From NCBI GenBank assembly GCA_013314775.1, contig JABUFB010000009.1, positions 372,001 through 436,000 of the forward strand: 64,000 bases of DNA, written 5' to 3'. The DNA comes from Armatimonadota bacterium. GTDB taxonomy: Bacteria > Armatimonadota > Zipacnadia > Zipacnadales > JABUFB01. The notes beneath the pieces were generated by a model that did not search any database, was not told the DNA's origin, and worked only from the letters and a program-made list of their open reading frames with translations. The translations under genes were made by a program, and so were the position numbers. Shown piece by piece: positions 1-64,000 of this stretch (the first letter of the stretch is position 1; each line of letters begins with the position of its first letter).

Positions 1-1875
1 ACCGTGAACGGCGGGCAGGTCGACGGGATCAACGTGGGCGTCTGCGGGCCGATGTCCGGGTTCGACTGGCAGACCCAGAACCGGGGCTTCGTGTTCAACC
101 TCGGATGCACCGCGGAGAAGCGGGTCAGCTATGGGACCGTGTGCGGCGGAAGCCCGGAGCAGGCCGCAATGTACGAGCGCATCCTTGACGCCCTGGAGAC
201 TCCTGCGCAGATCAACGGCTATGGTGACCCCGAGGGCGAATGGTGCCAGCTTCTCAGCCGGCACGGCCACTACTCCTTCCACGCATTCACAAACTGGAGT
301 TTTCACAACAAGGTCCCCTGCGCGCGGAGTCGATTTGAGCAACGGGCCAACTTCGTGCCCGAGACCACGGAGCCGGAGACCGAACGCTTCTACGTCTGCT
401 TCATGACCAGCGAGGGCGACACCATGAAGGGGCCGATCCCCTTCTTCTATGACAGCTGGTTCGACCAGGCACGCGGGAAGGTGCCGGTGAACTGGGGCAT
501 CAACCCGCTCATGGCTGAGCTTTTCCCGGCCATGCTGGACTACTACTATGATACCGCGACGCCGGAGGATTACTTTTTCGTGGGCTGCTCCGGCGCGGGG
601 TACTGCTACCCTGACGACATGAAGGACCTGGACCGGTTTGCCCGGCACACGGCGGAGGCCTGTGCCAATGCCGGAACCCCGGTCATTGACCTGTGGGGAG
701 CTTCGCGGCCTGACGTGCAGGAAAAGTACGCGACGATCACGCGGCCTCTGGGCATGACGGTGAACTGCGCCCCCGCCCGGCTAAAGCTGCTCTCCGACGG
801 CACGCCGGTGGCCTACCATGAGCTTGCCTACTGGCAGACCGACGGGCTGGATGGGGCTCCCTGGTCCCGCGTCTTCGCCACCGAAGATGGGCGCCGGAAG
901 GGCGTTGAACGGATCGTGACGAGGATCGAGGACATCGCGGCCCGGCACCAGCCGCCCTTCGTGATCCTGGTCTACGGCGACCTGCACTCGTACCCACAGC
1001 ACGCAACGCTGTACAAGGACATTGCCGACGCGCTGGACCCGCGGCGCTTCAAGCCCGCGCGACTCGATGAGGCGATGGCAGGAATCCGCAAATGGGCCTA
1101 TGGTCGCGTGGTGATGGGCTCCGAAGGCATCAACGAGCGGCTGTCGTGGGCGGCGCTGGAAGGCGTGCCGACACGCATCCCATTGACACTGAGCAGTGGG
1201 TGCCAGGAGCCCACTGTAGCGATGATACAGGTGCGCGCCGGGGCCACTAAGTGCTCGGCCCGAGTGCCACTGGAGGCCCGACAGACGCGGCAGGTGGAGG
1301 ACCTCGTGCTAGCAGTGGCCAGAGGCGAAAAGGCCGACACGGCGCGCGTTACCCTTCGTGCGGCCGGACGGACCCAGCGCTCCCGTGCGGCCCTGTGTGT
1401 GGTGCCGTGCGTTGCTGATATCGACCGCGCGACCTTCGCCGCCTGCTGGAGCGCCACCGCGCTGAACCGGTCCATGGGGGGTGCTGTCAGCGACCCCGCG
1501 GCGCTCTGGGGCAGGGCCTGGGGCTCTCCGGAGCTTCCCGCGAAGCCAGGCTGCATGATCTACGGGCCCTATGCTCCGATGCCGGCGGGGCGCTACCTGG
1601 TGGCCTTCCGGGTGATGCTGTCGAAAAGCGCGACCACCGACCCGGATGTGCATCTGGCAACGCTGGACGTCCACGCGGGTGGGTATGGCGGCATCGCGAA
1701 GGTCTGCGGGCAGGCGGATCTCCGCCGCCGAGACTTCGCGGAAGCTGGCGCATGGCAGTGGTTCACGGTGCAGACCGATTGGCCGGGATTGCCGAGCCTC
1801 ATGGAAACCCGGGTCACCTGGCATGCCCGGGCGCCGATCGTTGTCGACCGCGTCGCGGTTTTCCGGTTGGACTGA
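1..1875 (+). CDS. GxGYxYP putative glycoside hydrolase (5'-truncated)
   Basis: The reading frame is open from the first base, so the true start lies upstream; about 623 residues are visible after an in-frame GTG at 4. The motif GAGYCYP at visible residues 197-203 matches the signature that names the GxGYxYP putative glycoside hydrolase family. It is followed by further conserved-looking acidic and aromatic blocks (VIDLWG near 227, LVYGDLHSYPQH near 320). The last 150 residues look like a beta-sandwich accessory domain. The family is inferred, not proven, to act on glycosidic bonds. No signal peptide can be judged because the N-terminus is missing. The next gene lies 531 bp downstream and need not be co-transcribed. 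The family assignment is firm; the substrate is unknown. Confidence 0.8.
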   Translation, partial: TVNGGQVDGINVGVCGPMSGFDWQTQNRGFVFNLGCTAEKRVSYGTVCGGSPEQAAMYERILDALETPAQINGYGDPEGEWCQLLSRHGHYSFHAFTNWSFHNKVPCARSRFEQRANFVPETTEPETERFYVCFMTSEGDTMKGPIPFFYDSWFDQARGKVPVNWGINPLMAELFPAMLDYYYDTATPEDYFFVGCSGAGYCYPDDMKDLDRFARHTAEACANAGTPVIDLWGASRPDVQEKYATITRPLGMTVNCAPARLKLLSDGTPVAYHELAYWQTDGLDGAPWSRVFATEDGRRKGVERIVTRIEDIAARHQPPFVILVYGDLHSYPQHATLYKDIADALDPRRFKPARLDEAMAGIRKWAYGRVVMGSEGINERLSWAALEGVPTRIPLTLSSGCQEPTVAMIQVRAGATKCSARVPLEARQTRQVEDLVLAVARGEKADTARVTLRAAGRTQRSRAALCVVPCVADIDRATFAACWSATALNRSMGGAVSDPAALWGRAWGSPELPAKPGCMIYGPYAPMPAGRYLVAFRVMLSKSATTDPDVHLATLDVHAGGYGGIAKVCGQADLRRRDFAEAGAWQWFTVQTDWPGLPSLMETRVTWHARAPIVVDRVAVFRLD

Positions 1876-2406
1876 CAGCCGGGCCACTATCCCGCGGGTG
1901 CGTAGACCCTCAGATCATCCAGGGCGCACGGAGACCGGATCGCCCGGATAGAGCTCGCGCCGCTGCGCGGGCTGTGAGACAAGGGGCCTGCCGGCGAATT
2001 ACTGGCATGCTCGGGACGGCGACAGAGGACGCGCAGGTGCCTGCAAGACTGAAACACCCCCCGCATAGGAGCATAGGTTTTGTGGGACACGCGCCGGTTG
2101 AGGCCCAATTCGCGTTGGGCGTGCCCTTCGCCCTGAACCCTTGCCCCACAGCTCGCAAAGCGGGTGGCAGCCTGTAGCCGGGGGCGAGGGTCCCCGTGTT
2201 TCCTGCTCTCCCATCTTTGTGCAGCGCGGGGGCGCAATGCGTGCCTCTTTGTTTCCGCGCTGCGAAGGACCCGGGTAAGCGGGGCGCGAAGAACCGGGAG
2301 GAGGACACCGCTGGTCCGCAGGCATCCCTGAAGGACAAGTCCGCGTCCCGGTTGAACTGCCCGGCTGTGCCCTGCTATGCCACCAACTGAATGCCCGGAG
2401 GCCACC
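1876..2406. other. Intergenic region, no gene seen
   Basis: The frames that stay open here give Arg/Pro/Ser-rich translations that do not resemble protein. No tRNA-like fold, terminator with a T-tract or clear promoter hexamer pair was found. Confidence 0.5.
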
Positions 2407-3204
2407 ATGCAACTGACCCTCGGAGCCACAACTCGCCCGTGGAACACTTTCTCGTACCAGACCGCCTGTGAGTCCATCGCGAAGGCCGGCTATTCCGACG
2501 TCGCGGTGTTCGCGAATGAGGGCAAGATCCCCGTCAACTCGGAGACGTCGGTGGAAGAGGCGAAAGCTGTCGCCGACTTCACGCGCAGCGCGGGCCTTGT
2601 CCCTTCGCTGCTCATCAGCGGGGTGAAGCTGGACATACCCGTAGACGAGTCGGTCGCGGACTACTGCCGGCTCATCGACGCCGCCGCGGCATTGGGCGCG
2701 CGCTGGCTCATGAACTGCGGCACCGAGAACCCGGCGACGTACGACGATTTCCGGGAGATCATGCGTCAATGCGCACCGTACGCCGAGAGCAAGGGCGTCG
2801 CACTGAACATGAAGCCGCATGGGGGCATCGGTCTTACCGGGCGCATGATGGCCGAGACCGTGGAGCTTGTGGGCCACCCGAACTTCTCGATCTGCTTCGA
2901 CCCCGGGAATATCATCTACTACACTAAGGGCGCGGCTACGCCCGAGGTGGAGCTGCGCGACGTGGCGCCTTACGTGACCACGTGCATCATCAAGGACTGC
3001 ATCATCATCGACGGCAAACCCGACGTGTGGATCCTCCCCGGCGAAGGCCTGGTGGACTTCCGCGCAGTATTGTCGGGTCTGGCGCAGGCCGGGTTCGTAG
3101 GGCCGTTGTATGTGGAGTGTCTCGGCGGCAGCGAGCTTGAGGACATCAACCACCGGGCAGCACGGACTCACAGCTTCGTGTCGGAGATCGTCTCGTCTTT
3201 GTGA
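2407..3204 (+). CDS. Sugar phosphate isomerase/epimerase-like TIM barrel
   Basis: The 265-residue product has the pattern of xylose isomerase-like TIM barrel proteins (AP endonuclease 2 / IolE / hydroxypyruvate isomerase superfamily). Candidate metal or active-site elements are the NMKPHGG strand near residue 137, FDPGN near 165, IIKDC near 195 and the late YVECLGG strand near 239. Such enzymes isomerise or epimerise small sugars or inositol derivatives in the cytoplasm. The ATG at 2407 is preferred over the in-frame ATG at 2377 because CGGAGG ends about five bases before it and homology-like sequence begins there. It stands alone, with long spacers on both sides. The exact substrate cannot be read from the sequence. 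Confidence 0.8.
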   Translation: MQLTLGATTRPWNTFSYQTACESIAKAGYSDVAVFANEGKIPVNSETSVEEAKAVADFTRSAGLVPSLLISGVKLDIPVDESVADYCRLIDAAAALGARWLMNCGTENPATYDDFREIMRQCAPYAESKGVALNMKPHGGIGLTGRMMAETVELVGHPNFSICFDPGNIIYYTKGAATPEVELRDVAPYVTTCIIKDCIIIDGKPDVWILPGEGLVDFRAVLSGLAQAGFVGPLYVECLGGSELEDINHRAARTHSFVSEIVSSL

Positions 3205-3763
3205 GGCCGATCCGAGCGACGGCTGTCTTCGCCTTGCGCGCATATGCGCGAGGGGCAATTTCGGACCGCTCGCACCAGCGGCTCCGGTTGCCGACCGCAC
3301 CCTGGCGCAGCGGAAGAGAAGAAGGTGGGCAACGGCGCCGGGGTAACCGCATGCGAAGGCCTCGTCGGTGCGGTCCAGGAGCGGGAGCTTGCCCTGGATC
3401 GGCTGCTTCGCGGGCATTCCTGAGGCTCCCAGGGTGTTCCGTCCCCGATTGTGTGGTGGCGTGCGTGGAACATTGCCGCGGGAATCCGGCAGTGGGCCGG
3501 ATCGGGCCGGCAACGAAGGCAATTTGGCTTTGTCGGTGTCCACACGCCATGTGAAGCCCGGTTTGAGCGCTTCCGGATTTCTCCAGTGCGAGTGTGTCTC
3601 ACAACCCGGGAAGGGAAGGGCCGCCGAGTTCGCTCTTTGACGCTCATTGTGACTATGTACACCTCACACGACTTGCCGCGCGGTCATAGTACGCCCGCGG
3701 CACTCCCCCACTTTGCACCAACTGGACATCATCATCGTGCGCTCGCCGTGATTCTTTTAGATC
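3205..3763. other. Intergenic region, no gene seen
   Basis: No plausible coding sequence. The GC-rich first two thirds give only low-complexity Arg-rich frames. The last about 100 bases become AT-richer towards the promoter at 3764. Confidence 0.5.
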
Positions 3764-3792
3764 TTGACTCTTGTGTTGATATTTGCTATAGT
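3764..3792 (+). promoter_or_regulatory. Sigma70-type promoter for the 45-codon ORF
   Basis: TTGACT at 3764-3769, a 17-base spacer and TATAGT at 3787-3792, five of six matches in each hexamer, in a locally AT-rich stretch. Transcription would start near 3799, about 39 bases before the small ORF. Confidence 0.7.
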
Positions 3793-3837
3793 AATTTGAG
3801 CAAATGCAGAGAATAAGGCCCTGGGGTTGAGCATATC

Positions 3838-3975
3838 ATGATATTTGCAATAGCGGCGGTTGGAGTGGCGCTCTTGGGGATGGTAGCGGTGATCTGCTGC
3901 GCGGTGGGGGCGGAGGCAGAGAAGCGCCTTGATGCGGTGGAGGAACTCGCAGCAGACGAGCGCCAGATAGCCTGA
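3838..3975 (+). CDS. Small putative single-span membrane protein (45 aa)
   Basis: An ATG ORF of 45 codons starts about 39 bases after the predicted transcription start and ends before a strong hairpin at 4040-4072. The product has one hydrophobic segment (residues 2-24, rich in Ala, Val, Ile and Leu with a CC pair) followed by a charged helix-like tail rich in Glu, Ala, Asp and Arg, so an inner-membrane protein with a cytoplasmic acidic tail is the simplest reading. The ribosome site is weak (GGGG about 12 bases upstream). No family was recognised. The unit sits upstream of the polysaccharide block and could be a small regulator. Alternatively the transcript could be a small RNA and the ORF accidental. 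Confidence 0.45.
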   Translation: MIFAIAAVGVALLGMVAVICCAVGAEAEKRLDAVEELAADERQIA

Positions 3976-4039
3976 ACGCCGTTAGCAGAACAAGGGCAGG
4001 GAGAGGGCGAGTCGGGCGAGAGAGCTCTCTCTTCGAGTA

Positions 4040-4072
4040 CGAATGCGCCCCGCAAAGTGCGGGGCGCATTCG
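4040..4072 (+). terminator. Perfect 14-bp hairpin, probable terminator
   Basis: CGAATGCGCCCCGC (4040-4053) is exactly complementary to 4059-4072 across a 5-base loop, followed by CTGTCTTT. The downstream T content is modest, but the stem is long and GC-rich. It ends the small unit starting at 3764. Confidence 0.65.
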
Positions 4073-4103
4073 CTGTCTTTAGACAGAATATAGCTCTCCT
4101 TGA

Positions 4104-4132
4104 TTGTGTTCGCCCCCACTGGTGTGCATAAT
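4104..4132 (+). promoter_or_regulatory. Candidate promoter of the plus-strand polysaccharide block
   Basis: TTGTGT at 4104-4109, 17 bases, CATAAT at 4127-4132. The -10 is good (five of six) and the -35 weaker (three of six). It is the best candidate between the hairpin at 4040-4072 and the first glycosyltransferase, and implies a leader of about 275 bases. Confidence 0.45.
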
Positions 4133-4415
4133 AGAGGGCGACAGACTATGCTATGGTTCATTTCGCGCGCTCCCATGGTAGTCCCTGGGGAGCGATTTCG
4201 CGAGAACCCGAGCCCGGCCATGAGGGTGCTGCCTCGAGACCGGGTTGACCAAGTCCCTGGCTCAACATGATCCCCAGCATCAGGCCTGTGCCCGGCGCTT
4301 TCGGGTGACCGGCCTGCGGTCCGGCGGAGATACAAGTCCATCCCGCTCATTGGCGAGCGGGCAGTCTTTTCGCCAATGCACAGTCCACCTTCTCCTGCGC
4401 CTGGGGGCAGACGGG
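4133..4415 (+). promoter_or_regulatory. Structured 5' leader of the polysaccharide block
   Basis: No plausible ORF fills this stretch, but several complementary pairs do: CGCTCCC 4168-4174 with 4188-4194 (plus outer CGCG 4164-4167 with 4199-4202), AACCCG 4205-4210 with CGGGTT 4241-4246, GTTGA 4244-4248 with 4262-4266, and the terminator-like stem at 4342-4361. The second and third pairs share bases and cannot both form. This suggests a regulatory leader RNA. No known riboswitch consensus was recognised. Confidence 0.4.
4342..4378 (+). terminator. Attenuator-like hairpin with an overlapping alternative stem
   Basis: CCCGCTC (4342-4348) pairs with GAGCGGG (4355-4361) across a 6-base loop and is followed by CAGTCTTTT, a terminator-like layout 38 bases before the first glycosyltransferase. 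The loop and part of the 3' arm, CATTGGCGA (4348-4356), are also exactly complementary to TCGCCAATG (4370-4378), so the two stems exclude each other. The second stem can form only after polymerase has passed the T-run. Confidence 0.45.
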
Positions 4416-5729
4416 ATGAAGATACTGCTTGGGCACAAGTACTTCTTCCGCGGTGGGGGGACGTCCACGTACTTGTTCGCCCTTATGGACTATCTGCGCG
4501 AACATGGGCACGAGCCCATTCCCTTCAGCGTGCGTTACGCCCAGAACGAGCCGTCAGAGTACTCCGACTACTTCATGAGCCCCCCGCTTGGTCCCGAGGC
4601 GTCTCATTTGCGCGATATGAAGTTGACGCCCTTGAACGCTCTGCGCCTGCTTGCCCGCGCCACGTATTCCCTCGAAGCCCGGCGCAAGGTGCGAGACCTG
4701 ATTCGGGACACTTCCCCTGACATCGCCTACGTCCACAACCTCTACAACTATATGTCGCCGAGCATGATTGACCAGTGCAAGGAGCAGGGCCTGCCAGTGG
4801 TCATGCGTGTGCCGGACTTCAATCTGGTTTGCGCCGAGCTGCACTTGCTGCGGGACAACCATGTTTGCAGGGAATGCGTGGGGCATTCGCCTCTGCGCGC
4901 CATACGGCACCGGTGCCTGAAGGGTTCCAGGGCAGCCACCGCCGCACGTGCGGTCTCGATGTGGGTCCACAATCTGCTGGGCGTCTACCACAACGTCGAT
5001 CTCTTCATCACGCCCTCCATGTTCATGCGCAAGACGCTGATCGAGGCGGGTTACCACGAGAGCCGGATCGTGCATCTGCGAAGCTTCTACTCCGGCCCAG
5101 CGGCAGAGACGGCAAACGGCAAAGAACAGGACTACATTCTGTACTTCGGGCGCATTGCCATCGAGAAGGCCATCGATACCCTCCTGCGGGCCTTCGCCAT
5201 CGCGAACCCCGAGGTGCGGCTTGTTCTCGCTGGTTCAGATGTAGACGGCATCACCGGCGACTTGGTGGCTCTTGCGGCGGAACTGGGCATCGGGGATCGA
5301 GTGGAGTTTGTAGGACACAAGGGCCGGGATGAGTTGGACAATCTCATCACTCACTGCCTCTTCACTGTGGTTCCGTCGCGCTGGTACGACAACTGTCCGA
5401 TGAGCGTGCTCGAGAGTTTCGCGCATGGGAAACCGGTGATTGGTGCGGATATCGGGGGCATTCCAGAACAGATCACGCCGGAGTGCGGCATGCTCTTCGA
5501 AGCCGACGATCCGGACGCCCTTGCGTCATGCATGACGGCCATGCTCGGCGATAGTGAACTGCGGCGCAGTATGGGCCGCGCCGGCCGGCAGCGTCTTCTG
5601 CGTCTTTACTCGCCGGAGAAGCACTGCGAGACACTGCTTACGATTCTTGGAGCGCTGGTCGCCGGGAAGGCGCCCGGGGAAATCGCACATGGCATCGAGC
5701 AGGCGGCTCTACATACTGTTGGGGAGTGA
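4416..5729 (+). CDS. Glycosyltransferase family 4
   Basis: The product of 437 residues has the GT-B, GT4 pattern. A glycine-rich N-terminal loop (FFRGGGTSTY, residues 10-19) is followed by a Cys-containing insert near residue 150 (HVCRECVGH, then HRCLKGS), the donor-binding strand YFGRIAIEKAID near 243, and the late E-x7-E region with VLESFAHGKPVIGADIGG near 330. It would transfer a sugar from a nucleotide donor to a lipid-linked intermediate on the cytoplasmic side of the membrane. ATG 4416 is chosen because homology-like sequence begins there; the open frame continues upstream through the leader hairpins. It is first in the plus-strand block and its 3' end overlaps the next gene by 41 bp. 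Confidence 0.85.
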   Translation: MKILLGHKYFFRGGGTSTYLFALMDYLREHGHEPIPFSVRYAQNEPSEYSDYFMSPPLGPEASHLRDMKLTPLNALRLLARATYSLEARRKVRDLIRDTSPDIAYVHNLYNYMSPSMIDQCKEQGLPVVMRVPDFNLVCAELHLLRDNHVCRECVGHSPLRAIRHRCLKGSRAATAARAVSMWVHNLLGVYHNVDLFITPSMFMRKTLIEAGYHESRIVHLRSFYSGPAAETANGKEQDYILYFGRIAIEKAIDTLLRAFAIANPEVRLVLAGSDVDGITGDLVALAAELGIGDRVEFVGHKGRDELDNLITHCLFTVVPSRWYDNCPMSVLESFAHGKPVIGADIGGIPEQITPECGMLFEADDPDALASCMTAMLGDSELRRSMGRAGRQRLLRLYSPEKHCETLLTILGALVAGKAPGEIAHGIEQAALHTVGE

Positions 5730-6828
5730 CTGCGACCCGGACCGGCCGCATCACGGTGGTGCGAGCTATGACGCCCCGGACGGTCTGAGGTGGCGTGGGG
5801 TATCGCAGGGTGTCCCTCGAGCGCGTGAAATCGCGGACCAGGTGAGCCGGGAGATCGGGCTGCCGGTCCGCGTCACCTGGTGCGTGCGATCTGATGACCA
5901 GATGGCCAGGCTGTACGATGACCCGGCGTGGCCTTACAGGTCACAAGAAGAGCTGTGGAAGTATCTGGCAGCGCAGGGCGACGAAATCGCTTGGCATGCC
6001 CACCTCTGGCGCTGGGACGAAAGTGCAGCCTGCTGGTATCAGGAGATCGAAGACGCCGACTGGGCTGGAGCGTGCCTGTCCCAGGGACATAGCGCGCTGG
6101 TCAATGCGGCCGGGGTGCCGATAAACACATCACGCATGGGCTGGGAGTTCCACAACGATTACACCATGCAGACGGTGGACGCGTTGGGCGTCAAACAAGA
6201 CTTCACCGCCATCGCGAACTGGTACATGCCGGGCGAGTCCAGCCGTGGTTCCCGCTTCCACTGCTATTGCGACTGGCGGGGCACACCCGCGACGCCGTAC
6301 CACCCGGGGCGCGCGGACTACAGAAGGCCCGCTGAACCCGGACGCGCGAGCCTGTCTTTGACCGAGATCCCGCTATCTACGTTTACTTCCGGGCTGCTGG
6401 GCGGGCTTCGCACGGTCCGAAAAGCGTTTCGCTCGCGGGGACTTCCGGGGATCACCGCGGCTTTCTCCGCGGGAACCTGGAGGAGCAGTGCCTCCAAGGC
6501 CTATGTAACCATCCAGCCGATGATCTTCCGCAAGCTGGTCGCGGAGCGGTTAAGAGCGGCTGAGCGGTCTTCCGACGGAACCGGGGTTCTCGTTACGGCC
6601 TTCCATCCCGACGATTTCCTGGAGGACGACAGCCATAGCCTCTACTCCAGCCGCCATTTCCCGGTGAATCTGCGGATCATTGTCACGAGTGCTCAGGCGC
6701 GGTTGGTCGAACCCGTCTTCGTGACAGCGAATGAACTCAGGGAGAGACTAGCGGCAGGGTGTTACTCCAGTAATTCGCATCCTCCAGATGACAGCCGGCC
6801 AGTCCGCGGCTCCGAGGTGGATCGCTGA
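5689..6828 (+). CDS. Polysaccharide deacetylase-like (NodB-fold) protein
   Basis: The 379-residue product carries an N-terminal DCDPDRP motif (14-20) and an AWHAHLW motif (HxH, 103-107), the pattern of the metal-binding Asp and His-x-His elements in divergent NodB/carbohydrate esterase 4-like barrels. Such enzymes remove N- or O-acyl groups from polysaccharide chains. ATG 5689 follows GGGGA with an 8-base gap and begins the homologous part. It overlaps the upstream glycosyltransferase and abuts the next one (TGAATG), so the three are probably translationally coupled. Two further deacetylase-like genes occur at 22196 and 39106. No signal peptide is evident, so a cytoplasmic or regulatory role is possible. 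Confidence 0.65.
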   Translation: MASSRRLYILLGSDCDPDRPHHGGASYDAPDGLRWRGVSQGVPRAREIADQVSREIGLPVRVTWCVRSDDQMARLYDDPAWPYRSQEELWKYLAAQGDEIAWHAHLWRWDESAACWYQEIEDADWAGACLSQGHSALVNAAGVPINTSRMGWEFHNDYTMQTVDALGVKQDFTAIANWYMPGESSRGSRFHCYCDWRGTPATPYHPGRADYRRPAEPGRASLSLTEIPLSTFTSGLLGGLRTVRKAFRSRGLPGITAAFSAGTWRSSASKAYVTIQPMIFRKLVAERLRAAERSSDGTGVLVTAFHPDDFLEDDSHSLYSSRHFPVNLRIIVTSAQARLVEPVFVTANELRERLAAGCYSSNSHPPDDSRPVRGSEVDR

Positions 6829-8013
6829 ATGCGGTGCTCAGAGCGCACAGCAGCTCCCTATCGGACAGGTCACGTCATCGACGACCTCTTCCCTGCCGGC
6901 GCCCAACTCGTACTGAAGCTTGTGCTGCGTAACCTGGACCCTGCAGTGTTCACCAGCTTTGTCTACACTTTTCGTGACGGAGAGATAGGCGATCAGATCA
7001 GAGACCTGGGCATCCCGGTCACAGTCCTGGGGAAAAACAGAAAGATCGACGTCAGCCTGATATTGAGGCTCGCGCGAAAGCTCCGCGATGATGGGATACA
7101 ACTCCTCAATGCCCATATCTTCGGCGCCATCACCCACGGCTATGTTGCGGCACTCATGGCGGGCGTTCCGCATTTCGTCGCCACTGAACACAATGTGAAT
7201 GACTTCTACCCCCGTTGGCGTCGAATCGTGAATCGCTTGGTCCTGCCGCAATGTGAGGCCGTGGTTGCGGTGTCCCAGGCCGCGGCCGATGGGGTTGGTC
7301 GGCTGGGAGCAGACACAAGACGAGTGCTCACCATCCCCAACGGCATTGACCTGGAACGTTTCGCCCACTGCCGAGAGCAGCGTGCCGAAGCCAGAGAGCG
7401 TATGGGAGTACCCCAGGACGCCCTGGTCATCGGCAATGTCGCCCATCTCCAGCCGCAGAAAAACCAGGTGGAACTTGTCCATGCGGTACACCGGCTTCGC
7501 AGTGAAGGTCACAATGCATACCTGGTAGTGGTCGGCGCGGACATTGGGGACGGCCCGCGAGTGCGTGGCGCGGCCGAAACGCTCGGGGTCTCGGACCAGG
7601 TCAGGCTACTTGGCAAGCGAGACGACGTGCCGGTGCTCCTGGGGGGCATGGACCTCTTCGCGCTCAGTTCGCTCTGGGAGGGCCTGCCAATGTCTCTTCT
7701 GGAGGCCATGGCAGCGGGTCTGCCCTGCGTCTCCACCGAAGCCGGAGGGATTCCATCGGTGATCAGCAGTGGCGAAAATGGCATTTTGGTGCCCACCGGC
7801 GATCGCGAGGGGCTGATCGCGGCCATCAGGCAGGTAGTGACGGATCCATGCCTCGGGCAGCGCATGGCCGAAAACGCGCGCAAGACGGTGGAGCAGCGGT
7901 TTTCGGACCGAACCATGGCACGCGCCTACCAGGAGTTGTACCTGAAGCTGCTGGAAAGGCGCGCTGCCGGAGTCGCGCAGCAGGAGACTGCCGCGCCGAC
8001 GCAGATACCTTAG
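6829..8013 (+). CDS. Glycosyltransferase family 4
   Basis: A 394-residue GT4 protein. HVIDDLFPAGAQ (residues 15-26) is the usual acceptor-side loop, followed by LLNAHIFGA (near 94), the EHN motif near 121, NVAHLQPQKNQ near 203 and the E-x7-E donor site in WEGLPMSLLEAMAAG near 283. The first 12 residues diverge from the short start usual in this family, so the true start could lie a few codons inside, but the ATG directly follows the previous stop codon. Style and context resemble sugar transferases found beside exosortase systems. Acts in the cytoplasm on a lipid-linked oligosaccharide; the donor sugar is unknown. Confidence 0.85.
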   Translation: MRCSERTAAPYRTGHVIDDLFPAGAQLVLKLVLRNLDPAVFTSFVYTFRDGEIGDQIRDLGIPVTVLGKNRKIDVSLILRLARKLRDDGIQLLNAHIFGAITHGYVAALMAGVPHFVATEHNVNDFYPRWRRIVNRLVLPQCEAVVAVSQAAADGVGRLGADTRRVLTIPNGIDLERFAHCREQRAEARERMGVPQDALVIGNVAHLQPQKNQVELVHAVHRLRSEGHNAYLVVVGADIGDGPRVRGAAETLGVSDQVRLLGKRDDVPVLLGGMDLFALSSLWEGLPMSLLEAMAAGLPCVSTEAGGIPSVISSGENGILVPTGDREGLIAAIRQVVTDPCLGQRMAENARKTVEQRFSDRTMARAYQELYLKLLERRAAGVAQQETAAPTQIP

Positions 8014-8035
8014 GGAAGTCGCAACTGGGGCGCAT

Positions 8036-9163
8036 ATGACTGACAAGCCATCGATCTGTTTCTTCCACACCGGGCGCGCGCTACCCCACATCCTCCTGGG
8101 CGAGGGACCCCAGCAGGCGGGCGGCGCGGAGGTGCGCGCCAGCATCCTCGCCCGGGCGCTTGTGAAACGCGGCTGGCCGCTGACTTTCATCATCTGCGAC
8201 TACGGCCAGCCGGACGAACTTGTGACCGACGACGGAATCCGCCTGCTGAAAGCGGGCGCACCCAGGGGTGGCCTGCCGGTGCTCCGTTTCTTCACCCACA
8301 CGCTCCCTGCGGATGTCCGCGCCGTGCGCCGCGCGGATGCCTCGGTCTATGTGGGGTTCGGCGCAAACTGGCACGCCGGAGCGCTTGCCCGGGAATGCCG
8401 CAGACGCGGGCGGCGATTCATCCTGTGGATCGCGTCTTCATCCGACCCGCATGTCCGTCGCAAGGATATCTCCCTCGCCAGCCCCCACGAGCGCTGGCTC
8501 GCTGAGCAAGGGCTCAGGCGCGCCGATGTGGTCATCGCTCAGACCGATGAGCAGCGCGACGCCATGCGCGAGTTGTATGGCCGAGACTGTCCGGTGATCC
8601 CGAACGTGTGGGATGTCACACCATGTGCCGGCGAGAAAGCAGACCCTCCCGAGGTCTTCTGGGCCGCCCGCTACCTGCCTCTCAAGAGGCCCGAGATGGT
8701 TTTGGAGATCGCCCGGCGCTTGCCGGAGATCAGATTTGTCATGGCCGGCGGCCCGGTGAGTGGACACGAGGACCTCTATGAGCGCGTCCAGCGCGAGGCG
8801 GCGCTCCTGCCCAACGTGGAGACCCTGGGGTTCGTGCCGTTCTCCGAGATCGACCAATACTACGCCCGGGCCAGCGTATACTTGTGCACGTCCACTATCG
8901 AGGGTTTCCCGAACACATTCCTTCAAGCCTGGAACCACAAGACCCCGGTGGTGTCCACGTACAACCCGGACGGCATGTTGAACAGCGGCGATGTTGGCGT
9001 TTCGGGCGACGACATCGAAACGCTGGTGCACGGGATCGCGCGGCTCTGCGGGAAAGAGGGCCGACACATGGGCGACAGAGCCAGACAGCATCTGGAACGG
9101 GTTCACAGCGTGGACGCCGTTCTGCCGAAGCTGGAAGCGGTGCTGATGGGTGGGGGAACCTGA
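8036..9163 (+). CDS. Glycosyltransferase family 4
   Basis: A 375-residue GT-B protein with a GGAEVR acceptor loop (residues 29-34), a donor-side block AARYLPLKRPEMVLEIARRL (near 211) and a late STIEGFPNTFLQAW segment (near 285) in the position of the GT4 donor-binding region. The C-terminal domain is better conserved than the N-terminal one. The ATG lies 22 bp after the previous stop, consistent with one operon. It probably adds one sugar of the repeat unit; specificity cannot be read. Confidence 0.8.
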   Translation: MTDKPSICFFHTGRALPHILLGEGPQQAGGAEVRASILARALVKRGWPLTFIICDYGQPDELVTDDGIRLLKAGAPRGGLPVLRFFTHTLPADVRAVRRADASVYVGFGANWHAGALARECRRRGRRFILWIASSSDPHVRRKDISLASPHERWLAEQGLRRADVVIAQTDEQRDAMRELYGRDCPVIPNVWDVTPCAGEKADPPEVFWAARYLPLKRPEMVLEIARRLPEIRFVMAGGPVSGHEDLYERVQREAALLPNVETLGFVPFSEIDQYYARASVYLCTSTIEGFPNTFLQAWNHKTPVVSTYNPDGMLNSGDVGVSGDDIETLVHGIARLCGKEGRHMGDRARQHLERVHSVDAVLPKLEAVLMGGGT

Positions 9164-9237
9164 GCTAATACGTGCAAACATTGTACCGGGGCTCGAGCCC
9201 TGGCGCAGTCGTCCCTCGAAGGGTGAAGGTGAAAGGC

Positions 9238-11175
9238 ATGTGCGGTATCTGCGGCAAAGTCGCGCGCGGCGGGGCACTGGCGCAGGGCGACACTGCGATT
9301 GTCGCCGCGATGGTGTCCGCCCTGCGTCATCGCGGACCGGACGGGAACGGGCAGGCGGACTTCGCAGCCGCCAGCCTGGGGCATGCGCGCTTGAGCATTA
9401 TCGACCTGTTCACGGGCGCGCAACCCATGAGCAACGAGGAAAACACGGTCTGCGTCGTATTCAACGGCGAGATCTACAACTACCAGGAACTGCGCAAGCG
9501 CCTGGAGGGCCTCGGGCACTTTTTCCGGACGAAATCGGACACCGAGGTCATCATCCACGCCTATGAGCAATATGGAGAAGACTGCGTCCGCGAGTTCCGG
9601 GGGATGTTCGCCTTCGCCCTGTGGGACGAGATGGAGCAACAGCTTCTCCTGGCCAGGGACCGGCTCGGCAAGAAGCCTCTATTCTACGCGCAGACCCCTG
9701 ACGGGCTGGTCTTCGCCTCGGGGCTGAGGGCGCTGCTATGCGATCCGAAGGTCTCCGACGAGATGGATCCGGATGCGCTCTTCCAGTACTTGAGGTGTGG
9801 GCTCATCTCCGCGCCGCTGAGCATTTACAAGAGCATTCGCAAGCTGCCGCCGGCTCACACGGCAGTCTACCGGGATGGAGAGCTCAGACTCAACGAGTAC
9901 TGGCGGCTGGAGTTCACCCACGACGGACCGCACGATGTCGGGGAGGCCCTCGAAGCTCTGGCGGAACTGCTGGAGCAATCCGTACGGCTGCGCCTCATGG
10001 CTGATGTGCCGCTGGGAGCGTTTCTCAGTGGCGGAGTAGATTCCACCGTGGTTGTGGGTGCGATGACGCGCCTGGTCAGCACGCCTGTCAGGACCTTCTG
10101 CATCGGCTTTCCGGAACCCGAACTCGATGAACGCCGGTATGCCGAGGGCGCGGCAGAGGTCCTCGGCACTGACCACGAGACCTTCGAGATGGGCGATGTC
10201 TCACCGGACCTCGTGGAGACGGTGGCGTGGCATTACGGGGAACCGTACTGCGATGCGTCGGCCCTACCGACTTTTGCCCTGTCCGAACTCACATCCCGGC
10301 ATGTGACCGTCGCTCTGAATGGCGATGGCGGAGATGAGCTGTTCGGCGGCTACGGACGCTACTACTACATGCGCGGGCTACCCATGCCGTGGGACGAGAC
10401 GAAGAAACTAAGACGCGCTATCTTGCAAACTATTCCGGAGCATCTGCATCCGCGAGCTTTCCGGGCTCTTGCAGGCGTGCTGGCAATCGTCGCCCCTTCG
10501 CGTGTTTCCCGGCTGCAGCGCCTTGTGGCCCCGCTCTCGGAGCGCTACTGGGATCATCTCGATCCCTGTGGTGACGAGGGGCTGCAGACCTTGGTCGTCC
10601 CGGACATCTTTGCGTCCGTGCGCGGTTCGCGGTTTCCCCAGGCCATCAGCGATGCCTTGACTGGGACCACGATTGACACGCTGGCTCCCCTCCTGCACGC
10701 GGACATTGTGGGCCCACTTGCGGATGTGCTGTTGGTCAAGGTCGATGTCGCCTCGATGGCCCACGGGCTGGAGTGCCGCTGTCCCCTGCTTGACCAGGAA
10801 ATCGTGGAGTTCGCTGCGTCCCTTCCCCCACACCTGAAGACGCATCCGAAGCAATCTAAGCTCCTGCTGAAGGAACTCGCTGCGCGCTATGTTCCCCGCG
10901 AGTTCTTCGAGAGACGCAAACAGGGATTCACGCCGCCCATTGGCAGGTGGCTGCGTACGTCGCTGAGTGACCTGGTCGATGGCTACCTGCGCACCGGCCA
11001 TCTGTCCCAAAGTGGGATGTTCCAGCGTGAGGGTGTCGAAAGCCTGGTAGACGCCGGCCCAGAGTCCCGGAATGCCTGCGATGCGCTGTGGCGGCTGCTC
11101 ATGTTTGAAGCGTGGTATGCCCAGCGCCCCGTACACACTGGGCAGATGGTTGCCAAAAGCCAGATTCCGGCGTGA
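9238..11175 (+). CDS. asnB: Asparagine synthetase (glutamine-hydrolysing)-like amidotransferase
   Basis: The 645-residue product starts MCGICGK, so Cys2 would be the N-terminal nucleophile of the class II glutaminase domain after Met removal; RHRGPDG (30-36) and FNGEIYN (85-91) complete that domain. The synthetase domain has the PP-loop SGGVDS at 264-269 and downstream GDGGDELFGGYGRYY (near 362). ATG 9238 is preferred over the in-frame start at 9172 because the Cys must be residue 2. AsnB paralogues are recurrent in exopolysaccharide and exosortase loci, where they are thought to transfer amide nitrogen to sugar carboxylates or another target instead of making asparagine. That role is an inference from context here. 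Its stop precedes a 695-bp spacer. Confidence 0.88.
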   Translation: MCGICGKVARGGALAQGDTAIVAAMVSALRHRGPDGNGQADFAAASLGHARLSIIDLFTGAQPMSNEENTVCVVFNGEIYNYQELRKRLEGLGHFFRTKSDTEVIIHAYEQYGEDCVREFRGMFAFALWDEMEQQLLLARDRLGKKPLFYAQTPDGLVFASGLRALLCDPKVSDEMDPDALFQYLRCGLISAPLSIYKSIRKLPPAHTAVYRDGELRLNEYWRLEFTHDGPHDVGEALEALAELLEQSVRLRLMADVPLGAFLSGGVDSTVVVGAMTRLVSTPVRTFCIGFPEPELDERRYAEGAAEVLGTDHETFEMGDVSPDLVETVAWHYGEPYCDASALPTFALSELTSRHVTVALNGDGGDELFGGYGRYYYMRGLPMPWDETKKLRRAILQTIPEHLHPRAFRALAGVLAIVAPSRVSRLQRLVAPLSERYWDHLDPCGDEGLQTLVVPDIFASVRGSRFPQAISDALTGTTIDTLAPLLHADIVGPLADVLLVKVDVASMAHGLECRCPLLDQEIVEFAASLPPHLKTHPKQSKLLLKELAARYVPREFFERRKQGFTPPIGRWLRTSLSDLVDGYLRTGHLSQSGMFQREGVESLVDAGPESRNACDALWRLLMFEAWYAQRPVHTGQMVAKSQIPA

Positions 11176-11321
11176 TTAGCCCTGTCTGAAGCCATAGTCC
11201 GTGATTCGATCTCGAATGTCCGGCCGGAGTTAAGATGCCGTTTTGCTGTGGAATTTTCTGTGACCAACGACTCGCCATGTCCGAATTGAACTAAAGTTTC
11301 GGTCATGTTCTGTCAGAAGCA

Positions 11322-11350
11322 TTGACACATAGACTTTGTATCAGTAGCAT
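11322..11350 (+). promoter_or_regulatory. Candidate promoter upstream of the GHMP kinase
   Basis: TTGACA (perfect -35) at 11322-11327, a 17-base spacer and TAGCAT at 11345-11350. It would start a transcript about 515 bases upstream of 11871. The minus-strand candidate at 52060-52088 uses the same -10 hexamer. Confidence 0.5.
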
Positions 11351-11630
11351 ACTGGCATTCAGTCGACTTGAGTACGGACGGGCGTGTGCCACACTGGGGC
11401 AGGGAAGACGGATAGACCCAGGCGACACGGACCCATTTCGCAGCAATTCACTCCACCACCGGTTCGCATCGCAACCAACTTCAGTCTCCCCCTCCCGGTC
11501 AGCGCAATTCCCTGTGCGGAAAGAGCTCCAAGCACAAAGTCGTTGTTATTTGCCGATCAGACGCTGGCGCTGTCTACAGCGAAAGCACTTTGGAGGGCCG
11601 TTTGCAGTAAGGGGTATTCACAAAGAGAAG

Positions 11631-11754
11631 GGGCCAAAGGGGTGCCGCCCTTTGGCCCTGGGGGACAGATACTTCGCCCTGGCTCGGGGAAAGTGACTCT
11701 GCCATCTACTATTGTAGTGTTACTCGACCTCCCCAGTCAAGTCATCTGTCCCCC
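11631..11754. repeat. REP/MITE-like element with inverted GGGGGACAGAT ends
   Basis: A perfect 11-bp stem (11631-11641 with 11648-11658) is followed by GGGGGACAGATACTT at 11660-11674. Its near-exact reverse complement AAGTCATCTGTCCCCC lies at 11739-11754, differing by one inserted base. CTAC/GTAG pairs inside. Dispersed elements ending in GGGGACAGATACTT are familiar from REP sequences mobilised by RAYT (IS200-like) transposases; that link is recalled knowledge, and no transposase lies nearby. Confidence 0.5.
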
Positions 11755-11870
11755 TACGAATACCCTATCTGGACCCTCCGCAGACAGACTTTCTCAGCGC
11801 AGGCCCGCATCGCTATGGATAGGCGAGCGAGGCTTGTCCCAAGGCCGACGCATCGGGAGAGGCTCGGGAA

Positions 11871-12959
11871 ATGATCATCGACAGGTGGGTGGGCGCAAGG
11901 GTAGGGCTGGTCGGTAACCCGTCCGATGGCTACGGGGGCAAGACAATCTCCTGTATGCTCGCGAACTTCGGCGCTCGGGTCATGCTGTATGAGAGCGGGA
12001 CAATCGAGATAGTCCGTCACCCCCTCTTTGACCCCGTTACTTTTCGCAGTCTCACAGATCTGGCTGAGACGGCGCGACATGATGGATATTACGGCGGGAT
12101 ACGCCTCCTGTTCGCCACGTGCAAGCGGTTCTTCGAGTTCTGTCGGGAGCGCGGCATCACTCTGCCCGACCGCAATTTCGTACTGCAGTACGACACCGAC
12201 ATCCCCCGTCGCGTGGGCCTTGCGGGCTCAAGCGCCATCGTCACCGGCGCGGTCAAGGCGCTGAAGGACTTCTACGAGCTTACGGACGAGGACCTCCCCC
12301 CGGCTGTCATGCCCAACCTCATCCTGAGTGTGGAAGTGGACGAACTCGGGATCCAGGCGGGTCTCCAGGACCGGGTGGTCCAGACCTACGGCGGCCTGGT
12401 CTACATGGACTTCGACCCTGCATACTTCGCAAAGCAGGGCCATGGGCTATATGAGCAACTCCCCATCTCCCTGCTGCCCCCTTTGTACCTCGCGTACGCG
12501 GACGCTCCCAGCGATTCGGGGGTCGTCCACAGCGGCGTACGATACCGCTATAACCGCGGGGACGAGGATGTGCGTCAGGCAATGCGCCAGTTCGCACAGT
12601 TCACGGACACTGCGAGGGAGGCTCTCCTCGCGGGAGATCATGAGCTCCTTGCGGAGTTGATGGACCGCAATTTCGATCTGCGACGCAGGATCTTTGGGGA
12701 CGAGTGCATTGGTCGGCGCAACCTCGAAATGATTGAGCTTGCCCGCAGCCTGGGGCTTTGCGCCAAGTTTTCCGGCTCCGGTGGGGCAATCGTCGGCGTC
12801 TGCGATACGGCTGAGAAGTTCGTGCGCGCCCGGGAAGCCTTCCACGAACGCGGTTTCGAGTTTGTGGAGCTGCTTCCCGCCAATGGAATGGCTGCTGCGC
12901 GCGGACTGCACCCGCCCGTCATTGACGCAATGCCGTCTGCCTTCTCCCAAGCGGGGTAG
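11871..12959 (+). CDS. GHMP kinase, glucuronokinase-like
   Basis: A 362-residue GHMP-family sugar 1-kinase. Motif 1 is ARVGLVGNPSDGYGGK (9-24), the ATP-binding motif 2 is RRVGLAGSSAIVTGA (about 111-125), and motif 3 is AKFSGSGGAIVGV (about 303-315). The segment LGIQAGLQDRVVQTYGGLVY (about 161-180) closely resembles plant and bacterial glucuronokinases, so phosphorylation of a uronic acid or similar sugar at C1 is more likely than galactose or homoserine phosphorylation. With GalU downstream it would feed nucleotide-sugar synthesis. It starts a new sub-block after the long spacer. Confidence 0.75.
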   Translation: MIIDRWVGARVGLVGNPSDGYGGKTISCMLANFGARVMLYESGTIEIVRHPLFDPVTFRSLTDLAETARHDGYYGGIRLLFATCKRFFEFCRERGITLPDRNFVLQYDTDIPRRVGLAGSSAIVTGAVKALKDFYELTDEDLPPAVMPNLILSVEVDELGIQAGLQDRVVQTYGGLVYMDFDPAYFAKQGHGLYEQLPISLLPPLYLAYADAPSDSGVVHSGVRYRYNRGDEDVRQAMRQFAQFTDTAREALLAGDHELLAELMDRNFDLRRRIFGDECIGRRNLEMIELARSLGLCAKFSGSGGAIVGVCDTAEKFVRAREAFHERGFEFVELLPANGMAAARGLHPPVIDAMPSAFSQAG

Positions 12960-13052
12960 TGCTGGATGCCCGCCGCAATCCAGATCAGTCATCTGGGTGC
13001 TCGCAGGGAACGCGAATATCGGCAGACCAAATCTGGAATGGACGCTGGCTGA

Positions 13053-14189
13053 ATGAAGATCGGCATGATAGGCGTCAAAAGCGTCCCCTGCAGCGGGGGG
13101 ATCGCCAAGTACACAGAGGAGCTCGGGCGTCGTTTGGCCGCTCGGGGTCATCACGTCACTGTCTATTGCCGACAGCAATACCTTGATGACCCGGCATGCA
13201 GCGTGCATGCGGGGATCCACCGGTGCAAGACCCCCGGTCTGAGTGGGAAGCACCTGGACGCTCCGTCACATACGTTCACGGCCGCATGCGACGCAATAGC
13301 ACGCGATTTCGATGTCCTTCACATCCATGGCCTTGCTCCGGGGTTCGTGGTCCCACTGCTCAGGGCCACCACGCGCAAACGCATTGTGCTGACCGCTCAC
13401 GCTTGCGACTGGCAGGGCAGCAAATGGAGTGCGGTTGCCCGTGCGTGCATGTATCAGGCTTCGTCCGTGGGTCTTCGACTGGCCCACCGCGTCACGGCCG
13501 TGTCCCGAGGGCTCCAGGAGTATCTGCGGCAGGAGCGGGGCTGCAATGCCACCTACGCCCCTCCGGGGATTCCAGTGTCCAGCATCGCCGCCCCTTCAGA
13601 CATACTCCAGCGTCGCATTGAGCCCGGTAGCTACGTGCTTTGCGTTTCGCGGCTGATGCCCGAAAAAGGCGTCCACTACGCAGTTGCTGCCTTTGAAAGA
13701 CTGCAGACTGACAAGAAGCTCGTCATCGCTGGAGACTGTCCGTATGAGTGCGAATACGTGAAGGAACTGCTCTCGCACGCCAGCGATAAGATCATCTTTC
13801 TAGGCTACGTCTCCGGCCGGACCCTTGCGGAACTGTACTCGCACGCCTACCTGTTCCTGCAGCCATCTGACCTGGAGGGCCTCTCGATCTCGGTTCTCGA
13901 GGCATTGAGCTACGGACGGTGCGTGCTAGCCAGCGACATACCCCAGAACCAGGAAGCACTGGGCGGGCACGGGTATACCTTTGAGGCTGGCCGCGTAGAG
14001 TCCCTCACGGAGAAGCTCCAATGGCTTCTAGAGCGACCTGACGTTGTTGAGGCGCAGTTTGCGCGTGTCCGCGAGTATGTACGGCAGTGTTACGACTGGG
14101 AGAGAACGACGGATATCTACGAACAGGTCTACCAATCCTGCTTCGAAAACGCGGAACGCGCCAGGGCGCTGCCAGGGCCCGCTCGATAG
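13053..14189 (+). CDS. Glycosyltransferase family 4
   Basis: A 378-residue GT4 protein. MKIGMIGVKSVPCSGGIAKY opens the acceptor-binding domain, LTAHACDWQGSKW (near 113) follows, and the donor domain has SRLMPEKGVHYAVAAFERL (near 199) and EGLSISVLEALSYG (near 275). The CSGGIAKY loop resembles rhamnosyl- and mannosyl-type transferases of the WbaZ/RfaG superfamily, but the sugar cannot be assigned. It lies between the sugar kinase and the priming transferase. Confidence 0.85.
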   Translation: MKIGMIGVKSVPCSGGIAKYTEELGRRLAARGHHVTVYCRQQYLDDPACSVHAGIHRCKTPGLSGKHLDAPSHTFTAACDAIARDFDVLHIHGLAPGFVVPLLRATTRKRIVLTAHACDWQGSKWSAVARACMYQASSVGLRLAHRVTAVSRGLQEYLRQERGCNATYAPPGIPVSSIAAPSDILQRRIEPGSYVLCVSRLMPEKGVHYAVAAFERLQTDKKLVIAGDCPYECEYVKELLSHASDKIIFLGYVSGRTLAELYSHAYLFLQPSDLEGLSISVLEALSYGRCVLASDIPQNQEALGGHGYTFEAGRVESLTEKLQWLLERPDVVEAQFARVREYVRQCYDWERTTDIYEQVYQSCFENAERARALPGPAR

Positions 14190-14280
14190 TCCGTGATGGC
14201 GTCGCTCAAGAGCACGCTAGGATCACTTTCAGTCCCACCCGCTGCATCCGTCTGGTGAGCGGTGTCGAGGAGGGGTTTGG

Positions 14281-14991
14281 GTGCCCGAGAAAGCCGTCAG
14301 AGTGGAGCATAGCATGGCATGGTCAGCTGCCGCTCCAGACCAGGTGGAGCTCGATCTGGCACAACAGGCCAGGCTCGCATTGGCGCGACCCCGGCCCTTC
14401 TACAACTGCGCCAAACGTGTTATCGACATCATCGTCTCCCTTGCCGCCATCGTGCTTTGCACGCCGCTGTGGATCATCACGGCGTACCTGATCAAACGTG
14501 ACAGCAAGGGCCCGGTCTTTTTCAGGCAGCGCCGTCCCGGGTTGAACGGCAAACCATTCACGCTGCTCAAGTTCCGGACCATGGTCGACGACGCCGAAAG
14601 CAGGCTTCCCGAAGTGATTCATCTGAACCAGGAAGATGACGGGTCTCTGATACGCATCAAGGACGACCCGAGGGTGACCCGCCTGGGCAGAGTGCTGCGG
14701 GAAACCAGCTTCGACGAAACGCCCCAGTTTATCAATGTGCTTCTTGGCCAGATGAGTCTCGTCGGGCCCAGGCCGATATCTCGTCCAATCGCCGACAAAC
14801 GGAACTCGATCCGCCTCGGTGTCCTGCCAGGCCTTACCGGTCTTTGGCAGATCAGTGGACGCAAGGATACGGGATGCGCATACATGATCGGCAGAGACTT
14901 GGAGTACATCTGCAAGCGTTCGCTGACGTACGATCTTTGGATTGTCCTGCAGACTGTGCTCGTGGTCATTCGCCGGAATGGGGCTCGCTGA
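14281..14991 (+). CDS. Undecaprenyl-phosphate sugar phosphotransferase (priming enzyme)
   Basis: A 236-residue bacterial sugar transferase of the small WbaP/PglC type. One hydrophobic helix lies at about residues 48-66 (IIVSLAAIVLCTPLWIITAY), then FFRQRRPGLNGKPFTLLKFR (80-99), the DDPRVTRLGRVLRETSFDE block and LVGPRPISRPI, and the C-terminal LPGLTGLWQISGR. It would transfer a sugar 1-phosphate from UDP-sugar to undecaprenyl phosphate, starting repeat-unit assembly. Start GTG 14281 is supported by GAGGAGGGG at 14268-14276; an internal ATG at 14314 lacks such a site. It heads the run of EpsI, membrane transferase and exosortase. Confidence 0.9.
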   Translation: MPEKAVRVEHSMAWSAAAPDQVELDLAQQARLALARPRPFYNCAKRVIDIIVSLAAIVLCTPLWIITAYLIKRDSKGPVFFRQRRPGLNGKPFTLLKFRTMVDDAESRLPEVIHLNQEDDGSLIRIKDDPRVTRLGRVLRETSFDETPQFINVLLGQMSLVGPRPISRPIADKRNSIRLGVLPGLTGLWQISGRKDTGCAYMIGRDLEYICKRSLTYDLWIVLQTVLVVIRRNGAR

Positions 14992-14998
14992 GTAGAAC

Positions 14999-15640
14999 AT
15001 GGCTCTCACCACGAGGATAGCCCTGTGGATAGCTGTGGGTATGCTGGGCGGCACGCTCGCGTGGTCAAAGTATGAGTCCCGATGCGTGTCGGCCAGTACG
15101 ATTCTGCTCGATCGTGTGCCGTGTGATCTCGGGGACTGGAAGTGCTCGAAGTCTGAGGAGTCCGATGCTTACGGCAGCGAAGTGAAAACTCTGATCCGTG
15201 AGTACGTTGCGCCCGGAGAACGCCGCGCAGAGGTGATTCTCCAGGGCACCTACACGCGGCTCGGAGGGCTGCGGGACTGGCCGTTAGCACACACAACCGG
15301 AGGCTGGACGATCGCCCACGAAGAGACCAGGGCGCTGCGCGTGGACGGGTCACCGATCCCGGTGAACGTCCGGCTGCAGCGCATCACCAAGGGCGAGCGT
15401 GTCGTGCATGCAGTCTCGTGGTATACGTCGCCACAAGACCAGGCGGGGAGCCTGGCCAGAGCGGAGACCAAGGCGTGGCGAGATCGGTTGGTAGGCAGGA
15501 GATCACCCTGGTTGGGGCTCTACGTGGCAGTCTCCTCCACGGGGAAGGCCAAGATGAAGGAACACGAAGCAGACGCATTGGGGCTGGCGAGTGCCATAGC
15601 CCCACACCTGCCGACCATCGCACGGGAATCGGAGCTCTGA
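14999..15640 (+). CDS. epsI: EpsI-family exosortase-associated protein
   Basis: A 213-residue protein with one N-terminal membrane or signal segment (residues 6-20), then a soluble periplasmic domain with the EpsI (DUF3485) pattern: LGDWKCSKSEES near 45, EVILQGTYTRLGGLRDWPLA near 79 and HAVSWYTSPQ near 137. EpsI proteins occur with exosortases, sometimes as the C-terminal domain of the sortase itself, and are thought to help in polysaccharide export or sorting. Starts eight bases after the priming transferase. A G10 tract lies in the spacer downstream. Confidence 0.8.
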   Translation: MALTTRIALWIAVGMLGGTLAWSKYESRCVSASTILLDRVPCDLGDWKCSKSEESDAYGSEVKTLIREYVAPGERRAEVILQGTYTRLGGLRDWPLAHTTGGWTIAHEETRALRVDGSPIPVNVRLQRITKGERVVHAVSWYTSPQDQAGSLARAETKAWRDRLVGRRSPWLGLYVAVSSTGKAKMKEHEADALGLASAIAPHLPTIARESEL

Positions 15641-15753
15641 GTTACTGCCAATGGTCTTAGTGGACCCACAGGGGTCGCGGGGGGGGGGACGTGTCGCCTC
15701 CTCCTCAGGTTGACACCCACGGTCCTAGCGATCTAACTCCGAAAGGCTCAGCT

Positions 15754-17559
15754 ATGGCACTGAACGGGCAACGTGAGACAACTGGAGGCGGAGTCTCCGC
15801 GACGACATCGGTGGCAGTCAGGTCAGGCAGACCTCGCCGAGCGGCGGCGCGAGGTTTCGAGGGCTTCGCCAGGATCGAGCGATTCTGCAAGACAGCTGCG
15901 GTCACCGCTCTTATTCTCGTGATCGGGATCGGATGCTTTGGCCGATTCTTCGCTGCTCGTTTCGGATACCTGGAGAACCCGATTGCTATCGAGCAGGCCG
16001 AGATCGCGCGGAACCTTCGCTCGGGTGACGGCTTCACGACCTCGGTGGGTTACCTTCCGATCCTGAATCTGAAAGCCGATAATGGTGGCTGGGTCGCAGG
16101 CGGTTACCATCCCTTGTATCCCATCGTGCTCTCCGGGTTCTTCCGCCTCCGTGGCGCAAGCGACCGGGGGGTAGCGCTGCTCAACGGCCTCGTGCACCTG
16201 GCGACCGGACTTCTCGTCTATTTGCTCGCACTTCAGCTGCGCGGCCAGAAAACCGCGGTTCTGGCGGTACTCCTGTACTATATCAGTCTTGAGGCTATCG
16301 GGACGGCCCTGTCCGCGACCGGTCTGACCCTGGCTTCGTTCTTCCTGTCCTTGAGCGTTCTGCTGGCCCTGAAATGTCGGGCTGCGCAGGATCCGTCTAG
16401 TCCGACCCGCGCTCGGTCGGTCCGAGTATTGGCAGGCCTGACGGGGGCGAGCGCCGCCTGCGCCTATCTATCCGGTGGTCTTAGCCTGCTGCTCGCAATC
16501 CCTCTAGCTTGGCTGGCGACAGGTGTTCGCGCATGGCGGCGTGAGACATGGGCACTCGTCTGCGGCGCTTTCGCTCTGGTAATCGCGCCCTGGGTCGTGC
16601 GGAATATCATGGTCTCCGGCACAGTCGCTCCAGTCTTGGCGCAGTACCAGTTGATCGCCGGGACACCTTCGTTTCCGGGGTCTTCGGTTTTGACCACACT
16701 CCCCAGCGAGTTGCCCGAACCCATCTCTTGGGCGCTCACCCATCCAGGAGAGATGGCGGCGAAGCTGTTCAGCGGCGCAGTGTCGAGTTACCGGAACGTT
16801 CCGTCGTTCATGAATCTGTACCTCTTCCCCTTCCTGGTCATGTTCGGGCTCGGGGCCGCCGCCAGGCAGACGAGGCATGCAGTGTGGATTGCGTTCCTTG
16901 TGATGGGATGTGTCCAGCTTTTCACGGCGCTTGTGTACAACGTGACTCCAGACCTCATCGAGTTGGACGTTTTCCTGCCGTTGGGCCTTTGCTTTGCGTC
17001 TTGTGCAGTCGCCGCCGTGATTACAGAACGGATCCCCAAACCCACTTGGCGCTTTGCCGCGGTTTTGGGGCTGATGATCTTGACCGGTTTCCCGTATGCC
17101 ACATCGCTCTTGGGCGGCAGGAACCCAGCTTACGCGGCGTGGTCGATGTCACCTCTGGGCCTGTACCTGGCCAAAGATGCCGTGATCGCGACCGATGCCC
17201 CCGCTCCCGCTGCTTGGTACTCGGGCCGCCGAGCCGTCATGCTCCCGCCTGATCCCAATGACTTGCCCAAGCTCAAGCAGTATGGCGTCGATCCGGACTA
17301 TGTGTTTCTCACCGGTGGAGCGGCCGGGGACCCGAGGAACCCCTGGGCACAATTGGCCTTTGCCAGTAGTCGCGGCGATGCGAAGGCACAGAAGATCATC
17401 GGCAAGAGAATCTCCTACAGCATCAATCTTGGTGATGTCAGCATCTATCAGCGTCGAGACAAGAAGGCCAAGGGCGTCACGGTCGGCCCCAAGAAGGAGA
17501 GTCCGGACGATCGAGGGTCCGCGTCGCAGTCGGGGAGTGGCAAGCCCTCTCGCCCTTGA
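15754..17559 (+). CDS. Multi-span membrane glycosyltransferase (ArnT/PMT-like)
   Basis: About 601 residues with ten or more hydrophobic segments and a soluble C-terminal domain of about 130 residues. The first extracytoplasmic loop has IEQAEIARNLRSGDGF, the acidic loop typical of GT-C enzymes of the PMT/ArnT superfamily, and GGYHPLYPIVL a little later. Such enzymes use polyprenyl-phosphate sugars at the outer face of the inner membrane. Placed between EpsI and the exosortase, it may glycosylate the exported polysaccharide or the sorted protein (inference). ATG 15754 has GAAAGG seven bases upstream; an in-frame GTG at 15691 directly after the G10 tract is the alternative. Confidence 0.75.
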   Translation: MALNGQRETTGGGVSATTSVAVRSGRPRRAAARGFEGFARIERFCKTAAVTALILVIGIGCFGRFFAARFGYLENPIAIEQAEIARNLRSGDGFTTSVGYLPILNLKADNGGWVAGGYHPLYPIVLSGFFRLRGASDRGVALLNGLVHLATGLLVYLLALQLRGQKTAVLAVLLYYISLEAIGTALSATGLTLASFFLSLSVLLALKCRAAQDPSSPTRARSVRVLAGLTGASAACAYLSGGLSLLLAIPLAWLATGVRAWRRETWALVCGAFALVIAPWVVRNIMVSGTVAPVLAQYQLIAGTPSFPGSSVLTTLPSELPEPISWALTHPGEMAAKLFSGAVSSYRNVPSFMNLYLFPFLVMFGLGAAARQTRHAVWIAFLVMGCVQLFTALVYNVTPDLIELDVFLPLGLCFASCAVAAVITERIPKPTWRFAAVLGLMILTGFPYATSLLGGRNPAYAAWSMSPLGLYLAKDAVIATDAPAPAAWYSGRRAVMLPPDPNDLPKLKQYGVDPDYVFLTGGAAGDPRNPWAQLAFASSRGDAKAQKIIGKRISYSINLGDVSIYQRRDKKAKGVTVGPKKESPDDRGSASQSGSGKPSRP

Positions 17560-17624
17560 TGCGTAGTAGAACGAGCAGGTCAACGGAGACAGTTCGAGAC
17601 CGCTAACCGATGGCAGGCTAAGCC

Positions 17625-18560
17625 ATGGCAGAGATGCAGGCCGAGACAAAGTGCAGCCCGTGCTCCTGGGCGCCGCCCTGGCCCCTGTCGACTCTTGCCT
17701 GGGCAGCAGCCATCTCTGTACTGATGCTCCTGCTATACTGGGAGGTCGGAGTGCTCTTCGTCTCCCGGTGGTTCTCCAATGAAGTCTACTACCACTGTAT
17801 TGCCGTGCCCCCGCTGTTGGGGTGGCTCGTGTATCAGCGCCGCGAGCAACTTCTGTCAACACCGCCAAGACCGTCCTACGCAGGGATAGGCCTGCTTGGT
17901 TTTGGATTGTTGCTGGTCATCGCCGCGGCGAGGATCGGTTTCAACCTGCTTACGGGGGTATCCTTTCCGTTTGTGGTGGCGGGGCTGATATTGCTCTTGT
18001 GGGGCCCGGCAGCCCTGCGCATCCTGGCGATGCCCCTGTTCGTTGCTTTGTTCCTCATCGCCCCGCCTATGCATGCGCTGGCGCTCATCACAATGCCGAT
18101 GCAGAAGATCTCCGCCTGGCTTGCCGCACATGGGGCGAACCTCCTGCTCGGGCTGCCGGTCGAGCGCGAAGGAATCAACCTGTTTCTTGAGGGGCAGAAG
18201 TACGTGGTCGCTGAACAATGCAGCGGCATGAGCTCCTTTCTTGCCCTGAGCCTCACGGTCATTTTCCTGATAGAGATCTCCGGGCTGACGGCAGGGCGGA
18301 AACTGATCGCACTGGCCAGCCTGCTTCCCATCGTTATCAGCGCGAACGTGGTGCGCCTTTCACTCGTGCTTCTGACGGCCCAATTCTTCGGGCCCCGGGT
18401 GGCGATGGGCGACCTCGTGCACGGCGGGACCGACGCCCTCGTGTACCTGTCGGCTCTTGTCCTGGTCATACTTTTTCTTGGGGCACTCTTGCCCCGCGAT
18501 GATCGTGAGACAGATGACGATGGGGTGGAATGGGAGGACGAAGCGCACGCTTCTGGTTGA
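17625..18560 (+). CDS. Exosortase (transmembrane cysteine transpeptidase-like)
   Basis: A 311-residue, eight-span membrane protein of the exosortase/EpsH family. The conserved catalytic set is visible: Cys199 in AEQCSGMSS, Arg244 in ANVVRLSL and His266 in GDLVHGGTD. Exosortases recognise PEP-CTERM-type C-terminal signals, cleave them and probably attach the protein to an envelope polysaccharide. EpsI is a separate gene two positions upstream, and a membrane glycosyltransferase lies between. The only candidate substrate in the window is the CTERM protein at 56240. The acidic C-terminal tail (291-306) is unusual for the family. The exosortase subtype was not determined. Confidence 0.9.
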   Translation: MAEMQAETKCSPCSWAPPWPLSTLAWAAAISVLMLLLYWEVGVLFVSRWFSNEVYYHCIAVPPLLGWLVYQRREQLLSTPPRPSYAGIGLLGFGLLLVIAAARIGFNLLTGVSFPFVVAGLILLLWGPAALRILAMPLFVALFLIAPPMHALALITMPMQKISAWLAAHGANLLLGLPVEREGINLFLEGQKYVVAEQCSGMSSFLALSLTVIFLIEISGLTAGRKLIALASLLPIVISANVVRLSLVLLTAQFFGPRVAMGDLVHGGTDALVYLSALVLVILFLGALLPRDDRETDDDGVEWEDEAHASG

Positions 18561-18697
18561 GCCGACATAGCAGGGGCCTCAACGGCCTCGATCGCGACCG
18601 TGACAGCATACCGGCTTCGGACCTGCGAGGGAGAGCGCGGGGCGTTGCCGGGATCACCCATCGTTGAGGTGCTCATAGGCAAGGGGGCAGGGCCGAC

Positions 18698-19570
18698 GTG
18701 AGATGTATCCACAGAATGGTGATTCCAGCCGCGGGCCGGGGCACGCGAATGTACCCGGTCACGAAGTCACTTCCCAAGGAGATGCTGCCCCTTGGGCGGA
18801 AGCCCGCTATACAACTTGTGGCGGAAGAGACTTTCGCCTGCGGGTTCTCCTCGATCATCGTGGTTACCGCCGTGGAGAAACATGCCGTAGAGAATCACTT
18901 CGATGCGATCAGCGGGAACGGAGACCCTGGCGGAGCGAGTGAGCACCTCTTTCCCGAAGCCCTCAAAGGTGACGGGAAGTTTTTCTACGTCAGGCAGAAC
19001 AAGCCTCTCGGCCTCGGGCACGCGATCCTCACTGCGGCTGAGTTCATCCAGGGCGAGCCTTTCGGAGTAGCTCTCGGAGATGCTGTCATTGCCTCGCCCG
19101 GTCCCGGAGAGCCCGTGCTGGCACGGATGCTGCGGGTGTTCGCGGAACGTAGGCCCCAGGCAGTTGTTGCCGTACGGGAGGTGCAAAGGGAGCAGCTATC
19201 GCGCTACGGCGTGATCGTTCCAAGCCACACCGGGGATGGATTCATTGACGTCGCCGGGATTGTCGAGAAGCCGGCAGCCCAGGATGCTCCCAGTAATCTG
19301 GCTGTCTCCGGTCGTTATCTTTTCGCGCCTGATATTATTCAGCACCTCCAACAGATTCCAGCTGGACGGAACAATGAGATTCAGCTTACCGATGCCATCC
19401 AAAGCCTGATCAACGACGGGGGAAAGGTCCTCGCCGTCCCCCTACTAGCTACAGAGAGCCGCTACGATGTGGGGGGATTTGAGGAATACGCCAAAGCTTT
19501 TGTCGAGGTGGCCCTTCAGGACGGGGAGTTTGGTCCCTCGCTGCGCGAGCACATTCGTGGTCTGGTCTGA
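18698..19570 (+). CDS. galU: UTP-glucose-1-phosphate uridylyltransferase
   Basis: A 290-residue nucleotidyltransferase with the GalU signature: IPAAGRGTRMYPVTK (9-23), KEMLPLGRKPAIQ (27-39), LGHAILTAAEFI (near 107) and GIVEKPAAQDAPSN (near 187) before a YLFAPDI strand. It makes UDP-glucose from glucose 1-phosphate and UTP, the central donor for exopolysaccharide and, after oxidation, for UDP-glucuronate. GTG 18698 is favoured because family members carry several residues before the first strand; an internal ATG at 18719 would cut into the fold. It sits between the exosortase and a small membrane protein. Confidence 0.9.
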   Translation: MRCIHRMVIPAAGRGTRMYPVTKSLPKEMLPLGRKPAIQLVAEETFACGFSSIIVVTAVEKHAVENHFDAISGNGDPGGASEHLFPEALKGDGKFFYVRQNKPLGLGHAILTAAEFIQGEPFGVALGDAVIASPGPGEPVLARMLRVFAERRPQAVVAVREVQREQLSRYGVIVPSHTGDGFIDVAGIVEKPAAQDAPSNLAVSGRYLFAPDIIQHLQQIPAGRNNEIQLTDAIQSLINDGGKVLAVPLLATESRYDVGGFEEYAKAFVEVALQDGEFGPSLREHIRGLV

Positions 19571-19584
19571 AGGGAGACAGGGCG

Positions 19585-20019
19585 TTGGGTGCTTGGCAAG
19601 TGATGGCAGCAAGACGCGTGATCAAGGTCCGGCATCTCAGACCTGTGCCGGGAGCCATGCGTCCTGCTCCGCGGCCTATGATGCGCAGGCCGGCGCTGCT
19701 TCTGGCCATCGGGATCCTTCTGTCGGGCTCGGTTGCGCTCGTTCTGCTCATCCACCGGGTGCCCAATCCGCCAAACATGGATCTATCACGGCGCCTGGCG
19801 TTTGCATTCGCCAGCCTGATGGGGCTCTTCGCTGCCGGGATGATCGGCTTCGCCTTGGGCATGCACGGGAACCGTCAGGGACCTGTCCCTCCGCCCAAAC
19901 TGGGCGAGGAGCTGATCGACCACCAGCGCCGTGGGCGTATCCTGATAGCCATTGGAATCGCGATGCTTCTGGCATCGGGCTGGTTGGAGTACATCGCGGC
20001 ATTCGACAAGATGCCGTAA
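19585..20019 (+). CDS. Small hypothetical membrane protein
   Basis: A 144-residue protein of no recognised family. It begins with a basic region rich in Arg and Pro (1-36), then hydrophobic segments at about 37-57, 71-92 and 119-136, so a three-span inner-membrane protein is likely. TTG 19585 has GGGAGA eight bases upstream; the ATG at 19603 is the alternative with a weaker site. It follows galU by 14 bp and precedes a polyprenyl-phosphate-type GT2, so it may assist donor-lipid synthesis or flipping, but that is only position-based. Confidence 0.6.
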   Translation: MGAWQVMAARRVIKVRHLRPVPGAMRPAPRPMMRRPALLLAIGILLSGSVALVLLIHRVPNPPNMDLSRRLAFAFASLMGLFAAGMIGFALGMHGNRQGPVPPPKLGEELIDHQRRGRILIAIGIAMLLASGWLEYIAAFDKMP

Positions 20020-20082
20020 CGCTAGTTTCGTTCCGGGGTACCACCGCTCACTTCGGCGAAACAGTGAAGGGATGGCGCGGCG

Positions 20083-21015
20083 ATGATTACACTAGGCGAG
20101 CTCCAAGGTGAACAGTGCGTGGCTGAGCATCAGCCAGCACCGGCGGTCTCCATCGTCATTCCTGCTTATAACGAGGAGGGGGCTATCGCGGAGGATCTGG
20201 CGGCACTGAAAGAGGAGCTCAAAGCCAGCGGTCTCGATTTTGAGATTGTTGTGGTCAACGACGGCTCCAAAGACAACACTGCCGCCGAAGCCGCCAAAGT
20301 GGATGGCATTCAACTCATCAACCACGAAGTAAACCGCGGATACGGCGCCGCGCTGAAGACAGGCATCCGGCACGCGCGGGCCGACATAGTCGTGATCACC
20401 GATGCAGACGGCACGTACCCGCCGAGATACATCCCCGAACTGGTGCAGGACGTGAGGGACGGAGCAGACATGGCCGTCGGCGCGCGGGTCGGATCGTCAG
20501 TGGCGATCCCGACGATACGCAAGCCTGCCAAATGGTTGCTCGCGAAACTGGCGAGCTATCTGGCCGAGCAGCATATCCCCGACCTCAACTCCGGCCTGCG
20601 CGCATTTCGCAGGGATGCGGTTATGCGCTTCTTCAACATACTGCCGAACGGCTTCTCATTCACAACCACCATTACGCTCGGCATGTTGACGAATGGCTTT
20701 CGGGTAGTCTACAGGCCGATCGATTACCTGCACCGCGTGGGCACATCCAAGATCCGGCCAATCAAAGACACCTACAATTTCGTCGTGCTGATCCTCAGGA
20801 CAGTCTGCTATTTCAACCCGCTCCGCGTATTCGTCCCGCCGGCGGTGTTCTGCACCATCGTCGGGCTCGTAAAGCTCATACACGGCGTTTTCTGGGAGCA
20901 CGACATCTCCCAGGGAGAGATGATGATGCTCCTGGCGGCAGCCCAGTTGCTGGGGACAGACATGGTGGCGGAGATGGTCTCGAAGATCATCACCTGCGGC
21001 ACTCCGAGCAAGTAG
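20083..21015 (+). CDS. Glycosyltransferase family 2 (dolichol-phosphate mannose synthase-like)
   Basis: A 310-residue GT-A protein. VSIVIPAYNEEGAIAED (22-38), VVVNDGSKDNT (56-66), NRGYGAALKTGIRHA (84-98) and the metal-binding DADGTYPP (105-112) follow the pattern of polyprenyl-phosphate-sugar synthases. The C-terminus holds one or two hydrophobic segments (about 250-270). It would make the polyprenyl-phosphate sugar donor used by the PMT/ArnT-like enzymes encoded nearby, a link inferred from family pairing. ATG 20083 fits homology; the next gene starts 15 bp downstream. Confidence 0.85.
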   Translation: MITLGELQGEQCVAEHQPAPAVSIVIPAYNEEGAIAEDLAALKEELKASGLDFEIVVVNDGSKDNTAAEAAKVDGIQLINHEVNRGYGAALKTGIRHARADIVVITDADGTYPPRYIPELVQDVRDGADMAVGARVGSSVAIPTIRKPAKWLLAKLASYLAEQHIPDLNSGLRAFRRDAVMRFFNILPNGFSFTTTITLGMLTNGFRVVYRPIDYLHRVGTSKIRPIKDTYNFVVLILRTVCYFNPLRVFVPPAVFCTIVGLVKLIHGVFWEHDISQGEMMMLLAAAQLLGTDMVAEMVSKIITCGTPSK

Positions 21016-21030
21016 AGAGGGGCTTTCCTG

Positions 21031-22161
21031 TTGCGGATCCTTGCCGTCATTCACGAGTTCCCTCCAATAGGCGGCGCAGGTATGGTCTTAGCAGACCTTG
21101 CAAGGGAGCTCGTGACACTGGGCCATGAGATCGACGTGGTCACCGCGGCCTACGGGGACCTTCCGGAGCGTGAGCATGTCGGTGGTGTGGCCATCCACCG
21201 GATCTCGTGCGGGCGCAAGAGTCGGATCGCCCCGTCGGTCCCGGAACTGCTGGGCTACGTACGGCGAGCACCGGCACACGCCCTGGGCCTGATGCGTGCG
21301 CGCCGATATGACTTGATCTACGGTACCTGCATCCTTCCGGGGGGCCTGGTGGCGAGACAGTTGCATCAGGCCACGGGTCTACCGTACATGCTGACGACAT
21401 CGGGATCCGATGTGCCCGGCCACAATCCGCGAAAATTCGGACTGGCTCATCGGCTCACACGCCCCCTGTGGCGACGAATTATCCGCGACGCGGCGGCAGT
21501 CACTTGCCAGAGCGAATACCTCGCTGAGCGCATTCGAGCCGCATATGGAGGACCGGTCCAGAACCTGCAGATCATCCCTAACGGAATTGACCCGGAGAGC
21601 ATCCGGCCACGGCCTTTGGAAGCGCGTGAGAAGCGGATCCTGGCGGTAGGACGGATCGAGGAGGCCAAAGGGTACCAGTACCTCATCGAGGCGATGGTCG
21701 GCTTGGACTGCGACTACCGCCTGGAGATCGTGGGAGACGGGCCGTACCTGCCGGTTCTGCGGGATCTGGCCGAGCGGCTGGGAGTGCCGGTCGTATTCCA
21801 TGGCTGGCTCGACAAGAGCAACGGCGCACTAAGGGACCTCTATGAGACCTCTTCCATTTTCGTTCACCCGTCGCTGGCTGAGGCATTCGGGGTCGTTGTA
21901 CTCGAGGCGATGCTCGCGGGTCTGCCCGTTGTGGTCGCGGACGGAACCGGCTCCGCGGAGCTTGTCGGTGCTTCGGGCCTCAAAGTCCCTCCCGCGAGTG
22001 TTGGTGCGCTGCATAGCGCGCTCGAACGGCTATTGCATGACCCCGTAATGTGCTCACACCTGGGGAAGACGGCCAGGCAGAGCGCAGAGGATATGTACGC
22101 CTGGAGGCACGTGGCCCAACGCTACCAGGATGCCATGGTGCGGCATAGCGACAACGCTTAG
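21031..22161 (+). CDS. Glycosyltransferase family 4
   Basis: A 376-residue GT4 protein starting with TTG preceded by GAGAGGGG. Acceptor loop FPPIGGAGMV (10-19), TTSGSDVPGHNPRKF (near 123), donor strand VGRIEEAKGYQYLIEAM (near 206) and the E-x7-E donor site EAFGVVVLEAMLAGLPVV (near 283). One of a series of GT4 enzymes that would each add one residue of the repeat unit. The gene lies 15 bp after the GT2 and 34 bp before a deacetylase-like gene. Confidence 0.87.
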   Translation: MRILAVIHEFPPIGGAGMVLADLARELVTLGHEIDVVTAAYGDLPEREHVGGVAIHRISCGRKSRIAPSVPELLGYVRRAPAHALGLMRARRYDLIYGTCILPGGLVARQLHQATGLPYMLTTSGSDVPGHNPRKFGLAHRLTRPLWRRIIRDAAAVTCQSEYLAERIRAAYGGPVQNLQIIPNGIDPESIRPRPLEAREKRILAVGRIEEAKGYQYLIEAMVGLDCDYRLEIVGDGPYLPVLRDLAERLGVPVVFHGWLDKSNGALRDLYETSSIFVHPSLAEAFGVVVLEAMLAGLPVVVADGTGSAELVGASGLKVPPASVGALHSALERLLHDPVMCSHLGKTARQSAEDMYAWRHVAQRYQDAMVRHSDNA

Positions 22162-22195
22162 TGAGCATGCGTCGTGAGCGACCGATAGGGGAACC

Positions 22196-23206
22196 ATGTC
22201 ACAGAAGACCTACCTGTGCGTCACAATCGATACCGAATGCGATGGGTCCCGCAAGACGCTGCGCGGCATGGGAACGCCCGAGTTCAGGAACGTGGCCGAG
22301 GGTGTCTGTCGCAGGCTCCAGCCGATGCTGAACAACTATGGTGCGTGCGGGACGTACTTTCTCGACTGGCTGGTGCTGAACGACCAGCGCTCAATGGAAG
22401 CTATCCTGGGTATGCCGGGACGGTTCGAGATCGGCGCTCATCTTCATCCGGAGCACGTCACCCCCCCCGGAAGCGGAGCGGCAGTAGGCACGGGCCGCGC
22501 TTTATTCGGATGTTCCGATATCTCCGATGAAGAGGAGATGGAGAAGCTGTCGGTGCTCACCGCGACCATCGCAGAGCGTACCGGCACTCGCCCAACAAGC
22601 TTCCGCGCCGGGCGTTTCGGAGCGGACAGCGCAACACTGATAGCGTTGGCCGATCTTGGCTACAAGGTGGACAGCAGCGTGACACCGGGCATTTCTTGGG
22701 TCCGCAAGGGAGGGCCGGACTTCCGGACTGCGCCACACCAGCCCTACTGGCCGCACGGCCGCGATTTGGCCCTGCCAGGGAACGGCCCAGTGCTTGAGGT
22801 CCCGGTGACTGTCGGAGCAAAGAAACTCCCGTTTCTTCCGGACCATTGGTTTCTGTACGATTGGTTGCGCCCCACCAACACATCAGCGCATCGGATGATC
22901 CGCCTGATCGAGAAAACCATCGCGACATCATCCGGAAAGTGCCCGGTGGTGCTCACGATGATGTTTCATAGCCAGGAGCTGATCGGGGGCACATCGCCCT
23001 ACACGCCCACGGACCGGGCAGCCTTACGGCTGGTGTCCCGCATCGAGCGTGTTGTCGCGTACTGCGCATCCATCGGCATCGAATTCATCGGTGTGAGCGA
23101 GGCATACGACGCGCTTTCAACGGCAGATTGTGAACGTGGTCTGCCCCGCCGGCCGACGACTGCTCCGGCCCAGGGCGATCCCGCGCGGGAGGAAGTCAGG
23201 GAGTGA
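22196..23206 (+). CDS. Polysaccharide deacetylase-like (NodB-fold) protein
   Basis: A 336-residue protein with canonical-looking CE4 elements: TIDTE (10-14, catalytic base and metal Asp), EIGAHLHP (78-85, His-x-His metal ligands) and TSFRAGRFGAD (134-144). It is the closest relative in the window of the gene at 39106, with which it shares block order. Such proteins deacetylate polysaccharide or lipid-linked sugars. No signal peptide is visible, so the substrate may be a cytoplasmic intermediate. A C8 tract at 22461-22468 lies in the codons just after HLHP. The stop overlaps the next start (GTGA). Confidence 0.8.
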   Translation: MSQKTYLCVTIDTECDGSRKTLRGMGTPEFRNVAEGVCRRLQPMLNNYGACGTYFLDWLVLNDQRSMEAILGMPGRFEIGAHLHPEHVTPPGSGAAVGTGRALFGCSDISDEEEMEKLSVLTATIAERTGTRPTSFRAGRFGADSATLIALADLGYKVDSSVTPGISWVRKGGPDFRTAPHQPYWPHGRDLALPGNGPVLEVPVTVGAKKLPFLPDHWFLYDWLRPTNTSAHRMIRLIEKTIATSSGKCPVVLTMMFHSQELIGGTSPYTPTDRAALRLVSRIERVVAYCASIGIEFIGVSEAYDALSTADCERGLPRRPTTAPAQGDPAREEVRE

Positions 23207-24324
23207 GTGCTGTGAGACGCCCCCGCGTCATGCACATCATCGGTTGCTTAGACCCCTACGGGTCCGAGCGTTCGATGCTGAATGTGTGCCTAAGCCTGCG
23301 AGACAGGTATACTCCTTCCGTCCTGGCCTTCAGGGGAGGGGCGATGGAGACGATGTTGAGGGCGCACGAAATCCCCTTTGCAACTCTGGCACCCGACGGC
23401 GAGAGAAATCCCAGCGTATGGTCCCGCTTCTGGTTCTGTATGAATAATATCAGGCGTTACAGACCTGACATCGTGCACACGCACTACGAGTACGGGAACA
23501 CCCTCGGCCGAATCGCTGCACATCTGCTAGGTATTCCAACAGTAGCGCATGTCCGCGGGACAGAGCGGCTATGCGGGACACTCTTGTACCGCATAGCGTA
23601 CCGTGTCGCGCATGTTGGGCAGACCCGACTGGTGACAGTTAGCGGTGGGCTAGCAGATAAGATGAGACTTGCCACTGGCTTGGACTCGATCACGATATAC
23701 AACGCTGTGGACGAGAACGTCATCCTCAATGCGAGCAATCCCCGGAAAGAGATGTGCGTGGCGTTAGGGATAGCGCCCGACTCCTTCGTCATCGGAACTG
23801 TCGGACGTGTCGAGCATGTGAAGGACTATCCTACCTTGCTACGATGCGCGGCGCGCGTCTGTGCGATGACAGACCAAGCGCATTTCGTGTGCGTCGGGGA
23901 CGGTTCTCTTTTCAGTGAGATGCAGCAGCTCCGTGATAGGCTGGGCCTTCAGGATCGGGTCCACTTCCTCGGCTTCCGCGAGGACGTTGGCGCGATCCTA
24001 AACAGCCTTCATGTCTTCGCGATCACCTCGCTGGGTGAGGGCTTTCCCCGATCCGTCGTTGAGGCAATGTGGGCAGGACTCCCAATCGTGGGTACACGGG
24101 TCATAGGCACGGAAGAGACCATCGTCGACGGCCAGCAGGGGTTCCTGGTTCCCGCCGGTGACGACGCAGCGATGGCTGAACGGATCCTCCAGCTATACCA
24201 CGATCCCAAGTTGCGCGAGCAGATGGGACAACAAGCCTACGAGAGAGTGCGTGACAAGTTCAGCCTCGATGCGCTCGCACGAAGCATTGATGCGCTTTAT
24301 CGAGAACTCCTCGGCATGGACTGA
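23203..24324 (+). CDS. Glycosyltransferase family 4 (tandem paralogue 1)
   Basis: A 373-residue GT4 protein with GCLDPYGSERSML near the N-terminus, DIVHTHYEYGN (near 93), TVGRVEHVKDYPTLLRCAAR (near 194) and EGFPRSVVEAMWAGLPIV (near 278). Its GTG start overlaps the previous stop by four bases, suggesting translational coupling. The gene at 24379 has the same block order and many shared phrases, so the two arose by duplication and then diverged. Confidence 0.87.
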   Translation: MSAVRRPRVMHIIGCLDPYGSERSMLNVCLSLRDRYTPSVLAFRGGAMETMLRAHEIPFATLAPDGERNPSVWSRFWFCMNNIRRYRPDIVHTHYEYGNTLGRIAAHLLGIPTVAHVRGTERLCGTLLYRIAYRVAHVGQTRLVTVSGGLADKMRLATGLDSITIYNAVDENVILNASNPRKEMCVALGIAPDSFVIGTVGRVEHVKDYPTLLRCAARVCAMTDQAHFVCVGDGSLFSEMQQLRDRLGLQDRVHFLGFREDVGAILNSLHVFAITSLGEGFPRSVVEAMWAGLPIVGTRVIGTEETIVDGQQGFLVPAGDDAAMAERILQLYHDPKLREQMGQQAYERVRDKFSLDALARSIDALYRELLGMD

Positions 24325-24378
24325 CCAATGTCGAGGCGACGGTTGGCGGCATGTTGATCATGGCGAAGGGACCCACCA

Positions 24379-25494
24379 ATGTCCCAGAAAAGGGTCGTTC
24401 ACCTGATTGAAAGTCTTGAGCCCTATGGGGCGGAACGGCTGATGGCCTTCATCGCCGTCGGATTGAGGCACGCCTTCTCTCCCACAGTCGTCACCTTTTT
24501 TGGGGGCGAACTGGAGGGCGTTCTCTCGCAGGCCGACGTCCCGGTCAAGATCATGGCACCAGGCCCACCCGGCCGGATGGGCATCCCGAAGCGATTTCAG
24601 CTATGCCGACAGGTGCTGGCCGAACTCAGGCCCGACCTGGTCCACACATACCTGATCTACGGCGACGTCTGCGGCCGGATGGCGGCCCACTCGCTGGGTA
24701 TTCCCACGGTCTGCCATCTTCAGGGATGGAATGGCAAAGCGGGGTCCCTCGCGTACCGCCTGGGGTATCGGATCGCCCACAGCAAGCGTTCGCGAGTCAT
24801 CGCGGTGAGTGACGGCGTTGCGCGGAAATTCCACGAATGTGTGGGGATACTGCCCCGCACCGTCTACAATGCGGTTGACGAGGAACGCCTGCTGGCAGAT
24901 GCCCAGAGCCCAGTCGATACCCGCGAGGTACTCGGCCTGCCGCCCAATGCATTCGTCGTCGCCACTGTGGCCAGGCTGGTGGAGCTGAAGAACCACAAGG
25001 CACTGCTGCGTTGCGCCGCGCGGGTCTGCGAACGGGCCGACGACGTGCACTTCATCTGCGCCGGGGACGGTCCGCTGCTCGACGAACTCATCGAGATGCG
25101 CGATCGATTGGGCCTGACCGATCGTGTCCATTTCCCAGGCTACTGCCAGGATGTGGGCCGCCTCCTGCGAGACGCTGAGGTCTTTTGCTTGATGTCTCGG
25201 GGCGAGGGGTTCGGGCTAGGCATTGCCGAGGCAATGTTCATGCGCTGCGGCGTGGTCGCCACTGACGTAATGGGCATCCGCGAGATCGTGGAGACCGGTG
25301 TTCAGGGCTTCCTCGTCCCCGATGATGACGACGAAGCGGCAGCGAAGCGGCTGCTGGAACTGCACGGCGACAGGTCCCTTCTCAAGAGACAAGCCGAAGC
25401 CGGCCACACCCGCGCAAGAGAGGCATTCAGCAGAGAGGCTCTGCTGCGCAACATCGAAGGGGTTTATCAAGAGTTGCTCGGCGGCCCGGGTTGA
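24379..25494 (+). CDS. Glycosyltransferase family 4 (tandem paralogue 2)
   Basis: A 371-residue GT4 protein parallel to the preceding one: ESLEPYGAERLM, DLVHTYLIYGDVCGRMAAHS, TVARLVELKNHKALLRCAAR and EGFGLGIAEAMFMRCGVVAT in the same order and spacing. ATG 24379 follows AAGGGA. Presumed cytoplasmic membrane-associated enzyme adding one sugar to the lipid-linked intermediate; the donor is unknown. Confidence 0.87.
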   Translation: MSQKRVVHLIESLEPYGAERLMAFIAVGLRHAFSPTVVTFFGGELEGVLSQADVPVKIMAPGPPGRMGIPKRFQLCRQVLAELRPDLVHTYLIYGDVCGRMAAHSLGIPTVCHLQGWNGKAGSLAYRLGYRIAHSKRSRVIAVSDGVARKFHECVGILPRTVYNAVDEERLLADAQSPVDTREVLGLPPNAFVVATVARLVELKNHKALLRCAARVCERADDVHFICAGDGPLLDELIEMRDRLGLTDRVHFPGYCQDVGRLLRDAEVFCLMSRGEGFGLGIAEAMFMRCGVVATDVMGIREIVETGVQGFLVPDDDDEAAAKRLLELHGDRSLLKRQAEAGHTRAREAFSREALLRNIEGVYQELLGGPG

Positions 25495-25559
25495 TTACGC
25501 CCGACGCCTGATGCGTTCGTCGATACAAGATAGTCCGTATGCTGAGGGGAGAAGTACGC

Positions 25560-26513
25560 ATGATCATCTCAAGTCGTGCACCAGTCCGCATCGACTTCGC
25601 AGGCGCTTGGACTGATGTCTCATACTTCGCGGACGCTTTCGGTGGCGCAACACTGAACGCCGCAATCAAGATGTATGTTACTGGCTCACTGACAAGCCAC
25701 GAGGAGACGCTAGATGGCCTGGTCGGGCATCACAAGGTAGTTAGCGGCCCTTCGGGCAAGCACGTACTGGCAGATCCACCGGCTCTGAACGTAAGCTACT
25801 CAAGTGCCATTCCAGCTGGCAGCGGCCTGGGCACTTCCGCGACGCTCAACGTAGTCTGGCTGGCTTTGGCCCGGCGGGAACTGGTCAGTTCGATCGATGA
25901 CAAGATGCACATCGCAAAACTGGCGTATGAGATCGAGAAGACGCTCGGGATTTTGGGGGGCAAGCAGGATCAGTACGCTTCCGCTGTGGGTGGCATCAAT
26001 CTCTTCGAGTTCACGGCAGAAAACGTTGTGCGACAAGCCGTAGAACTCCCAGTTACCCGCGCGGAAGAGCTGGCTTCACTGATCGTCCTGTGCTACACAG
26101 GGAAGTCACGACTCTCCTCAAATATCCACCGTAGTGTCTGGGGCAATTTCCGGGCGGGCAAGCAGGACACCCTGCGGGCCCTTTTCGACTTGCGGGATTC
26201 TGCATACGCCGCCAGGCAGGCCCTCCTGGACTGGGACCTGGAAGCATTCGCCCGAATCGTGACTAGCCAACGCCACTACATGAAACGCCTGGACCCATCC
26301 ACCAGCAATGAGCAAATCGAAGAATTATTCGAACTGACGGCGTCAGAGACCCTCGGAGGGAAACCGTCAGGTGCTGGCGGGGGAGGCTGCGTCTTTTTCA
26401 TCGCCAAAAGCGATAAGGCCAAAGCGCGCATCAAGAAGGCCCTCAGGGCCCGAGGTCTTGAGGGCGTCGACGTCAGTTTCGACTTTGACGGCCTTACCGT
26501 CACCCGTGCGTGA
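25560..26513 (+). CDS. GHMP sugar kinase (HddA/fucokinase-like)
   Basis: A 317-residue kinase. SSRAPVRIDFAGAWTDVSYF (4-23) is motif 1, PAGSGLGTSATLNVVW (near 84) the phosphate-binding motif 2, and GKPSGAGGGGCVFF (near 268) motif 3. The group includes D-glycero-alpha-D-manno-heptose 7-phosphate kinase and the kinase half of fucokinase. ILGGKQDQYASAVGGIN (near 132) is also typical. It would phosphorylate a heptose, fucose or related sugar on the way to a GDP- or ADP-sugar. No partner isomerase or guanylyltransferase was seen in the window. ATG 25560 has AGGGGAG eight bases upstream. Confidence 0.82.
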   Translation: MIISSRAPVRIDFAGAWTDVSYFADAFGGATLNAAIKMYVTGSLTSHEETLDGLVGHHKVVSGPSGKHVLADPPALNVSYSSAIPAGSGLGTSATLNVVWLALARRELVSSIDDKMHIAKLAYEIEKTLGILGGKQDQYASAVGGINLFEFTAENVVRQAVELPVTRAEELASLIVLCYTGKSRLSSNIHRSVWGNFRAGKQDTLRALFDLRDSAYAARQALLDWDLEAFARIVTSQRHYMKRLDPSTSNEQIEELFELTASETLGGKPSGAGGGGCVFFIAKSDKAKARIKKALRARGLEGVDVSFDFDGLTVTRA

Positions 26514-26596
26514 GGGCCTCCGCGGAGAGCAGCGCCGCCCGTCTCTGGGCCACAGGCGTCACGCCGCAGAGAATCTGACGCGATACACGAGAACAG

Positions 26597-28045
26597 GTGC
26601 CACTCATCACCGGCATGGAAGACTCGCAATCTGCCGTTCACGATAGATCCGGGCAGTTCTTTCTCTGGCTGCGAGGCCGGCTTGCGTATTATCGCCAGGC
26701 CATCGAGGACGTACTCGTCTCCATGGCTCCGCAGGCGGTCAGCCTTGTTGCCGGGGTCGTTACCTCTGTCCTCATCGCCAGGGGGCTTGGGGCGGAGGGC
26801 ATGGGCCAGTACGCCCTGGTGCTCAGCGTCTGCGGACTGACATCACAGCTGTCCGATCTCGGGATAGGCCGGACAGCTGTGCGTTTCGCCGCGCGTGCCG
26901 CCGCCCTGGGTGATACGCGCCTGCAGATGAGCGTCCTGCGTTGGGCATTCCGCCTGCGCATGGCCATGGTCCTGGTCGCCAGTGCCGCAGCCTTCGCCGT
27001 CGCGCCGTGGATCGCCCAACGCTTCTGGCACGATCCGAGCCTTGCACCTATCGTCCGGCTGGGCCTGTGGATTGGCATCATGAGCGGCGTTGCGGGAGTG
27101 CCTTCCGTCTACTTCCAGTCACTAAAACGCTTCCGGATCAATGCAACCGTCAGTATCGTCCAGACGCTGCTGACTCTCGCGGGCATCATCGCCCTCGCAT
27201 GGCTGGAGTATTGGTCCGTCGATGCGGTGATCAGGGTCAGCGTCTTGACCGCGGCGCTGGGGGCTGCAGCTTTCATCGTCCTCGTCCCCAAGGCGGCTCT
27301 TTTCTCACTTGCTGACCTGCAGGGGTCGGCGAAATCGGTTCTGACCCGACTGTGGAAAGCCCCCGACCAGGGAAGTGCCGGCGAGAACTCCCTGGACGAC
27401 ACCGGCCCCACCACATTCGCCTTCTACATGGTGCTCTCATCCATCATAGTCGCGATCACACTCCGTGCTGACGTCTGGCTGATGGGCTATTTCCTGAGCC
27501 AATCCGAGATCGGCATCTACCAGGTGGCGACCAGATTCACCTTACCGCTGACGATGCTCATCGGCGCTTTGAACACCGCCCTGTGGCCGCGGGCATCGGC
27601 AGTGACTTCTCTTCCGGAGACCCTCCGGCTCCTACGCGGTACCCTCAAAGTCAGCGCACTCGCCGCGGTGGGCGGCTTGCTTTATGCGATTTTCGCTCCC
27701 ATGGCCACCGCCTGGCTCTTTGGCGACGAGTATGCATCGGGCGTCTTCCTGGGGCAACTTCTCTGCATTCGCTACTGCGTTGCTCTCCTTATGTGCCCCA
27801 TGGGCGTGGTCGGCTACAGCTTTGGGTTGGTCCGCGCGTACTGGGGCGTTAATCTGGTCCAGCTAACTGTCGCCGTGATGCTCAACCTGCTACTCATTCC
27901 TCAGTTTGGCGCGGCCGGAGCTGCTCTTGCTCTAATAGGCTGCGACGCAAGCGGGGCGGCGCTGGTTGCCTTTCTGGCCTTTCGACAGCTCGGACTGCTT
28001 CCTTTGAGGCACCGAATGCCCAGCAAGCCCCTGTGGAGGATATGA
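26597..28045 (+). CDS. Oligosaccharide flippase (Wzx-like, MOP superfamily)
   Basis: A 482-residue protein with about 12 to 14 hydrophobic segments. It has the Wzx/RfbX pattern: an N-terminal GVVTSVLIARGLGAEGMGQY (54-73) just after the first span, polar breaks in the early helices, and YFLSQSEIGIYQVATRFTLP in the second half. It would flip the finished lipid-linked repeat unit to the periplasm. GTG 26597 or ATG 26615 could be the start. The 3' end overlaps the next gene. A second full flippase is at 42407 and a fragment at 40130. Confidence 0.88.
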   Translation: MPLITGMEDSQSAVHDRSGQFFLWLRGRLAYYRQAIEDVLVSMAPQAVSLVAGVVTSVLIARGLGAEGMGQYALVLSVCGLTSQLSDLGIGRTAVRFAARAAALGDTRLQMSVLRWAFRLRMAMVLVASAAAFAVAPWIAQRFWHDPSLAPIVRLGLWIGIMSGVAGVPSVYFQSLKRFRINATVSIVQTLLTLAGIIALAWLEYWSVDAVIRVSVLTAALGAAAFIVLVPKAALFSLADLQGSAKSVLTRLWKAPDQGSAGENSLDDTGPTTFAFYMVLSSIIVAITLRADVWLMGYFLSQSEIGIYQVATRFTLPLTMLIGALNTALWPRASAVTSLPETLRLLRGTLKVSALAAVGGLLYAIFAPMATAWLFGDEYASGVFLGQLLCIRYCVALLMCPMGVVGYSFGLVRAYWGVNLVQLTVAVMLNLLLIPQFGAAGAALALIGCDASGAALVAFLAFRQLGLLPLRHRMPSKPLWRI

Positions 28046-28800
28046 TGTTCAGCCCACTTCAACCGCAGAATACCGTTCAGGTCTGGGACGACGTTGCCTT
28101 GACGTACAACCCACACGCAGAACTCGGGCCGGACTACCTTGCGTTCTTTCGAACCATGGTTGCGTTCGTCGGTGCCCCCAAGGGCCGTCGCTTCTGCGAG
28201 GTTGGGTGTGGTTCCGGCCGGCTTAGCGCATTATTGGCTGCGGAAGGTGCGCATGTCACGCTTGTGGACATAGCGCCGCAGCCTTTGGAGTTCGCGGGCA
28301 TGTACTTCCGTCAGCGCGGACTCGCTGTCACACTGGTCCAGCAGGACGCGCTGCGGATGGGTTTCGAGGATGAGGCATTCGATGTAGTCTGGAACGGAGG
28401 GGTTGTGGAACACTTCTACGACGACGGGAAGATCGCGCTCTTGCAGGAGATGTGGCGGGTAGTCAGCCCTGGAGGGCATTTGTTCGTCCAAGCCCCCAAC
28501 CGCGCTAATATTCCGTACGTGATCTACAAGACCTGGTCCCAGTGGCGCGGCACCTGGAAATACGGGTTCACGGATGATGTGACCGCGGGGCGTCTACGGG
28601 CTATCGCTCTCCAAGCAGGCATCGGTGCCCCGCAGGTCTGTGCCTACAACCCGATCGCTGGATGGTGGTGGCTTCGCTACGGCAAGCGGATCACGCAATC
28701 GCTTGGACTCAACACAGTCGAATGGCACAGCATACGGACTCGCATTGGGAACGCAGTATGCTTGCATGCGACGAAGCCCGAAGACATCCCCCAAGTGTAG
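28045..28800 (+). CDS. Class I SAM-dependent methyltransferase
   Basis: A 251-residue protein with motif I FCEVGCGSGRLSALLA (near 48), an acidic post-I end TLVDIAPQPLEF, and DVVWNGGVVEHFYDD (near 112). It is a Rossmann-fold methyltransferase of the UbiE/Methyltransf_11 group. In this setting it probably methylates a sugar residue of the polysaccharide. The start is in an ATGATG run overlapping the flippase stop, with GGAGG at 28035-28039; the downstream ATG (28045) has the better spacing. Confidence 0.83.
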   Translation: MFSPLQPQNTVQVWDDVALTYNPHAELGPDYLAFFRTMVAFVGAPKGRRFCEVGCGSGRLSALLAAEGAHVTLVDIAPQPLEFAGMYFRQRGLAVTLVQQDALRMGFEDEAFDVVWNGGVVEHFYDDGKIALLQEMWRVVSPGGHLFVQAPNRANIPYVIYKTWSQWRGTWKYGFTDDVTAGRLRAIALQAGIGAPQVCAYNPIAGWWWLRYGKRITQSLGLNTVEWHSIRTRIGNAVCLHATKPEDIPQV

Positions 28801-28913
28801 GGGCTTGCCTGTAGCCCCCCGGGCCTATTTGCAGACCGTCTGCTTGTGCCCGGGTGATAGTGAGCGACAACCACACCCTCTCAAGTATACTTGGCCTAGG
28901 AGGCGCGACAGTC

Positions 28914-29699
28914 ATGTACCAACCACCCAATCAAGAGCACTGCGCGCTGCAAGAGTTCTATGAGAAACGGTATCATCGATCTAGTGATATGGTCGCGCCC
29001 CCCCAAGACGACGACTTTGTCCACGGGCAAGTGTTGTCCATAATTCGGCCGCACCTGCGGAGCGGCCTGAGAGTATTGGACCTAGGCTGCGACAATGGCA
29101 AGCTAAGTCTTTACATGGCCGCTTTCGGATGTGATGTACTCGGCATCGATATAGCGCGGAACGCCGTGGATAACGCACGCAGAAGTGCCGCACGACATGG
29201 CATAAGCAACGCACGCTTTGAAGCGATGGACTTTGTGAACGAATGGAATGAGCCTGGTTCCTTCGACCTTGTTCTCTGCAGCCACGTGGTAGAACATGTC
29301 CCTGACGACGTACGCTTCCTGGGAAAGATCGCGGAAGCCGTGAGGCCAGGCGGCATGGTGATTCTTCTCGCGCCGACTGCGTGCAGTCTGCCGTTCATCG
29401 CTAGCAGACTCCTGCCAATGCGTGCACTGTTCAGGCTTGATGATGAGGTTGGGCATCTGAGGCGCTACCGACCGAGGCAACTGGTCTCGCTGATCCAAGA
29501 CGCAGGCCTTAGTGTCGAAGAGTTGACCTTTCTCGACGGTCCCATAAGGGACTGGTGCTTCCAATGCAGGCCCCTGCGGATCGTGCAGAGATTCTATCGC
29601 TGGCGAAAGGTGCGTCGGCTGATCAACACTATCGACGCTCTGATGGCGCGGTGCGTCCCTTTCCCCGGTGCCATTTGCATCACAGCAAGCAAGCCATGA
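28914..29699 (+). CDS. Class I SAM-dependent methyltransferase
   Basis: A 261-residue methyltransferase with motif I VLDLGCDNGKLSLYMA (near 54), the acidic GIDIARNAVDNARR, and DLVLCSHVVEHVPDD (near 120), then a hydrophobic patch LPFIASRLLPMRALF. The C-terminus is basic. ATG 28914 has AGGAGG ten bases upstream and begins the conserved part; an open frame runs further back but lacks such a site. A C7 run at 28998-29004 lies early in the gene. A sugar or lipid-linked glycan is the likely target (inference). Confidence 0.8.
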   Translation: MYQPPNQEHCALQEFYEKRYHRSSDMVAPPQDDDFVHGQVLSIIRPHLRSGLRVLDLGCDNGKLSLYMAAFGCDVLGIDIARNAVDNARRSAARHGISNARFEAMDFVNEWNEPGSFDLVLCSHVVEHVPDDVRFLGKIAEAVRPGGMVILLAPTACSLPFIASRLLPMRALFRLDDEVGHLRRYRPRQLVSLIQDAGLSVEELTFLDGPIRDWCFQCRPLRIVQRFYRWRKVRRLINTIDALMARCVPFPGAICITASKP

Positions 29700-29839
29700 G
29701 CCAGAGCGCTGACTGAAACGCTCCAAGTGCACACGATGGTTTGGCGAATGAACTGAGACCGACACCGCGACGGACCCTCGCTGCGGCTTGATGGCCTTGT
29801 GCAGCGCGTCGACACGGTGAGCAGGCAAGGCGATCGATT

Positions 29840-30928
29840 GTGCATATCGCTCTGGACGCACAGACATTTGAGCATATCGAGACAGGGATATCCAAAGCGA
29901 CTCGAAGGCTCTACGATGCCTGCCACATGGTGGCCCCGGACGTGATAGTCTCGGGATTGCATCACCGCCCGTTGCTGACGCCGCTAGCTGACTGGATCCA
30001 GCCTGTGACTGCAGGCTGTGCAGTCCCCACAGCTGTCTGGCGCAACAGCGTCCTACCATTGATGACTCTGATGCTACATCCGGATGTCGTGCATTTCCCC
30101 TGGAATGGACGTCTCCCCATCTGGATGCCTGGTGTCAAGATAGCGACCACCATCTTCGATGTGTTGCCGCTCTCGATTCCGGAGTTCCTCAAGACGGAGG
30201 CCGAAAGAGCAAGGTTCTGTAGAGCCCTGCAGCGGGACATTCTGCGCAGCGATGTTATCATTACCTGTTCCGAGTACTCAAAGACTGAGATCATGCGGCA
30301 TTTCCGGGTGCGGTCGGAACCCGAAGTGATCCACATTGGTGTGACGCTGGACAACGTGGCTTGCAGTGTTGCGCCAGCCGGGGCAGGTGGCTACTTCCTC
30401 TACGTGGGAGGGTATGGCAAGCGGAAGGGCGTTGAAGGGCTTGTTCGTGTCTTTCTTGGGTTGCACCGAGAGCGGCTGATCCGTTCGCGACTGGTTCTGA
30501 CCGGAGACCGTTCGTACTACTCTGAGGAGTTCCGGGCGCTGGTCCGCTCCGGAGTTGACCTCGGCCTGGTAGAGGAACTGGGATACGTGTCCGAGAGTGC
30601 GCTGCCGGGTTTGTATAGAAACGCAATTGCATTGGTCTATCCGTCCAAGTACGAAGGATTTGGGCTCCCGCCACTGGAAGCAATGTCGGTGGGATGCCCG
30701 GTGATCACGACGCGCTGCACCGCCATTCCGGAAGTGTGCGGGGATGCAGCGTACTACATCGATCCTGATGACGAGCGAGATTTCGGCGCAGCCCTGATAG
30801 CGCTCGAGACCAATAGCCAACTGCGGACTGAGCTGGCAGCGCGGGGCGCAAGACGGGTGAAGCTCTTCTCGTGGGGCAGCGCGGCGCAAAGGTTCCTGGA
30901 CATCTTGTCTCGGCTGGTTCAGAAATGA
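29840..30928 (+). CDS. Glycosyltransferase family 4
   Basis: A 362-residue GT4 protein. [20 protein letters not shown] is the short N-terminus typical of WbdA/mannosyltransferase-like enzymes of this family. [18 protein letters not shown] (near 185) is the donor strand, and [23 protein letters not shown] (near 271) holds the E-x7-E donor site. The start is a GTG. It lies 140 bp after the methyltransferase and four bp before the next gene. Confidence 0.85.
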
Positions 30929-30931
30929 AGG

Positions 30932-32134
30932 GTGGTGCCCGGCATTCGCGAAACGGTTGTCCTGGTAGAGCCTGAAAGGCGCAATCAGGAGCACGCAAGT
31001 TTCAATGCGGCCCTGCTTGAGGCCGTGTTGCTTGCATACCCTGAGGAGGAGGTTCTCTTCCTTGCCCAGGAAGCCCATTTGCAGTGGGCCCGGAGAGCCT
31101 ACGAGACCTCTCTGGGGCCCATTTCCTCGCGGGTTCGCTGGCAGGAAATCCAGATTGCGCCGAAGGACTTTGGGGGCATCCGGCGCCTTCCGTATGAACG
31201 GCACTGGTGCCGTGCTGTGGTACAGCTTGCAGCGCGGCACACAACGAGGGCGATTATCCTGTGCTCCGTTGCCGACGCCGGACTGTGGCTGCTGAAGGGG
31301 ATGCTGAACAGAAGCAGTCCCGCAACACCTGTACTTGCGTTCATGCATAGTAGTCTTGGGTGCATCGCAGAGCCTTTCCGTCGCAGTCCCTGGAATTGGT
31401 TCATCGATCTACGACAGGTGTTGCGTTCCCGGCACCCGGACTGCCTTCGGTATATTGCATTGGGTCCGGCGATCCATGGGGCGGTCTGCGAGATACTGCC
31501 TCAGGTAGCTGATCATTTCGAACAACTCGATCTTCCATGCCTGTGGGCGCGAGACGCCGGGACAGATCTGTCTGATGGCGATTGCGTGCGATTTGGTTTC
31601 TTCGGAGCACCGCGCCCGGGGACGGGCTTCGACATCTTCTGCCGACTGGCTACGGACATGCGGGAATACTCGGCCGAGGGACGTTGTGAGTTTGTCCTCA
31701 TCGGCTTTCTGAACACAGACGTACCGGACTATCCAACTCAGGATGTGACGGGCGTCTCGCACCAGCCCCTCACGACGGAGGAGTACTGTCGGCGAGGGGA
31801 TGCGATCACGTACTCCATTTGGGCAGGTTCGCCTGCCAAATACCGCTTCACTGCGAGCGCTTCGTTCGTTGACACGCTGTCTTTCGTGAAGCCCGGGGTC
31901 TTCTTGAGGGCACCCTACGTCGAGAGCTATTTTGCGCAGATGGGCGACATTGGGTATCTGTGCGATGACTACGAATCGATGCGGAGACAGATCACCTCGA
32001 TTATCGAAGCGCCACCCAGGGACCGCTACCGTGAGCAGTGCGCTAACATAATCCGCGGGCGGAGAATCTTTTCGCCGGAGACGGTGGGGCAGAGCCTCCG
32101 GGCGCTCGTAACTCGGACCGCAAAGCTAACATAG
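30932..32134 (+). CDS. Putative glycosyltransferase (GT-B-like, divergent)
   Basis: A 400-residue protein weakly resembling GT-B transferases. It has a Rossmann-like N-terminal half (VLVEPERRNQEHASFNAALL), a central FGFFGAPRPGTGFDIFCRLA strand that could open the donor domain, and a C-terminal helical region. No clear E-x7-E motif is visible. It starts with GTG GTG four bases after a GT4 gene and is followed 26 bp later by a GT2, so it is part of the same operon. The glycosyltransferase call rests on fold impression and context. Confidence 0.5.
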   Translation: MVPGIRETVVLVEPERRNQEHASFNAALLEAVLLAYPEEEVLFLAQEAHLQWARRAYETSLGPISSRVRWQEIQIAPKDFGGIRRLPYERHWCRAVVQLAARHTTRAIILCSVADAGLWLLKGMLNRSSPATPVLAFMHSSLGCIAEPFRRSPWNWFIDLRQVLRSRHPDCLRYIALGPAIHGAVCEILPQVADHFEQLDLPCLWARDAGTDLSDGDCVRFGFFGAPRPGTGFDIFCRLATDMREYSAEGRCEFVLIGFLNTDVPDYPTQDVTGVSHQPLTTEEYCRRGDAITYSIWAGSPAKYRFTASASFVDTLSFVKPGVFLRAPYVESYFAQMGDIGYLCDDYESMRRQITSIIEAPPRDRYREQCANIIRGRRIFSPETVGQSLRALVTRTAKLT

Positions 32135-32160
32135 ATATTGCAGCGCAGAGGTCGAGCGCA

Positions 32161-33249
32161 ATGGAAGAAATCACGCGAGAGACACGCGGCTGCGAGCATG
32201 AGACTTGCGTGGCCGGAGGCCGTATCCAGAGCGGTCTTCGGGTGAGTGTGGTTGTTCCTGCCTACAACGCACAGGACACCATCGAGCGGGCCATCAACTC
32301 GATCTATGCGCAGACGTATGACGACATCCACGAGATCATCGTTGTCGACGACGGATCCACCGACGGTACCGCTGATATCGTGCGCAGCAGGTACCCGGAG
32401 GTGACTGTGATCCAGCAAGCCAACACGGGCAGTCCGGGGGCGCGGAACCGAGGCGTGGAGGCATCTTCCGGAGAGTATGTTGCGTTTCTCGACGATGATG
32501 ATGAGTGGTTACCCGAGAAGACAGCGCTGCAGATGGGGTGTTTTCGGGCCTACCCAGGGCTCGTGATGACCACCACAGAGAGCCTCACTGATGACCAGCC
32601 GAGCCCAGTAGACGACAGCGATGGGTTACTTCAGACGCTTGCCTTTGATACCGTCTTTCCACGGATCCCATTCCATTGTGGCTGTTCGGGATGGATAGTG
32701 CGCCGCACAGCGTTCGACCAATGCGGCGGGTTCGCGGTTCACATGCGACGTGGACAAGATACGGAATGGATGCTCAGAGCCCTGTTACTTGGGTTCTCAC
32801 TCGGACTTGTCACGATCCCGCTGTTTCGTTATTACGGCAGATCGCGAAGACAGGAAGCAGAGAAGACGGCGGAAATGGTTAGGAAACGTCACCAAGTGCT
32901 CTCACCGATTGTCGAGAGCTATGGGGTGTTGGCAGCCCAGTACCCCGCGCGGCTATCTCATCGGCAGGTAGACCGGAAGATCGCGGAATACTACTGGGCT
33001 GAGGCACGGGAGCTGTGGCGCTGGGGTCTGGCCACGGAAGCACGTGAATGTCTTTCGAGATGCTCAGCGAGATCGAAGGCTCTCGGGCTGCGACTCCTGT
33101 GTTCCCTGGCGCATGGTCTGCCAGGACCGTTCTACGCGCTTCAAGACGTACTGGTGCATGGGGCCAAGGGCGCAGTGCAGCTGCTACCCGGTGGTAGGCA
33201 CCTGTGGAGCAGAATCAGGTCCGCACTCAATCGCTATTACCTGGTCTAG
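32161..33249 (+). CDS. Glycosyltransferase family 2
   Basis: A 362-residue GT-A enzyme: VSVVVPAYNAQDTIERAINS (28-47), IIVVDDGSTDGTADIV (59-74), SPGARNRGVEASSGEYVAFL and the DDDDEW metal-binding stretch (115-120). An ED/Q-type acceptor region follows (GGFAVHMRRGQDTEWMLRAL). The C-terminal 100 residues are helical and basic. It would add a residue from a nucleotide sugar. It is the last clearly intact cytoplasmic glycosyltransferase of the plus block. Confidence 0.87.
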   Translation: MEEITRETRGCEHETCVAGGRIQSGLRVSVVVPAYNAQDTIERAINSIYAQTYDDIHEIIVVDDGSTDGTADIVRSRYPEVTVIQQANTGSPGARNRGVEASSGEYVAFLDDDDEWLPEKTALQMGCFRAYPGLVMTTTESLTDDQPSPVDDSDGLLQTLAFDTVFPRIPFHCGCSGWIVRRTAFDQCGGFAVHMRRGQDTEWMLRALLLGFSLGLVTIPLFRYYGRSRRQEAEKTAEMVRKRHQVLSPIVESYGVLAAQYPARLSHRQVDRKIAEYYWAEARELWRWGLATEARECLSRCSARSKALGLRLLCSLAHGLPGPFYALQDVLVHGAKGAVQLLPGGRHLWSRIRSALNRYYLV

Positions 33250-33397
33250 GTACCGACTTAGGAATGGCCCACTGGGCGGATGCCGAGAGAGGCAGTATCA
33301 GACGGCAATCGGCCGGCCGGAGACTGAATCCAAGTACGAAGCTCTGGTCTCGCTGATGCTGATCGTTCGCCAGTCGGATGGGGAGAGATGCACTGAT

Positions 33398-34213
33398 ATG
33401 GGCCAGCGGCGACGAGAGCATCGAGGATTGGTGATGTCTACCAGCGGGTATTCCTTGGCCTACGGGGCGTTCCTCGTAGTCCCTCGTCCTGTGCTGTTCG
33501 CATGGTACTATCCGCCTCTGATCGTAGCTGTGGCTTTGCAGGGCGCGATGGGTGCACAGTATGCTTGGGTGTATGCCGTGAACGCATACTCACGTAGACG
33601 CCCGAGTCGCGACGGCCTTGGGCCCTGCCCAGGGAGACGTGCTATCCGGACTGCAGCGGGACTACTCATATGGGTTCTTGTGCTGGCGCCCCTGGTGGCC
33701 AGATGGCCGAACCACATCGGTGAGGCCGTCAAGATGCAGCGGTTTGAGAACGAGTTGCGCAAGCCAATCGGCGTCTGGCTTGAGCAGAACACAGTCCCAG
33801 ATGCAGTTGTCGCCACAGAACCCATCGGCTACATCGGTTACTATAGCAAGCGGCCCATCCTCGACGAAGTGGGGCTTGTGAGTCCGATGGCATTGCCTTC
33901 TCGAGCCCTCGGTGATGGGTGGTTCGCAGATCTGCTGCGTCGGGCCAAGCCAGAATACTGCGTCGAGCGAACGCTGCTTCTGAACCAGAACCAGACCATC
34001 ACATCACCGTATAGACCGTTCCGCGGAGATGCAGACCGTACTTGGTTCTCGGCCAATTATGTCCCGGTGGCCGTTTTCTCTCTGCCGCGCTCTCGATGGT
34101 ATTCACAGGATCCAGGACGGCACCACTACACCATCTACTGTCGCCGTGACCATGCGTACAAGAAGCTGCGCATCGGCGGCGCGCCGCGAACCACTGGACG
34201 CGAAGGTCATTAG
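33398..34213 (+). pseudogene. C-terminal remnant of an ArnT/PMT-like membrane glycosyltransferase
   Basis: From ATG 33398 (or 33434) the frame encodes two hydrophobic segments (PRPVLFAWYYPPLIVAVALQ and GLLIWVLVLAPLVA) and then the soluble C-terminal module usual in large membrane glycosyltransferases (PIGVWLEQNTVPDAVVATEP, IGYIGYYSKRPILDEVGLVS). The expected 250-300 N-terminal residues with the DE loop and most spans are missing; upstream lies the GT2 gene. The tail may also be shifted: after the stop at 34213 another frame continues SGYGSLKVRVTEVESLVNGR up to 34310. Probably a deletion product, although a short expressed protein cannot be excluded. Confidence 0.6.
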
Positions 34214-34346
34214 CGCGAGTGGATACGGAAGCTTGAAAGTGCGCGTCACCGAGGTGGAGAGCCTCGTGAATGGAAGATGGCTGCCCGCCGGGCTGCCGGA
34301 GACCAAATAGGATCCCGACCCCCACCCGCGAAGCTAGGAGCGCCCT

Positions 34347-36080
34347 TTGCCCATGCGGCACAACCTTGATGACAAGTGGCTGTTGCTCATACTCGTCTCG
34401 GCCATGATGCTGGATATCTGGGCCATCTGGTGGGGGTTGCCGAATACGGCAGAGTGGGACGCCGACTCTTCCGTCCCGATGACCACCCTGCGGGGCGCGC
34501 TCAACCAGTTCAGTTTCGGATGGTTCGGTCAACACCAGCCGTTGCAGCCTGCCCTGATCGCGCTCCTGTGTGTCCCGCTTTTCGCGTACGTTTACCTCAC
34601 CGGCGGCATCAACTTGTCTGACGTGCAGAGGACATACCCATGGGGCCTGAGAGACCCCGAATGGGTGCTCAGTGGGGTCATTCTCATTGGCCGCCTTCTG
34701 TCATTGGCCTCCCACTTGCTCCTCATCTGGGCCATGTACCAGATCGGTCTGCGGCTGCGCGGGAGAGTGACCGCTCTTGCCGCGGCCGTCCTTGGCGCAC
34801 TGTACTATCCATTCGTCTACTATGCGCACGTCGGCAACCCCGACATGTTGTACATCGCATTGTTGGCAGTGGCCGTCCTGGCCTGCTTCGCATTTCTGGA
34901 GAAGCCTTCGGCACGGAGCATCTCGTGGCTGGCTTTCTGGGCGGCACTATCAACAAGCGTGAAGTTCCAGGCGCTGCCGTTCTTCGCGGGAATGGTGCCC
35001 GTGGTGCTGTGGGTGCTTCTTGCGGATCAGCGCCGGACCGACAGGCAAGGGCCGGCCAGAACCCGGAAAGGACTGGGACTGGCGGGGCTGGGACTGGTCA
35101 TCTTTGTTGCAACCTTCGCGGTCGCGAACAACTGGATGCTGAACTTTGACAGCTCGATGGAGTGGATCGCGAACAAGAAACGTGGGGCAGAAGGCTCGAA
35201 GGAGACTCGTGCGGAGTGGGCCAGACTTGCCGCTTCGATGCACGCTGCCGATCCGATGCTAAGACTGAGTTTCGCCGAGGGCACCTGGGTATGCGTCAGG
35301 GAAGGGTTCAGCCTGCCAGTGCTGGGGCTGGGGGCGTTGGGCCTGGTCTTGCTTGTGAGCACCCAGCCAATCAAGGCGGCGGCTCTCGTCGGCCCGTCCA
35401 TCGCATATGGGGCCTTCTATTGGTATGTGAACGCTGCCTTCGACCGCTACCTGTTCCCGCTCGTGGTCCCGCTCCTGTTGATGGCCGCTTTCGGCGCAGA
35501 GCGGCTATGGCAGGCTTCTCTCCGCTTCCGGGCATACCGCTTTGCCCTCGGTCTTGTCGCTATCGTCTTGGCTATCTTTCTACTAGCCCGTGTCATTGCA
35601 CTAGACTACGTGCTCCTCAACGGCAGCCGCCAGCAGGCCGAGCGATGGTTCGCGGAAAGACCGCAGTACCGAGATGCGACCGTGATCGTGTACCAGGACC
35701 CTGATGGAGCGCCGAGATTGCAGGATCTGGTCCGCTTGCGCTCACTTGGCCCTGCTTCGTACTTCGCGGATAAGAAGAATCAGACGGACCCGAAGCGCCA
35801 TTTCCGTCGGCCGGCAGTTCCGGATGAGGTCAAGTCTCTGCCCTATCTGCTCAACCTTGATCCCGAGTTCGTGGTGCTTTTCCCCGCAGACCGTCCTGAC
35901 AACGAAGTGGACTATCTGCTCCGAACGAATCCGGGCAAGTACCGGGTTGTCGCCAGTTTCGGCGGCCCAACGCGGCTGGTAAGGCGGACCTTTGCTGCTA
36001 ATCCCAAGCTCGAGATCTGGCAGCGGGTGCGGGGGACGGATCCTGATGGTGCCGGTTCCGAGATGAAGCATCCAGAATGA
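34347..36080 (+). CDS. Multi-span membrane glycosyltransferase (ArnT/PMT-like)
   Basis: A 577-residue GT-C-like protein with about 10-11 hydrophobic segments, an N-terminal extracytoplasmic loop containing WDADSSVPMTT (acidic pair), FGQHQPLQPALIALL, VYYAHVGNPDMLY (near 153) and a soluble C-terminal domain of about 150 residues. It would use a polyprenyl-phosphate sugar at the periplasmic face. TTG 34347 has AGGAG six bases upstream; ATG 34353, two codons later, is the alternative. It ends the plus-strand block, 39 bp from the converging minus-strand gene, and no terminator is evident between them. Confidence 0.75.
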   Translation: MPMRHNLDDKWLLLILVSAMMLDIWAIWWGLPNTAEWDADSSVPMTTLRGALNQFSFGWFGQHQPLQPALIALLCVPLFAYVYLTGGINLSDVQRTYPWGLRDPEWVLSGVILIGRLLSLASHLLLIWAMYQIGLRLRGRVTALAAAVLGALYYPFVYYAHVGNPDMLYIALLAVAVLACFAFLEKPSARSISWLAFWAALSTSVKFQALPFFAGMVPVVLWVLLADQRRTDRQGPARTRKGLGLAGLGLVIFVATFAVANNWMLNFDSSMEWIANKKRGAEGSKETRAEWARLAASMHAADPMLRLSFAEGTWVCVREGFSLPVLGLGALGLVLLVSTQPIKAAALVGPSIAYGAFYWYVNAAFDRYLFPLVVPLLLMAAFGAERLWQASLRFRAYRFALGLVAIVLAIFLLARVIALDYVLLNGSRQQAERWFAERPQYRDATVIVYQDPDGAPRLQDLVRLRSLGPASYFADKKNQTDPKRHFRRPAVPDEVKSLPYLLNLDPEFVVLFPADRPDNEVDYLLRTNPGKYRVVASFGGPTRLVRRTFAANPKLEIWQRVRGTDPDGAGSEMKHPE

Positions 36081-36119
36081 TGACCTTGTCCCCGCTCGGG
36101 TGCGCCACCCGCGCCGCGG

Positions 36120-37060
36120 TCAGGCGATGCTTCGGAAAAGGATGTCCGCCGCCAGGGTACACAAGTCCTCGTCGGGTAGATCGCGGAACTCTGGCGCCAG
36201 AGCCCGCCGAGGTACGGGAAGCTCGTCGGTGACGGTGCTGGACAGTACTTGTGCCTCCAAACCGTGTTTCGAAGCCAATTCGAGGTATCTGCCCAGGCGC
36301 GCCCGATTGATCGCGTCAGGTGCATTCCGTGTACACAGGTCCCAGAGCCATCGGGGAAACTGCATCATCAAGAGGGGATTCTTCGATCGCGACATCCCAT
36401 GGTCTTTGAGATCGATATGGTGGACAGCGACTCCTGCGGGGGAGAGCACCCGAGACATGCTTTCGAAGGCGCGGTCGAGGTCGCCCACGTGCTGCAGCAC
36501 AGAGTGGGAGAACATGAAATCCACACTTCCCGCGGGCAGCGGGATGTCCTCGGCGCGGCCCAATTCTCATAGACCAACTCATAGTCACCATTTACGGCGC
36601 GCCGCCTGATTTCCGCTGTTTCCTGCTCGGTGCACTCTATGAATGCAGGGATCTCTTCGGCAATCCTCAATGCCCCTGACACGGTCTCTTCGACGGATGC
36701 CCAACGTTCACAGTCGACGGCGATGACCCGCTTCGCCCCAAGCAGTGCGAACATGAGGGAGACATCGAGCGTGCGCCCTGGGCCGATCTCGCAGACCGTG
36801 GCCCGGTCAATATCCAGGCCGCTCGCTCTGAAGTGCCCCCAGTACTTGGCAAAGAGCCGCAGGTATCCCTCGTCTCCGGGTGGTTTCCAGCTGCGGTGAG
36901 ATACCCGGTCGGCCGCCTTCGCGATGACCGGCACCGATGCGAGTATACGTCGAGACAGCCTTCTTGTCGCCTGCAGATAAAGCCAAGTCCGCGAGCGCCG
37001 AAAATGGGATGCTGCGAACTCCCGGACGTCAACCGCGTCTGCTCTCCGGAAATCTGTCAC
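36120..37060 (-). pseudogene. SAM-dependent methyltransferase, frameshifted
   Basis: Two overlapping minus-strand frames together give one methyltransferase. The first part runs from GTG 37060 (with GGGGGAG five bases upstream) through motif I ATVCEIGPGRTLDVSLMFAL to GDYELVYEN near 36566. The second continues LGRAEDIPLPAGSVDFMFSH, SVLQHVGDLDRAFESMSRVL and runs to the stop at 36120. A single missing base around 36565 joins them. Apart from that both halves look intact, so it is either a recent frameshift or a sequencing or assembly error. Last gene of the minus block; the target is presumably a sugar. Confidence 0.75.
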
Positions 37061-37176
37061 GGATACTCCCCCAGGGTGAGGCCCACGCTGATTGCTGTTC
37101 CGCGACATTCATTGGTATGCTTCTGTTCGCTACAGAGCGAAACAGGGGCTTTCGGATAGTGCATCCTGGTTGATCG

Positions 37177-38642
37177 CTATGACCGCTTTCGCCAGAGCGA
37201 GACGTTCAGCTTGATCCAACCATGTTCCCAGGTCTTTGCATGGCTGCCCAGAGTGCTCAAGTACTCAGCTACGTGTGCATCCGGGTCGCTTCTCACCACC
37301 CAGACGCGTCTGACGGTCGACAGTTGCCGGGAGAGCAGCATCTGGAGGTCGGGCTCCTCGTGGCTTCTTGGAACTGTGACCATGATGCGCGCCAGACCCG
37401 GCTCATAGGAACGGAGACAGTATCGTTCAGTCGTGATCATGATGTCGTCCTGCTCCGCATGCATACGGAGGTACTGTGCCACCTCACGCCACTGCGTCTT
37501 CTCAAGCGTGGTCTTGTCGATCCAGACCCCATACGCGCCAGACACGATGAGTAGCGCTGAGAGCCCGACGGCAATTCCACGAAGGCGCATCGTTGACAGG
37601 CCCGTCGCCGCCAACCCGAGCGCACATAGACCAGCAGGCATCAGCGCCTTCGGTGACCACATTCCTCCTCGCATCAAGCAGACGCCGGCGAAAAAGACAA
37701 CCGCGAGTATGCTGTTGGCGATCAGGAGCCACTTCATACCTTGTCCACCACGGGATGACCATCGCCAGCATCCCAGGCAGTACGACACGAACACCAGCGC
37801 GACAGAGGCCGCGCGCAACACCAAAAGCCCCCTGGACATCTCGTCGAGATCATCGGCAGCACCAAAGCGGGCCAGATCACCCCATAAGACTGCCGCAATG
37901 CCCGGAAGTGACGGAACGGCGCTTTGCAGGTATGCCGGACCACCGGCCTCCAGTTGCGCACGCAGATGCGGGAGCCAAGGCAGATAGAAGAGCGCTGTCA
38001 GCGGAAGGACTGCGGGGAGTCCCATCCACACTCCGCGATCCCTAGTGACGACCGCCCATGCGCCCACTGCACCCACTGTGGCAAGCACGAAGAGGGCCCC
38101 CGAGTTATGCGTGTACAGCACACAAGCCGCGGTGAGAGATAGCCCGATCCACCCAGTGTGCGTGAGGGCCTGTAGCAACACTTCACCGCACACCAGAGCA
38201 TTGCCCACACGGCAAGACCCAGCAACGCATACTGGCGCACCTCCTGGGACCATCGCAGATGCTTCGGACTGACGGCCAAGAGCACTACGCATAGTGCTGC
38301 AGTCTGGGGCGTGGTTGCGCGCCGCATCGCGATCCATGCAATCGGGAGCGTGAGTGAGCCAAACAGCGCGGAAAGCGACCGCAGTGCCGCCTCACTGGTG
38401 CCGAAGATGGCTGCCCAGCCAGACAGGCAGAGGAAGTAGAGAGGGGGATGTTGGTCCTGCGCGACGCGCTGCAGCATGTCCGGCAGTGCAAGGGTAGTGA
38501 CGACCGCCTTGGACCAGACCTCGTCATCCCACAGCGATTCCTGTGCGAGCCCAGTGAAGCGCAGCGACAGCCCCAGAATGACGGCCAGCCCAGCCAACAC
38601 ATCCCAGGGCTTAGCAATCAGGCCTCCGCTTGGTGACCGCAT
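37177..38642 (-). pseudogene. ArnT/PMT-like membrane glycosyltransferase, frameshifted
   Basis: The N-terminal part starts at ATG 38642 with GGAGGG seven bases upstream and shows the GT-C signature: SLWDDEVWSKAVV (acidic loop), DQHPPLYFLCLSGWAAIFG and multiple spans. Near 38185 this frame runs into an implausible sequence, while the neighbouring frame continues smoothly from LVCGEVLLQALTHTGWIGL to the stop at 37177, including VLYTHNSGALFVLATVGAVG. Total length would be about 488 residues. One inserted or lost base explains the break. The full protein would transfer sugar from a polyprenyl-phosphate donor at the membrane. Confidence 0.75.
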
Positions 38643-39105
38643 CAGGTAACCCTCCCTGCAGGTCCAGCGTCTGATACAACATGTCTGAGTACCGGTCTGG
38701 GGTAGCAGGCAGGTTCGCCGTCCCGCCGATGGGGTTTCGACCCCTATACACTCACCAACCCCGCGCCTTCGACCGCGTGATTCTGTTTCGCCGCAAGACC
38801 GTGCTTGCGAGGCGCACAATGCAGTGCAGGTTAGCGCAGCGAGAAACCACACTCCCCGTCTTCTTGCCCTTTGTGGCGGCGCGGAACCCACAGCGCAGGC
38901 CGGGGTGCCCTGTGTGCTGTAGGCAACGGCACTACCCGGCACAGTCTCGGGAGCCGCCGGGCCCACCCTCGCGCGTTCAGCAATATGGCGGTCGCTGGCG
39001 CGCAATACTGGCCGCTGCCAGAGCGAGCCTCGAATCAGATGCCACAGGTTTCCCCTCTCCAACCAGCCGACCCGCCGCCAGTTCCTGTCAGTGCGCGGCA
39101 GCGCA
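38643..39105. other. Intergenic region, no gene seen
   Basis: Frames are open in several phases, but translations are Arg/Ala-rich with no recognisable domain. A short stem near 38729-38747 resembles a tRNA T-arm but has no matching arms. Confidence 0.5.
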
Positions 39106-40146
39106 TCAGTGCGACGGTGCGGTGTCAGGCCACGCAATACGGTCTCGGCCCCATCTGGCGGCGAACTCGGATAGGCCCATGCTCTCGGTCCGCGGACGGA
39201 GATACTCGAGCAGTCCGCTGGTGCGCGCTAGCATCTGCTCCTCGGCGCGCTGGTCAGTGATGGTCGGGCTGTAACCGGCCTTCCACTCGCTCGAGTGCAA
39301 CGCAATGTTGAGTACCGGTGCGCCCTGCGCGATCAGCTGCTTCGCCAGCCCGATCATCAGGTCTAGGGGCTCATAGACAGGCTGCAGAAGGACTCGCCGG
39401 GCGAGGCGCGCTTTCCGCAGCGCGCGCCTGCCAATATCGCCGCCGGGCACGCCGCTCCGTAGCAGTAGCTCCAGCCCCGCTCCGAGCGGCCCCAGCACAC
39501 CGGCGGACACCGGGACCTCGAGGATCGCGTTGCCTCCGGCCTTCGAGATGCTCTGCGGATCGGGGTAGTAAGGCCAGACCGGGAACCTGGTGAAGTCCGG
39601 CCCGCCCTGGTATCGCCCCGTGTTCCGGCGGAAGCTAGTGAGCGGAGCAACCGAGGTGTCCACGGTGTAACCGGCCTCGGTGAGCAAGGCCAGACAGTCG
39701 CCGTCAAGGCCCCAACGCCCTGCCCGGAAACTGGTTGGCCGGCAGCCGAAGACGTCTGTGAGTTGTTCCGTCAGCCTCTCGAGTTTGGCGCGCCGAACCC
39801 ATTGCGTGTACTCGTACCAGTATGCATGGCCACTCCCTGGGCCGTCACCGTTCAGGGGCGGCGTTGACCACGGGTGCAAGTGGGCCCCGATCTCGGCGCG
39901 GCTGTCTGTGCTGACCCATCGTAAGATTTCAGAGCAGTCGGGCTGCGCGGCCACATCGTAAGTGACGAGATAAGTTGGCTTAGCGCCGTAGTGCTCGCAC
40001 AGCGCCTGGAAATCGACCATCGTGGAGATGTTGTCGTATGAGGGCTCGCGATCATGGTCCCACTCGTTGTCCGCTTCAGTGTCCACGGTGATGACAAGCG
40101 CCGGCCTGACTGCCTTGCTGCTGGCCGCGTCAGTCACTTGAACCAC
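39106..40146 (-). CDS. Polysaccharide deacetylase-like (NodB-fold) protein
   Basis: A 346-residue CE4-like protein paralogous to the one at 22196: TVDTE (20-24), EIGAHLHP (85-92), TSFRAGRWGLDG (138-149) and a GGPDFTRFPVWPYYPDP loop also present in that paralogue. It carries the catalytic-looking Asp and the His-x-His ligands. GTG 40146 lies inside the end of the upstream flippase fragment (17-bp overlap). A role in deacetylating the polysaccharide or its precursor is inferred. Confidence 0.8.
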   Translation of the reverse strand: MVQVTDAASSKAVRPALVITVDTEADNEWDHDREPSYDNISTMVDFQALCEHYGAKPTYLVTYDVAAQPDCSEILRWVSTDSRAEIGAHLHPWSTPPLNGDGPGSGHAYWYEYTQWVRRAKLERLTEQLTDVFGCRPTSFRAGRWGLDGDCLALLTEAGYTVDTSVAPLTSFRRNTGRYQGGPDFTRFPVWPYYPDPQSISKAGGNAILEVPVSAGVLGPLGAGLELLLRSGVPGGDIGRRALRKARLARRVLLQPVYEPLDLMIGLAKQLIAQGAPVLNIALHSSEWKAGYSPTITDQRAEEQMLARTSGLLEYLRPRTESMGLSEFAARWGRDRIAWPDTAPSH

Positions 40147-40831
40147 GGACGACGTGTTCGCCCGTTCGGCCTAAGCAGAAGTGCTCCAAAGACGCCATCA
40201 GGCGCTTTCCCACCACGCTCTGTCGAAGCCTGCCCGGGACCAGCCCAAGCATCAGATTCGCGTCATCCGGCAGCAACGTCCTCTTCAGAAAGAGCAAGTA
40301 GAGCACGGGGGTGATTGTGATCGCCAAACACTGGATGCGATCCCGCTGGAAAGCGTGCATCCACAGGCCCGAAAAGAGCAGTGCTATGATGCCCCCCGAC
40401 GTACCCGGGGCTATCCCCGACATTGAGAGTCTGGGTGTCAGCGCGATCGTCAGCGGCAGCACGAGCACCACCGCAAAGGCGCGGGCGATAGCCGCACGGA
40501 TCTCGCCCCAATGCAGCACCAAGACCGGGATGGGAACCACGTTTAGGGCCTCCAGCACGGTGTCGATCAGCATGGGATACCAGCGGTTCTCAATGGCGAT
40601 CACGTGCATGCGGTAGAGTGCGAAGACTGTGTCTAGGAAGAGGTAGATACAGAGCATGGAGAAGATGGGGCCTGGCCCGGGGTAGGCCTGGCCTGCGTAC
40701 AGCGTGATCTGCGGGCGGCGGATTGCCGCGGGGCCGATGTACAGGGGAAGAAGGCCCAAGAAGAGGTAATGCTTGGACTTGGTCAACGCGACCTCCGAGG
40801 GGCCCCGGCCTGACCAAACTGGACGCTCCAC
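40130..40831 (-). pseudogene. C-terminal fragment of a Wzx-like flippase
   Basis: The 233-residue frame matches the C-terminal part of the intact flippase at 42407-43969 block by block: TKSKHYLFLGLLPLYIG corresponds to TKCSRYYFLALVPLHIG, RRPQITLYAGQAY to GRPIITLYAGEEY, and HVIAIENRWYPML to HVIALGNRWHPFV. The first about 290 residues are absent; directly upstream is the end of the ligase gene. It has about six hydrophobic segments and cannot form a complete transporter. It looks like a remnant of a second, diverged flippase gene. Confidence 0.7.
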
Positions 40832-40846
40832 CAGCGGATCTTCCCC

Positions 40847-42307
40847 CTATTCGCTCAGTACGAATGCGCCTGGTTGGGCAACGAGCAGCGCGTAGATGAA
40901 CCAGAACATCGACATGGTCGCCTCGAAACGGTAGATGTTGTGCAGGTAGGCGACACCTCCCCATGCGACCAAAGACGCTAACAGGCTGACGTAGAGACCG
41001 TCATCGATGTCTATACCATCGCGCGCCCGACGATAGCCGTGGTATATAGCGACCAGGATGAGCACCATAAGGCCGCCCCAGAAAGCGGCCCCAACGATGC
41101 CGAACTCAATTAGCAGGGAGAGGTAGAAGTTGTGCGTTTCCTTTCCCTCCCTGGCGACGCTCTCGAGCGAGCGTTGGGTGCGGCCCCACAGCGTCAGCTC
41201 TTCATCAGGGATGAGTGCCTCATCGATCCTGCGCATGACCCGGTGCGCCTGATAGAAACCTATCCCGAAGGCGGGGTTCCACTCGGGCGACCTGAGAATC
41301 GCGTAGCCTATCTCCCGATACGCTGCTCGCGACTCATCCTTCTCATCGAATCGATTGAGCAGGTCCTCGCCAAGGTTTGAGGTGGACCAGGGAATATAGC
41401 CAAGCAGCCCGAGCGCTATCACAGTTTTCACCGTGGGTCGCATGCTTCTCGACAGAAGGCACAAGGGAACGCAGATCAGCAACGCAAGAGTAGCTCCTCG
41501 CTGCTGGGTGAGAGTCGTTGCGTAGACGGTCAGGCCCAGTCCTGTGTAGGCAAGGAAGCGGCCCGACGGTGACTTCGCGTTGTGGAGCGCACGTATGAAG
41601 AGAGGCACCCACATCGCCAGATAGGGCGCCGCCTCCCAGAAATACACAAACGGTCCGGTTGCATTCCCGTCGTGAGTTGTGTAGATAGAGCTGTGGCCGG
41701 TGGTTCCCTGTCGTATCATCAGAAGCGCCTGGACGCCCAGCACTATGACGTTCGCTTGCAGGAGCTTTCTGATCCTTGTGGCGTCGAACGGGATGATCCT
41801 CGTGATGTAGTAGAAGCCCATCGGCAGGATCATCTTGTTCACGTACTGCTTGTAGTAGGTATCAAAGCAGTTGTTCTCCACAAGGCCGACGAACCCCCAT
41901 ATTGCAAGGCCGGTCAGAAACACGTCAGATGGCATTATCCGGAGTTCACGGCGGTCTTTGAGTGCGGAGAGGTAAGCAAAGAGGAAGACGACTGGGACGC
42001 CCGCCTGAAGCACGTTTGGGATGTAGTAACCGAAGAAGGTCGACTCACACGGCAACACGGCGAACTGCACCAACATCAGCAACAAGCCCCAGAAGGGATC
42101 GGCCAGACAGACGAGGGCGAATGCAAGCCCCGCCAGGCCGAGGAGACCATACGCGGGGTTATCCAGCAAGACCGACCAGCCAAGCACCAACGACGTTACC
42201 AGCACTGCAACGGCGATGTACAGTACCGATTTCGAACCACTCTGGAAAGCCTTCAGGCCCGCCGGAAACCCAACTGCGGTCTGTTCTGCCACCCGTCTAT
42301 CCTCCAC
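40847..42307 (-). CDS. O-antigen ligase/polymerase-like membrane protein
   Basis: A 486-residue protein with 10-12 hydrophobic segments and a large polar loop between the later spans. KETHNFYLSLLIEFGIVGAA (about 394-413) is the Wzy_C/O-antigen ligase signature, with WNPAFGIGFYQAH earlier in the loop. It would polymerise flipped repeat units or ligate the finished chain in the periplasm. It is the only polymerase/ligase candidate in the window, so Wzy function for this locus is likely (inference). The N-terminus begins with a short cytoplasmic stretch before the first span near residue 29. Confidence 0.85.
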   Translation of the reverse strand: MEDRRVAEQTAVGFPAGLKAFQSGSKSVLYIAVAVLVTSLVLGWSVLLDNPAYGLLGLAGLAFALVCLADPFWGLLLMLVQFAVLPCESTFFGYYIPNVLQAGVPVVFLFAYLSALKDRRELRIMPSDVFLTGLAIWGFVGLVENNCFDTYYKQYVNKMILPMGFYYITRIIPFDATRIRKLLQANVIVLGVQALLMIRQGTTGHSSIYTTHDGNATGPFVYFWEAAPYLAMWVPLFIRALHNAKSPSGRFLAYTGLGLTVYATTLTQQRGATLALLICVPLCLLSRSMRPTVKTVIALGLLGYIPWSTSNLGEDLLNRFDEKDESRAAYREIGYAILRSPEWNPAFGIGFYQAHRVMRRIDEALIPDEELTLWGRTQRSLESVAREGKETHNFYLSLLIEFGIVGAAFWGGLMVLILVAIYHGYRRARDGIDIDDGLYVSLLASLVAWGGVAYLHNIYRFEATMSMFWFIYALLVAQPGAFVLSE

Positions 42308-42406
42308 GGCTTAGTCTCTGCTCGGGCCCAGTGCGAAGCTCTATGGCCACCTGCTCTGACCCCAGATCCTATGTTGGCACACCCCGCATGCCGCACAGCC
42401 CCGGAC

Positions 42407-43969
42407 CTACTCCTGCCTGGGCAGGATCTCAACTCTCGAGCTCTCATTCGAGGGTCTGACATAGAACCGGTTCAGCGCATCGAACACTCGCTTGCCTGTG
42501 TCACTGTTCCTGGCTCCTTCCGGCACCAGACTTCGAATAATGCCGATATCTTCCGTTCGGAGTTGCCCCCGAAGCATCAGCAGGTAAAGCAGGGGAGTGA
42601 TGAGTATGGCCAGAGCCTGCAACCCGCTGCTCCGGAACGCACCCGACCAGATCATCGTGAAACATAGCGCCATGGCGCCGCCCGTGGCCCCGAGAAGAAC
42701 CGCTTGTCTGGAATGCCTGGGCTCAAACACACGTCTCGTCAGGAAGACCGCCACTGGCAGCACCAGAAGAGGCGCAAGGCCGCGCGCCAACGCGGCGCCC
42801 ATGCTTCCCCAATAGGAGCTTAGCACCGCAATCAGAAGGGTCCCGCTCAAGGCCAGGAGAGAGTCGAGGACGAACGGGTGCCACCTGTTCCCAAGGGCGA
42901 TGACGTGCTGGCGATAGAGGGAGAAGAAGGTCTGCACGAGGAGGTACATGCAAAGGACCGAGAAGACACTGCCTGCCGCTGAGTACTCTTCGCCGGCATA
43001 GAGAGTGATGATGGGCCGCCCTGCAGCCGCTAGCCCGATATGAAGAGGGACCAAGGCCAGGAAGTAGTACCTGCTGCACTTTGTGAAGCCTTCCTGGAAG
43101 GCAGTGCGCCCCCTGTGGGCGGCCTCCGAGAGCTTTGGCAGCATGGTATCCATCAGATGCGCATCGACGTGCGCAATGTACTCAATGATCTTGAACGCCA
43201 CGTAGTATGTAGCGAGGCTTTGCGTCCCGCCGATGGCGCCAACCAGAACATAGTCCGCATGGGACAGAAGACCCGCCGAGATACCGGACGCGAAGTACGG
43301 CATCGAAATGCGCAAGAGAGAGCTTCCGGGGGCAAACCCCGTCCCCCTTCTGAGCCGTGGCCACAGAGATATCAGGCCCACAATGCAACCTAATGCGGGC
43401 CCAATTGCCAGGCCGATGATCGCCCCCTCAATTCCGCCCATCCAGTAGCACACTACAGAACCGACAGGGCGTATGACGTTCCTCAAGGTGCGGCTTACCG
43501 CAAACATCTTGTACTGCTGGAACGCGTTCTGGAACCACTCCAAGTGTGTGGCCATGGTCGCGAGAAAGACAGCGATTGCCAGGAGGCGGACAACATTTGC
43601 TGACACTTCATTCTTGAGCATGACCGTGGTCACGGGCTCGGCAAGCAGGTATGCCAACACGCTCAGCAGCAGCGTGCTGATCGTGACAAGGAGAAGGCCG
43701 CTGCGCAGCAGACTGCAGGCCCGTTCATCCTCGCCCTGGGTCAGAAGCTTCGGTATCTCCCGCGCAAAGCAATCACGGAAGCCGAAGTTGCTCAGCGTAT
43801 AGATGATTGCGACGAGGCTGACGCAGGCGGGCCAGGCTGACAACTCGCCCGAAGGCAGGTTGCGGGCCAGCCATGCGGATGGCAGGAGGCTAGCCAACCC
43901 AACGACGAATTGGCCAGCTACGAGGTAGCTCGTATCGCGAATGACTCGTGCGGCACGGGAGGTAACCAT
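42407..43969 (-). CDS. Oligosaccharide flippase (Wzx-like, MOP superfamily)
   Basis: A 520-residue protein with about 12-14 spans and the Wzx layout: VAGQFVVGLASLLPSAWLAR (17-36), a FGFRDCFAREIPK break, and the later AGISAGLLSHADYVLVGAIG and RPIITLYAGEEY loops. It is only distantly similar to the flippase at 26597, while the fragment at 40130 is its close relative. It would translocate a lipid-linked unit. It begins 751 bp from the kinase gene and has its own promoter candidate at 44515-44543, so it probably opens a separate transcript. Confidence 0.88.
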   Translation of the reverse strand: MVTSRAARVIRDTSYLVAGQFVVGLASLLPSAWLARNLPSGELSAWPACVSLVAIIYTLSNFGFRDCFAREIPKLLTQGEDERACSLLRSGLLLVTISTLLLSVLAYLLAEPVTTVMLKNEVSANVVRLLAIAVFLATMATHLEWFQNAFQQYKMFAVSRTLRNVIRPVGSVVCYWMGGIEGAIIGLAIGPALGCIVGLISLWPRLRRGTGFAPGSSLLRISMPYFASGISAGLLSHADYVLVGAIGGTQSLATYYVAFKIIEYIAHVDAHLMDTMLPKLSEAAHRGRTAFQEGFTKCSRYYFLALVPLHIGLAAAGRPIITLYAGEEYSAAGSVFSVLCMYLLVQTFFSLYRQHVIALGNRWHPFVLDSLLALSGTLLIAVLSSYWGSMGAALARGLAPLLVLPVAVFLTRRVFEPRHSRQAVLLGATGGAMALCFTMIWSGAFRSSGLQALAILITPLLYLLMLRGQLRTEDIGIIRSLVPEGARNSDTGKRVFDALNRFYVRPSNESSRVEILPRQE

Positions 43970-44720
43970 CTAGTCCCCACATCGTCGGCTCAGACCAAGG
44001 GAGCATCGGTCGGTCTCCCCCGTCTGGCGTGCCACCGGCAGACGAGGCCTGGCGCTAACCATGAACCGCAACCGCGCAGGATCGGGTATCACTGCAGGGC
44101 AGGTCAGCCGATCTCACTGCTTTCGCTCTTGTCCATCGTCGCTTCGGATAGCCATAGGGCCGATCTTCAGAACGAGTGCGGGGCGAGCCGAGGAACTTAG
44201 CCTACAGAACGGCGCAACATCGAGGACCGACCGTGATAGCGACTCCTATCGCGGTGCGGAACATCTCAGCTGCAACAGGTTCCCCTGCCCCTTCTGCACT
44301 GCACCCAACGCGCCAGAAGCTCCGCACCTCGACCGCGGTTCTGCATCTCAGGCAGTGACACCAAAACAACCGACGGTCAGGCCTGAAGTCCGGGCGGACA
44401 AGCACAAGAATGACGATAGTGGAAAGAAAGCCAGGGCAATAGTGTCGCGAAGAACCGCACCCTCAGCGGCACCTGTCAGGGCGCGGAAGCCTACGCGTGC
44501 ATATTCTAGGCAATAGGATACACTCCACGTAGACCAAAGTCAACTCAAGGATTCCCTAAGCCCAGGTGACGATTTGCTGGGGCACGCGGGGCCCACTTGC
44601 TTGCCGCCCAGACTGGGGCCGCAGCCTATCAGCCCACCACCTGTCGACAAGCATGGCGGCAATGAGCTCCCTCAGTGACCCTCAATCCCCGATGAGAGCG
44701 TCAGCCTGGCCCAGAGAGTG
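43970..44720. other. Intergenic region with a minus-strand promoter
   Basis: No protein-like frame. The only clear signal is the promoter candidate at 44515-44543 reading towards the flippase, which would give a leader of about 540 bases. Confidence 0.5.
44515..44543 (-). promoter_or_regulatory. Candidate promoter of the flippase-ligase transcript
   Basis: On the minus strand TTGACT (44543-44538), a 17-base spacer and TATCCT (44520-44515), with five and four matches to consensus. Confidence 0.5.
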
Positions 44721-45410
44721 CTATTCTTCCTCTTGGTAGTAATAGCGATAGTATGAGGTCATGATTGCCGAGTCTTGGGGGTTGATGTCGTTCACGACTA
44801 TGCCCGCGATATTCGCGCCCACGTCATGAAGCGACCCGAGGGCCTGCTTCACGACCTGGGCATCGCCGCGAGCACGGGCAACGACGAGGACTCTGTCGGT
44901 CAGGGGCGCGAGAGAGAGCGTCGCCCCGAAGCCGACTGCGGGCATGGCATCGATGATGACGAATTCACTCATGTCGGCGATCTGACGAATCGCCTGGTGC
45001 AGGTGCTCGCTCAGCATGAGCTCGGAAGCTCTATCCACCTGCGTCCCTGCGGGGACCATTTTCAGCGTGTCGACTTGTGTCGGGCAGAGAACTTCATCAG
45101 CGGTCATGTTGCCGGCGCACAAGTCAGTCAGTCCGGGCCGGCCACGCAGACCGCACGCGCGGCTCAAACCCTGGAGGTTCGCGTCGGCGTCAACGGCAAT
45201 GGTCTGCTTACCGGCCAAGGCCAGAACCGTGGCAAGGTTCGCAGCAACAGTGGTCTTGCCTTCCCGGGCTTGCGCACTGGTGACGAGCACCGTCTTGAAC
45301 GGCTCGCGCCCCCAGAGCCCCAGGAGGTTCGCGCGCAGAACGCGGAAGCCCTCAAGGAAGGCGGAGTTTGGAGGCGCGGGCCCCAGGAACGTGTCAGTCG
45401 TGGGTAACAT
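44721..45410 (-). CDS. CpsD/CapB-like ATPase, probable BY-kinase
   Basis: A 229-residue P-loop ATPase. LVTSAQAREGKTTVAANLAT is the Walker A region, TIAVDADANLQG the Walker A' region and FVIIDAMPA Walker B. The C-terminus ends in a Tyr cluster (SYYRYYYQEEE), the autophosphorylation tail of bacterial tyrosine kinases. Two residues differ from the usual motif: the PGEGKT stretch reads AREGKT and the Arg of DxDxR in Walker A' is Asn. It would pair with the Wzz-like protein just upstream to control chain length. ATG 45410 has GGAGAG five bases upstream; the in-frame TTG at 45425 is less likely. Confidence 0.82.
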   Translation of the reverse strand: MLPTTDTFLGPAPPNSAFLEGFRVLRANLLGLWGREPFKTVLVTSAQAREGKTTVAANLATVLALAGKQTIAVDADANLQGLSRACGLRGRPGLTDLCAGNMTADEVLCPTQVDTLKMVPAGTQVDRASELMLSEHLHQAIRQIADMSEFVIIDAMPAVGFGATLSLAPLTDRVLVVARARGDAQVVKQALGSLHDVGANIAGIVVNDINPQDSAIMTSYYRYYYQEEE

Positions 45411-45493
45411 GGAAACTCTCCGCAAACGCCAGCGAGTCCGGCCTATGGGTTCTAACGGTGCAGGCCGCTGTTATTGGGACCATCGGGAAACCC

Positions 45494-46954
45494 TCAGCCC
45501 GTTCCCGCTTGATCTTCCTCTCGGGGCGGTCCTGTTGCGGGAGATTCCTCAATCACCTGCACGTCGCTGTGAGGAATCCCTCCCAGTACAGGGCATCCCA
45601 GCAGCCTCTCGGCGTCTTCTTCGTTCTTGAACGTCGTGTCGGTGTAGTGCAGCAGGAAGATCGCGATGATCCCGAGGCCCGCGCCACCAAACAGTGCCAG
45701 CCCAAGCCGGATTGCGAACTGCTTGAGTAGGCCCTCCTCGCGGGGAATTCGCGGCTCCGCAACCGTCTTGAGCATAAATTCCGCGTCGCGCCGAGCCCGA
45801 AGCTCAGCTTCGGCCGACCGAAGGCTCTCCTGGACTGTCAAATAGCGCTTTTGCAGGGCGGTGGCGTCAGCACTCAGCTTCTCGTACTCCACCAAGTCTG
45901 TCCGGGCGGCGGACAGACGATTCCGTAGTTCGCCCTCGCGCGCTGCAAGCAGTTCGCTGCGTGCGGCCATCTCTTGCGCGTATGTTTGCGCGGCGATTGC
46001 TGACTCCTGCACGAACGCCGATTCTTGCTGAGCAACCGCCTCTGCCTTCTCGAGGGTGGCGACGCGCTTTCTCATATCATCAATCTGGCGCTGCAACGCC
46101 AAAACGGACGGGTGATCCCGGGTGCGCCGCTCGAGCATATCGGCCAGCAGGACCTCGCGCTCCATGATCTGCTGCTTGAGATCATCAATACGTTCGACCA
46201 ATGCAAAGTTGGGCGCGTTCGGGGTTCTCGAGGGCTGTGTAGCAAGCGCTTTGGATCGTTCTTTGGCCGCCGCCGTCTCCAGATTGGCGTTCTGCAACGC
46301 CATCTGCACCGCTGCAAGGGATGCTTCTATGCTTTCGGCTTCCTTGGCCGGGGCCAAGCCCCCGTGCTTCGCCTCGATCGCTTCAGCACGCGCCTGCGTT
46401 TCCTGAAGTCGTTGCGCGATCATAGGCAGGCGGCCACGCAGGCCATCGATCACGCTCTGAGCCTCTCTGATTTTCTCTTCGCGCCAGACCTCGTCCCACA
46501 ACTCCATACCAGCTTTGGCTACGTCGATGCTTGTCTGTCGCCTGGATGCCGAGCAAGAGAAGACAGCGAACCTGCTGTCTCTAATCTGCTTGGCAGTGAT
46601 CGTGATTTTGTACTGGTCCTCGGCCTCCGGCGGGAGTTTGAGTTTTTTCAGGATTTCGCCCAGTGCGTCGGGATTGGAGCCCATCTGAAGCAGGTTCGGC
46701 CAGAACTCCTTTTCCTGCGCGATGACAAGCTCGTCACCCTGGGTCAGCATAGTGGGCATTGCGACAGGGTGCACGAGAACCGTCCCTTCGGCCGTGTAGG
46801 AGCGCATCCCTCCGGAAACCAGCTGGATTCCCACCACTACCAGCCCCGCAAGAACGGCGCCGAGAATCAGGAGCCAGACGCGCTCACGGATTATGCGGTA
46901 GTACTCGATGTATTCCACGGTATTGAGCCCTTGAACGGCGTCGGTTTCGAGCAC
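45494..46954 (-). CDS. Wzz/GumC-type polysaccharide co-polymerase
   Basis: A 486-residue protein with a membrane span at about 27-48, a long periplasmic region with coiled-coil heptads at about 150-400 (for example LKQQIMEREVLLADMLERR) and a second span at about 417-441 (RLGLALFGGAGLGIIAIFLL) close to a short cytoplasmic tail ending near DVQVIEESPATG. This is the chain-length determinant layout. The kinase domain is encoded separately, as in CapA/CapB systems. It starts with GTG 46954, three bases after the stop of the SLBB protein, so co-translation is likely. Confidence 0.88.
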   Translation of the reverse strand: MLETDAVQGLNTVEYIEYYRIIRERVWLLILGAVLAGLVVVGIQLVSGGMRSYTAEGTVLVHPVAMPTMLTQGDELVIAQEKEFWPNLLQMGSNPDALGEILKKLKLPPEAEDQYKITITAKQIRDSRFAVFSCSASRRQTSIDVAKAGMELWDEVWREEKIREAQSVIDGLRGRLPMIAQRLQETQARAEAIEAKHGGLAPAKEAESIEASLAAVQMALQNANLETAAAKERSKALATQPSRTPNAPNFALVERIDDLKQQIMEREVLLADMLERRTRDHPSVLALQRQIDDMRKRVATLEKAEAVAQQESAFVQESAIAAQTYAQEMAARSELLAAREGELRNRLSAARTDLVEYEKLSADATALQKRYLTVQESLRSAEAELRARRDAEFMLKTVAEPRIPREEGLLKQFAIRLGLALFGGAGLGIIAIFLLHYTDTTFKNEEDAERLLGCPVLGGIPHSDVQVIEESPATGPPREEDQAGTG

Positions 46955-46957
46955 GGA

Positions 46958-49900
46958 TCAGTCATTGAAGAGCAATCGGCCAACGCCTATGTTTAGGAGC
47001 CAATCCAGAAGGTTCTGCTTCCGCTCCTTCGGTCCCGGGACGTAGATCAGGTCGCCGTCCTGCGGCGTGCCGGCGTACGACGTCGCGTCCAGCCGTGTGA
47101 GTTCCGTAATACTGTAGCGGTCTTTGACTCGAACCGGCGCGCCCTGTTGCGCGCTGCCTGCCCTTACAGAGCCGTCTCGTGGTGCCGGGGGCTGCAGGTG
47201 CGACGGAGCACCACCGAAAGCCCGGTGGATGCTGGGCTCGCCCGCAGCTTGCTCCTCGCGACGCGTACGAGAAGGTTGGGCAGTTCGCGGTGCCGGTGTC
47301 GTCGTGGATGCGGACGCCGTCTTGTCGCCGCTGGTGCCAGATGTTTCTGGGACGGGATTCTGGCGGGCGGCGCGCACAATCCATATTCTGTCGACGCGGC
47401 TCTGACCGCTGAGCCCACCGGCGTGAGCGATCAGGTCCAAGTACGTATCACCAGGTTGCAGCGGGTACGCCCCGGGCCGTCCGACGCTACCAAAAACGAA
47501 GACACGTGCCTTGCTCAGCGGGATGACGAGAGAGTCGCCTGCCTGTAGCTCGAGGTTCGTCGCGTAGTCTCTATTGTCGAGAAGAGCCCGCAGGTCCAAA
47601 GGTATCGTCTGCCCATCGCGCAGCAGAGTGGCAGCTTCAAGGTTCGCCGTGGGCAACGTGCCGCCTGCGATCGCAAGCGCTGCGAGCACCGTATCGGCTT
47701 GCGTGAGAAGATAACTGCCCGGTTGTTTGACCTCGCCGATAACGTGGAAATTCTCCTCTGCTTTGGGCACCACCAGCGCATCGTTGGCCAGAAGCGGCAC
47801 ATCTGCGTCTGCTTGCCCCCGGTTGATCACGGCGTCAAGATCAACCGGGATGCGCTCGCTTCCCCGCATGATATACGCGCCCCGCAGGTCAGAGACAAGG
47901 TCGATGGGGCCGCCGCTCAGCACGAGAGCCTTGGAGGCTGTGACAGCACGCGTGATCGGGTGGGCACCGGGCGCTTTGACGTTCCCAATCACGTAAACTG
48001 GATCCGGATCCGCTGCTGGAACCATGAGTACGTCGTCAGCCTGCAGGGCCAAATCTTCACTCTCGCCCGCTATGACAGCACGCAGGTTCACAGGGACGCG
48101 TTCGCCATCGCGGACGATGAACGCCGCTTGCAGATCGGCTGCTTCAGCTGCCCCGCCACTCACAGTGAGAGCAGACAGCACCGTGCCGGCTTGATCAAGA
48201 GGCACGCGGCCTGGCGCCCGCACCGCACCCGCAACCATGACCATCTCGGGAACACGAGGGGGCACTACCAGCACGTCTCGCGGTTGCAGAGAAAAGTCGG
48301 GCGCCGTTCCGTTGCGGATCGCTTTGAGGTTGATATCGTGCCGGATGCCTTCGCGCAGCACGTATGCACCCTCGAGGTCAGCGGCTTCTGTCACGCCGCC
48401 AGCCATGGCAAGGGCGGCGTTTACCGTCCCTGCTTGCTCGTGCAGCAGCATTCCAGGTTGCGGGACAGCACCGCTCACCATGATCCGGCGAGAAAACTCC
48501 TGGGCCGCGAGCATTTCCGGTGTCAAGACTGGAACCACGAGGATGTCGTTGGCCTGCAACGCGACGTTGTCCGGCCCGCCCTCGCTACCGAGCTGTGCCA
48601 GGTTCAGAGAGATGGTCTCTTTCCCGCGGAGCACGTAAGCGTGCTCGAGGTCTGCCTGGGGGGTTGGTCCCCCGACCCAGGCCATGGCGCGCGCTACGGT
48701 GTCGCACTGCTCCGGCGCGAAGAGGCCCGGGCGCGCGACCGCGCCCGCGATAGTCACACTCTCCCGAGCTCGGCTTGCAAGGTCCGCCTCGGGTGACCTC
48801 AGGGGGACGACGATGAGGTCATCGGGCTGCAGATCAAAGTCGGCCTCCTCGCCGTGCAGTATTCTCAGGGCGTCAATGTCCACACGTGTCGCCCCTCGCA
48901 ATACATACGTGCGCTCAAGATCTGCTTGGGGAGCAGGACTTGCCAAGGCTAGAGCCCGAGAGACCGAATTGCTCCAGTGGTGCGCCTGTGGACCGGGTGC
49001 AGTCACGGCCCCGGCAACGTAGACCATAGCGTCTGCCTTGTCGGGAACGATGAGGACGTCTCCCCCGCCAACAGCGAAATCTGGCTGCGATCCCGACATG
49101 ACGGCTTCCAGGTCAACCTCACTGCTCAACTCGCGGCGCAAGAGCTGGCACTGTGCAGGGTTTGCGTTGGTCGTGAAGCCACCGGCTAGCAGCACGGCTT
49201 GCCGAGCAGTGGCGGCCAGTTCGGCCGGGATCATTCCAGGGCGTGCAACTGCCCCCATTACGAGGATCGAGGCGGCCATCTGGTTCGCCGCAGTCATTGT
49301 CGGCACGACCAGCAGGTCGCTGGGTTTGAGGGGGAAGTCTTCTCCACCGGCCAGGATCGCCGGGATATCCACATCGATACGCGTTCCATCTCTCAGCACA
49401 TAGCCACGTTTGCCGTCGGCAGTGGGAAGCAGACCTCCGGCCAGTGTCACCGCTTTGGCCACCGAGTCGGCCATATTTGCCGGTTGCGCCGACGCTTGCC
49501 TCACCGCGCCGACGATGACCACCGGAAGCTGGCTTATCTGTGGCACCACCAACATATCCCCGGGCCGAAGTTCGGGATCCGGGCCGCTGCCACTGATCGC
49601 TGCCTCGCCGTCCACGCTGATGCGATCGCTGCCGCGCAGGATATACGCTGCCGACAGGTCCGCATTAGGCGCTGGGCCGCCGGCGTAGATGATTGCGCGT
49701 GACACGGTGCGCGCCTGAGAGAGGGGCGCCGGCCGCGGCTGCATAACGGCGCCGGTGACTGCTGCCTGGCGCGCCATCGCGCGTTCCATCGTCAGAATCG
49801 GCACCACCAGCAGATCCCCCGCCTGCAGTGGTACATCCTCGGCCTCACCGTTCATGATTGCCCCAAGATCGACGTATACCAGTTGCTCTCCCCTGAGAAT

Positions 49901-51847
49901 GTAGGAGCCTTCCAGGTCGGCATTCGGGGCGGTTCCGCCCGCGAACACAACGGCGCGACGCACGGTCGGCACCTGAACGATGGGCACCAACTGGGGCTGA
50001 TTGACCGCGCCGGCAATCAGCGCCATACGCGCCAGTTGCTCCTGCGCAACCTGATCGGGCGACTTCGTGGGCACGATCACGAGATCCCCCGGCTGGACGA
50101 TGATGTCATCCGACCCCTTGCCAGTCATGAGGTCTGTGATGTCCAGCCGAATCCGCTCAGCGCCGCGCAGCACCTGCACACCGGCCAAGTCTGCCATGGG
50201 TGTGACGCCGCCTGCGTACACGAGCACCCGCATCAGGCTATCAGCCTGAGCCAACGGCACCCGCGTGGGCTGCGCGACCGCCCCGGCGACCACCACGCTG
50301 CGTTCCCACTGTTCCTGCTGCAGCCGCTCCGGGGTTTTCGGAGGAACGACAATTAGGTCGTTGGCCTCGAGAGCAACGTCCCCGGCCCCGCCTCGCATAA
50401 GAGCGCCGAGGTCGAACGGGATCGTTTCCTTGCCTCTCAGGATGTAGCACTGTGTCTGGTCAGCAAGGGGTGTGGGCCCGCCCGCGAAAGTGACGGCCTT
50501 CGCCAGCGTGTCGGCCCAGGTCATCAGTCTCGGACCCGGGCTCGCCACAGCCCCTACGACGTACACGCTGTCAATGGGTAGCGAGGGCACGACCAGGATG
50601 TCATTGGCCTTGAGCGGGATATCCTCCGAGGTTCCCCGAAGGATCGCCTGGAGATCCGCATCGATACGAGTCCCGTCACGCAGGATGTAGGAAGCGCTGG
50701 GGTTCGCGGTCGGGGCAAGCCCTCCTGCCAGGGTCACGGCACGAGCCGCGGACTGGACCTGCGCCAATGGCATCGCACCTGGGGTAAGGACGGCACCCGC
50801 AACGATGGCTACCTCCGGTGCCCCAACGCCTGTCTCGCTGGATGCCAGCGGAATTACGAGTACGTCCTTGTCCTGCATTGCCACGTCTTCAGTATCCGCC
50901 GAGCCGTCGAGAAGCCGCGTGAGATCGACCTCGATCCGTTCGGGGCCTCGAAGAATGTAGGACCGGGACAGCGCCGCGCCGGATACGCCGCCTCCTGCCA
51001 GGATGAAGGCGCGGGTGCAGGTGTTCGCCTGCTCGATGGGAACAAAACCGGGGCGCTGGACCGCGCCCGTGACGAACACCATTTTTTCGGGCTTGCGCGG
51101 TACGATGACCATGTCCCCCTCAGACAGGGGAACGTTGGCTGGAATAAAATCAACACCGCCTTCGACGTCCGCCGGAACCCTGATCCGCTGCTTACCCCGA
51201 ACGATCACGATCTGGCTCAGATCACCCGTTGGCGTAACCCCGCCTGAAGCCGCGAGCAGACTAAGGAGATTGGGTGCCTCGTCAAGCGGTACCGGTCCCT
51301 GGCGCGGCACCTCTCCCATGATATGTACAAGCGCCGATGTGCCGCCAACAATGGACACGACAACCACGGGGTCGACCAGGTACTTCCTGCCCTTGTCTGC
51401 AATAATCCGCGCGACTTGTTCAGTGGATTTCCCGGCAACCGCAATGACCCCGAGATACGGCATCTTGATCTTGCCGTCGGCGGAGACGGGGAACTGCCCC
51501 GAGAACTCAGGCTCGTCTGCGATATAGATGTCGATGAGGTCGCCAGACCGGACGGTGCCCCGGGTCATCGCCATGCCGGGCGTGATCCGAGGCGCGGTTG
51601 TTCGGCTTCCGGGCATGGTGGCTGCAGTTGAGCCACCTGGGGGGAAAGCGATGTCAGTCGCCGGGGAGATAGATGCCTGCAAGGCGGCGGTCACGTCCAT
51701 CACGCTGAGGGCGTGAATAGCAGGCTGGGCCAGGCTGGGACCAATGAAGAGAAGGAGGAGGAGGAATAGCGTCAACTGCGGCAACGGCGCCGACGAATTC
51801 TCAGCAAGGTGAGCCCCGTTCTGGCTTCGACCATCGTACGTTGCCAT
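46958..51847 (-). CDS. Giant polysaccharide export protein with 16 SLBB-like repeats
   Basis: From ATG 51847 the product has 1629 residues. A signal peptide covers residues 1-40 (hydrophobic run LFLLLLLFIGPSLA). A Poly_export domain at about 97-168 (SGDLIDIYIADEPEF, DPVVVVSIVGG) is followed by about 16 tandem SLBB-like units of 80-95 residues, each opening with a GAV-x-x-PG strand and an AGG turn and closing with a DILVVP-type strand. Wza-type exporters have two. Unit 16 is interrupted by a Ser/Thr/Pro/Arg-rich linker of about 85 residues before its last strand (DGDLIYVPGP), and the chain ends in a hydrophobic helix (LLDWLLNIGVGRLLF) like the outer-membrane helix of Wza. The frame is open up to 52012, but the signal peptide fixes the start. 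The AAGGA ribosome site lies about ten bases upstream. Confidence 0.9.
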   Translation of the reverse strand: MATYDGRSQNGAHLAENSSAPLPQLTLFLLLLLFIGPSLAQPAIHALSVMDVTAALQASISPATDIAFPPGGSTAATMPGSRTTAPRITPGMAMTRGTVRSGDLIDIYIADEPEFSGQFPVSADGKIKMPYLGVIAVAGKSTEQVARIIADKGRKYLVDPVVVVSIVGGTSALVHIMGEVPRQGPVPLDEAPNLLSLLAASGGVTPTGDLSQIVIVRGKQRIRVPADVEGGVDFIPANVPLSEGDMVIVPRKPEKMVFVTGAVQRPGFVPIEQANTCTRAFILAGGGVSGAALSRSYILRGPERIEVDLTRLLDGSADTEDVAMQDKDVLVIPLASSETGVGAPEVAIVAGAVLTPGAMPLAQVQSAARAVTLAGGLAPTANPSASYILRDGTRIDADLQAILRGTSEDIPLKANDILVVPSLPIDSVYVVGAVASPGPRLMTWADTLAKAVTFAGGPTPLADQTQCYILRGKETIPFDLGALMRGGAGDVALEANDLIVVPPKTPERLQQEQWERSVVVAGAVAQPTRVPLAQADSLMRVLVYAGGVTPMADLAGVQVLRGAERIRLDITDLMTGKGSDDIIVQPGDLVIVPTKSPDQVAQEQLARMALIAGAVNQPQLVPIVQVPTVRRAVVFAGGTAPNADLEGSYILRGEQLVYVDLGAIMNGEAEDVPLQAGDLLVVPILTMERAMARQAAVTGAVMQPRPAPLSQARTVSRAIIYAGGPAPNADLSAAYILRGSDRISVDGEAAISGSGPDPELRPGDMLVVPQISQLPVVIVGAVRQASAQPANMADSVAKAVTLAGGLLPTADGKRGYVLRDGTRIDVDIPAILAGGEDFPLKPSDLLVVPTMTAANQMAASILVMGAVARPGMIPAELAATARQAVLLAGGFTTNANPAQCQLLRRELSSEVDLEAVMSGSQPDFAVGGGDVLIVPDKADAMVYVAGAVTAPGPQAHHWSNSVSRALALASPAPQADLERTYVLRGATRVDIDALRILHGEEADFDLQPDDLIVVPLRSPEADLASRARESVTIAGAVARPGLFAPEQCDTVARAMAWVGGPTPQADLEHAYVLRGKETISLNLAQLGSEGGPDNVALQANDILVVPVLTPEMLAAQEFSRRIMVSGAVPQPGMLLHEQAGTVNAALAMAGGVTEAADLEGAYVLREGIRHDINLKAIRNGTAPDFSLQPRDVLVVPPRVPEMVMVAGAVRAPGRVPLDQAGTVLSALTVSGGAAEAADLQAAFIVRDGERVPVNLRAVIAGESEDLALQADDVLMVPAADPDPVYVIGNVKAPGAHPITRAVTASKALVLSGGPIDLVSDLRGAYIMRGSERIPVDLDAVINRGQADADVPLLANDALVVPKAEENFHVIGEVKQPGSYLLTQADTVLAALAIAGGTLPTANLEAATLLRDGQTIPLDLRALLDNRDYATNLELQAGDSLVIPLSKARVFVFGSVGRPGAYPLQPGDTYLDLIAHAGGLSGQSRVDRIWIVRAARQNPVPETSGTSGDKTASASTTTPAPRTAQPSRTRREEQAAGEPSIHRAFGGAPSHLQPPAPRDGSVRAGSAQQGAPVRVKDRYSITELTRLDATSYAGTPQDGDLIYVPGPKERKQNLLDWLLNIGVGRLLFND

Positions 51848-52927
51848 TGGTGGACAGTCCTTAGGATAGCGCGGCGGCGTGAGCTGTGATGTGTGCTGTG
51901 AAGTGATCTGCCACTGCGGCACGAACCCTCTCATGCCTTCGGCAGCGGGAATTGGCGCACAGGACTGACGCTTTGGGAAAGACACCGCACCGCCACCTTG
52001 ACAATTGCGCACAGTGTCAGGCCGACGATGGCAATGCCTAGTTCACCCCAGTATCACAGATGCTACCCGAATTGGTCACAGCCGTCAACACCATATTACT
52101 CACCAGGAGCGCAAATCTCCGCGGGAACGGCGACCGTGCCGGGGAAACCGGCATCCTCGCCCCGCTCCCACCTCCCCACCGTCTCGGCGACCCCATGACG
52201 GCTTTCCTGTACTCCAGTGCCCCAGCTCAACCGGTCAAGGAAATGACAAGGAGCCGCATCGCCGGGGGCAGGGAGAGGGCGACACGACTCCTCGGGACCT
52301 TGGAGGACCGATGCCCCGCTGCAAAGTACAGGACGGGCGCAACAGGTCTCAATCCTCCGCAGCCCAAAAAAACATGGTGTCCGAGCGGGTGCCGAATGCC
52401 GGCTCCGCGAGCTTGCGCCCGTCAGGAGTGACCGTTTCGCGCCGTTACGACAGCGCCAGCCTGCGCGGGCGCTGTAGCTTCCCACGGATAGTCGCAAATG
52501 AATGAAGACACGCTTCTGGGGGACGGCACCGAGGCAGACACAGATGATGCAGAACGTTTCCCCGTCCTGCACTCACGCGCCTTGATGCACACAGGTGGCG
52601 GCGCCAGGGCTGTGGAGTTCATCTCTTGTCGGCGGCACCCGTTACAGGAGATGGGATCTGTGCTCTGTACTGTCCCCCAGAAGTTGGCCAATGGTGCGCG
52701 CCCTCTCCAGGCACGCACGAGCACATTCTAGACATCACTGCGGTCCGGGTCAAGCAGTATGACGTCCCAGAGCCGCATACCGGCCAAAACGGAGATTTCA
52801 TGAGCAAATCCAGAGCGTAACGGGATCATCTAATCAGTGACCCATCAACCCTGGATTGTGATTCCAGCAACCGAGGCACCGGTTCGTTCGAAGCACTCCC
52901 CTTTGGGAGCAGCGGGTAGATCCCAAG
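51848..52927. other. Intergenic region with a minus-strand promoter
   Basis: No frame here reads as protein. It holds a promoter candidate at 52060-52088 for the export operon. A GTACTGTCCCCC segment near 52667 recalls the ends of the element at 11660 but has no clear partner. Confidence 0.5.
52060..52088 (-). promoter_or_regulatory. Candidate promoter of the export operon
   Basis: On the minus strand TTGACG (52088-52083), a 17-base spacer and TAGCAT (52065-52060). The predicted start near 52053 gives a leader of about 205 bases before ATG 51847. Confidence 0.5.
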
Positions 52928-54367
52928 TCAGACATATCGGCTCTTTCTCTCATAGTCCATGTCGACCTTTTCGCCAAACTCTCCGAACTCAACGAAATCG
53001 ATGGACACGGGCTGCGAAGAGTAGCGCGCCAGGTGCGTGGCCACTCGCTCACAAGCTCCCTCGGGCGCATTCCACCCCCTCCTGAGCTGAAGACGCAGTC
53101 TGCCGCCCTCCACCCCTCCCTGCAGCTTGAAGTGCCCGGTCACCGCCTGGGCCACTTCGAAATCCTTGTAGATGGCTTCTTTCACCTCGTCTGGCGAAAG
53201 CCAGTGATCCTTCCCGATCTCCACTCGCTGCTTTCTTCCGCTGACCAGGGCGCACGGCAAGGGGAACTTGGGCAGGAGGGCCTCGCACCCGCAGCGCTGC
53301 AGAGCCAGGTGCAGAGAAGAGTAGCTCAAGAGCTGCCCCTCATCGCGTGTGTTGTAGCGCAGTAGGGGTATCTTCTGTTCCGAGCCCAGGATGGAGACGA
53401 TAAGCTGCGGGAAGCCCTGCTGGTTGGCGATGGTCTCCACGAACGTCACCAGGGGGTTGTACTGCATGAGGACCGGAAAAGCCTCATTCGGTCGGCCGCC
53501 TAGCGCCGCACACAGCCGCTCATCCTCCTGAGCGCGCCTGCGGACGGACACCAGCTCAGGGGTCTCGGAGAAGAGACTGAGGCCCAGTTCCGAGAGCCCC
53601 ATGCTCACAAGCATTGCGCCTCTGTCGGGCGCATCGAAATCCAGACCAAGGATCTGAGCGAAATAACTGCGCATGCTCTCTGCGATGAATTCGCCGCCGG
53701 TGACCACATGGATGAGCAGGTCACTCCACGGTGTGCCACGGTCGACGCCGTCCTCGAGCACCTTCTTCAGGAACAGACTCTCGCCGATGATTATGAACTG
53801 CTCAAAATCATCGGTGAGCTTCTCTATCAGCGCAAGAACCACGTCGGATCTGACGCTCGTGTCTGCCACGGGCACTGTGCACGTTCTGACCTTTACGCCC
53901 ATCGGCAGACAGTTGATGATAAGGGTCTTGCGCCGGCGGACCTTGAAGGCCAAATCCAGGCTGAGCTCCAGTTGTCGAGCCGAAGTAACGAGTTCGCGCC
54001 AGGTCTCCACTCCATAGGAGAACACCCCAGAGTGGCCTGAGCTGCAATGAAAGGAGGCCACTTCCTCCAGAGTGCCCCCAACGCACAAGTCGCGCAGGCG
54101 ATTCTGGACGAAGACTTTCTCCTTGTCGAGTACCGGAACCACCTCGGCGAAGTCCCTGGCTGAGCGGACCGAGAAAGGATCAACACCGCTCGCGCGCAGT
54201 AGTTCTCGGTAAGCGGGCACCAACTTCGCTGCTCGGTGGAAAACCTGAAGGAGTCGGCGCTCCCCTCTTGCTACGAGGTTGCCAGGGTCAGCCGCCTGGA
54301 GAGCTCCGGCTATTCGCCGGTGTCGCGCATCGATCAGCACAGACTGAATATCGCGCAACAAAGACAT
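52928..54367 (-). CDS. PaaK/CapK-like adenylate-forming enzyme
   Basis: A 479-residue protein of the phenylacetate-CoA ligase/CapK branch of the ANL superfamily. FHCSSGHSGVFSYG (near 107) fills the place of the phosphate-binding loop, LLRYNTRDEGQLLSYS (near 325) the conserved RxxDxG region, and VSGRKQRVEIG (near 366) the hinge to the C-terminal lid. It would activate a carboxylate as an adenylate, perhaps an acyl group. ATG 54367 is chosen because homology begins there; the ribosome site is weak and the frame stays open upstream without protein-like sequence. It follows the acyltransferase on the same strand, suggesting the two cooperate. CapK-like proteins also occur in capsule loci. Confidence 0.75.
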   Translation of the reverse strand: MSLLRDIQSVLIDARHRRIAGALQAADPGNLVARGERRLLQVFHRAAKLVPAYRELLRASGVDPFSVRSARDFAEVVPVLDKEKVFVQNRLRDLCVGGTLEEVASFHCSSGHSGVFSYGVETWRELVTSARQLELSLDLAFKVRRRKTLIINCLPMGVKVRTCTVPVADTSVRSDVVLALIEKLTDDFEQFIIIGESLFLKKVLEDGVDRGTPWSDLLIHVVTGGEFIAESMRSYFAQILGLDFDAPDRGAMLVSMGLSELGLSLFSETPELVSVRRRAQEDERLCAALGGRPNEAFPVLMQYNPLVTFVETIANQQGFPQLIVSILGSEQKIPLLRYNTRDEGQLLSYSSLHLALQRCGCEALLPKFPLPCALVSGRKQRVEIGKDHWLSPDEVKEAIYKDFEVAQAVTGHFKLQGGVEGGRLRLQLRRGWNAPEGACERVATHLARYSSQPVSIDFVEFGEFGEKVDMDYERKSRYV

Positions 54368-54694
54368 TCCATCGCCGCCATCCCTGCCCCAGGAATCTGC
54401 GGACGACCAAACTTGACCAGCGCTTATGCGACGGACGCGGCCCGAAAGTAGAAGTACATGGACGCCTATGACCAGGCGACATGTGCCAGAGCGCAACGCT
54501 GACCGGGCCGGAACATCGTGAGGTTCCGCCGGGCCGGGCGGGGGCACCTGGCCATCGCGCAACTCGCTGCCGCCTTGAGGCCCCAGATTATCACGGCACA
54601 GGGCGGGATGTGAAGAGGGTTCATTTCTGGTGGATAGGGAGAAGCGCACCACGGAGGAAGTCGCGCTGCGAAGCGGATCCAGGCAAGTAGAGGG
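54368..54694. other. Spacer between acyltransferase and ligase genes
   Basis: No gene or clear terminator. An open minus-strand frame continues upstream of the ligase but its translation is low complexity. Confidence 0.4.
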
Positions 54695-55654
54695 CTAGAT
54701 GACCCGTACGATGATGCCTCCGAAGCGCGTTTCTTCGCAGGTGTCGTCCGGGCACTCGGTCAAGAGAGTACGGGAAAGAAGCGGACCCCATGCGATCCGA
54801 AGGCATTCCCGTTCATCGTCGCTGCACCGTTCCAGCAGGCAGGCTTCTTCGATGAGGAGAGACCGAAGGGGCTCCGAGTCACGGAAAGCGCACAGCGCCG
54901 CAAGTTCCCACTCGCGGCATTTGTCGATGAACGGATTGTCCGCGAAGAAATCCCGGTGGAGAAAACCATCGTCTCCAAGCAGCTCGTCGGTTGCCTTGAA
55001 ACGGCGCTCGATGGTCGCCAGGTCCATGGACATACCGACGACTTCGTCATTTGTCTCCTCGCAGTAGGTCCTGCAATCACCCCAGGGGTCGAACTGGATG
55101 ACGTCCTGGAAGAACTTCGCGTGTTTCGGGCAGATCGAGATGAACCCGTAGGAGCATTTCCAGAGGAAGGCCTGTGCGAAGATGGGTTGGATGAGCTCAT
55201 AGAAGACGCTGGTACGGCGGTACTCGGGTCTCACGGCCAGGTTACTCACTTCGCACAACGGTCGGTGGCCTGAGTTGGCCCGCAGCGCCCGGATCTCCTC
55301 GCGAAAGAGCTTCTCCGATGGAAGGCCCAGACCGGGGGCTTCCAGCACCAGACTCATTGTGCCCACGATCTCGCCCTGATCTTTCGCGATGAAAGTCGCC
55401 GTGTGCGGCAAAGCTTCGAAGACGCGGACGCGAAGGCCGGTGCGGTGCGGCAGGATGTACCCCTGTTCGACATAGACATCGTGGACGAGCCTGTAGGCCT
55501 CACGCAGATCCTCCGGAGTAATCGCCCGGCTGATATGCTCGGTGAAGGTCCTGCGCGCCAGGAGCCCGGCGTCCTTGAGCATTCGAATGCGACGCGTCAT
55601 TCTGGCGGCGTTCGCCAGTGGGCGCACCAGGTCTACACCCTTAGATTCGCTCAT
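54695..55654 (-). CDS. FeeM/autoinducer synthase-like N-acyltransferase, exosortase-associated type
   Basis: A 319-residue GNAT-fold protein. EDLREAYRLVHDVYVEQGYI (about 48-67), ATFIAKDQGEIVGTMSLVLE, CEVSNLAVRPEYRR and ISICPKHAKFFQDVIQFDPW follow the pattern of N-acyl amino acid synthases and of acyltransferases reported beside PEP-CTERM/exosortase systems, both related to acyl-homoserine-lactone synthases. It would transfer an acyl group from acyl-carrier protein or CoA to an amine. No acyl carrier gene is nearby. ATG 55654 is used; an upstream TTG (55675) is possible. It is expressed from the near-consensus promoter at 55716-55744 and precedes the adenylate-forming gene. Confidence 0.72.
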   Translation of the reverse strand: MSESKGVDLVRPLANAARMTRRIRMLKDAGLLARRTFTEHISRAITPEDLREAYRLVHDVYVEQGYILPHRTGLRVRVFEALPHTATFIAKDQGEIVGTMSLVLEAPGLGLPSEKLFREEIRALRANSGHRPLCEVSNLAVRPEYRRTSVFYELIQPIFAQAFLWKCSYGFISICPKHAKFFQDVIQFDPWGDCRTYCEETNDEVVGMSMDLATIERRFKATDELLGDDGFLHRDFFADNPFIDKCREWELAALCAFRDSEPLRSLLIEEACLLERCSDDERECLRIAWGPLLSRTLLTECPDDTCEETRFGGIIVRVI

Positions 55655-55715
55655 CGCCAGCGTCGCCAAGTCCAAACATCCCTTTGAAGCTCATGTTTTA
55701 CTCAAGAATGTCTTG

Positions 55716-55744
55716 ATTATAAGCATAAGATCGCTCAGGATCAA
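55716..55744 (-). promoter_or_regulatory. Strong sigma70-type promoter of the acyltransferase gene
   Basis: On the minus strand TTGATC (55744-55739), a 17-base spacer and a perfect TATAAT (55721-55716), in a distinctly AT-rich stretch. Start would be near 55709. Confidence 0.75.
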
Positions 55745-56035
55745 GGAAATATCAAAGATTTGTCTTGTAGTACAGATAGAAATCACCGATACTGTCCGTT
55801 TGCTGGACACAGAGTGTGCGTGAGTGCCTGGATCGGGGTCTCTTGGTTGTGGTCACTTGTACAGGAGCCGAGGTGAGCAGTAAGTCCGTCACCTGGCATG
55901 CCGGCCAACTCGCGCCTGACCCTTCTACCGGGCGTCGTGACCCGGGTTCGGGAAGCAGGTTCGAGACGGATGCGGCTGGACTGTGGCACCGAGGACCTTG
56001 ATGTTGGCAACAGCAGGCTTTGCAGACATCTTTAG

Positions 56036-56063
56036 TTGAAATCATCGCTCTGATGATTACAAT
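56036..56063 (+). promoter_or_regulatory. Promoter with an operator-like palindrome for the CTERM gene
   Basis: TTGAAA (56036-56041), 16 bases and TACAAT (56058-56063). The spacer contains AATCATC GCTCT GATGATT (56040-56058), a perfect inverted repeat that overlaps both hexamers, the place expected for a repressor site. Leader of about 170 bases. Confidence 0.6.
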
Positions 56064-56239
56064 AATGTGAATGTGGGGCGGGGACACGGGGACAGGGCAC
56101 CCGTGTGTCCAGTCATCACCAAACACTAAGCGGCCCGTGCGGCACCACGATGTCGCCGGGGGAGGTGGCCGATCGGCAAGATACCCGTCTCGTCTCCTTC
56201 AGTGGTTGCTGTGCAAGTTGATAGGAAAGGAGAAACGTG

Positions 56240-57301
56240 ATGAGGTCTATCGTGGTGTTGTTGGCCGTAGTCGCGCTATGTGCCATCGGCCCGCCCTCAT
56301 GGGCGTACTACAACCCCTTTGAGGGTTACGGTGGCCAGAATGTGACGTTGAAGCTGTATAACTTCGATGCCGGGACCCTGTACTTCGGCCTCAACCCGGG
56401 GACCACGTACAACCAGGCGGCATTGGATGCGCTCCCGATATGGAACGGCAGCGGGAGCCCTCCGGCCGGACCCTATAAGGTGCTGCCCACCGGGTCGCCG
56501 ATCCCGACTTCCGGTACGGCTTCGCTCGAGGACAGTTGGGGTATCGTCAAGCTCAGTGACATAACGCTGACAGACACCAACCAACAAATCTGGAACGCCG
56601 CCACGAGTGGCTGGGAGATTACCGGTATCTTCTACCACGAGAAAGACGCCGAGGTAACGGTCGACGCGAATAGCGGCCAGACCAATGTCTACGGCAAGAG
56701 CCTGTACGCCGTGTTCTTCGCAGAGCCGATCTCTGGCACCTTTAATGATTGGACCACCACTCCGAATGATCGTGCGTTCGAGAAGGGTGCACAGCTCGGC
56801 GCGGCCAATCGCGGCACCGACGGAAGCGGCAACCCGCTGCCGGAAATGCAGGGCGCCACGGAATCGAAGGACTCCACCAGTTACAAGAAGGGTGTAGGAA
56901 CTTCGCCGGTGCCCCTGTGGACTTTCCGGTCCGTTCTGGGAGACCCGGGGGCCAAGTCCTCGTTCACAGGAACCCAGTTCGAGTACTTCAGCCGGTATAC
57001 CACCGATAGTAGTGGGAAGATCATCACTGGCAGCGGTGGGGCCCTGGCAAGTACGTGGGTGGACCCATACTGGGGAGAGGGTGTAGGAAACGGCCAGTGG
57101 TCCATGCACCAGTTGAGCACACCCGGGACCCCTCACAACGTGAAGCTGTCGTTCACCATGAACAGCACCGGCTATCCGTGGGATGTTCGCAGCAACGACC
57201 CCATCGAGGGAAAGGTGTCGCCGGAACTGTCTTCGGCGAGCCTCATGCTTGTGGGCCTCGTGCCCATCGGCATCGTCGGGTGGCGCCGCAGGAAGAAGTA
57301 A
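56240..57301 (+). CDS. Secreted protein with PEP-CTERM-like (SPELSS) sorting signal
   Basis: A 353-residue protein: signal peptide at 1-22 (SIVVLLAVVALCAIGPPSWA), a Gly/Thr/Ser-rich body of mostly beta character with no recognised domain, and a tripartite tail of about 27 residues, SPELSS then SLMLVGLVPIGIVGW then RRRKK. The tail has the layout of an exosortase signal (motif, hydrophobic span, basic end), but the motif reads PEL rather than PEP. It should be exported, processed by the exosortase and fixed to the envelope or matrix. ATG 56240 has AAAGGAG seven bases upstream; the GTG just before is less likely. Only one such gene is present in the window. Confidence 0.8.
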   Translation: MRSIVVLLAVVALCAIGPPSWAYYNPFEGYGGQNVTLKLYNFDAGTLYFGLNPGTTYNQAALDALPIWNGSGSPPAGPYKVLPTGSPIPTSGTASLEDSWGIVKLSDITLTDTNQQIWNAATSGWEITGIFYHEKDAEVTVDANSGQTNVYGKSLYAVFFAEPISGTFNDWTTTPNDRAFEKGAQLGAANRGTDGSGNPLPEMQGATESKDSTSYKKGVGTSPVPLWTFRSVLGDPGAKSSFTGTQFEYFSRYTTDSSGKIITGSGGALASTWVDPYWGEGVGNGQWSMHQLSTPGTPHNVKLSFTMNSTGYPWDVRSNDPIEGKVSPELSSASLMLVGLVPIGIVGWRRRKK

Positions 57302-57333
57302 GCCGTCACCTGGCAACGAACCGACGCATGGTC

Positions 57334-57370
57334 AAGACCGCCGCCCCTGGTTCGGGCGGCGGTCTTCTTT
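57334..57370 (+). terminator. Rho-independent terminator after the CTERM gene
   Basis: AAGACCGCCGCCC (57334-57346) pairs perfectly with 57354-57366 across a 7-base loop and is followed by CTTTG. It lies between convergent genes and may work in both directions, since an A-containing start precedes it. Confidence 0.75.
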
Positions 57371-57447
57371 GTGCCGGCGTGTCGCGCGCGTCCAAACGAT
57401 TCTCCGGTCAGGGCGTCGACGAAAACCTGCGGGCCTCGCACAGCCGC

Positions 57448-59643
57448 CTATGGTGCCGCGTGGTTCATGTGCGCCTGGACCAGGTACATCTCCGTAATAG
57501 TGATCGCGCCATTGCAGTTCAGGTCGAAGCGGCAGGTGTCTGCTGTAACCGGTTGATTCAGCATGCCCTGCATCTGATACATATCGGTGATGGTTACGCG
57601 TGCGCTCCCATTGGTGTCGCCGACGCAGCATTTCAGGATGCGATCGCGGTCTCCGGAGAGTGCCAGCCCCGACTCTCGGCCCACCACCGTGTCGGCCAGG
57701 GCGATTGTGTAGGTGTCGTCATCCGGCAGGGCAGGCGCGAACTCGATCCACAGGGCGTCATCATCGCCACTCAGCGTGAGCGCGGAAACACTGCTGGAGA
57801 GGTCGCCGCTCTTGAAGCCGAAGACCGAGATGTCGGAAGGCAATACCTTGGCAACGGGCGCGCTGAAATCCACCCGTAGTACCGCCAGCCGGCATGTGCG
57901 TGGCTCAACATAGCCGTCGGTGCAGGGAGTCAGTATCTGTCCCACGCCGCCACCGTGCGTTGCCCCGACAGACCACCCCACAATCGTTGGAGGATCGCCC
58001 GTGACGGCAAAGGCGTCCTTGAGCTTCCCATACTGGCCGTCCTCATTCGTGACCACCACGGTCCAGTCCCCTGGAGCCGCCCGGGACAGGTCGAAGGTGC
58101 AACGGATCTGCCCGGGGCCATCGACGACCGTGCCTGTCGCGGTGATGTCCGCCTGGTCCGCCCGGGTGAGTCCGGCACTTGCCCCGGTGCGGAACCCCGC
58201 TCCCGTGATCGTAACCTGAACGGGACCGATATTGGCCCCACTGTCGGGCGAGACGGCATCCACGGAGGGTGCTGCGGGCCCGGTCCAGGTACTGATCGCT
58301 CCGATATCCGGTGGTGCCCCGATGCGTCTTGGCTTCCCGGAGAGATCCTCGGTGAGGAACTCGGCCCAGACGCCTGCCGCGATAGCCGGGCTCTGTTCGC
58401 CCGGGGTCAGATCGCCGTCGGCTGCATTCACGAAGTGCGGGTCCGCGAGTACGGTGTGCGGCCCGATTGCCAGGTCTCCCGCCTCAAGGTCATCGATGGT
58501 ATAGTCGTGCATCTCGTCCCCGATGAAGAAGCGCCACATGGGCTGCCCGGGAGGAGCCCAGTAGAGATTGTAGTCGTCGTCGAACAGGGCCGTTGTGTAC
58601 TGTTTGTTCATGTTGAAGGCGACGATGGTGTTCCGGACGATGACGGTGCTGTTGTCGGGGGCTTGCGGGCGGAGACCGGTTTCATTATAGGCGACCGTAC
58701 AGTTCCACAGTTCAGTCCGGTCGCCCATGAGTTTCAGTCCGGTGCCGGCGTTGTTGCGAGCCATGCAGTTGACCAGACGAATACCCTCTCCCCACAGCTT
58801 GAAGCCGCCCATGTTTCCATGGGACAGGCAGCGCTCGACCAGGGCCCTGTTGGGCTTGATGTCGAATCCCTGGTCTCCATGCCCCGAGGCGGTACATCGC
58901 CGGACGATGGTGTCCCCACAGAGTTCCTCCACCAGCACGCCATCCGTATTGGGGTCCGTGGGGTTCGTGTTATCGACACAGAGGCAGTCTTCTACCAGCA
59001 CACCGTTGACGCCTGAGACGCCCTCCACCCCAAACCAGATGCCGTTCCTGTTGCCATGGACGTAGGTATCGCGCACTGTCCAGTTGCTACCGGAATAGCA
59101 GTGGATGGCTGAGTTTGTGCAACCGGTGATCTCGCAGTTTTCGATGTAGAAGTCGTCAGCCGTGGTCTGGCAACCGATGCCGATCTTCTGGTTCTGGATC
59201 TTCAGCCCTATGAGCCTGCAGCCCTGGTATTTCGCCGGGTTGGGGTCATTGACCCCGATGCCAAACCAGTTGTGGCCGGTGCCGTCGATGATGGCCTCGC
59301 GGGGCACAGCGGCCTGAATAGTGATGGGTGTGGGGTGTATGCCGGTGTTGATGTTCCCTTCGTAGTAGGTGCCAGGCTGAACAATCAGGACGTCTCCATC
59401 CTGCAGCCTGCTGACACTGGTTCGGATGGTCCGCCAGGGAGCCTCAAGAGTGCCCGGTGCGGTGTCGTTGCCCTGGACGCTCACATAGTAGGTCCCGGCA
59501 GACGCGGAGACAGGAATGAATAGAGGGCACAGTGAGACCGCGGCGAGGACCGCGAGGTACGTGACGCCTGCAGACGGTTCGACTCGTCTGCGCTTCGGGA
59601 TCGACGAGGGCTGGGCAGCGCGCTGTTCAGCTACGATCGCCAT
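57448..59643 (-). CDS. Secreted parallel beta-helix protein with IPT/TIG and dockerin domains
   Basis: A 731-residue exported protein. ATG 59643 has AGGAGG eight bases upstream; the signal peptide spans about 1-49 with a long n-region (hydrophobic run LAVLAAVSLCPLF). Residues about 53-410 carry right-handed beta-helix coils (DTYVHGNRNGIWFGV, AIHCYSGSNWTVRDT), the pectin lyase-like fold that binds or cleaves polysaccharide. An IPT/TIG-like domain follows (PSVDAVSPDSGANIGPVQVT, about 463-545), then a beta-sandwich, then two Ca-binding dockerin-like repeats (GDTNGSARVTITDMYQMQG and DLNCNGAITITEMYLVQAHM). No catalytic residues can be named. No cohesin was seen in the window. Confidence 0.85.
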   Translation of the reverse strand: MAIVAEQRAAQPSSIPKRRRVEPSAGVTYLAVLAAVSLCPLFIPVSASAGTYYVSVQGNDTAPGTLEAPWRTIRTSVSRLQDGDVLIVQPGTYYEGNINTGIHPTPITIQAAVPREAIIDGTGHNWFGIGVNDPNPAKYQGCRLIGLKIQNQKIGIGCQTTADDFYIENCEITGCTNSAIHCYSGSNWTVRDTYVHGNRNGIWFGVEGVSGVNGVLVEDCLCVDNTNPTDPNTDGVLVEELCGDTIVRRCTASGHGDQGFDIKPNRALVERCLSHGNMGGFKLWGEGIRLVNCMARNNAGTGLKLMGDRTELWNCTVAYNETGLRPQAPDNSTVIVRNTIVAFNMNKQYTTALFDDDYNLYWAPPGQPMWRFFIGDEMHDYTIDDLEAGDLAIGPHTVLADPHFVNAADGDLTPGEQSPAIAAGVWAEFLTEDLSGKPRRIGAPPDIGAISTWTGPAAPSVDAVSPDSGANIGPVQVTITGAGFRTGASAGLTRADQADITATGTVVDGPGQIRCTFDLSRAAPGDWTVVVTNEDGQYGKLKDAFAVTGDPPTIVGWSVGATHGGGVGQILTPCTDGYVEPRTCRLAVLRVDFSAPVAKVLPSDISVFGFKSGDLSSSVSALTLSGDDDALWIEFAPALPDDDTYTIALADTVVGRESGLALSGDRDRILKCCVGDTNGSARVTITDMYQMQGMLNQPVTADTCRFDLNCNGAITITEMYLVQAHMNHAAP

Positions 59644-59829
59644 TCCGGGGCCTCCTGAATATCGGCCGGGTGCGCGATGTGGTCGCCTCCTCGCTTCATA
59701 AGCGGGAGCTCTCGCACCTCGCAATCATGTATGCACCCGCCGGTCTGAGGGTGGCCGCGCTGCCCCGTACCCGGTCTGCTTCGCCGAATATCGCCCAAGT
59801 CCTCCTGACGAACTCACCGCATAGAACGG
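59644..59829. other. Spacer upstream of the beta-helix/dockerin gene
   Basis: No gene recognised. No clear minus-strand promoter pair was found. Confidence 0.4.
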
Positions 59830-60147
59830 TCATTTCGACAGCCTAAACGCCGCATCGTCAATCAGACTGGGCCAAGCGCCGGAGTGCGCGGGACATGGCG
59901 AACGGTCTCGGTGAGGCCTTGAGCGTGGGTGAAAATGCGGAAGAAGTCGTCGTTCCGCTGATCGTGAGGCGCGACCGCATTCAGTTTCCCGCATCCTGAC
60001 CCGCAGGCCGCCCTGCATGGTGGTCAGCCGGATCATGCCCGGTTCGGCCTCGAAGGCACACGGGCATGTGACCCAGCCTTTCGCCGAGTCGCGGGCGAGA
60101 ACCACCGGTGCGGACCAACTCTCACATTCAACTTCCGAGAAGGTCAC
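59830..60147 (-). pseudogene. Decayed coding remnant with at least two frameshifts
   Basis: Read on the minus strand, three protein-like pieces lie in different frames: SVTFSEVECESWSAPVVLAR onward to RMRETE (to about 59980), then AVAPHDQRNDDFFRIFTHAQ and GLTETVRHVPRTPALGPV (stop at 59862), then LIDDAAFRLSK (stop at 59830). Together they read like the C-terminal end of one protein. The first piece begins two bases after the stop of the beta-helix gene at 60150, so it may be a lost C-terminal domain of that gene. Sequencing errors would give the same picture. No family recognised. Confidence 0.5.
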
Positions 60148-60149
60148 GC

Positions 60150-61490
60150 TCAGCTCGGCGCACCCGGGTGCTTTGCCGCATCCTGGCCGTTCTCCCGGCT
60201 CTTGCCCCGGAGGATCAGGTTGTCCCTGATGATGTAGTGCTGGTCATACCAGTCCCGGTTGTCGTGGTCGAAGGGCACGTCAACGTCCAGTATGTTGTTC
60301 GTGAAGATCAACTCGCGGAAGCCGAAACTTCGCAGGCCGATCGACTCCTTCGGCGCGTCCTGTGCAGCGGGATCAGCCGGGTCGGCGGCGACATAGTTCC
60401 CCGTCACAATCCAGCGGTGCGAGCGCCACAACTCAATGGCGATGCCGCAGTTCTGCAGGATATTGGCCTGGAACGTGCCTTTGGGAAACTCCATGAACCA
60501 GGCGCCGCGCTCACAGTCGCGGAAGGTGTTGCCGACGACTGTCATGTGGTGGAGCTCATTCCCCGACAGCCCACTGATGCCGTACCGGCATCGGCGGAAG
60601 TTGTTGCCGCTCACGGTCATGTACTTGCTGCCCTTGAGCACATGCACTCCACCGGTCCAGTTACCTGTGGTACAACCTATCCCGCAGTCCTCGAAGTTGT
60701 TGCCCACGATGGTGATGCTGTCGCTGTCGTCCTCGATGTGGACCCCCTGAACCGCACACTTGTAGAAGGTGTTGCCCACAATCTGTACGTTCTGCCCGGC
60801 AGCGATCCCAACTCCGAAACCCGATGTGCCGGAGTTGGGGTTGCCGCCGGTATTCTCGAACAGGCAGCCGGAGATAACGATGTTGCGCACAACCTTCCCA
60901 TTCTCGCTGTTGGGGAAGTTCAGCTCGATCGCATCCGCGCGGTTGTCCTTGAAATGGCAGTTCACGACGCGCACATTGTCGCCTGAGCAGTTGGCGTCCA
61001 GCAACAGGCCGTAGCCCCCTTTGTAGAAGTCGCAACCGTCGATGAGAATGTCGTGGATGTCTGGGACGTTGCTGTCCAGGAGGATGGTGCCTTCGGTCAT
61101 CGTGACATTGCGCACGGCGACCTTCCTTGCGCCGCCGCCGATGCCCACCGGAACGCAGCGTGGCCCTTCGCCAATCAGGGCAATGTCGCGAAGGACCGCA
61201 TTGCTGCCGAGGGTCACGCCGAAGAGATACCCCTGGTTCGACTCGGGGTTCACCGCGCGGATCGTCGCGCCCGGACCGGTGAGCGTGGCGTTGGTGAGGT
61301 TCAGGCCCCTGCCAATCACGTACTCGCCGGGCTGGAGCGTGACCACCGCGCCGGTCTTCGCGGCTTCGGTCAGGGCCTGGCTGAGACGCTCGAAGGTCTC
61401 ATCGGGTGAGGCGCCGGGGGTCAGATCGGCGGAGGCGGGCAGGCTTGCGAAAAGCGCGAGTGTCACGAGGGCGAGACAGATCCGGTGCAT
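60150..61490 (-). CDS. Secreted parallel beta-helix protein
   Basis: A 446-residue exported protein. ATG 61490 is preceded by AAGGAGA; the signal peptide (residues 1-21, ICLALVTLALFASLPASA) fits. The rest is a right-handed beta-helix with regular Asn-rich coils (VSGNNFRRCRYGISGLSGNE, VVGNTFRDCERGAWFMEFPK), the NosD/pectate lyase-like PbH1 type. FERLSQALTEAAKTGAVVTL near the start is the usual N-terminal cap. Such proteins act on or bind acidic polysaccharides. The visible C-terminus may be truncated by a frameshift, as coherent coding follows in another frame. Confidence 0.82.
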   Translation of the reverse strand: MHRICLALVTLALFASLPASADLTPGASPDETFERLSQALTEAAKTGAVVTLQPGEYVIGRGLNLTNATLTGPGATIRAVNPESNQGYLFGVTLGSNAVLRDIALIGEGPRCVPVGIGGGARKVAVRNVTMTEGTILLDSNVPDIHDILIDGCDFYKGGYGLLLDANCSGDNVRVVNCHFKDNRADAIELNFPNSENGKVVRNIVISGCLFENTGGNPNSGTSGFGVGIAAGQNVQIVGNTFYKCAVQGVHIEDDSDSITIVGNNFEDCGIGCTTGNWTGGVHVLKGSKYMTVSGNNFRRCRYGISGLSGNELHHMTVVGNTFRDCERGAWFMEFPKGTFQANILQNCGIAIELWRSHRWIVTGNYVAADPADPAAQDAPKESIGLRSFGFRELIFTNNILDVDVPFDHDNRDWYDQHYIIRDNLILRGKSRENGQDAAKHPGAPS

Positions 61491-61619
61491 CAGGCGATCT
61501 CCTTCCAAGGGCTTCCCAATAACCGCAGACGCTAACTTCGCCTTTCGCGCGCCGGTTCCCTTTCCTGCTCTGGGGAGCCGAAACGACAAGCCCCAGGTCA
61601 GCGCCTCACAATGACCATA

Positions 61620-61648
61620 TTTACAGACACCAGGGTAGCTGATAGTAT
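61620..61648 (+). promoter_or_regulatory. Candidate promoter of the DUF1559 gene
   Basis: TTTACA (61620-61625), a 17-base spacer and TAGTAT (61643-61648), followed by an A-rich segment. The leader would be about 80 bases. Confidence 0.45.
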
Positions 61649-61733
61649 AAAACCGTCCGTGGTAGTCGGTCGGCACCGACTGCAATGGCACCTTCAGGCG
61701 TCGCGGTCGGGCCGAACTGCGAGGTGATCGCAG

Positions 61734-62396
61734 ATGAGGAACCGCGGTTTCACCCTGATTGAGCTGCTGGTCGTGATCGCCATAATCGCGATCCTGGCAG
61801 CGATCCTGTTCCCCGTGTTCGCCAGAGCCCGCGAGAAAGCCCGGCAGTCGAGCTGTCTCAGCAATCTCAAACAAATCGGCCTCGGGACCCTCATGTACGT
61901 CCAGGACAACGACGAACGGTTTCAACCCCCTACGAACTGCAATACCATCAGCGGCTGTTTCATGGCCGGCGAGTTCTGCGGCAGCGGTGGTCCTCAGCCC
62001 ATCCAGCCCTATATCAAGAACCGACAGCTCTGGGAATGCCCCAGTTGCGATGACTGCCGCAGGTTCTCCTATGGATGGAACCGCTCTCTCGACGGCTGGG
62101 GCAGCGGCGGCAAACTGAGCGTCTGCAAGCAACCGTCCTCGACGGTCATGTATGCAGATCACCGCACCAACGTAACCCTGCGCTGGTGTGGCGGCTGGCT
62201 AGCCAGCAACGAAGGATGCTGCAGCGGACAGGCAAATGACCCTGTCTACCCTCACTGGATGAACCCGTGCCACAACGGCGGCTCTAACATCGTCATGGTG
62301 GACGGGCACGTCAAGTGGTTCAAGACCGGACGCGAGGGTCAGTTCTCGGTGCAGGACAATCTGACCAATCCGGCTCACTGGGACCCGACTTTGTAA
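61734..62396 (+). CDS. DUF1559 type IV pilin-like protein (pseudopilin)
   Basis: A 220-residue protein with a type III signal: the short leader MRNRG, then cleavage before F6, with [20 protein letters not shown] forming the hydrophobic helix and Glu at position 5 of the mature protein. [20 protein letters not shown] (26-45) and a C-terminal [17 protein letters not shown] (H-x9-DG) are the DUF1559 features common in Armatimonadota and Planctomycetota. It is secreted through a type II/IV pilus-like assembly. The Cys-rich middle (over ten Cys) is odd for a pseudopilin. ATG 61734 has GAGG nine bases upstream. Confidence 0.9.
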
Positions 62397-62914
62397 GCTC
62401 AAGCCATCGACGCAGGACGAGACCTTTCGCAGGCTACTTCCCGGCTTGCTCCGAAGGGCGAAGTTCATGCCCTGAGCGCCACGAGAACCAGCGGCAATCC
62501 GGCCTTGGGTCGGCATCAGCTAACAGGCGATGCCGACCCGAGTTGGTTCTGAGCACGCCGGCTTGCCCTCTCTCCATGAAGCGCGGCCGGATCCGGCAGG
62601 TCCCCTCAAGAAATGCCGCTCGCCGTTTGCGGATCGCCCCGGATGCGCGCGAGCAGATTGAAGAAGCGCTGCCCTCGGCCATGTAACCCACGGGTTACCT
62701 GGGGTTCATTGCCGGACGGCAATTGGCGGCGACGGCATCAGCAAACTCGTGGGCCAAACATGCTTGAGAGCCGCCACGGCCACCCGACGCAACCAACAGG
62801 CTGTCCGTGCCGGTACGGGCGGCCTCAGATCCGAGCCGCAAGGAACGTGCACATTGGCTACCTTGAGGGGAACGGCGTTCCACCCTGGGACCTGCAGGAC
62901 GCACGGTCGTGTAC
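62397..62914. other. Convergent intergenic region
   Basis: No gene seen. It contains the hairpin at 62507-62539 between the convergent DUF1559 and CBM-like genes. Confidence 0.5.
62507..62539. repeat. Perfect 11-bp inverted repeat, possible bidirectional terminator
   Basis: GGGTCGGCATC (62507-62517) pairs exactly with GATGCCGACCC (62529-62539) around an 11-base loop. It has no T-run and lies between convergent genes. Confidence 0.5.
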
Positions 62915-64000
62915 CTATCCGAATTGCAGCCAGCCGAAGTCCGTCGCCGGGTTCAGGTCGCCCCAGACGAGCCGGCCTTTGACCGGCTCGCGCAAGGCCC
63001 AGGAGCACGCCGCCACACCGGGAGCACTGTCGATCGGCAACTGCCGGATGACGTTGACGCGCAACGGCTTTGGTCTGCGGGCAGCCTTTGCCCCCAGCAC
63101 CTCCCACGGCAATGTGACCGTGGCGGTCCAGCCGTCGGAGCAGGCCTGCGTTTCCACTTCCCAGCCCTCGTGCTCGCGCGGGATGTACCCGTCATCCTGC
63201 TGGCAGCGCGCCGCACCGTCGGCGCTGATTGAAAAGATCCGTCGGGGTTGAGTGCGCGCCGGCTCGATGTAGATCTGCACAGAGTTGCCCGCTCCCTTGC
63301 AGGCAATGCGAAAGCGTATGCCTTCCGCGGTCAACAGGGCTTGCCAGGTGGTGGTTCGCCCGGCCTTTTCCTCCTCGTCGACCGTCAGATGATCGTTGGG
63401 GTCATAGCCGCACTTGCGCCAGCGTTCGGCGTTGTAGACGTGGCGCAACCAGTGGGTGCACGCGGCCAGCGGAGCCGCGTTCCAGTCGACTTCGGTCGGA
63501 GCCGTGTCCACTTTCCCCGCGCGGTAAGCCGGTCCTGTCGGGGCCATCCCTGTGTAATCAGGCCAGAGCTGACCGGGCGCCTTGGCCTGTGCTTCGACCC
63601 GCGGGAACTCCTCCGCCAGCAGTTCACGCAACTGCTCAATCCGCCACCGCAGCAACGCCGGATGGTACTTGTAGCCTTCCGCTTCGGAATGGAAGCCGAG
63701 GCGCGAATCCGCTTCGGCCAGTGGCAAGAGCTCCTGGCTCACCTTGATCTCCGACTGCACCAGCACCTTCATCTCTGCCAGCAGCTTCGCCTTCGCATCC
63801 GGGGACTTCGCATCAGCCAGCCGTTCACGAAGCTGGTAGAAGCGCAGAAGCTGATAGCCGCTGCGGAACTGGAGGCCAAGGGCCGTGGCCAGGCCGATGT
63901 CCCGCAGGCGCTCGGGTTGGTCGGCGAACTTCCGCTTGAGTGGCGCCAGGAGCGCCAGCCCGCGATCCCAGTACTCTGTCATGCGGCGGCAGAGGGTCAC
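62915..64000 (-). CDS. Probable glycoside hydrolase-type protein with CBM9-like C-terminus (5' end beyond window)
   Basis: At least 361 residues; the frame is open to the window edge, so the N-terminus lies beyond 64000. The first visible 150 residues are helical (EADSRLGFHSEAEGYKYHPA, RWRIEQLRELLAEEF), a pattern seen in DUF4838/alpha-glucuronidase-like proteins. The last about 190 residues form a beta-sandwich with YIEPARTQPRRIFSISADG, GWEVETQACSDGWTATVTLP and WGDLNPATDFGWLQFG, the pattern of CBM9-like carbohydrate-binding domains. A polysaccharide-degrading or -binding role is inferred. The stop at 62915 is clear. Confidence 0.65.
   Translation of the reverse strand: MTLCRRMTEYWDRGLALLAPLKRKFADQPERLRDIGLATALGLQFRSGYQLLRFYQLRERLADAKSPDAKAKLLAEMKVLVQSEIKVSQELLPLAEADSRLGFHSEAEGYKYHPALLRWRIEQLRELLAEEFPRVEAQAKAPGQLWPDYTGMAPTGPAYRAGKVDTAPTEVDWNAAPLAACTHWLRHVYNAERWRKCGYDPNDHLTVDEEEKAGRTTTWQALLTAEGIRFRIACKGAGNSVQIYIEPARTQPRRIFSISADGAARCQQDDGYIPREHEGWEVETQACSDGWTATVTLPWEVLGAKAARRPKPLRVNVIRQLPIDSAPGVAACSWALREPVKGRLVWGDLNPATDFGWLQFG

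Follow-up and report, generated by a model that had tools for sequence, protein, structure and literature searches.

A 16-unit polysaccharide export protein in Armatimonadota and the concerted lengthening of membrane-bridging proteins in its host family

The polysaccharide export (OPX) protein Wza of Escherichia coli has two SLBB domains, and OPX proteins with 1-14 SLBB domains have been reported from a survey of the NCBI non-redundant proteins (Saidi et al. 2022, PMC9603273). Proteins that bridge the envelope can be long where the envelope is wide. The periplasm of Thermus thermophilus is ~70 nm wide and is crossed by a long PilQ (PMC4463427), and TamB of Deinococcus radiodurans reaches 4002 aa, a length that the authors tie to an envelope with at least double the thickness of the E. 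coli envelope (PMC5382914). Periplasm width has itself been described as a regulated and functionally important distance (PMC5771553).

Here, we analyze a 64,000-nucleotide stretch of an Armatimonadota genome, hereafter the window, which encodes an OPX protein with 16 SLBB units. The reading frame at complement(46958..51847) runs uninterrupted for 1629 codons before its stop. Its start codon is uncertain; with an upstream GTG, the product would have 1684 aa. The protein consists of a signal peptide, one Poly_export domain, the 16 SLBB units, and a short helix-like segment at the C-terminus, in that order:

46958..51847, minus strand: OPX (polysaccharide export) protein, 1629 aa, 16 SLBB units (ORF, Pfam, motif scan, unit HMM)
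51728..51784, minus strand: signal-peptide hydrophobic core LPQLTLFLLLLLFIGPSLA, aa 22-40 of the 1629-aa version, Sec/SPI type, no lipobox (sequence)
51350..51553, minus strand: Poly_export domain, aa 99-166 (Pfam PF02563, E 3e-16)
51077..51325, minus strand: SLBB unit 1 (unit HMM)
50807..51076, minus strand: SLBB unit 2 (unit HMM)
50564..50806, minus strand: SLBB unit 3 (unit HMM)
50294..50563, minus strand: SLBB unit 4 (unit HMM)
50021..50293, minus strand: SLBB unit 5 (unit HMM; in AlphaFold model of units 5-8)
49763..50020, minus strand: SLBB unit 6 (unit HMM; in AlphaFold model of units 5-8)
49520..49762, minus strand: SLBB unit 7 (unit HMM; in AlphaFold model of units 5-8)
49265..49519, minus strand: SLBB unit 8 (unit HMM; in AlphaFold model of units 5-8)
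49022..49264, minus strand: SLBB unit 9 (unit HMM)
48755..49021, minus strand: SLBB unit 10 (unit HMM)
48482..48754, minus strand: SLBB unit 11 (unit HMM)
48239..48481, minus strand: SLBB unit 12 (unit HMM)
47996..48238, minus strand: SLBB unit 13 (unit HMM)
47747..47995, minus strand: SLBB unit 14 (unit HMM)
47501..47746, minus strand: SLBB unit 15 (unit HMM)
47024..47500, minus strand: SLBB unit 16, split by a linker (sequence, unit HMM)
47114..47356, minus strand: low-complexity Pro/Ser/Thr/Ala-rich linker in unit 16, about aa 1498-1578 (sequence)
46961..47023, minus strand: short C-terminal helix-like segment RKQNLLDWLLNIGVGRLLFND, 21 residues, presumed outer-membrane end (sequence)

The PF02563 match (59.7 bits against a Pfam cut-off of 28) and the SLBB domains that follow it, of which the OPX family calls for at least one, place the protein in this family. 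The core of its signal peptide resembles those of the orthologs in G254 and G256. We refer to the bacterial family of the source genome as the host family; G254, G255, and G256 denote genomes or genera within it.

Three approaches agree on the number of units. The Pfam model SLBB_2 (PF22461) matches 16 stretches (whole-protein E 2e-125), a scan for the motif that opens each unit finds 16 starts at intervals of 81-91 residues, and an HMM built from the units of three paralogs finds 16, of which fifteen score 69-90 bits and the split last one scores 41. With PF10531, an older SLBB model, 14 stretches match. A preliminary description of this DNA had counted about 16 SLBB-like units and had the last one split by a low-complexity linker; both points hold, the linker being the ~80-residue stretch in unit 16. 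Its comparison of 16 units with the two of Wza is correct as a count but omits the reported OPX with 1-14 SLBB domains and the 4-6 found in the nearest relatives outside the host family. The Wza-like C-terminal helix that it proposed is only partly borne out: a terminal segment of 21 residues is present, but it is shorter than the 35 residues of Wza, and a Pfam scan up to E 1 gave no match to Wza_C (PF18412, about 35 residues). A short terminal segment of 21-26 residues, located after all SLBB units, is common to the 16-unit proteins and their 5-unit relatives. The GfcC module (PF06251) of Class 2 OPX (KpsD type) also gave no match up to E 1, and the protein lies outside the long 8-unit OPX clade that serves as the outgroup of our tree.

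The source genome, probably a metagenome-assembled genome (MAG), comprises 37 contigs, so a collapsed or expanded repeat in the assembly has to be considered as the origin of the 16-unit array. We found no tandem repeat at the DNA level in this gene, and its units average only ~38% identity to one another. Moreover, an independent MAG has the same architecture with the same 16 units at ~90% identity, and dN/dS between these two species of the same genus is 0.03-0.21 in each of the 16 units. Every unit of the protein is under purifying selection. Based on the independent assembly, the absent DNA repeat, and the per-unit selection, we reject an assembly artifact, to which we assign next to no probability; the preliminary description had reached the same view from the divergence of the units.

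Genes for a Wzz-like polysaccharide co-polymerase (PCP) and a BY-kinase are located directly downstream of the OPX gene, with Wzx and Wzy candidates in the neighborhood, the latter by position only:

45494..46954, minus strand: Wzz/XrtA-type polysaccharide co-polymerase, normal length (TIGR03007, E 1e-15; length ratio 1.00 to relative)
44721..45425, minus strand: BY-kinase / Wzc-like ATPase (TIGR03018, E 2e-32)
42407..43969, minus strand: Wzx-type flippase (NF011679, E 1e-9, below cut-off)
40847..42307, minus strand: multi-spanning membrane protein, candidate Wzy polymerase (sequence and position only, no family match)
17622..18557, plus strand: exosortase, XrtW/XrtA-like (TIGR04178 signature over cut-off; XrtA E 4e-33)

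In the PDB, the OPX protein has its best sequence matches among Wza proteins. It scores 345 bits with TIGR03027 against a cut-off of 180, a value summed over the repeats, with the best stretch covering positions 5-166 of 169. Given its neighbors, the Wza matches in the PDB, and the TIGR03027 score over cut-off, we assign the protein as the OPX of an exosortase-linked Wzx/Wzy cluster for exopolysaccharide. A separate gene at 56237-57301 (+) encodes a secreted protein with a PEP-CTERM-like tail (SSASLMLVGLVPIGIVGWRRRKK) and no NCBIfam match, which the exosortase at 17622-18557 could plausibly process. No Rfam elements were found in the 64-kb window.

The source genome (6.1 Mb, 98% complete) contains three Poly_export genes, each encoding exactly 16 SLBB units by both motif scan and unit HMM. 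The orthologs in G254, which belongs to the same genus, have 16, 16, and at least 15 units, the last being cut by a contig end. Complete copies in G255 have 16 and 13 units, and the one complete copy in G256 has 16, with two further copies cut by contig ends. SLBB number sets the complete host-family copies (13-16 units) apart from those in nine other families of the class, where 57 OPX have 4-8 units and one additional 254-aa copy has 2.

On a maximum-likelihood tree built on Poly_export and the first SLBB, the three paralog groups fall into three separate supported clades beside 4-5-, 5-, and 6-unit relatives, and the minimum number of changes from short to long is three. A tree constrained to keep all long OPX together is worse by 113 log-likelihood units (p-AU 3e-24). 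Since the paralogs sit in separate clades whose relatives have 4-6 units, we conclude that the expansion happened three times. A single 16-unit ancestor that was duplicated three times is ruled out by the tree, the AU test, and the weak position-wise likeness between paralogs (unit identity is 0.35-0.38 within a paralog compared to 0.27-0.33 between paralogs at the same position). In the paralog termed C8, units 1-3 match units 1-3 of a 5-unit relative and unit 16 matches its unit 5, and the twelve middle units resemble its unit 4, apart from one that resembles its unit 3, suggesting that essentially one unit was amplified.

Within the host family, units are orthologous by position despite an identity that falls to about 0.5-0.75 between genera, which suggests that most copies have kept a constant unit number; only the C11 type in G255 departs from it, with 13 units. 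The dN/dS of the other two paralogs is 0.08-0.09, again between two species of the same genus. Under a uniform null of 8-20 units, the 16/16/16 equality has a probability of 0.006, a rough figure because the pattern was noticed before the null was set.

These observations bear on an alternative in which the additional SLBB units are unrelated to periplasm width and instead help to handle the polymer, whether through grip, selectivity, processivity, or the storage of one particular long polysaccharide. Contact with the sugar polymer has been predicted for SLBB domains (PMC9603273), and the three paralogs, whose unit sequences differ from one another, probably serve different polymers. However, they arrive at the same number independently, and TamB, the pilus secretins, and MlaD, none of which has a sugar substrate, are lengthened in the same family. 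We therefore consider polymer handling an unlikely cause.

Several other OPX loci deserve mention. In G265 (L068:6323-11089 (-)), a 1589-aa OPX has a secreted glycoside-hydrolase-like N-terminal part of ~800 residues fused before Poly_export and 8 SLBB-like units. In G256 (G256:C231:23496-24422 (+), L064), one 400-aa frame has three Poly_export matches and adjoins a separate 6-SLBB frame, an arrangement of tandem Poly_export domains that may represent a split gene. A contig filed under a Chloroflexi MAG (L057, JAKJAE010000261.1) carries a piece 84% identical to the window OPX and is probably mis-binned.

Beyond OPX, further proteins that bridge the membranes are long in the host family. TamB has 4300 and 4365 aa in two members; a third member, whose contig starts within the gene, shows at least 2882 aa. 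Among 65 other genomes of the phylum, the range is 1449-2366 aa. The Tad/CpaC-type secretin, recognized by its Tad-type N-terminal domain, has 13, 11, and 14 BON-like units in three members, compared to 4 in all five of the relatives (5/5). Transenvelope-type MlaD, leaving out one 354-aa frame, has 888, 889, 912, and 797 aa, compared to 497-672 aa (about 530) in relatives. The PilQ-like secretin reaches 771-824 aa, compared to about 556-614 aa, via a Pro/Ala-rich linker. Two features of wide-periplasm envelopes of the Thermus/Deinococcus type are found in the host family, namely a TamB lengthened to about 4000 aa and a secretin with extra periplasmic N-domains.

Some features of individual proteins are worth recording. 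The helical region of MlaD (L159-L161) holds many similar short segments (MVETSAADVEKTS...), suggesting elongation by repeat duplication. Pro/Ala-rich linkers of ~200 residues occur near the N-termini of one TolC and one PilQ-like secretin of the host family (L152:1065-3263, L120:829-3297) and are absent from the relatives compared. G255 (L059, L123) has slightly lower numbers in several systems, with 13 SLBB units in one OPX, 11 BON units, and an MlaD of 797 aa, yet it has 16 SLBB units in another OPX.

Reciprocal best hits among the examined loci show a median length ratio of 1.06 over 58 pairs, a few of the listed pairs being antisense frames. OPX, TamB, and the BON-secretin are at the top, with ratios of 2.0-2.7, and MlaD is at 1.5-1.7. 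Omp85 (0.96) and Wzz (1.00), which do not bridge the full intermembrane distance, are unchanged. For the loci compared, we reject general protein lengthening on the basis of these ratios and of Omp85.

A neutral or lineage-wide expansion of repeats and proteins with no common functional cause could in principle have produced long arrays, since unequal crossing over can enlarge repeats, and Pro/Ala-rich linkers were added to TolC and the PilQ-like secretin as well. Such a process is difficult to reconcile with the non-bridging neighbors, Omp85, and Wzz, none of which is longer, and with the low median ratio. It also does not account for a unit number frozen between genera in most copies despite divergence, for purifying selection on every unit, or for lengthening that does not involve ring repeats, as in the TamB groove and the MlaD helices. 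We regard neutral expansion as quite improbable.

The main counter-evidence to a wide periplasm comes from efflux systems. In the one pair that we aligned, the efflux adaptor (HlyD/MFP) of the host family is not longer than its relative, and the TolC core is not longer either, one TolC having gained only a Pro-rich low-complexity N-terminal tail. Efflux pumps may work at narrower sites, or they may already be long in the whole order. TonB_C is absent from the host family, so TonB could not be used as a further ruler. We note that throughout the order, in all families examined, long frames (about 550-740 aa) are common among efflux adaptors of the HlyD type, and that these frames apparently carry very long helical hairpins.

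Across the phylum without the host family, the open-frame lengths of OPX and TamB rise together among the OPX matches listed, with rho 0.65-0.70 over 65 genomes and 0.64-0.68 for family means (n=30 families), kinship above the family level being uncorrected. This covariation in sequence length is suggestive.

We modeled units 5-8 with AlphaFold as a monomer fragment, using an alignment of the other units of the window OPX and the same-genus protein. The model has a pLDDT of 85 and a pTM of 0.39, and its inter-domain geometry is uncertain. In a Foldseek search, Wza proteins were its best matches, and the list thereafter consisted mostly of ubiquitin chains, which share only the beta-grasp fold. 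Aligned singly, the modeled units give Z 14.1 and 1.6 Å against the SLBB domain of WzaB, and a pair of consecutive units fits both SLBB domains of a Wzc-bound Wza at 3.2 Å over 159 residues. The Poly_export end, modeled from three sequences, was of poor quality (pLDDT 68), with Wza as its best match. The superpositions of single and paired units are compatible with Wza-like ring stacking, without proving it.

We think it probable that the SLBB stack spans the periplasm as a conduit and that its ring number follows the width of an unusually wide periplasm. The 16 SLBB domains of each subunit would stack as rings, with a Poly_export ring at one end, close to the co-polymerase of the inner membrane, and the presumed C-terminal helix at the other, at the outer membrane. 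The polymer would pass through the lumen of a presumably octameric tube. The rise per SLBB ring, from the dimensions of Wza, we take to be 2.7-3 nm. At this rise, 16 rings plus Poly_export would measure about 46-51 nm, and a five-unit protein would come to about 16-18 nm. The conduit, roughly 45-50 nm by this estimate, would thus have about threefold the length of that of the 5-unit relatives. Thirteen BON rings plus the secretin core would give a length similar to that of the 16-ring OPX. Ring number would then be set by the distance to be bridged, with the membrane-connecting proteins lengthened to match.

The preliminary description had offered both a long tube across a thick periplasm and a ring-stacked conduit through an S-layer. 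The first now has good indirect support, as the paralogs came to 16 independently and TamB, two secretins, and MlaD are long in the host family only. We found nothing in favor of a tube pointing outward through an S-layer or sheath. It is argued against by the C-terminal segment, which forms the terminus of the short relatives and, behind the whole SLBB array, of the 16-unit proteins as well. In addition, TamB and MlaD, both longer here, bridge only the inner and outer membranes, which argues that the elongation is periplasmic. We judge an outward tube very improbable.

We lean slightly toward a broader version of the periplasm-spanning conduit, in which SLBB number is an evolvable ruler. Bridging machines in the host family would have been rescaled together (three OPX to 16 rings, the Tad secretin to 11-14 BON units, TamB 2.4-fold, and MlaD 1.5-1.7-fold) around a periplasm of perhaps 45-60 nm, and width could be read from gene lengths throughout the phylum. 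Such a ruler would be inexact, given that G255 has a 13-unit OPX beside a 16-unit one. We found no cryo-EM work on the Armatimonadota envelope in the literature searched, and the width of the host-family periplasm is therefore one that we infer.

The host family represents a natural experiment in which three OPX, TamB, two secretins, and MlaD changed length together. Such concerted lengthening would indicate that the SLBB stack must reach a set distance and would support bridge models for TamB and MlaD. It bears on whether OPX proteins form a continuous periplasmic tube and on what sets periplasm width. If a wide periplasm can be read from the genome, the envelope geometry of uncultured bacteria may be predictable from sequence.

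Compared to described systems, the window OPX resembles E. coli Wza and its OPX relatives (PF02563 plus SLBB; PDB 2J58 and 9R60 series) in having Poly_export followed by SLBB, a presumed C-terminal helix, and a Wzz-like PCP with a BY-kinase. It differs from Wza in having 16 SLBB units instead of 2, no lipobox, and a short C-terminal segment with no Pfam match to Wza_C. It also resembles the XrtA/PEP-CTERM export protein of TIGR03027 and EpsE (TIGR03028): aa 99-251 match nearly the full TIGR03027 model, and an exosortase is encoded in the same region. That model spans one Poly_export and one SLBB, and the whole-protein score of the window OPX is inflated by repeats. The domain order is that of the Class 1 OPX, for which as many as 14 SLBB domains have been reported (PMC9603273). 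As PF10531, the model used in that survey, gives 14 here, the lineage of the window may already sit in its tail, although PF22461 gives the true count of 16. The independent expansion of three paralogs and the link to bridging proteins are not described there.

Thermus PilQ and Deinococcus TamB likewise are bridging proteins that are long in a wide envelope, and the 4002 aa of the latter are near the 4300-4365 aa of the host family. Those reports concern single proteins in other phyla, with no OPX ring expansion or comparison of multiple systems. Transenvelope MlaD of Veillonella parvula (419 aa; PMC10665443) shares the MCE domain, long helical region, and C-terminal barrel-like domain with host-family MlaD (797-912 aa), in which the helical part is much longer. 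No paper in the literature searched describes repeated convergent expansion to a single SLBB number, or TamB, secretins, and MlaD that scale jointly with it. Long OPX architecture was already known, and it is the coordinated, convergent scaling that appears to be new.
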